Positions 1 through 21,630 of a stretch of DNA of 21,630 nucleotides are shown here, one piece after another (position 1 is the first letter of the stretch; every line of letters begins with the position of its first letter). Source of the DNA: a virus. Location of the stretch: IMG/VR virus record IMGVR_UViG_3300037119_008262, positions 1 through 21,630 of that record. One strand, written 5' to 3'. Below the pieces are notes generated by a model. That model was not told the origin of the DNA and made no database searches. It worked only from the letters and a program-made list of their open reading frames with translations. The translations under genes were made by a program, and so were the position numbers.

Positions 1-94
1 TGGCATCATTGCAGGAAGCAACAAAATATTAAACACCTTCCCCGAAATCGCAACCCTGCTCGAATTGGTTTACGTTCATAAAATACTTGATTAA
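1..94 (+). CDS. C-terminal fragment of an unknown protein cut by the window edge
   Basis: An open frame enters from the left edge (first full codon at 2) and ends at TAA 92-94, giving about 30 visible residues that finish with VYVHKILD. No motif can be recognised in so short a piece. Its stop overlaps the ATG of the next gene by one base (TAATG), the same junction type seen throughout this operon, which supports a real gene. The function is unknown. Confidence 0.55.
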   Translation, partial: GIIAGSNKILNTFPEIATLLELVYVHKILD

Positions 95-402
95 TGGAAG
101 AAATAAAATACGGCCAGTTATGGGCAAGACATAGCGAACTGGTTGAAGCCGATCAGGTCGGGAAGTATCGGGTAAACTTCGAAGGATTGAAAAAGGCAGT
201 CGAGGAAGCTATGCGTATCCAGCAGCCCAACGAACAGCCGGTTGAGCAGAAGGAGAATGAAGTAGCGATTATAAGGTGGTTAAGAGAAGAAGGATGGGAG
301 CCTCGAAATCATACTGGCTGGGCAAAGAATGCAGACAATGAGTCCTATTATTTAACCGACAAGGAAATTTGGAACGAATACCAAAAACAAAACAAACGAT
401 GA
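94..402 (+). CDS. Hypothetical protein, 102 aa
   Basis: Encodes a 102-residue, charged and apparently soluble protein with many Glu and Lys residues and no signal peptide or membrane segment. The N-terminal half looks helical, and the C-terminal half contains REEGWEP and the aromatic stretch ESYYLTDKEIWNEYQK. The ATG overlaps the upstream TAA by one base, and its own TGA (400-402) overlaps the next ATG (399), so it is translationally coupled on both sides. I do not recognise the family. Its place ahead of the terminase genes is typical of small, poorly conserved phage genes. Confidence 0.7.
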   Translation: MEEIKYGQLWARHSELVEADQVGKYRVNFEGLKKAVEEAMRIQQPNEQPVEQKENEVAIIRWLREEGWEPRNHTGWAKNADNESYYLTDKEIWNEYQKQNKR

Positions 403-806
403 CACCTGAAGTTCTTTTAATTCCCCGATACAAATGTATTGCGCCGATCCCGTTCCAGCCTTTTCCGGACATGTATAACGTAGATGATATATTCACTGAT
501 AACGGTAAGACGGCTGTTCTAAATCAGCATGGTGATCCTGTATGTGTTGTTGAATGGGAGAAATACCCCCACCTGTTCCAGCCATTACCCTGGTGGAGCG
601 ATCGGAAGGTTGAGGAAATGCCGGAGTTTGTAAGGTGTATTAAAACGCCTGATCAAATTATACAGCCCGGCGAAGTGCTTAAAGTGAATTGGCATCGCAC
701 AGGAGAGGGCAAGGTTGAAAATGGACAATGGGTTTTCTGTTATACAAATTGTTACGAACCTGCCACCCTCGCGGAATACGAACAATGGAAACAATCAAAT
801 AAATAA
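399..806 (+). CDS. Hypothetical protein, 135 aa
   Basis: I chose the ATG at 399 because it forms an ATGA overlap with the preceding stop. An in-frame ATG at 369 would overlap the upstream gene by 34 bases. The protein is rich in Pro, Trp and Tyr (for example HLFQPLPWWSDRK) and looks like a compact beta-rich soluble domain. It includes the stretch TPDQIIQPGEVLKVNWHRTG. There is no signal peptide or membrane segment. The family is not recognised, and the function is probably accessory. Confidence 0.7.
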   Translation: MTPEVLLIPRYKCIAPIPFQPFPDMYNVDDIFTDNGKTAVLNQHGDPVCVVEWEKYPHLFQPLPWWSDRKVEEMPEFVRCIKTPDQIIQPGEVLKVNWHRTGEGKVENGQWVFCYTNCYEPATLAEYEQWKQSNK

Positions 807-812
807 GTAAGG

Positions 813-1016
813 ATGAAAAAGCTATATTATCAATTAAGTGACGGCGCAGATGTTTCAAAAATAGTCATGGAGCTATCAGGGGCCATGACCTGGATCGAGG
901 AAGATATGAAAGAATATCCACCAGACACGCCAGAAGATGATTTACCTGAATATACTATTACCCCATTGTGGTTAACAGATGACGAATTTAATAACCTTCC
1001 TGAAGCTGAAATTTAA
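813..1016 (+). CDS. Hypothetical small acidic protein, 67 aa
   Basis: A 67-residue acidic protein with a dense run of Asp, Glu and Pro in the middle (KEYPPDTPEDDLPEY). A GTAAGG stretch sits directly before the ATG, one of the few places here with a purine-rich ribosome-binding-like sequence. It lies 6 bases after the previous stop and 5 bases before the next start, so it belongs to the same operon. No family is recognised. Strong acidity in a small phage protein can indicate a DNA mimic or inhibitor, but nothing here shows that directly. Confidence 0.65.
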   Translation: MKKLYYQLSDGADVSKIVMELSGAMTWIEEDMKEYPPDTPEDDLPEYTITPLWLTDDEFNNLPEAEI

Positions 1017-1021
1017 ACCCC

Positions 1022-1234
1022 ATGAACCCACTACACACCCGCAAATTACAATCGGCGCTAATCGAGATAGGCCACCAGGTCGAGAAGGATACGGCAGCGC
1101 CAGGAGTACCGCAATTGAGATCCCTGGCAGATAGTTTTTTTATTGCGCTTGAACTGGGAAACGAAATTCAGCAACGTAAGGCGGCGAAGGAATTGTTGGC
1201 AGGGGTTGTTAAGTGGGAGATGGAGAGGTTGTAG
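1022..1234 (+). CDS. Hypothetical helical protein, 70 aa
   Basis: A 70-residue protein that looks wholly alpha-helical, with two amphipathic stretches (residues about 5-20 and 30-68) separated by a Pro/Gly turn. It has no cysteines, signal peptide or membrane segment. It starts 5 bases after the preceding stop, in line with the operon. The function is unknown. Confidence 0.6.
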   Translation: MNPLHTRKLQSALIEIGHQVEKDTAAPGVPQLRSLADSFFIALELGNEIQQRKAAKELLAGVVKWEMERL

Positions 1235-1260
1235 GGGATAGGTAAATATAAATCAATTTT

Positions 1261-1815
1261 ATGCAAAAGATAATATCACTATTTCAAAGGAATTACGATG
1301 GCGACCGACTGGTCAGAAACGAAGTAACGCCCGGTGCCGAATGGGTTATAAATGGCGAAGGTATCGCTACCCGTAAATGGGACGGGACGTGTTGTATGAT
1401 AAGAGATGGCATCCTTTACAAGCGCTACGATGCGAAGAAAGGGAAAGCGCCGCCTGCCAAGTTTATCCCGGCGCAAGATCCAGATCCGGTTACCGGTCAT
1501 TGGCCGGGGTGGTTGGAGGTTACTACAGCTAAAGAAGATCGCTGGCATAATGAAGCCTTTCTGAATACCGATTTCGGGTCACTCAGTTATGATGGAACAT
1601 ACGAATTGGTTGGGCCAAAGATTAACGGCAATAAAGATGGTTTTGAAAAGCACCTACTTATTGCACATAGCGATAGTATTATCACCGGCGCTCCAATAGC
1701 TTTCGATGGCCTAAAAGCTTGGTTTGCGGAGATGGACATCGAAGGCATCGTCTGGCATCATCCAGATGGCCGCATGGTAAAGATCAAGAAAAAAGATTTC
1801 GGATATAAATGGTAA
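1261..1815 (+). CDS. RNA ligase, RLIG1-like (nucleotidyltransferase superfamily)
   Basis: This is a probable ATP-dependent RNA ligase that would seal broken RNA ends through a covalent lysyl-AMP intermediate. The motifs appear in the expected order: motif I KWDGT at residues 39-43, with Lys39 the predicted nucleophile and two cysteines following; a motif III-like DGTYELVGPK at 111-120; motif IV EGIVW at 161-165; and motif V VKIKKKDFG at 173-181. The KxDGTCC form and the DPDPVTGHWPGW stretch (73-84) resemble the vertebrate RLIG1/C12orf29 type and its bacterial relatives more than T4 Rnl1 or Rnl2. At 184 residues it is close to a bare catalytic core. Phage RNA ligases often repair tRNAs cut by host anticodon nucleases, but no partner kinase is visible here. 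A DNA or capping role is less likely. Confidence 0.75.
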   Translation: MQKIISLFQRNYDGDRLVRNEVTPGAEWVINGEGIATRKWDGTCCMIRDGILYKRYDAKKGKAPPAKFIPAQDPDPVTGHWPGWLEVTTAKEDRWHNEAFLNTDFGSLSYDGTYELVGPKINGNKDGFEKHLLIAHSDSIITGAPIAFDGLKAWFAEMDIEGIVWHHPDGRMVKIKKKDFGYKW

Positions 1816-1825
1816 ACAATGTTCT

Positions 1826-2059
1826 ATGAAAGCCAAAACTGTACGACTGGGGAGCCTGGGGTTGATGGAGGAGTTTAAGATTCCGGGGGAGAAGACTGTT
1901 TATAGGACGATAACTTATGCGCCGTCGGTATGCGAGACCCGAGGTAGCCGGTGGGTATTAAATCTTACTACCAATACCGCGAGATGGTTTTACTGTACGG
2001 AGAGGGTTTCCACGTGGAACCTATTAATTGAATTTTCAGAAAAGACTGAAGAAATGTAA
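1826..2059 (+). CDS. Hypothetical protein, 77 aa
   Basis: A 77-residue basic, beta-rich protein with several Trp, Thr and Arg residues (for example NTARWFYC), without a signal peptide or membrane segment. It starts 10 bases after the ligase gene and ends 14 bases before the terminase small subunit. No family is recognised. Confidence 0.55.
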   Translation: MKAKTVRLGSLGLMEEFKIPGEKTVYRTITYAPSVCETRGSRWVLNLTTNTARWFYCTERVSTWNLLIEFSEKTEEM

Positions 2060-2073
2060 CTTTATGGTTGCAT

Positions 2074-2598
2074 ATGGATGAATTAACCCCGAAAATAAAA
2101 CGGTTTTGCGAGGAATACATCAAAGACCTCAACGGAACTCAGGCTGCAATTCGGGCTGGGTATAGCCCAAAGACCGCTAATGAGCAGTCATCTCAACTCT
2201 TAGCAAAGCTTAATGTAAAAGATTTCATAGCCGAGTTAAAACAATCATTATCAACTAAGAATGAAGGACTTGCGCAGCAGGTAATTGACGAACTTAAGAA
2301 ATTGGGGTTCGCAAATATTCATGATTATATAGATACGGGCAATGAAATAAAGGACTTGACCACCATTGATAGAGATAAAGTGGCTGCGGTTGAATCAATT
2401 AAAAAAACTGTAACGGAATTTAATGGCGGTGGCGAATCCTCCGGTAAAAAAACAAGTATTCAATTCAAGCTATACGATAAAATTTCAGCCCTTGAAAAGC
2501 TCGGTCGCCACCTGGGCATATTCGAATTAGATAACCAGCAGAAAGCCCCTGTAATCAACGTAAACATTACGGATGATGACGAACCAGATAACGGTTAA
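2074..2598 (+). CDS. terS: Phage terminase small subunit
   Basis: This protein recognises phage DNA and hands it to the packaging motor. The N-terminal segment is diagnostic: LTPKIKRFCEEYIKDLNGTQ followed by AAIRAGYSPKTANEQSSQLL is the classical Terminase_2 helix-turn-helix region (residues about 4-45). The middle and C-terminus are helical and end in an acidic tail (ITDDDEPDNG), as usual for the part that contacts the large subunit. I prefer the ATG at 2074 over the in-frame TTG at 2068. At 174 residues the length is normal. The 3' end overlaps the large-subunit start at 2573 by 26 bases, indicating coupled translation. Confidence 0.92.
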   Translation: MDELTPKIKRFCEEYIKDLNGTQAAIRAGYSPKTANEQSSQLLAKLNVKDFIAELKQSLSTKNEGLAQQVIDELKKLGFANIHDYIDTGNEIKDLTTIDRDKVAAVESIKKTVTEFNGGGESSGKKTSIQFKLYDKISALEKLGRHLGIFELDNQQKAPVINVNITDDDEPDNG

Positions 2599-3907
2599 TA
2601 TCCCAAAGAAAGCATTTCTTCCATGCTATCATCATCTATTAAAATCAGAGGCCCACATTGATTTTTATTGGGGAGGGCGAGACAGCGGTAAGTCACAGGA
2701 TATTGCGCAGCAGTTAATTAAAGACTGCTTAAGCCTTCCTTACTTCAAATGCATGCTGATCAAAAAAACCTTTAATTCGATTAAAGAAAGTCAATGGGAA
2801 ACTATTAAAAACATCTGTGAGAATTGGGGGGTCGATCATCTATTTACTTTCAAGGTCGCTCCCCTGACGATTGAGTGTGTAAATGGTAATAAGTTCCTGG
2901 GGAGAGGCTGCGACAATCCGCAATCAATTAAATCCACCCGTAACCCATCGCACAGCTGGATCGAAGAAGGAAACCAGCTTACATTAGATGACTTTATTAC
3001 TGTAACAACCACATTGCGAGCCAATAACGCGAAAGTAAAGCAACGGGTTTCGTTCAATCCGGAGTTTGGAATTGATTTCGAGGAGCATTGGTTATGGAAG
3101 AACTTTTTTGCTGGCAAAGATCCAAATGGTAGTTACAGCTGGGATTTGCAATTGCCATCTGGAAAGGCTTTTCAATACACCTATACTTCAACCCATACGA
3201 CATATAAAAGTAATCCAAAGGTAAGCCCCGAGCGTATCGCCTTTCTCGAAATGTTGGCTAATATCGACCCGTATTATTACCGGGTTTTCACATTGGGGCT
3301 GCCAGGTAGGCGAAAGAATAACTCACCATTCATATTTGCCTTTGACAGGGCAAAGCACTTAGGGCCAACGACGTGGAATCGATCGTACGAAACGATGGTT
3401 TCTTTTGATTTCAACAAATCGCCTATCACTGCATCAATATGGCAGTGGTATGATTATCACTTGTATGGAATTGAGTGTATAAAGCTGGATAGTAGTGATA
3501 TATACGCCCTTTGTGATTATATCCTGCTACATTACCCGGGCGCCCTTTGGATGGTTACTGGGGATGCTACAGGCCAAAATACCACAGCCCTGGTACAGGA
3601 CAATGCCAATTTTTACACTGTCATTAAGTTAAAACTGAATCTTGGTATTAGTCAATTAAAGGTGCCAACGGTCAACCCAAGATTAAAAGAGAACCAAGTG
3701 CTGGCCAACGCTGTCTTGGCAATGGTTAAGGTAACTATCGATCCAGTTAAGTGCAAAACCCTGGTATTTGATTTCGAAAATGTGCGTGTTTTACCGGATG
3801 GAACTATTCAAAAGCAGGACCGAGATGATCCGGCCCAACAGGCAGATGTTTTAGACACCTACCGATATTTATGCAATATGTTCTTCAAATGGGTTCTCAA
3901 ACAATAG
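2573..3907 (+). CDS. terL: Phage terminase large subunit (packaging ATPase and nuclease)
   Basis: This is the motor that pumps DNA into the prohead and cuts it. The N-terminal ATPase has a Walker A at residues 34-41 (GGRDSGKS), a Walker B-like HSWIEEGNQ near 127-135 with the catalytic Glu pair 131/132, and an SFNP coupling-type motif at 160-163. The C-terminal RNase H-like nuclease shows acidic residues in place: Asp279 in VSFDFNK, Asp331 in VTGDATGQN, and Asp425/Asp428 in QQADVLDTYRY. At 444 residues it is full length for the Terminase_3/6-type family. An alternative start at 2576 is equally possible because the gene begins ATGATG. Confidence 0.95.
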   Translation: MMTNQITVNIPKKAFLPCYHHLLKSEAHIDFYWGGRDSGKSQDIAQQLIKDCLSLPYFKCMLIKKTFNSIKESQWETIKNICENWGVDHLFTFKVAPLTIECVNGNKFLGRGCDNPQSIKSTRNPSHSWIEEGNQLTLDDFITVTTTLRANNAKVKQRVSFNPEFGIDFEEHWLWKNFFAGKDPNGSYSWDLQLPSGKAFQYTYTSTHTTYKSNPKVSPERIAFLEMLANIDPYYYRVFTLGLPGRRKNNSPFIFAFDRAKHLGPTTWNRSYETMVSFDFNKSPITASIWQWYDYHLYGIECIKLDSSDIYALCDYILLHYPGALWMVTGDATGQNTTALVQDNANFYTVIKLKLNLGISQLKVPTVNPRLKENQVLANAVLAMVKVTIDPVKCKTLVFDFENVRVLPDGTIQKQDRDDPAQQADVLDTYRYLCNMFFKWVLKQ

Positions 3908-3952
3908 TTTCAATAAATTCAATCTTTTCTGAAATTCCTGTAACTTTAGTTC

Positions 3953-4549
3953 ATGGAATGCAATTCATGCTTTCAGGATTATTTAGCCAAATGTAACCTG
4001 GCAATTCAGGTTTACGCCCAATTGGCGCCTCTTTCTGACTACAGGTGGATCATTACCGACAAGTTCGGGAATAAATATCAAGGTGAATTCACCACTGACG
4101 CCAATGGTTTCTGGGTAATACCAGTTGACGAGTTGCCGAGTGGATTACTTACCCAGTATTCCGGCGAATTCACGCTTCAGGTGCAGGATGCAGGATGTAA
4201 GCCGGTTAAGTTCAAGGCGGCCCAGGAATATGATTGCATTAGCTTCACCGTCAAAGGAGGCACATACGAGAAAGATACGATCGGTTGCGACTTCAGTTGT
4301 ACGCCGGCGGCTGGCAGTCAAACTCAATTATTTCCATTTATAAACGATGACGAGATAACGATACCATGGACTTCCGGGTTATTGACCTCATTTGGAAATA
4401 ACCCCGTGATCCAGGTTTTTCATTTAGTATCCGGCACAACCTATCAATTGGTTGATGTGGCAATTCAGGAGGTGTTTACTGATGGAGTTCTTACTTCGAT
4501 TATCGTATCAAATGCTGGTCCTGCGGATGGCTATATCTTGGTATCATGA
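3953..4549 (+). CDS. Probable virion protein: Ig-like N-terminus plus shared C-terminal beta module
   Basis: A 198-residue protein in two parts. Residues 1-115 look like an Ig-like beta-sandwich (DYRWIITDKFGNKYQGEF, then DANGFWVIPVDELP) with seven cysteines including the N-terminal CNSC and a closing CDFSC. Residues 120-198 (LFPFINDDEITIPWTSGLL through AGPADGYILVS) match the module that forms the whole of the next protein and the C-terminus of the protein at 12362-13111. A 45-base gap precedes the gene. Cysteine content and position between terminase and tail genes suggest an exposed structural protein, decoration or major tail component. The exact role is unknown. Confidence 0.7.
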   Translation: MECNSCFQDYLAKCNLAIQVYAQLAPLSDYRWIITDKFGNKYQGEFTTDANGFWVIPVDELPSGLLTQYSGEFTLQVQDAGCKPVKFKAAQEYDCISFTVKGGTYEKDTIGCDFSCTPAAGSQTQLFPFINDDEITIPWTSGLLTSFGNNPVIQVFHLVSGTTYQLVDVAIQEVFTDGVLTSIIVSNAGPADGYILVS

Positions 4550-4782
4550 GTTGCTGCGCCCCCACCATAATACCATTCTTCAATACCGCCACTACTACGG
4601 TAGCCTACGGCCCTTCGTTACAATCGCAGTATGGGCCGGTTCCGAACGTGAACGTGAGTTATTGGGATGGTACGAAATATGTGGCAGCGGGCATAATGAC
4701 GCAGGTGAAGTTTGATTATCCTGTGACAAGTATAGTCATCGATCACGGTGGGTCGGCAACAGGAATTATAAAAATTGGCTAA
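4546..4782 (+). CDS. Stand-alone copy of the shared beta module, 78 aa
   Basis: A 78-residue protein consisting almost entirely of the module seen at the C-termini of the proteins at 3953 and 12362. Conserved landmarks are PTIIPFFN, LQSQYGPVPNVNV, WDGTKYV and IDHGGSATGIIKIG. By eye it aligns without major gaps to the 12362 protein and more weakly to the 3953 protein. It begins MSCCAP. The start overlaps the preceding stop as ATGA. The pattern suggests a small beta-rich structural subunit or decoration protein, with no known enzyme function. Confidence 0.7.
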   Translation: MSCCAPTIIPFFNTATTTVAYGPSLQSQYGPVPNVNVSYWDGTKYVAAGIMTQVKFDYPVTSIVIDHGGSATGIIKIG

Positions 4783-4783
4783 T

Positions 4784-5089
4784 ATGAGCGGAATAAGCGG
4801 ATGTAACCTAAAAATACCAGACAAGCCATTTGACGCATGCTCGCCGGGTCCGGCTAGGGAGTCCGATATCACAATTGAACAAAACAACCCAAGGGAATTG
4901 AAGGTCACCAAAGTTATTTATAACTATAAAGCCAAAACGGAAAAGCAAATAAAGGAATCAATACAGTTGGAGATTGATACTTTTCTGAGAGATTGGTCAT
5001 CTTATAAGTTCGTAAACTCGAAAAGTCATTTTAATGGAATGGGTGGCCTCGAAATGGTATTATATTTTGAATTGAAACAGCAATCATGA
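4784..5089 (+). CDS. Hypothetical protein, 101 aa
   Basis: I chose the ATG at 4784, one base after the previous stop, over the in-frame TTG at 4775. The N-terminal 35 residues are Pro/Gly/Cys-rich and look flexible. Residues 40-101 look like a small alpha/beta domain: strand (KVTKVIYNYKA), helix (EKQIKESIQLEIDTFLRDW), then two strands ending EMVLYFELKQ. This outline is reminiscent of small Cse60-like domains seen in phages, but the resemblance is weak. The gene ends in an ATGA overlap with the next one. Confidence 0.6.
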   Translation: MSGISGCNLKIPDKPFDACSPGPARESDITIEQNNPRELKVTKVIYNYKAKTEKQIKESIQLEIDTFLRDWSSYKFVNSKSHFNGMGGLEMVLYFELKQQS

Positions 5090-5454
5090 GTGATTCAAAA
5101 ACATCATCTGGCGGCGTTGGCTTTGCCGGTCTTTTAACAATCGCCTTCATTGTATTGAAATTATGCAAGGTCATTGACTGGTCATGGTGGTGGGTAATAA
5201 GTCCGATATTAATCAGTATTGGGTTATGCTTATTGTTGTTAGGCGGTGTTATTATTTATGATTTATGGGCATCTTATAGACGAAAGATATATTTTGAAAA
5301 ACGCATCGAACACCACAAATCGACTACAAACGAATTGCGGGATAGATACAATGATCTTACAAAAAACGTAAGCGAAGGGATTAACGCACATAGCAAATGG
5401 CAAGAACGATTAGACGAAATGCGTAAACAACAAGCCAAAGGAAAAGTCAATTGA
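5086..5454 (+). CDS. Membrane protein, transmembrane fragile-X-F-like, 122 aa
   Basis: Two closely spaced membrane segments are visible, at about residues 10-30 and 33-60, joined by the short aromatic turn DWSWWW. They are followed by a basic residue cluster (SYRRK) and a hydrophilic, probably coiled-coil tail (residues 65-122). The pattern GFxGLLTxxFIVLKL followed by VIDWSWWWV is the one usually annotated as transmembrane fragile-X-F protein in phages. Role unknown; holin, superinfection exclusion or membrane anchoring are all possible. It starts in an ATGA overlap, and its stop overlaps a TTG start. Confidence 0.7.
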   Translation: MSDSKTSSGGVGFAGLLTIAFIVLKLCKVIDWSWWWVISPILISIGLCLLLLGGVIIYDLWASYRRKIYFEKRIEHHKSTTNELRDRYNDLTKNVSEGINAHSKWQERLDEMRKQQAKGKVN

Positions 5455-5768
5455 TCACCCAAATCATCATAATCGCCCTACTCGTTTTGTCCATCCATTA
5501 CACGATGCAGCCAGATGAGATATTCGGTAAGCTCGGCGATTGGCTGGAAGATCATTTGCCTGATGTTATTCACCCGGCCGTATTCGCGTGTAACGTTTGC
5601 ATGGCGCCGCATTACGGAGGTATTCTTTACTGGCTGATCCCATGGCACCATGAACTATGGCAATGGCCGGTTGTGGTTGTCGGGGCGATGGGGGCGAATA
5701 TAATTGTAAACAAATGGAGCCATGAAAAATGTGAAACCAAGAAAGATGCTGAAGCGAAAAAAGAATGA
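5451..5768 (+). CDS. Small membrane protein with CxxC motif, 105 aa
   Basis: The TTG start at 5451 overlaps the preceding TGA by three bases. Residues 2-17 form a hydrophobic N-terminal anchor, and residues 71-88 form a second hydrophobic segment. Between them is a CNVCMAPHYGG motif (Cys47, Cys50) followed by WLIPWHHELWQW, where histidines and cysteines could bind a metal or form a disulfide. The C-terminus is highly charged (KKDAEAKKE). Small membrane proteins with this CxxCMAP signature recur in Bacteroidota phages as I recall, but their function is not known to me. Confidence 0.65.
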   Translation: MITQIIIIALLVLSIHYTMQPDEIFGKLGDWLEDHLPDVIHPAVFACNVCMAPHYGGILYWLIPWHHELWQWPVVVVGAMGANIIVNKWSHEKCETKKDAEAKKE

Positions 5769-5775
5769 GGGGATA

Positions 5776-5895
5776 ATGGCTTATTTCGATAGGTGGTCAA
5801 AGCAACCAATTGATATAACCAGCCCAGCGCCTACGGGGGTCGGGCCTATAGTTATTTCATCGAGACTTTACCAAAAGATCAAAGAACTTAAATGA
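5776..5895 (+). CDS. Small ORF, 39 aa
   Basis: ATG 5776 to TGA 5893-5895 encodes 39 residues, starting MAYFDRWSKQPIDIT and ending YQKIKELK. Support comes from a purine-rich GAGGGG just upstream (5767-5772), a spacing of 7 bases after the previous stop, and an ATGA overlap with the next gene at 5892. It fills what would otherwise be a 120-base hole in a gene train with almost no gaps. The function is unknown; it could be a small virion or membrane-proximal peptide. Confidence 0.55.
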   Translation: MAYFDRWSKQPIDITSPAPTGVGPIVISSRLYQKIKELK

Positions 5896-6119
5896 GCTAT
5901 GAACAAACCATATCATCATTCGGCTTCTATCCATCCGGTGCATGTGATTGCGGCGGTGTCAGAAACGACAAATACCGAAACGGCCCGTATTTAATCTATA
6001 TCCGCAAAACGAAGAATCAATTTAAAATAAAACGGAAGAACGAAGTGGTTGTTCCTTTAAAAAGTTTGGATGAATTGGAGAAAGCTCTTCAGGAAACGTT
6101 TCCGCAGCCGGTTGCTTGA
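5892..6119 (+). CDS. Hypothetical protein, 75 aa
   Basis: A 75-residue basic protein with a CDCGG motif near the N-terminus (Cys18, Cys20), a Lys/Arg-rich centre (IYIRKTKNQFKIKRKNE), and a short C-terminal helix (LKSLDELEKALQETF). The start overlaps the 39-residue gene as ATGA. It precedes the tail chaperone genes. The family is not recognised. The basic centre would suit nucleic acid or virion contacts, but this is only inference. Confidence 0.6.
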   Translation: MSYEQTISSFGFYPSGACDCGGVRNDKYRNGPYLIYIRKTKNQFKIKRKNEVVVPLKSLDELEKALQETFPQPVA

Positions 6120-6132
6120 TGGTCGTTATAAA

Positions 6133-6651
6133 ATGGTTGAAGCATTTCAATTAGGCGGCACGACTTATTACATGTTTGATCAAACGGCTGAAGTACCGAC
6201 CGGGCGCATGCTGGCGGCATTAGCGGTGTATGCTGAGATGGAAATGAAGGTTGATAAAGCATACCTGGAACTGCACACAAAGGCCATGGAGAAGCTACTG
6301 AGCGATCCGAAGAAGATCAGTATTATGTATATCGCTCAGTTAAACCTGAACCTTAAGGAGCGCCTGGAGCTTATGCCGTTACCGGACTTCGTTTATAAGC
6401 TGGCCAGTGTAATATTTTTTGACAACACCGAAAGCCCGTATTCATATTCATTTGATTATAATAAGAAGAAGATTGAGCAGTGGAAGAAGTCTGGCGACAC
6501 TCTGGATTTTTTTTTGAGCAGGCTGTCCAGCGAATTGATACCGTCCTTAATGCCTGCTACCGGAAACACAAAAATGTTTTTTCAGGTAGCCGAGCAGGTC
6601 GCCGGAATACACCTAACCGATCTTACAAAAATATTGTCAGCAAATCAGTAG
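6133..6651 (+). CDS. Tail assembly chaperone (gpG-like), 172 aa
   Basis: This is probably the short form of the tail assembly chaperone that coats the tape measure during tail building. The inference rests on position (directly before a tape measure gene), size, a helical C-terminal half, and the overlapping second frame that follows, as in lambda G/GT. The ATG at 6133 is preferred; a longer in-frame start at 6070 would lie deep inside the previous gene. Residues 1-60 contain GGTTYYMFDQ and a long helix, and residues 75-105 contain LNLNLKERLELMPLPDFVYKL. A nine-T run interrupts the frame at 6507-6515. I recognise no strong sequence signature of the family. Confidence 0.7.
   Translation: MVEAFQLGGTTYYMFDQTAEVPTGRMLAALAVYAEMEMKVDKAYLELHTKAMEKLLSDPKKISIMYIAQLNLNLKERLELMPLPDFVYKLASVIFFDNTESPYSYSFDYNKKKIEQWKKSGDTLDFFLSRLSSELIPSLMPATGNTKMFFQVAEQVAGIHLTDLTKILSANQ
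6507..6516 (+). promoter_or_regulatory. Candidate -1 ribosomal frameshift slippery site
   Basis: Nine T residues followed by G. In the chaperone frame the codons are GAT TTT TTT TTG, so both T-TTT-TTT and T-TTT-TTG are ideal X-XXY-YYZ heptamers for a -1 slip. The site falls inside the only interval (6477-6651) where the two frames overlap. Confidence 0.65.
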
Positions 6652-6818
6652 ATGATCATACCGAGCAGATCCATTGGCTTGCTGATTTTAATCCTTCCCT
6701 AATCGATGCGTACAACCGCATGCCACTTACTGAGTATTACCAAATACTTGATTCAAAACTAGCTTCCCTCAAAAAGCAAATTAAAGAAAGTGGCAGAAAC
6801 ACAGCAGGTCATCATTGA
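6516..6818 (+). CDS. Frameshift extension of the tail chaperone (gpT-like part)
   Basis: This reading frame, -1 to the chaperone gene, is open only from 6477 to 6818 and has no convincing ATG start. Its last third (DDHTEQIHWLADFNPSLIDA, MPLTEYYQILDSKLASLKKQ) looks strongly protein-like and is covered by no other gene. Slippage on the T run would join 128 residues of the chaperone to about 100 residues here, giving a 228-residue fusion. Its end overlaps the tape measure start by 29 bases. The alternative is a sequencing error in the homopolymer, but both frames look coding after the run. Confidence 0.65.
   Translation, partial: EQAVQRIDTVLNACYRKHKNVFSGSRAGRRNTPNRSYKNIVSKSVDDHTEQIHWLADFNPSLIDAYNRMPLTEYYQILDSKLASLKKQIKESGRNTAGHH
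6517..6558 (+). promoter_or_regulatory. Candidate stimulatory hairpin after the slippery site
   Basis: AGCAGGC at 6517-6523 is perfectly complementary to GCCTGCT at 6552-6558, giving a 7-bp GC-rich stem with a 28-base loop. It begins directly after the slippery run. The spacing is shorter than the usual 5-9 bases, and the loop is long, so the pairing may be incidental or part of a larger fold. Confidence 0.4.
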
Positions 6819-9780
6819 GTTCGTAACGGACGATGCGCAGTTGGATACGGCTATTAATAAGCTGGAAAAGACAGGCGCTGTCGATAGTAAACTCGCGTCT
6901 GCATTCAAACAAACTAATGCTGAAATAAGTAAACAGTCAGCTGAAATAAAAAAGGCTGCATCGTCAACCGCGCCATTAAAAAAGAACCTGGAAGATGTTG
7001 ACAAGGCGACTAAAAAGTTTACCCAGGATTTCATGACCGGCTTTAATGAAGGCGTTTTAGAAACGCTGAAAGAGGCCGGAGTAGGCGCGGAAGAATTTGC
7101 TGCGGCGCTGGGTAGCGGTCAAACGGAGGTAGAAAAATCTTCGGATAGCCTGCGTCAGCGACTAAAGATCCTTACTGAGCAGATAACGGCGATGAAGTTG
7201 GCTGGCGAGGATGGTACTGAAGCATTCAAGGCCTTGGTTGTCGAAGCGGGTAATATAAAGGATGCAATGGGCGATGCTGGGGCTGAAATAAAAAACGCCG
7301 CAGCTAATAGCCAGACGCTAGACGGTCTTATTGGGGCGGCCCAGGCGGTGGCCGGTGGGTTCGCGGTGGCGCAGGGAGCAGCTGCGCTGTTTGGTGATGA
7401 GAACGAAGATCTGCAAAAAACACTCCTTAAGGTAAATGCAGTCATGGCGATACTGCAAGGATTGCAAACCGTAGGCAATGCCCTTCAAAAAGAGAGTGCG
7501 GTTGTCCAATTATTCAGCAACAAACAAAAGATAATAGCCAACGCGCAATTGGCAGTTGAAAACGGATTACAATCTACAAGTATTGTAGTTAGGCTAGGGG
7601 CGGCTATCGCCCAAAGAATCTTAAACGCCGCAATGGCCGCAAACCCTATCCTGCTGTTTATATCCGCTTTAATCTTGGTTGTAACAGCAATGGCTGCTTA
7701 TATAAAAAGCAGCAAAGAGGCAGAAATACAAACAGGTGACTTAAATGCAGCAGTAGAGGCGGCCACAGAAGGTTTTGAAAACTATGCACGCCAGGTTAAA
7801 TTAAGGAGCGACGAGGCGACGTCTGAACTTGAAAAAAATGGGGCATTACAATCTCAAATACTCGAAGGCCAACTAAATGCAGAAAAAGACATTGATGCAA
7901 AAAGAAGGCAAGAAATAGCCCGTTTGCGGAAGTTTTTAACAACTTCAAGGGATGCAGACGAGGAAGCGATAAAGGCCGCCAATGAGCGCCTTAAGCAGTT
8001 AGCGCAAGATAGCGCAGAGGCCGATGTAAAAATAAAAACAGAACAAAACGGCTTAACCAGACAACTCCGCGAAGAAGATATCAAGGGTCAAATTGCTGCC
8101 GCTGAAACTGCATTGCTGGCAGCTAAGGAAGGAAGCCAAAAGCAATTACAATTGCAAAAGAGATTAGTAAGCCTGGGAGCGCAGGGGGAAATAAACGCCG
8201 CAGGGCTAACAGAGGCGGAGAAAACAAACATTGCAGCCAAAGCCATTAAAGAACGGAGCGAGCTTGATGCGGCTGCTGCAAAACGCGATATTGATTTGCA
8301 ACTTAAAAAGATCGATGATCAGCTTATAAACATTAAGGAAGGGTCACAAGAGGAATTGAATCTGAAAAAACAACAAATTGACCTTCAGGCTCAATCAGAA
8401 TTAACCAGCACTAAACTAAGCGAAGACGAGAAGGCAGAAATAATTAAGAATGCCTTTGAAAAGAAGTTCAAACTTCAGCAAGACTATAACAAACGCGTAG
8501 AACGAGAAGCTATCGAGGCTCAAATAAACATTAACACTGCCGAGCTATCACAAATCAAGACAAATAGCGACAATAGGCTTATCCTTCAGATAGCGAATAT
8601 TGAGCTTGCGGCTGCTGCAGAAGTCAATGCCGCAGAAGGAAATTCCGCAAAGATCAAAGAAATAAACGCCAAACGTGATGCCGATATTTTAGCCGTTAGA
8701 AAGCAATTTATCGAAGACGCTGCGCAGTATGAAATAGATATTCGTACTGCCGACAACGGACCGTCTAACCGAATGCTTCAAAGGACAATTAGCGACGAAA
8801 GGAAATCATTGGAAGTTAGAAAGGCCGCTATTCGACAACTAGCAGCCGAGCAAATCAAAGACGTTGACACAAGGCTGAAAGCATTGCAGGACGAAAAAGA
8901 TCAACGACTAATAAGCGAGGAAGACTACAATTTAAAATACAAGCAGCTTTCTGACAAAAGAAAAGAAATCAATGAAAAAACAGAGGAGGACATAACGGCA
9001 AAAACAAAAGAAGAGAGTAAGTTAAGAGAGGAAGTTGCTTTTGCTGCATTATATGCAATAGCCACGGTTATTTCAGGCATAAATGATAATCAAACAGAAA
9101 GCGAGAATCAGCGAATTGAAGGCGAAAAGAAAAGGGTTGCGGATCTTTTAGAAGCCGGTGCCATTACCGAAAAGGAAGCCAAAGCGAGAAATAAAAGATT
9201 AGATATTGAAGAAAGAAAATTAAAACGCGAGCAAGCCCAACGCGAAAAGAATCTGGCAATATTCAATGCGGTAATAAACACCGCCTCAGCAATAACAAAA
9301 GCACTGGCAAGCGCCCCGCCACCTTACAATGCAATACTGGCCGGCATTTCTGCAGCGCTTGGTCTCGCACAAATTGCCATTATCAACAACCGCCCGTTAC
9401 CCAAATTTGCCAAAGGTAAAAAAGATCGATATGAAGGCCCCGGTGAAATCGGTGAGGCCGGTATGGAGTTAATGCAACATGACGGGCAATTGTACCTTGC
9501 CAAAAAGAGAACGCTGGTATGGCTGGGTAAGGATGATAAGGTATATAACCCGACAGAGACTAAGGAAATGCTGATGCCGACAGTAGACAGGCAATTGATG
9601 CAGTGGCAAGCACCGGTGCAAAAACAGCCAGATGCAAAAGAAATAGCATCGGAATTGGTAAAGGCGCTTAAGAAGATGCCAGGTACTAACGTAAACATAG
9701 ATGAACATGGGCTTAAGATATGGGTACAGGAGGGTCAAAGCCGTAACAACTACATGGATAAAAGATATAGTAGCAAATAA
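6790..9780 (+). CDS. Tail tape measure protein, 996 aa
   Basis: This protein sets tail length and is ejected with the DNA. It starts at a GTG. Residues 1-280 are helical with Gly/Ala-rich segments (NSQTLDGLIGAAQAVAGGFA near 175-195). A strongly hydrophobic segment at 281-305 (MAANPILLFISALILVV) is typical of tape measures. Residues 310-830 form a very long charged coiled coil rich in Glu, Lys and Gln. A second hydrophobic stretch lies near 833-870, followed by a Bacteroidota-type C-terminal cap (RPLPKFAKGKK, GPGEIGEAGMELM). At about 1.5 angstrom per residue, 996 residues suggest a tail near 150 nm. No lysozyme or peptidase domain was seen. Confidence 0.92.
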   Translation: MAETQQVIIEFVTDDAQLDTAINKLEKTGAVDSKLASAFKQTNAEISKQSAEIKKAASSTAPLKKNLEDVDKATKKFTQDFMTGFNEGVLETLKEAGVGAEEFAAALGSGQTEVEKSSDSLRQRLKILTEQITAMKLAGEDGTEAFKALVVEAGNIKDAMGDAGAEIKNAAANSQTLDGLIGAAQAVAGGFAVAQGAAALFGDENEDLQKTLLKVNAVMAILQGLQTVGNALQKESAVVQLFSNKQKIIANAQLAVENGLQSTSIVVRLGAAIAQRILNAAMAANPILLFISALILVVTAMAAYIKSSKEAEIQTGDLNAAVEAATEGFENYARQVKLRSDEATSELEKNGALQSQILEGQLNAEKDIDAKRRQEIARLRKFLTTSRDADEEAIKAANERLKQLAQDSAEADVKIKTEQNGLTRQLREEDIKGQIAAAETALLAAKEGSQKQLQLQKRLVSLGAQGEINAAGLTEAEKTNIAAKAIKERSELDAAAAKRDIDLQLKKIDDQLINIKEGSQEELNLKKQQIDLQAQSELTSTKLSEDEKAEIIKNAFEKKFKLQQDYNKRVEREAIEAQININTAELSQIKTNSDNRLILQIANIELAAAAEVNAAEGNSAKIKEINAKRDADILAVRKQFIEDAAQYEIDIRTADNGPSNRMLQRTISDERKSLEVRKAAIRQLAAEQIKDVDTRLKALQDEKDQRLISEEDYNLKYKQLSDKRKEINEKTEEDITAKTKEESKLREEVAFAALYAIATVISGINDNQTESENQRIEGEKKRVADLLEAGAITEKEAKARNKRLDIEERKLKREQAQREKNLAIFNAVINTASAITKALASAPPPYNAILAGISAALGLAQIAIINNRPLPKFAKGKKDRYEGPGEIGEAGMELMQHDGQLYLAKKRTLVWLGKDDKVYNPTETKEMLMPTVDRQLMQWQAPVQKQPDAKEIASELVKALKKMPGTNVNIDEHGLKIWVQEGQSRNNYMDKRYSSK

Positions 9781-9786
9781 CAAACT

Positions 9787-9826
9787 ATATATTAATTTAG
9801 GGGTTAACCCAAAAAAGTTAATATAT
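9787..9826. repeat. Nested palindrome upstream of the lipoprotein gene
   Basis: The outer arms ATATATTAA (9787-9795) and TTAATATAT (9818-9826) are perfect inverted repeats. Between them lies the perfect 10-base palindrome GGGTTAACCC (9801-9810). The right arm reaches into the lipoprotein start codon (9825). It could be an operator or an RNA fold that hides the start. It lacks a following T tract on either strand, so it is not a standard terminator. Confidence 0.5.
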
Positions 9827-10157
9827 GAAAAGTTTAACAGTTATCGCAATCGTGCTCTTTGTTTCATGCAGCAACCCTAAAGCAAAAATTGTAGAACAGA
9901 TAAAGGCGTATAAGGATAGTTCGTTAGTGGTAACAAAAGCGGTTTCGGTGTTATTAGTAAATGAAACTTTAAAATACGAGGAGTTGTATTTTACTAACGG
10001 CAAAAAGGATTTCGATAAAGTAGGCGACCAAGGTATAAAGAAAATATACATGGACTACCAGGATAAAAATGAAATTGCAAAATGGGATCTTAAATTAAAA
10101 GAACTCCATTTTAAATCAAAAATCGACTCCCTAGAGTTGGAACTAAAAAAATATTAG
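9825..10157 (+). CDS. Putative lipoprotein, 110 aa
   Basis: The N-terminus MKSLTVIAIVLFVSC is a short lipoprotein signal with Cys15 as the predicted lipidated residue (FVSC is an acceptable Bacteroidota-type lipobox). The mature part is about 95 residues, charged, and ends in a long helix (FKSKIDSLELELKKY). It sits between the tape measure and a large tail protein, and is more AT-rich than its neighbours, suggesting a later insertion (a moron). Lipoproteins in this position in other phages can block superinfection, but here that is only inference. A 44-base gap with a nested palindrome precedes it. Confidence 0.7.
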   Translation: MKSLTVIAIVLFVSCSNPKAKIVEQIKAYKDSSLVVTKAVSVLLVNETLKYEELYFTNGKKDFDKVGDQGIKKIYMDYQDKNEIAKWDLKLKELHFKSKIDSLELELKKY

Positions 10158-10160
10158 CTA

Positions 10161-12362
10161 TTGTACTTCGAATTCTACTTAGACGATCTTGAAATTGATG
10201 AGCCGCAAGGCTTCGCTGACATAGTGCTGAATATGAAGCGGGACGATAACTGGCACGGAATATTCTTCGAGGCTAGCACGTCGGAGCTTGCATTCTACGG
10301 GGCAGCTGCTGCTTATCTTAAAGACAAAAAGGAAACGCAGGGATTGAAGTCAGATGTAACATTCAAAGCGCTTCAGGCATGTGGCATTTATGATGAGCCA
10401 GAAGTTATCCTCGAAGGCAAACTCGATTTCGGAAAATATACCGAAAATTGTGGCAGCACCTGCCTGGTTAAAATACCAGTGGAGCAAATCGGTTGCTTAA
10501 TGACCCTGCGCAATCGGTATGATCAAAAGGTTGATCTCGATGCTACTACCACTTTCAATAAAATGTCGGCCCTGCAACAATATGATAAGCTGAACTTTGA
10601 AATGGAGTTACCGGCCAAGGCGCTCGATGTTCGTGCTGAGGGAAATGTAAGTTTAGCCGGCAATACAGATGGCATAACCGATGCAGAGTTATTTAGTGGA
10701 TATGTACACATAAGACCGGTATATGAAAGGGAGATATTTAATAGTATTGACACCGGGCAAATAGCAGAGGTAGCAAGTAGCTTTGCAACGAATCAGGCAT
10801 TTGGCGGATTACCCCCATCTCCACAAATATTATTTGAGGATAATATTGATTGCTTTAGTGGCGAATTTGAATATGAGATAAGGCTAAAGGGGAACTTTTC
10901 CATTGACGGAAACAATGACTTTTTGTGGGCCAAATTGAGATGGCTTGAATGGTTTCCGGCTGAAACGGATGATACATTGGGGCCTAATGCTACGGTGATA
11001 CAAGAGTTTGATATATTCTCGCCAACTGGCTCGGGTGGGTGGCCGCGACCTAATTCTGCATCTTATGATCAAACATTTACCGGAACTATTGAATTAAAAC
11101 CGGATCACGGCTATTATGCGGTGCTCGAAATAGCGGTGTTGCCAGGAGATTTTACCATTAGTAATACGTTTGATCCCGAAACGTATTTTAGGGTTTCAGC
11201 CGTTAAGGCTTGTCCACCAACTGACGCGAACGTATACGCCATTAACGAACTCCTGAGCCGGGTCACAGAGGCTATTACTGATAATTGCCTTAAAGTGAAA
11301 TCAGATTATTATGGCCGTACTGATAGTCAGCCTTACGCGAGCGCCGAAGACGGGTGCGGCAGCTTGCGTGTCGCATCAAGTGGCTTAAAAATCAGAAGGG
11401 CGCCAACCTCTGCATTCTTTGCCAGCTTGAAAGATATGTTCGATGGCCTTCGTGGTATTGATAACATCGGTATGGGCATAGAGCCAAATCCATTCATTCC
11501 GGACTATAATTGGTTACGCATCGAACCGGTTGAGTATTTCTACCAGGATACTGAAATATTAGCATTGCCTTTTGTTCCAGAAGCGGAGATCGCAATTCAG
11601 GAGCAATTGCATTATAGCAACATTGATTCAGGGTATCAGAAGTGGGAGGTTGAGCGTGTTAATGGCCTTGACGAGCCGAACAGTAACCGGAAGTATCGCA
11701 CAGGCCTATCATCGGTCAATAATCCAATTGATATCACCTCAAAGTTAATTGCCGGTAGTTACGCGATAGAGGTAACACGACAACAGACATTTGCAAAAAC
11801 CGGAGCCGCTGATACTACTTATGACAACGAGACATTTATTATCTGCGTTGAACGACAAACATATAGCTTCATTGTAGAGCAGGGTAACATAGATAATGCA
11901 GCGAATGTTTTCAGTCCTCAAACGCTTTACAATTGGCGCATACGTCCGTTCTCAAACCTCATGCGGTGGTTTAAGTCGATCGCTAATAGTTACCCAAACA
12001 TTTACGACTCGGCTAACAAGCTGTTCTTTGCATCCGGTACTGGTAACTTTCTGGCAGAGGGACAAATAGGCGGCGCGTACCCTGCGTGCAAATTTGAGAA
12101 TGGGGTAAAGGCGGAAAACCGAGACTTGGGGGTAATGGACTTTGCAGATACTACACAGGCGACGCCGTTATGGAATCCGGAGTATGCAACTCTTAAGTAT
12201 CCGTTAAGTGTGGCCGATTATCGGGCGTTAAAGACTAATCCTTATGGCTATATATCATTTCAATGCGGTACCGGCGAGTGGAAGAAAGGGTATATCCAGA
12301 ATTTGCGGTATAGATTAAATGCAGGGCAATGTGATTTTGTACTCAAACTAAAATACAGTTAA
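10161..12362 (+). CDS. Large tail protein, probably tail tip or baseplate, 733 aa
   Basis: It starts at TTG 10161, four bases after the lipoprotein stop; the next in-frame ATG would remove the conserved-looking N-terminus (YFEFYLDDLEIDEPQGF). The 733 residues are mostly beta-rich and acidic, with about a dozen cysteines (for example ENCGSTC near residues 94-100) and many aromatic residues. There are no recognisable enzyme motifs, signal peptide or membrane segments. Its place directly downstream of the tape measure and upstream of fibre-like proteins is where distal-tail or hub proteins occur. The specific role is inferred from position only. Its TAA overlaps the next ATG. Confidence 0.65.
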   Translation: MYFEFYLDDLEIDEPQGFADIVLNMKRDDNWHGIFFEASTSELAFYGAAAAYLKDKKETQGLKSDVTFKALQACGIYDEPEVILEGKLDFGKYTENCGSTCLVKIPVEQIGCLMTLRNRYDQKVDLDATTTFNKMSALQQYDKLNFEMELPAKALDVRAEGNVSLAGNTDGITDAELFSGYVHIRPVYEREIFNSIDTGQIAEVASSFATNQAFGGLPPSPQILFEDNIDCFSGEFEYEIRLKGNFSIDGNNDFLWAKLRWLEWFPAETDDTLGPNATVIQEFDIFSPTGSGGWPRPNSASYDQTFTGTIELKPDHGYYAVLEIAVLPGDFTISNTFDPETYFRVSAVKACPPTDANVYAINELLSRVTEAITDNCLKVKSDYYGRTDSQPYASAEDGCGSLRVASSGLKIRRAPTSAFFASLKDMFDGLRGIDNIGMGIEPNPFIPDYNWLRIEPVEYFYQDTEILALPFVPEAEIAIQEQLHYSNIDSGYQKWEVERVNGLDEPNSNRKYRTGLSSVNNPIDITSKLIAGSYAIEVTRQQTFAKTGAADTTYDNETFIICVERQTYSFIVEQGNIDNAANVFSPQTLYNWRIRPFSNLMRWFKSIANSYPNIYDSANKLFFASGTGNFLAEGQIGGAYPACKFENGVKAENRDLGVMDFADTTQATPLWNPEYATLKYPLSVADYRALKTNPYGYISFQCGTGEWKKGYIQNLRYRLNAGQCDFVLKLKYS

Positions 12363-13111
12363 TGGCATACGGGATAATTTCTCCGCCTCAGTCGTTCGTG
12401 CAGTTCTCAGAAACGGGCAAGGTGGATAATTGCATTTTCGATAAGATAAATTTCTGCCTGCCGGTTTACGAAGATGGCGACGTAGCATTTCAATTTTATC
12501 TCACTGGTACCGATAGTGATATAGATGCTCTTTGTGGAGTGTACGGTAGCCCGATTTCATTAGGAATAGTTAACGCCTGTGACGATGCCGATTTCTTATT
12601 GGAATTCACGGCCAACCCATACAATGAGTTGCCGGAGATATTCAGAGTAAGCGATACAATGTTACTGGTAAACTGGGCGCACGGGGTGCCCGGATTTACA
12701 AACGTAATTGGATATAATGAATGTTTTAAGATTCGCGTTCAGATAGGGTTGATTAAATTCTGTAGTAACTGTTTTGAACGCACGTCTGACAATTGCTTCA
12801 CCTCGGTGGTTGAGTATTCGGCAGACGAAAACGCCTTTGGCTTCAATTATTGTGGATCGGGAACGACTATACAGGGCGAGCTTTCATGTGAGCCTACAAT
12901 AGTTCCATTCGAAAACGCAAGTACATTAAGCATTCCTTATACTGCGAGCCTACAGGCGGCTTACGGACCTGTGCCCACAATTCAGGTGTGGATATCTGAC
13001 GGAACGAACCTTGTCAATATGGGCATTACAGCGACGTTTGATGCATACCCGCCTAATGTGCTGGGTTTCGATTTTGGAGGGCCGGCCAGCGGCATCATTG
13101 TAATAAGGTAG
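12362..13111 (+). CDS. Tail-associated protein with C-terminal shared beta module, 249 aa
   Basis: Residues 1-170 form a unique, cysteine-rich, beta-looking domain (FDKINFCLPVYEDGDVAFQF; CSNCFERTSDNC). Residues about 175-249 carry the shared module: PTIVPFEN, LQAAYGPVPTIQVW, DGTNLVNMGI and DFGGPASGIIVIR, closely matching the protein at 4546. Ten cysteines in 249 residues suggest disulfides in an exposed virion part. The ATG overlaps the preceding TAA. Likely a tail tip or fibre subunit; the exact role is unknown. Confidence 0.65.
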   Translation: MAYGIISPPQSFVQFSETGKVDNCIFDKINFCLPVYEDGDVAFQFYLTGTDSDIDALCGVYGSPISLGIVNACDDADFLLEFTANPYNELPEIFRVSDTMLLVNWAHGVPGFTNVIGYNECFKIRVQIGLIKFCSNCFERTSDNCFTSVVEYSADENAFGFNYCGSGTTIQGELSCEPTIVPFENASTLSIPYTASLQAAYGPVPTIQVWISDGTNLVNMGITATFDAYPPNVLGFDFGGPASGIIVIR

Positions 13112-13154
13112 TGTGTTCATTGCTGTTAGTATTATTATATGTTAAATACAATAT

Positions 13155-14324
13155 ATGTCTTTTAAGAATAGAATCAGATTGCCCTTCTACGTCACACGCC
13201 CCCAATATCCGCGTGAGGCGAACGTATTTCGTCGGGCCGATGGTTCAACGAAGGTGCAATCGGTTATAATTCGTAAAGTATTTGAGGGCGAAACCGATAA
13301 CCTGCCTAAAGAAATTCACGAGCGCTTGATAATAGCATTATCGCATGACGACGTTACCATCGAAGGCAGGTATTTATCAACCGGTGTTTCATTGGAGGGT
13401 AATGATTACGATATAGAATGGACTAAATTCCTGGATTTCCCACTGGCAAAAGCCGCATTCAAGGTTCAGGTGACGCCTTTCAATTACTCAAATGATAACT
13501 GTCAAACCTGCGAGGAATTATCGCAAGTTGTATGCGTTGATGATAACATTGGAACTATCGATGAAGATGAAACGGTAAGCGTACCGGTGTTGGATAATGA
13601 TTCGATATGCTGTAGCCCGGTTGTTATTTCATTAGTCTCCTTTAATACAACATATTTAGATAGCTGCATTATATCCGGTAGTGATATAATTATCCACGCC
13701 AAACCACTACTTTCCGATGCAAATAGTATTGTACTGGCAACGTATCGCGCTCGGTGCCCGAACGGGTCATACGATGAGGCAAATATCATCGGCGATATAA
13801 ACGGGACTGACCCGACGCCGACCTGTTTGGCGCCCCTTGATCCTATATTAGTTTCACTGGACAGCGACACGAGTGCATCATTTAGCTGGACGGCGCCGTC
13901 TCCTGCGCCCGCGTGTGGGTATCATTGGGAGGTACGGCGACCTGTTACCGGCGAGGTTATTGCAAGTGGGGATGCGGCAGGCGTATCTGTTGCTGTAACA
14001 GGACTACCAAGTAATGAGAACTTTTTAAGATTCTATGTTCGCAGCAATTGCTGTAGTCTGGATAGCAATTATGCGGGACCGGTAATTTTTAGTCTGCCAC
14101 CTCCGAGCGATACGGAAGCTTGCGGAAATTATCAAATAGACAACACCCATTTCCTTTTATACGGCACTGCAACATATTTAGACTGCAATGGAGTTGAGCA
14201 AAATGTAATAGTGCCGGCCAGTCAAACGAGATTCATTTGTGCTTTACAATCAAGCCCTGGCGTTCCGGTTGAAATATCAACAAGCGGCGGGAATTTGATC
14301 ATTACATATACAGGCTTATGCTAA
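13155..14324 (+). CDS. Tail fibre-like protein with Ig-like and fibronectin type III domains
   Basis: A 389-residue protein in four parts. Residues 1-120 form an N-terminal beta domain that probably docks to the tail. Residues about 128-215 resemble a bacterial Ig-like domain (DNIGTIDEDETVSVPVLDND). Residues about 221-313 form an FN3 domain (SFSWTAPSPAPACGYHWEV; VTGLPSNENFLRFYVRSNCC). Residues 320-389 form a Thr/Ile-rich cap ending in Cys. It has 15 cysteines, unusual for a phage fibre. FN3 and Ig-like domains on phage tails commonly bind cell-surface sugars. The adjacent glycosyltransferase at 14318 overlaps it by 7 bases and could modify it. Receptor binding is inferred. Confidence 0.7.
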   Translation: MSFKNRIRLPFYVTRPQYPREANVFRRADGSTKVQSVIIRKVFEGETDNLPKEIHERLIIALSHDDVTIEGRYLSTGVSLEGNDYDIEWTKFLDFPLAKAAFKVQVTPFNYSNDNCQTCEELSQVVCVDDNIGTIDEDETVSVPVLDNDSICCSPVVISLVSFNTTYLDSCIISGSDIIIHAKPLLSDANSIVLATYRARCPNGSYDEANIIGDINGTDPTPTCLAPLDPILVSLDSDTSASFSWTAPSPAPACGYHWEVRRPVTGEVIASGDAAGVSVAVTGLPSNENFLRFYVRSNCCSLDSNYAGPVIFSLPPPSDTEACGNYQIDNTHFLLYGTATYLDCNGVEQNVIVPASQTRFICALQSSPGVPVEISTSGGNLIITYTGLC

Positions 14325-15193
14325 ACAAACGCGGGATCTTACTGCTGGCTACCGGGCATCCGTACTACGGTAGAATGGCCTACTGTCTGGCAATGTCAAT
14401 AAAAGCGATTGACCCCGATTTTCCTATCTGCATTATTCATAGCGAAAATTCACTGAATCATTTGAGCGTCCATCAACGAAGATTTTTCGATGAAATGATT
14501 TTATTGCCAGAGGCGAAGGTGAAAGGCTTTGCGTGTAAGCTTCATTTGGACGAATTGAGCCCGTTCGAGGAAACGCTTTTCCTCGATGCGGACATGGCGT
14601 GGTTACCAAAGCGCGGGCCTGGGCAATTAATGGATGAGCTTTCGACCTTTGAGTATACGGGTATAACAGAAGGCCATTATAATATTAACACTAACGACCG
14701 GTCCGAGATCAGCAAGAAATATTATTTCTGGGCCGATGTAGATGAGATTGTGAAAAAGTATGAATTGAATGGGAAAATTTATCAGTGGCGTAGCGAGGTG
14801 ATTTATTTCAAAAAGACCGAAAAGGTTAAACAGTTCTTTGCCGATGCGAGGAAGATCAACACCAGTCATGGGCTAAAAAGCATAATTATGTTTGGCGACC
14901 AGGTGCCCGACGAGCTGGGTATTAATATCAGCGCTGCTATTCACGGCATTGAGCCCCACCAATACAAGTGGATACCGGCCTTATGGCCGCGACTCCATGG
15001 GAACAACACAACCTGTTTCGAGGAAATATATAACCGGTATTACTTGCTGAGCTGCGGGAGTAATTATGCAACGGGCGATATTAAAAAACTTTACGACAGG
15101 GTTATTAAATGCGCGGCAAATAAGTTTCAGACTCAACATGTTTTCCCGCTGATCGATAAAAAATCATTTATACCAGATAGACAAAAAATGTAA
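14318..15193 (+). CDS. GT-A type glycosyltransferase (GT8-like), 291 aa
   Basis: A probable nucleotide-sugar transferase. The N-terminus GILLLATGHPYYGRMAYCLA followed by DPDFPICIIHS resembles the sugar-nucleotide-binding strand of GT8-like enzymes. ETLFLDADMAWL carries the DxD metal motif at residues 90-92, preceded by a conserved-type Lys/Leu helix (KLHLDELSP). A second half with HGLKSIIMFGDQ and PRLHGN fits the acceptor side. It has no membrane anchor or signal peptide. It lies inside the structural operon between a fibre-like gene and the portal, overlapping the former by 7 bases. Virion protein glycosylation is the obvious idea; modification of host surface sugars is the alternative. The sugar cannot be read from sequence. 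Confidence 0.7.
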   Translation: MLNKRGILLLATGHPYYGRMAYCLAMSIKAIDPDFPICIIHSENSLNHLSVHQRRFFDEMILLPEAKVKGFACKLHLDELSPFEETLFLDADMAWLPKRGPGQLMDELSTFEYTGITEGHYNINTNDRSEISKKYYFWADVDEIVKKYELNGKIYQWRSEVIYFKKTEKVKQFFADARKINTSHGLKSIIMFGDQVPDELGINISAAIHGIEPHQYKWIPALWPRLHGNNTTCFEEIYNRYYLLSCGSNYATGDIKKLYDRVIKCAANKFQTQHVFPLIDKKSFIPDRQKM

Positions 15194-15195
15194 GT

Positions 15196-17151
15196 ATGGC
15201 CTACGAATTACCATCATACGATACACTGAAGCCTTATTTTGTTGATAAGCAAACCCATTATTATTATGATAAGGCGAATAAAAATTGTAAGGATTTTGAG
15301 CCGCATTCGGAAGGGACATACCCGACCGAATTGATAGAATGTCGGCGGCCCAATGAGCCGTTAGAGGTGCAGGAGTATCGTAAAAAGATTTGGGTACCTA
15401 AGACTCAGCCAACATTTGAAAGGGTACTGGCTAGTCTTGGATCAATCAGGCGTAGTGCCGATTGGTCTATTAAATATCCGGAACTCGGGGTGTTTACACT
15501 TATTCGTGAGGGCCAAACGCTTGAAGATTATTGTGAAACGGATTTCCCTTACTTCGGATCGATAACCAACTGGATATTTTCAGTTGCGTTAAAAAGATAT
15601 CTTACTGATTCGAATGGCGTTGTGTTAATTATGCCACTTGAAAATGAAATCGATGAGACTGATTTCCTTCAACCTTATCCTGTACTATTCGACTGCTGCG
15701 ACGTTGTTATGTTCAACCATGGCGAAAACGCTTTACTCAATAACCCATTGGGTTGCATGTATGTAACGAAGAAGGGCGCCATGGAAAAGGGTAAATCATT
15801 CTATTACGTGGATGCATTTGCGATAACTAAATATAACCAGGTAGACGCAAAAGGCACAATGATCCCAGATAAGCCATACGTACATGGGCTGGACATGATG
15901 CCATGCTTCAAGATGGGGGGCATCGTCTGCGAAACCGAAGGCCATAATTTCCTTTTCAAAAGTCGAATAGCTGGCATGTTGCCAGAATTGGATGAAGCGG
16001 TGCGTGAATATAGTGACCTGCAGGCGGCTAAGGTGCTGCATGTGTACCCTGAGCCATGGGAATTCACGCAGCATGAGTGCGCGACCTGTAAAGGAACTGG
16101 GCAAAGGAGAAACCCTTCATGGACTGAAGGCTGCGGACTGCCCACCCATTTACCATGCGATAATACAGGATGTAGTAATGGTTATATCGCTACGGGCCCT
16201 TATTCGAAACTATTGATCAGGCCAACTTCTGCATTAGAGGGTGGCGGCAGCATCCCCAATCCGCCAAAAGGTTATGTGATAAAGGACATTGCAATCGTTA
16301 AGTTGATGGAGGATAGCGTTCGTCAGCACATTTACGATGGGCTTGCGGCTATCAATTTTCAGGAGTTAGCTGAAGTACCACTGGCGCAATCGGGTGTAGC
16401 CAAAACAGTTGATCGAGATCAGCAGAATAATACCATACATGCTATTGCAGAGGACCTGGTTAAAATAATGGATAGCACGTATAAGATAACGGCATATTAC
16501 CGGTACAAAAACGTTTACTCGTTTGAGGAAATTGATAAAATGCTACCCAAAATACCGGTGCCCGAAAAGTACGACCTGTTTTCCATCACCGATATGCAGA
16601 CCGAATTAAATTCAGCCAAAACCGGGAAAACAAATCCAGTGATCGTAAACGCCATGGAAATTGATTACGCAAGCAAGAGATTCAATACTGATGAATCAGT
16701 GCGCGACCTGGTTTCCCTTACTTTGAAGCTCGACCCTCTGCCAAATATCAGCGAAGATGAAAAGATGGCCAGGCTGTCAAACAAAGGCATATTGCAGGAA
16801 ACATATATCGTGAGTAGTAACATTGGCGAGTTCGTTCAGCGGGCGCTGGATGAAGATCCTGATTTTGCCGGCAAGCCATTGAAGGATCAGAAGGTGAAGC
16901 TGCTTGCGTACGCAAAGGAGATTACGGCTTTGCTTGATTCGGCAAAGGCTATAATTGCGGATACGGTAATTGAAGATGACGCGAATCAGGGGGGGGCAAA
17001 TAATGCAGATACAGATCAAATCGGTAAGCTTCCTTTGGCAATACAACAGTTATCTTTAGCGGCGACAAGAGCGGTTGAAGCTGGCAAGCCTGATTTGGCT
17101 GCACGATTGAACAAAAAAATTGATGAACTTTTAATGTCAGTAGGTGTATGA
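15196..17151 (+). CDS. Phage portal protein with zinc-finger-like insert, 651 aa
   Basis: This should be the dodecameric ring at the head vertex through which DNA passes. The assignment rests on length, the C-terminal half (LAQSGVAKTVDRDQQNNTI and the following helices resemble the portal stem and crown), and the minor head gene immediately downstream. Residues 295-302 (CATCKGTG) plus Cys313, Cys321 and Cys326 (CDNTGCSNGY) form a DnaJ-like cysteine cluster in the middle, a probable structural zinc site. The C-terminus is a helical tail (LSLAATRAVEAGKPDLAARL). It starts 2 bases after the glycosyltransferase stop and ends in an ATGA overlap with a tiny ORF. No other portal candidate is visible. 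Confidence 0.65.
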   Translation: MAYELPSYDTLKPYFVDKQTHYYYDKANKNCKDFEPHSEGTYPTELIECRRPNEPLEVQEYRKKIWVPKTQPTFERVLASLGSIRRSADWSIKYPELGVFTLIREGQTLEDYCETDFPYFGSITNWIFSVALKRYLTDSNGVVLIMPLENEIDETDFLQPYPVLFDCCDVVMFNHGENALLNNPLGCMYVTKKGAMEKGKSFYYVDAFAITKYNQVDAKGTMIPDKPYVHGLDMMPCFKMGGIVCETEGHNFLFKSRIAGMLPELDEAVREYSDLQAAKVLHVYPEPWEFTQHECATCKGTGQRRNPSWTEGCGLPTHLPCDNTGCSNGYIATGPYSKLLIRPTSALEGGGSIPNPPKGYVIKDIAIVKLMEDSVRQHIYDGLAAINFQELAEVPLAQSGVAKTVDRDQQNNTIHAIAEDLVKIMDSTYKITAYYRYKNVYSFEEIDKMLPKIPVPEKYDLFSITDMQTELNSAKTGKTNPVIVNAMEIDYASKRFNTDESVRDLVSLTLKLDPLPNISEDEKMARLSNKGILQETYIVSSNIGEFVQRALDEDPDFAGKPLKDQKVKLLAYAKEITALLDSAKAIIADTVIEDDANQGGANNADTDQIGKLPLAIQQLSLAATRAVEAGKPDLAARLNKKIDELLMSVGV

Positions 17152-17195
17152 AAAAGCCAAAACCAAAGAAGCCGCGTAAACCCTGGGGTTATTAA
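17148..17195 (+). CDS. Tiny basic ORF, 15 aa (MKKPKPKKPRKPWGY)
   Basis: Fifteen codons plus stop. The ATG overlaps the portal stop (ATGA), and its TAA overlaps the next ATG (TAATG), so it bridges the portal and head genes exactly. Seven Lys/Arg and four Pro make it highly basic. It could be a real micropeptide that binds nucleic acid, or merely a ribosome-passing coupling device. Confidence 0.4.
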   Translation: MKKPKPKKPRKPWGY

Positions 17196-18145
17196 TGGCC
17201 GACTTCAGCGACATACTTAAAAAGATCAACGATTCGATATCGAACATGAATAAGCGGATTCCTGCGATTCAGAAAGATATATATGATTCATTACAGGACG
17301 ATCTGCGAAAGTTGGATTTGCAGAATGGCAAGATAAAAGCGACCGTGAAAAACTTATCGCTGATCAATTCCATTAAAAACAAGCTCAACCGGATAATTCT
17401 GACCGATGGTTATAAAAGTGAGGTAAAGGATTTCGCACGGTCATTTAACGAGATCGCCAACCTACAAAACGAATACTGGAAAGGCATTGATAAGGAGTTC
17501 AAGCCTAAAGCAATACTGAAAGCAATTCGCGAACAGGCTATATCCGATACCGTTTCAAAGCTCACGGAGGCGGGCATAGGAGCCAATATCGCAGAGCCCA
17601 TTGCTGATATCCTACGGACAAACATAACGACAGGGGGAAGCTATAAGGCACTCACCGAACAGTTGCGGGAAAACCTGGTTAATACCCAGACACCCGGAAC
17701 TATGGAGAAGTATATAGGGCAGGTTACAACCGATACGGTCAATCAGTTTAGTAACCAGTATGCGCAATTGGTTTCGTCTGACCTTGGTTATGAATGGTTT
17801 AAATATGACAATACCGATATAGTCAATACTCGACATTTCTGCGACGCGATGACCGATCGTCCATACTTCCATATCAGCGAGGTGCCGGCGTTACTGCGCG
17901 GCGAGGGACTTACTTATTTGAATAAAAAGACCGGTAAAATGCAACCGGTCGAGATTTACGAAAAAACCGGACTGCCTTACGGCATGATCCCCGGGACAGA
18001 CGCCAGCAACTTCTTTATCAGGCGGGGTGGTTACAGGTGCGGGCATTCGATCCGGCCGGTAAATCAACGCCAGGTGCCACAGACCGACAAGGACCGGGTA
18101 TTCGTAACTCCTGCGTATATTGCGTGGAAAGCAGCAAATTCATGA
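17195..18145 (+). CDS. Minor head / head morphogenesis protein (SPP1 gp7 / Mu F-like), 316 aa
   Basis: A protein needed for head assembly that is usually encoded right after the portal. The N-terminal 150 residues are helical and coiled-coil-like. The C-terminal domain shows family-type pattern elements: GGSYKALTEQLRENL near 148-162, NTRHFCDAMTDRPYFHISEV near 213-232, and RRGGYRCGHSIRPV near 275-288, which resembles the closing Cys/His motif of Mu F-like proteins. At 316 residues the length is typical. It ends in an ATGA overlap with the zinc-ribbon gene. No ADP-ribosyltransferase or other fused toxin domain is visible. Confidence 0.72.
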   Translation: MADFSDILKKINDSISNMNKRIPAIQKDIYDSLQDDLRKLDLQNGKIKATVKNLSLINSIKNKLNRIILTDGYKSEVKDFARSFNEIANLQNEYWKGIDKEFKPKAILKAIREQAISDTVSKLTEAGIGANIAEPIADILRTNITTGGSYKALTEQLRENLVNTQTPGTMEKYIGQVTTDTVNQFSNQYAQLVSSDLGYEWFKYDNTDIVNTRHFCDAMTDRPYFHISEVPALLRGEGLTYLNKKTGKMQPVEIYEKTGLPYGMIPGTDASNFFIRRGGYRCGHSIRPVNQRQVPQTDKDRVFVTPAYIAWKAANS

Positions 18146-18321
18146 TAGAATTCCATTTGGAGTGGCGGGAGGTGCCATGTACGGCTGAACCATGTACCGC
18201 TTGCAAAGAGCCTATTTACGGAAAACAGTATCAGCAATTTTCTGTAATTAATGAACAGGCAACGGGCTTGAAGCAAATTGTTTGTAATAGTTGTTATATG
18301 GAGATCGAGAAGGAGGATTAA
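18142..18321 (+). CDS. Small zinc-ribbon-like protein, 59 aa
   Basis: I chose the ATG at 18142, which overlaps the head gene stop as ATGA; an upstream in-frame ATG at 18037 would lie inside that gene. Two CxxC pairs, CTAC (18-21) and CNSC (48-51), with an extra Cys13, predict a zinc ribbon. The rest is a short beta-rich core. It is the last + strand gene, and its TAA overlaps the stop of the converging gene at 18318. The function is unknown; a head accessory or regulatory role is possible. Confidence 0.6.
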   Translation: MIEFHLEWREVPCTAEPCTACKEPIYGKQYQQFSVINEQATGLKQIVCNSCYMEIEKED

Positions 18322-18827
18322 TTATTTAATGCCGCATTCAATTCGGCAAAGTAATTTCTATCTTTTGCCGGCAAGTCCACAGTTAGATTATCATATGTTT
18401 TCCCATTAGAAAATCTAATGCTCTTTATTGGTTTATTCAGTAATTTAATCGAAGTAAGACAGCCCCCTAATGCATCAGTAGAGTCAATAAAAAAGCCTGA
18501 ATTATTCTTGCATGCAAATCTATTCCACGCCTTTATTTTTAATTTACTCCCATCGGCAAATAGGAAATCCAATACATCATTTTCATTGCAAGCGCCTACG
18601 CCATAGAACTTTATAAAAAGTCCAGTACATTCAATCTCACTATCATCATTCTTTTTAATAATTGGGTCAATAGTGAACCATTTCCTTGTAGGGCTGGTTA
18701 GTTTTAACGATTTGGAGGCTACATAATATTCAGTTCCATCCATTTTGTCCACCGTTTTTTTAATAGCCAATTTCTGGGCAAATGAATTCAAGCACAGGAG
18801 TAACAGTAATGGCAATAATAATTTCAT
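18318..18827 (-). CDS. Secreted protein of unknown function, 169 aa
   Basis: The N-terminus MKLLLPLLLLLCLNSFAQ is a clear Sec signal peptide with cleavage expected after Ala17 or Gln18, the usual Bacteroidota form. The mature domain of about 150 residues is beta-rich, with four or so cysteines that may pair (for example EIECTGLFIKFYGVGACNEN) and many Lys/Asn residues. It converges on the + strand operon, with the two stops overlapping by 3 bases, and is more AT-rich than the head genes. A 37-base gap separates it from the GT7 gene upstream. It looks like a host-derived moron, perhaps periplasmic or exported. The family is not recognised. Confidence 0.65.
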   Translation of the reverse strand: MKLLLPLLLLLCLNSFAQKLAIKKTVDKMDGTEYYVASKSLKLTSPTRKWFTIDPIIKKNDDSEIECTGLFIKFYGVGACNENDVLDFLFADGSKLKIKAWNRFACKNNSGFFIDSTDALGGCLTSIKLLNKPIKSIRFSNGKTYDNLTVDLPAKDRNYFAELNAALNN

Positions 18828-18864
18828 CTTTTTGGGTTTTTAGGGATGAAATGTACAAAATCAT

Positions 18865-19485
18865 TTAAATATCAACTGTTATAATCCTACCCTGGGGAAT
18901 TGGCCGATTGCCTACAATGGAATATTGGCAATTATTTAACCCATCATCAGGCTGCCGGGGTTGCTTCGCTTGTTCCATTTTGACGGGATCGTAACCGGTA
19001 GGGTGATCTTTTGGATGGGGGAGGGAAAGGTAGCGGTGTTCGCGGGTGGTGATCTGCAGTCCGGCGGATAATACGGTGTAATACAATGAGTCATCTTCGC
19101 CGCCCCAACCGCTGAACTGGTTACTATAACCGTTTATCTTTTCGAAATCTGACCGGTTAAAGGCAACCACGCCACCGAAATACTTATCATGTGGCATCTT
19201 CCATCCGAATTGGCTGGCATGGGTCGCTAGGTGAGTAGGATGCTCGGGATGGGAGTAATCCGCTTTACCCTGGACCAGCATATCCACATCATGGAAAATA
19301 CAGTAATCGGCTTTTGATTGCAGGGCGCCAATATTCTTAATCAGCCCCCGGTTGAAAGGTTTGTGTATCGATTGCTCAATGATCAGAAATTCGGCTTTCG
19401 GTAGTCGCGGCCGGTAATGCTGAAGGAATTTGGCGAGATGGGAGGCTCGGTTACGGTAAGGAATAATTATAGACAATTTACTCAT
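18865..19485 (-). CDS. Beta-1,4-galactosyltransferase-like glycosyltransferase (GT7), 206 aa
   Basis: The sequence follows the beta4GalT pattern in order. SIIIPYRNRASHLAKFLQHY (residues 5-24) matches the IPFRNR region. KPFNRGLIKNIGALQS follows, then the metal motif HDVDM (65-69), KYFGGVVAFNRSDFEKINGY (101-120), and GWGGEDD (126-132), the donor/acceptor loop. The Trp usually before this loop is replaced by Ser125. Histidines in the HPKDHPTGYDP region may complete the metal site. At 206 residues it is just the catalytic core, without a membrane anchor. Start chosen at 19485 (MSKLSIII), overlapping the upstream stop by 8 bases; a longer start at 19527 is less likely. A galactose or related sugar transfer is expected but not proven. 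Confidence 0.82.
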   Translation of the reverse strand: MSKLSIIIPYRNRASHLAKFLQHYRPRLPKAEFLIIEQSIHKPFNRGLIKNIGALQSKADYCIFHDVDMLVQGKADYSHPEHPTHLATHASQFGWKMPHDKYFGGVVAFNRSDFEKINGYSNQFSGWGGEDDSLYYTVLSAGLQITTREHRYLSLPHPKDHPTGYDPVKMEQAKQPRQPDDGLNNCQYSIVGNRPIPQGRIITVDI

Positions 19486-19843
19486 ACAACCATTTATGTA
19501 GTTTTTCAAAAAGCGATTCGGCCTCACTCTCTCTTTTAAAATAAACCTTTATATCATTATTAAATCCGCTAACCATAATATATACCGCCCACTTTTTGGT
19601 ATCTTTTAAGAAGTCTTTTTCAATACCAGATATGGCTGTTTTCGCTGCAATACATCTGAATGAGTTAAAATTGTTTTGCCATCCTAAGCTCTCGTCTTTA
19701 TCATCAACCGGTTCGTCGGCATAAAACTTTGCAGTATATACTACGCTGTTATCGCGCAGTTCTATAGACAATTCTATGAAATCAGTTATCTTCTGTTGAG
19801 AAAGGCTGAGTTGCGGGATATCTATTTTTTCAATGATGGTCAT
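19478..19843 (-). CDS. Hypothetical protein, 121 aa
   Basis: A 121-residue acidic alpha/beta protein without signal peptide or membrane segments. It starts with strand-like segments (MTIIEKIDIPQLSL), then FIELSIELRDNSVVYTAKFY, and ends in a helix (SEAESLFEKLHKWLYE). It lies one base after the 84-residue gene and overlaps the GT7 gene, so it sits inside the glycosyltransferase cluster. Its AT content is higher than that of the flanking transferases. The family is not recognised. A partner or regulator of the transferases is possible only by association. Confidence 0.6.
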   Translation of the reverse strand: MTIIEKIDIPQLSLSQQKITDFIELSIELRDNSVVYTAKFYADEPVDDKDESLGWQNNFNSFRCIAAKTAISGIEKDFLKDTKKWAVYIMVSGFNNDIKVYFKRESEAESLFEKLHKWLYE

Positions 19844-19844
19844 T

Positions 19845-20099
19845 TTATTTCAGCCTCCATTTTAAAACATTTACGCTTTCCCTTAATTGAATTTCGCCAA
19901 GTTCTTTTTGCTCGTCAACCAAAGCGACGAGATAATAAAGCGTAATTCCATCTTTTTTACCTATCAATGGAACAACCCAGCAGTTTTCTTCAAATTTTAT
20001 ACCATCGGAAAGAGGAAAGTATTTTTTATGCAATTCATTTGCATTACCAGCCTCGTGCTGCTCGATAATAATACCGTCTTGATTATATACTATTTTCAT
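19845..20099 (-). CDS. Hypothetical protein, 84 aa
   Basis: An 84-residue beta-rich acidic protein with a single Cys and no signal peptide. It starts MKIVYNQDGIIIEQHEAG and ends LRESVNVLKWRLK. Its ATG overlaps the exostosin-like gene stop as ATGA, and the next gene starts one base after its own stop, so it is firmly within the operon. The function is unknown. Confidence 0.6.
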   Translation of the reverse strand: MKIVYNQDGIIIEQHEAGNANELHKKYFPLSDGIKFEENCWVVPLIGKKDGITLYYLVALVDEQKELGEIQLRESVNVLKWRLK

Positions 20100-20944
20100 T
20101 TGTTAACCTCCTGTAGTATTTTTTGTTTGCAACCCTGGTAGGTGTAGTATTGCCCTAACTCCTTCATAGCATCTAAATGGCCGTCTGGATCTCTCTGTTT
20201 TAAAAAACCATAAATATCACCACCCGGTTGAAGAAAAATACCAGGATATAATATGTTATACGGAAATACAAATTCGTCACTCACATACACCGGCACCGCC
20301 CCATAATGTATTGCCTCGGCTATCCTAAAGCTACTTTTCCCATACCCGCGCGGGCACAGCGCAAATACTGACCTTGCCAAAACATTACAGTACTCTTTCA
20401 GCGGCAATTTCTTTATCATCACCATGCAATCCTTTTTACCAGCAAACTGTTCAACCAATTGCCTCCGTATCGGATGCGTATCCCCGCCTACGAACGATGC
20501 GAATATATCCCGCTTGCAATCGAATTTATACCCATGTGGTTGACAAAGCAAGGGTATAGGGTAATCTATCCGGCCGCCAGACATACCGAACACAACGATA
20601 TCCAGGTCTTTAAAATCGACCATCGGGCCGTCATCGTATTGGCAAATGGTGAAGTATTTTTTATCGCGATCCAGGCTATCAATGAAGCGCTGCAAATTAT
20701 TCCGGCTCTTTTCTTTAACACCATACCCATTATTGCACCAGTAAGCCGTCCAGAAAATAGGCAGGTATGTTCTGCCGGTTATTTCATCGGGCTGAGTATT
20801 ATCGAAAAACCATCGCTCAAATTCATGCTTATTATCTTCAGGGTAAGGGTGTGTTTGCTTAACCCTGAATTCGATTGGGGTATATAAGAATTGTTTTGGC
20901 TTCTGCGGTATATGTGTTCGTGGGTATGATGTTCGTCTGATCAT
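20096..20944 (-). CDS. Exostosin-like glycosyltransferase (GT47), 282 aa
   Basis: The C-terminal half carries the exostosin signature: SVFALCPRGYGKSSFRIAEA at about 192-211, followed by IHYGAVPVYVSDE ending near residue 224, the GT-B nucleotide-sugar site of GT47 enzymes. Earlier parts fit as well: FTICQYDDGPMVDFKDLDIV and DIFASFVGG, which resembles the F-x-G turn before the donor domain. The protein lacks a membrane anchor and is shorter than eukaryotic exostosins, as in phage and bacterial forms. Its ATG overlaps the endonuclease stop (ATGA). Targets could be virion proteins, host capsule or lipopolysaccharide. Confidence 0.8.
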   Translation of the reverse strand: MIRRTSYPRTHIPQKPKQFLYTPIEFRVKQTHPYPEDNKHEFERWFFDNTQPDEITGRTYLPIFWTAYWCNNGYGVKEKSRNNLQRFIDSLDRDKKYFTICQYDDGPMVDFKDLDIVVFGMSGGRIDYPIPLLCQPHGYKFDCKRDIFASFVGGDTHPIRRQLVEQFAGKKDCMVMIKKLPLKEYCNVLARSVFALCPRGYGKSSFRIAEAIHYGAVPVYVSDEFVFPYNILYPGIFLQPGGDIYGFLKQRDPDGHLDAMKELGQYYTYQGCKQKILQEVNK

Positions 20945-21630
20945 TGGTGGGCAGTTTTATATTTCCATATGAAGCCATAGGCTGAAGATGTTGTGCCTCT
21001 TAGGCATGTACCAATATTCCGTTGATCTAAACCGAGTCCCTCCTCGACCGATTTTGCCGAGTCCCATTCTGCAATAAATTCCCCCGATTTTGATAATTGA
21101 ATTAATGGCTTCTTCTTTTTATCGCCCTTTTTTGGGAACTCCATCAATGGCGTTTCTTTAAACGACCAATAAAAACCACCTGCGGTAAGCCGTTTTTTAT
21201 TGCAAACTGTTGAAATATTTCTTTGATTTAGATTAAGCTCTCTCGCTGCATCCTGACCACAACTCCATTCCTTAATGAGCACTCCGGTTAAATCATATTG
21301 CAGGATTGGCACTGAATTGTGGCACAATAACCCTGTTCGCCCTTTATGGAATTTTGATATTTGGTCCTTTTGCCATTGAGAAAGTTTTTTCCCCTTATTA
21401 GCTAAACGTATTTGCGCTATATGCTCCGGGCTTAATTTTCTTCCTCTTCCGCCAATACTTATCTTTAATTTGTGTTCATCAGACAGCTTTTTGCCATAGT
21501 TATGGTGTTTTTCTCCCATTCTGTTTTCGGAAAGCTTTCTTTTAGTTTCCTCGGATAGCTTACCTTGTGCTCCGCCACCCTCTCTTAGATTTAGGCCCGA
21601 TTCTTTGCCTATGCAGTTGTATAATTCGAT
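20941..21630 (-). CDS. GIY-YIG homing endonuclease with NUMOD motifs (C-terminal part, cut by window edge)
   Basis: The frame remains open beyond an internal ATG at 21519 to the right edge, giving 229 visible residues. The extra N-terminal part (YNCIGKESGLNLREGGGAQG) resembles the end of a GIY-YIG nuclease domain with its Asn-Leu and Gly-rich turn. NUMOD3-type repeats of the form GKKLSxEHxxKIS follow, then two NUMOD1-like DNA-binding repeats (QYDLTGVLIKEWSCGQDAA ... GGFYW, and QLSKSGEFIAEWDSAKSVE ... YGFIW). The catalytic GIY-YIG residues lie outside the window. It stands at the head of the visible - strand cluster, overlapping the GT47 gene by 4 bases, so it appears free-standing rather than inside an intron. 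Confidence 0.78.
   Translation of the reverse strand: MELYNCIGKESGLNLREGGGAQGKLSEETKRKLSENRMGEKHHNYGKKLSDEHKLKISIGGRGRKLSPEHIAQIRLANKGKKLSQWQKDQISKFHKGRTGLLCHNSVPILQYDLTGVLIKEWSCGQDAARELNLNQRNISTVCNKKRLTAGGFYWSFKETPLMEFPKKGDKKKKPLIQLSKSGEFIAEWDSAKSVEEGLGLDQRNIGTCLRGTTSSAYGFIWKYKTAHQ

Follow-up and report, generated by a model that had tools for sequence, protein, structure and literature searches.

On the evidence of sequence comparison, the window (the whole stretch of DNA analysed, i.e. the 21,630 bases of virus record IMGVR_UViG_3300037119_008262 from IMG/VR) holds a programmed -1 frameshift site of G/GT type, which is conserved across an as yet undescribed family of phages. The site is ordinary in kind, and its particular features are a slippery run of eight or nine T residues (T8-T9) and a long overlap coding in two frames (Table 1). 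We hold a programmed -1 shift, be it ribosomal or transcriptional, to be very probable, and the narrower claim of a ribosomal shift together with a tail chaperone role to be rather probable. In the proposed mechanism, most ribosomes would read frame 0 and produce a G-like chaperone of 193 aa. A minority would move back by one base at the U run, the simplest route being a tandem slip by two tRNA-Phe at U UUU UUU, and carry on in the -1 frame, which would give a GT-like fusion ending just inside the tape measure gene. We infer from the patterns described below that slippage occurs, that the ribosome is its agent, how frequent it is and that the products are chaperones. If the lambda model applies, the tape measure protein would be coated by many copies of G and few of GT, which would bring in tail tube subunits and be absent from the finished tail.

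Table 1. Features at and around the frameshift site, in window coordinates.
Feature	Position	Strand	Basis
Frame-0 gene, predicted G-like tail assembly chaperone, 193 aa	6070..6651	+	ORF; kept in 18 contigs
T9 slippery run; heptamer T TTT TTT at 6507-6513	6507..6515	+	T9/T8, one phase, 19 records
-1 frame T-like extension (FFFEQAVQRID...)	6507..6818	+	coding to 6815, stop TGA 6816-6818; open in all relatives
Predicted GT-like fusion, 249 aa	6070..6818	+	inferred from sequence
Dual-coding overlap, closed by the frame-0 stop TAG 6649-6651	6516..6651	+	codon-position divergence
7-bp stem, arms 6517-6523 and 6552-6558, judged not functional	6517..6558	+	z-scores, 3-nt spacer
Tape measure protein gene	6790..9780	+	phrog_18891 tail length tape measure protein, E 5e-10

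The frame-0 gene lies directly upstream of the tape measure ORF, whose weak matches point to phages of Bacteroidota. An earlier note on this DNA had placed the end of this gene at 6651 and described a -1 frame open between 6477 and 6818, with T9G read as GAT TTT TTT TTG in the overlap. ORF calls returned both coordinates, the -1 frame being open there from stop to stop, and the run is indeed T9 followed by G, in the frame-0 context GAT TTT TTT TTG AGC; it is the sole T run of at least 8 in the window. A tail tube gene was sought in three ORFs (3953-4549, 5451-5768 and 5892-6119), and these three gave no Pfam match. The gene order between 2068 and 17151 is unusual, with the terminase, then the tail genes and the tape measure, and only then the portal at 15196. 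The portal gene (15196-17151) has a G8 run close to its end (16989-16996); alignments of the portal to relatives stop near residue 598, and the window protein runs 53 residues further. One relative (L082) has G9 at this position and then a stop, and a different frame is open beyond it, so that the portal C-terminus is possibly length-variable or slippage-controlled, or an assembly artefact. The proteins encoded at 14318-15193, 18865-19527 and 20096-20944 resemble glycosyltransferases by eye and are candidates for this function.

Several rounds of searching in IMG/VR retrieved 18 related contigs, which make 19 records with the window and 15 lineages, window included, once near-identical ones are merged. 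No relatives of the family were found among 50,697 annotated phage records or in the bacterial genomes searched. The most distant contigs share 32-37% identity with the window protein in G and 19-27% in the T part. A number of observations suggest more than chance. First, it lies in an identical codon phase in all 19 records, as T9 in 16 and as T8 in three, the latter reading GAT TTT TTT TCA or GAT TTT TTT TCC. Second, its two Phe codons are always TTT (30/30, versus 39/89 where Phe is conserved elsewhere in the gene) and the Asp codon is always GAT (14/14, versus 61/79 elsewhere). Third, the 5' T (6507), which is the first base of the heptamer and could freely change to give GAC, is present in every lineage, and three lineages lack the 3' T (6515). 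Fourth, the -1 frame is open beyond the frame-0 stop in every record. With the frame-0 protein and its codon usage held fixed, a -1 frame open across the whole overlap would be expected with probability 0.08 in the window and 0.0015-0.09 per lineage, and all 15 are open; the lineages are related and these counts not fully independent, although close relatives still differ at 46% of third positions. The earlier note had proposed a gpG/gpGT-type frameshift pair, and had suggested homologue comparison as a check. The T run and both frames that follow it are kept in the 18 contigs, which together with the constant phase strongly supports this proposal. The three T8 records (L029, L030, L042) also have GGA GGT, a Shine-Dalgarno-like sequence, 8 nt 5' of the heptamer; it could be a stimulator or merely two Gly codons.

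The overlap bears the mark of two coding frames. Among five close relatives, the differences per site at frame-0 positions 1, 2 and 3 are 0.075, 0.045 and 0.46 upstream of the run, 0.059, 0.111 and 0.152 in the overlap, and 0.067, 0.379 and 0.067 past the frame-0 stop, frame-0 position 2 being the third position of the -1 frame. Within the 133 nt of overlap in the window, neither frame's third position is thus free to vary. The last 45 codons of the frame-0 gene overlap the -1 frame, and this tail holds residues that are invariant across the family (L156, P158, L160 and L189); after the run, the overlap spans 131-202 nt across records. Codon-position divergence and invariant tail residues together suggest that selection acts both on the unshifted protein, 45-codon tail included, and on its shifted counterpart.

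Which machine slips is less clear, because T8-T9 is a run length that these genomes avoid elsewhere. Ribosomal slippage and the insertion of one U by transcriptional slippage would give the identical fusion protein (DFFFEQAV). The earlier note assumed a ribosomal slip; its -1 shift stands, and it had left unconsidered a second route, in which RNA polymerase would insert one U (or remove two) at T8-T9 and thereby join the T ORF to G. We regard this route as possible but unlikely, and we favour the ribosome as an agent about twice as likely. An A/T run of about nine is present, as transcriptional slippage would need, and it comes with no detected RNA stimulator. Its length also falls exactly where such runs are depleted in genes: across 564 genes predicted in this family (the window and relatives L057-L085), A runs of at least 9 were seen 3 times for 19.7 expected and T runs of at least 9 once for 5.5 expected (the tail run being excluded from the observed count). 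Runs of 8 A or T are mildly depleted and runs of 7 about neutral, with no phase effect. In many bacteria, too, A/T runs begin to be selected against as slippage sites at nine (PMC1088944). Elsewhere in these genes, bare T TTT TTT and A AAA AAA heptamers in phase 2 are not clearly avoided, with 17 T7 for 21.6 expected and 43 A7 for 41.7 expected. This contrast with the depleted runs of at least 9 points, at least in part, to length-dependent slippage. Yet replication slippage can likewise deplete long runs, three records have T8 only, and the 5' T never varies, even though its loss would still leave T8. Beyond 7, the length of the run is accounted for by the third Phe codon alone, so we did not use this length as an argument for RNA polymerase. 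The constant 5' T and the loss of the 3' T in three lineages weakly suggest an X XXY YYZ register, and a T-run ribosomal frameshift has a precedent in P2 E/E' (PMC3931495), which supports the ribosomal reading. If RNA polymerase nevertheless set the chaperone ratio at T8-T9, this would be a new way to make a G/GT pair. The known cases of the lambda and P2 types are ribosomal, which argues further against it.

No stimulatory RNA structure was found downstream of the run from z-scores in the window and its relatives. The earlier note had pointed to a 7-bp stem right after the run as part of the signal. The stem does exist in the window, with arms AGCAGGC and GCCTGCT, but a role as stimulator is not borne out: its z-score of -1.4 is not above chance, the values are about 0 or positive in most relatives, it has no counterpart beyond the closest relatives and is not kept in distant ones, and only 3 nt separate it from the first heptamer. 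We therefore rejected it.

It is improbable, though less so than the readings that follow, that the frameshifted pair serves another role in the virion or its assembly than tail chaperoning. What leaves room for such a role is that neither G nor T matches any annotated chaperone family in Pfam or PHROGs, and that fold matches are weak. Neither a PDB sequence search nor Foldseek with models of the two proteins yielded a significant hit. In the model of G (pTM 0.52), helices come after a beta hairpin; that of T is helical. The fold matches of G are below the level of proof, but they include several tail assembly chaperones and, in the VIA-align rows, that of HK97 (2ob9; 98/107 residues, rmsd 4.3), where the match ends near the slip site, identity is 10%, and the Z of 3.7, weak alone, is in the range of chance. 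The position directly before the tape measure and the layout of a -1 pair also speak for chaperones.

The fusion protein would probably start at ATG 6070, which is conserved in close relatives, and count 249 aa, i.e. 148 frame-0 codons followed by 101 -1 codons from base 6513. The earlier note's fusion of 228 residues requires ATG 6133, which is not conserved, and we have replaced it. Its remark that the -1 frame has no convincing start holds: in 8 of the 19 records (4 lineages) a stop directly 5' of the run closes this frame, which must then begin at the run itself. These stops make it very improbable that the -1 ORF is an independent gene overlapping the upstream one and starting at GTG 6480. 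In several lineages a GTG, ATG or TTG does occur in the -1 frame 27 nt 5' of the run, but in the window this GTG is made of the last base of the preceding codon and part of an invariant TGG (Trp) codon (NTG G), of which it is a by-product and not a conserved start. Moreover, four records (L040, L037, L035 and L048) have no start at that place, the eight stops lie between the candidate start and the run, distant relatives lack the internal ATG 6720, and a separate gene would leave the conserved T run unexplained. That a sequencing or assembly error split one continuous gene is ruled out for practical purposes, since a T9 homopolymer is error-prone in principle but all 19 records, which come from a wide range of metagenomes, tell the same story, three of them with T8C in matching phase, and the frame-0 tail and its stop are themselves conserved.

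These results add a tail-chaperone frameshift family for which no kin was found among the annotated phage records, and in which a T run and two overlapping reading frames were kept over large divergence. Standard gene calling that takes no account of frameshifts would cut the fusion protein in two or miss it. The T8/T9 series offers material to tell ribosomal from transcriptional slippage.

A -1 slip before the tape measure is a known trick of long-tailed phages, and in lambda the slippery sequence is GGGAAAG, unlike the T8-T9 run of the window family. The lambda tail assembly chaperones G and GT are made by -1 ribosomal frameshifting (PMC5009743). The window family resembles them in the gene order before the tape measure, a -1 extension without its own start, an in-phase slippery heptamer and two C-terminal variants, and differs in having no detected sequence similarity to annotated chaperone families. 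It differs also in its overlap, which at 131-202 nt far exceeds the averages of 26-36 nt after the slip site in the PRFect data sets (PMC10885494) and gives G a conserved tail of its own, some 45 codons long or longer. The earlier note considered a run of pure T uncommon, a view corrected by the runs of P2 E/E' (T6G) and Smp131 orf27/27.1 (T7G, T7C) (PMC3931495). These lie at the same place in the tail operon, but in P2-like myophages of Proteobacteria, with a shorter run and a short overlap (37 nt in P2); when family profiles were compared, the window proteins had no Pfam or PHROG match pointing to homology with P2 E/E'. Porphyromonas gingivalis phages (L014:3783-4555, L049-L051) also carry T6G ahead of the tape measure gene, read GGG GAT TTT TTG as in phage005, and their -1 frame stays open as far as that gene. 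The annotated record of such a phage gives the -1 part as small hypothetical ORFs, this part matches the C-terminal half of PHROG 11996, and metagenomic relatives of the protein (L053:3480-3870) have GAT TTT ATG at the slip position and a conserved -1 frame. Homology between this chaperone and the window family was rejected (hhalign probability 0.2%). Finally, genes of IS elements undergo transcriptional slippage on A9/T9 (PMC1088944) and are like the window family in run length and in the way a fusion would arise; there it is RNA polymerase that slips, which for the window family is the less favoured reading.
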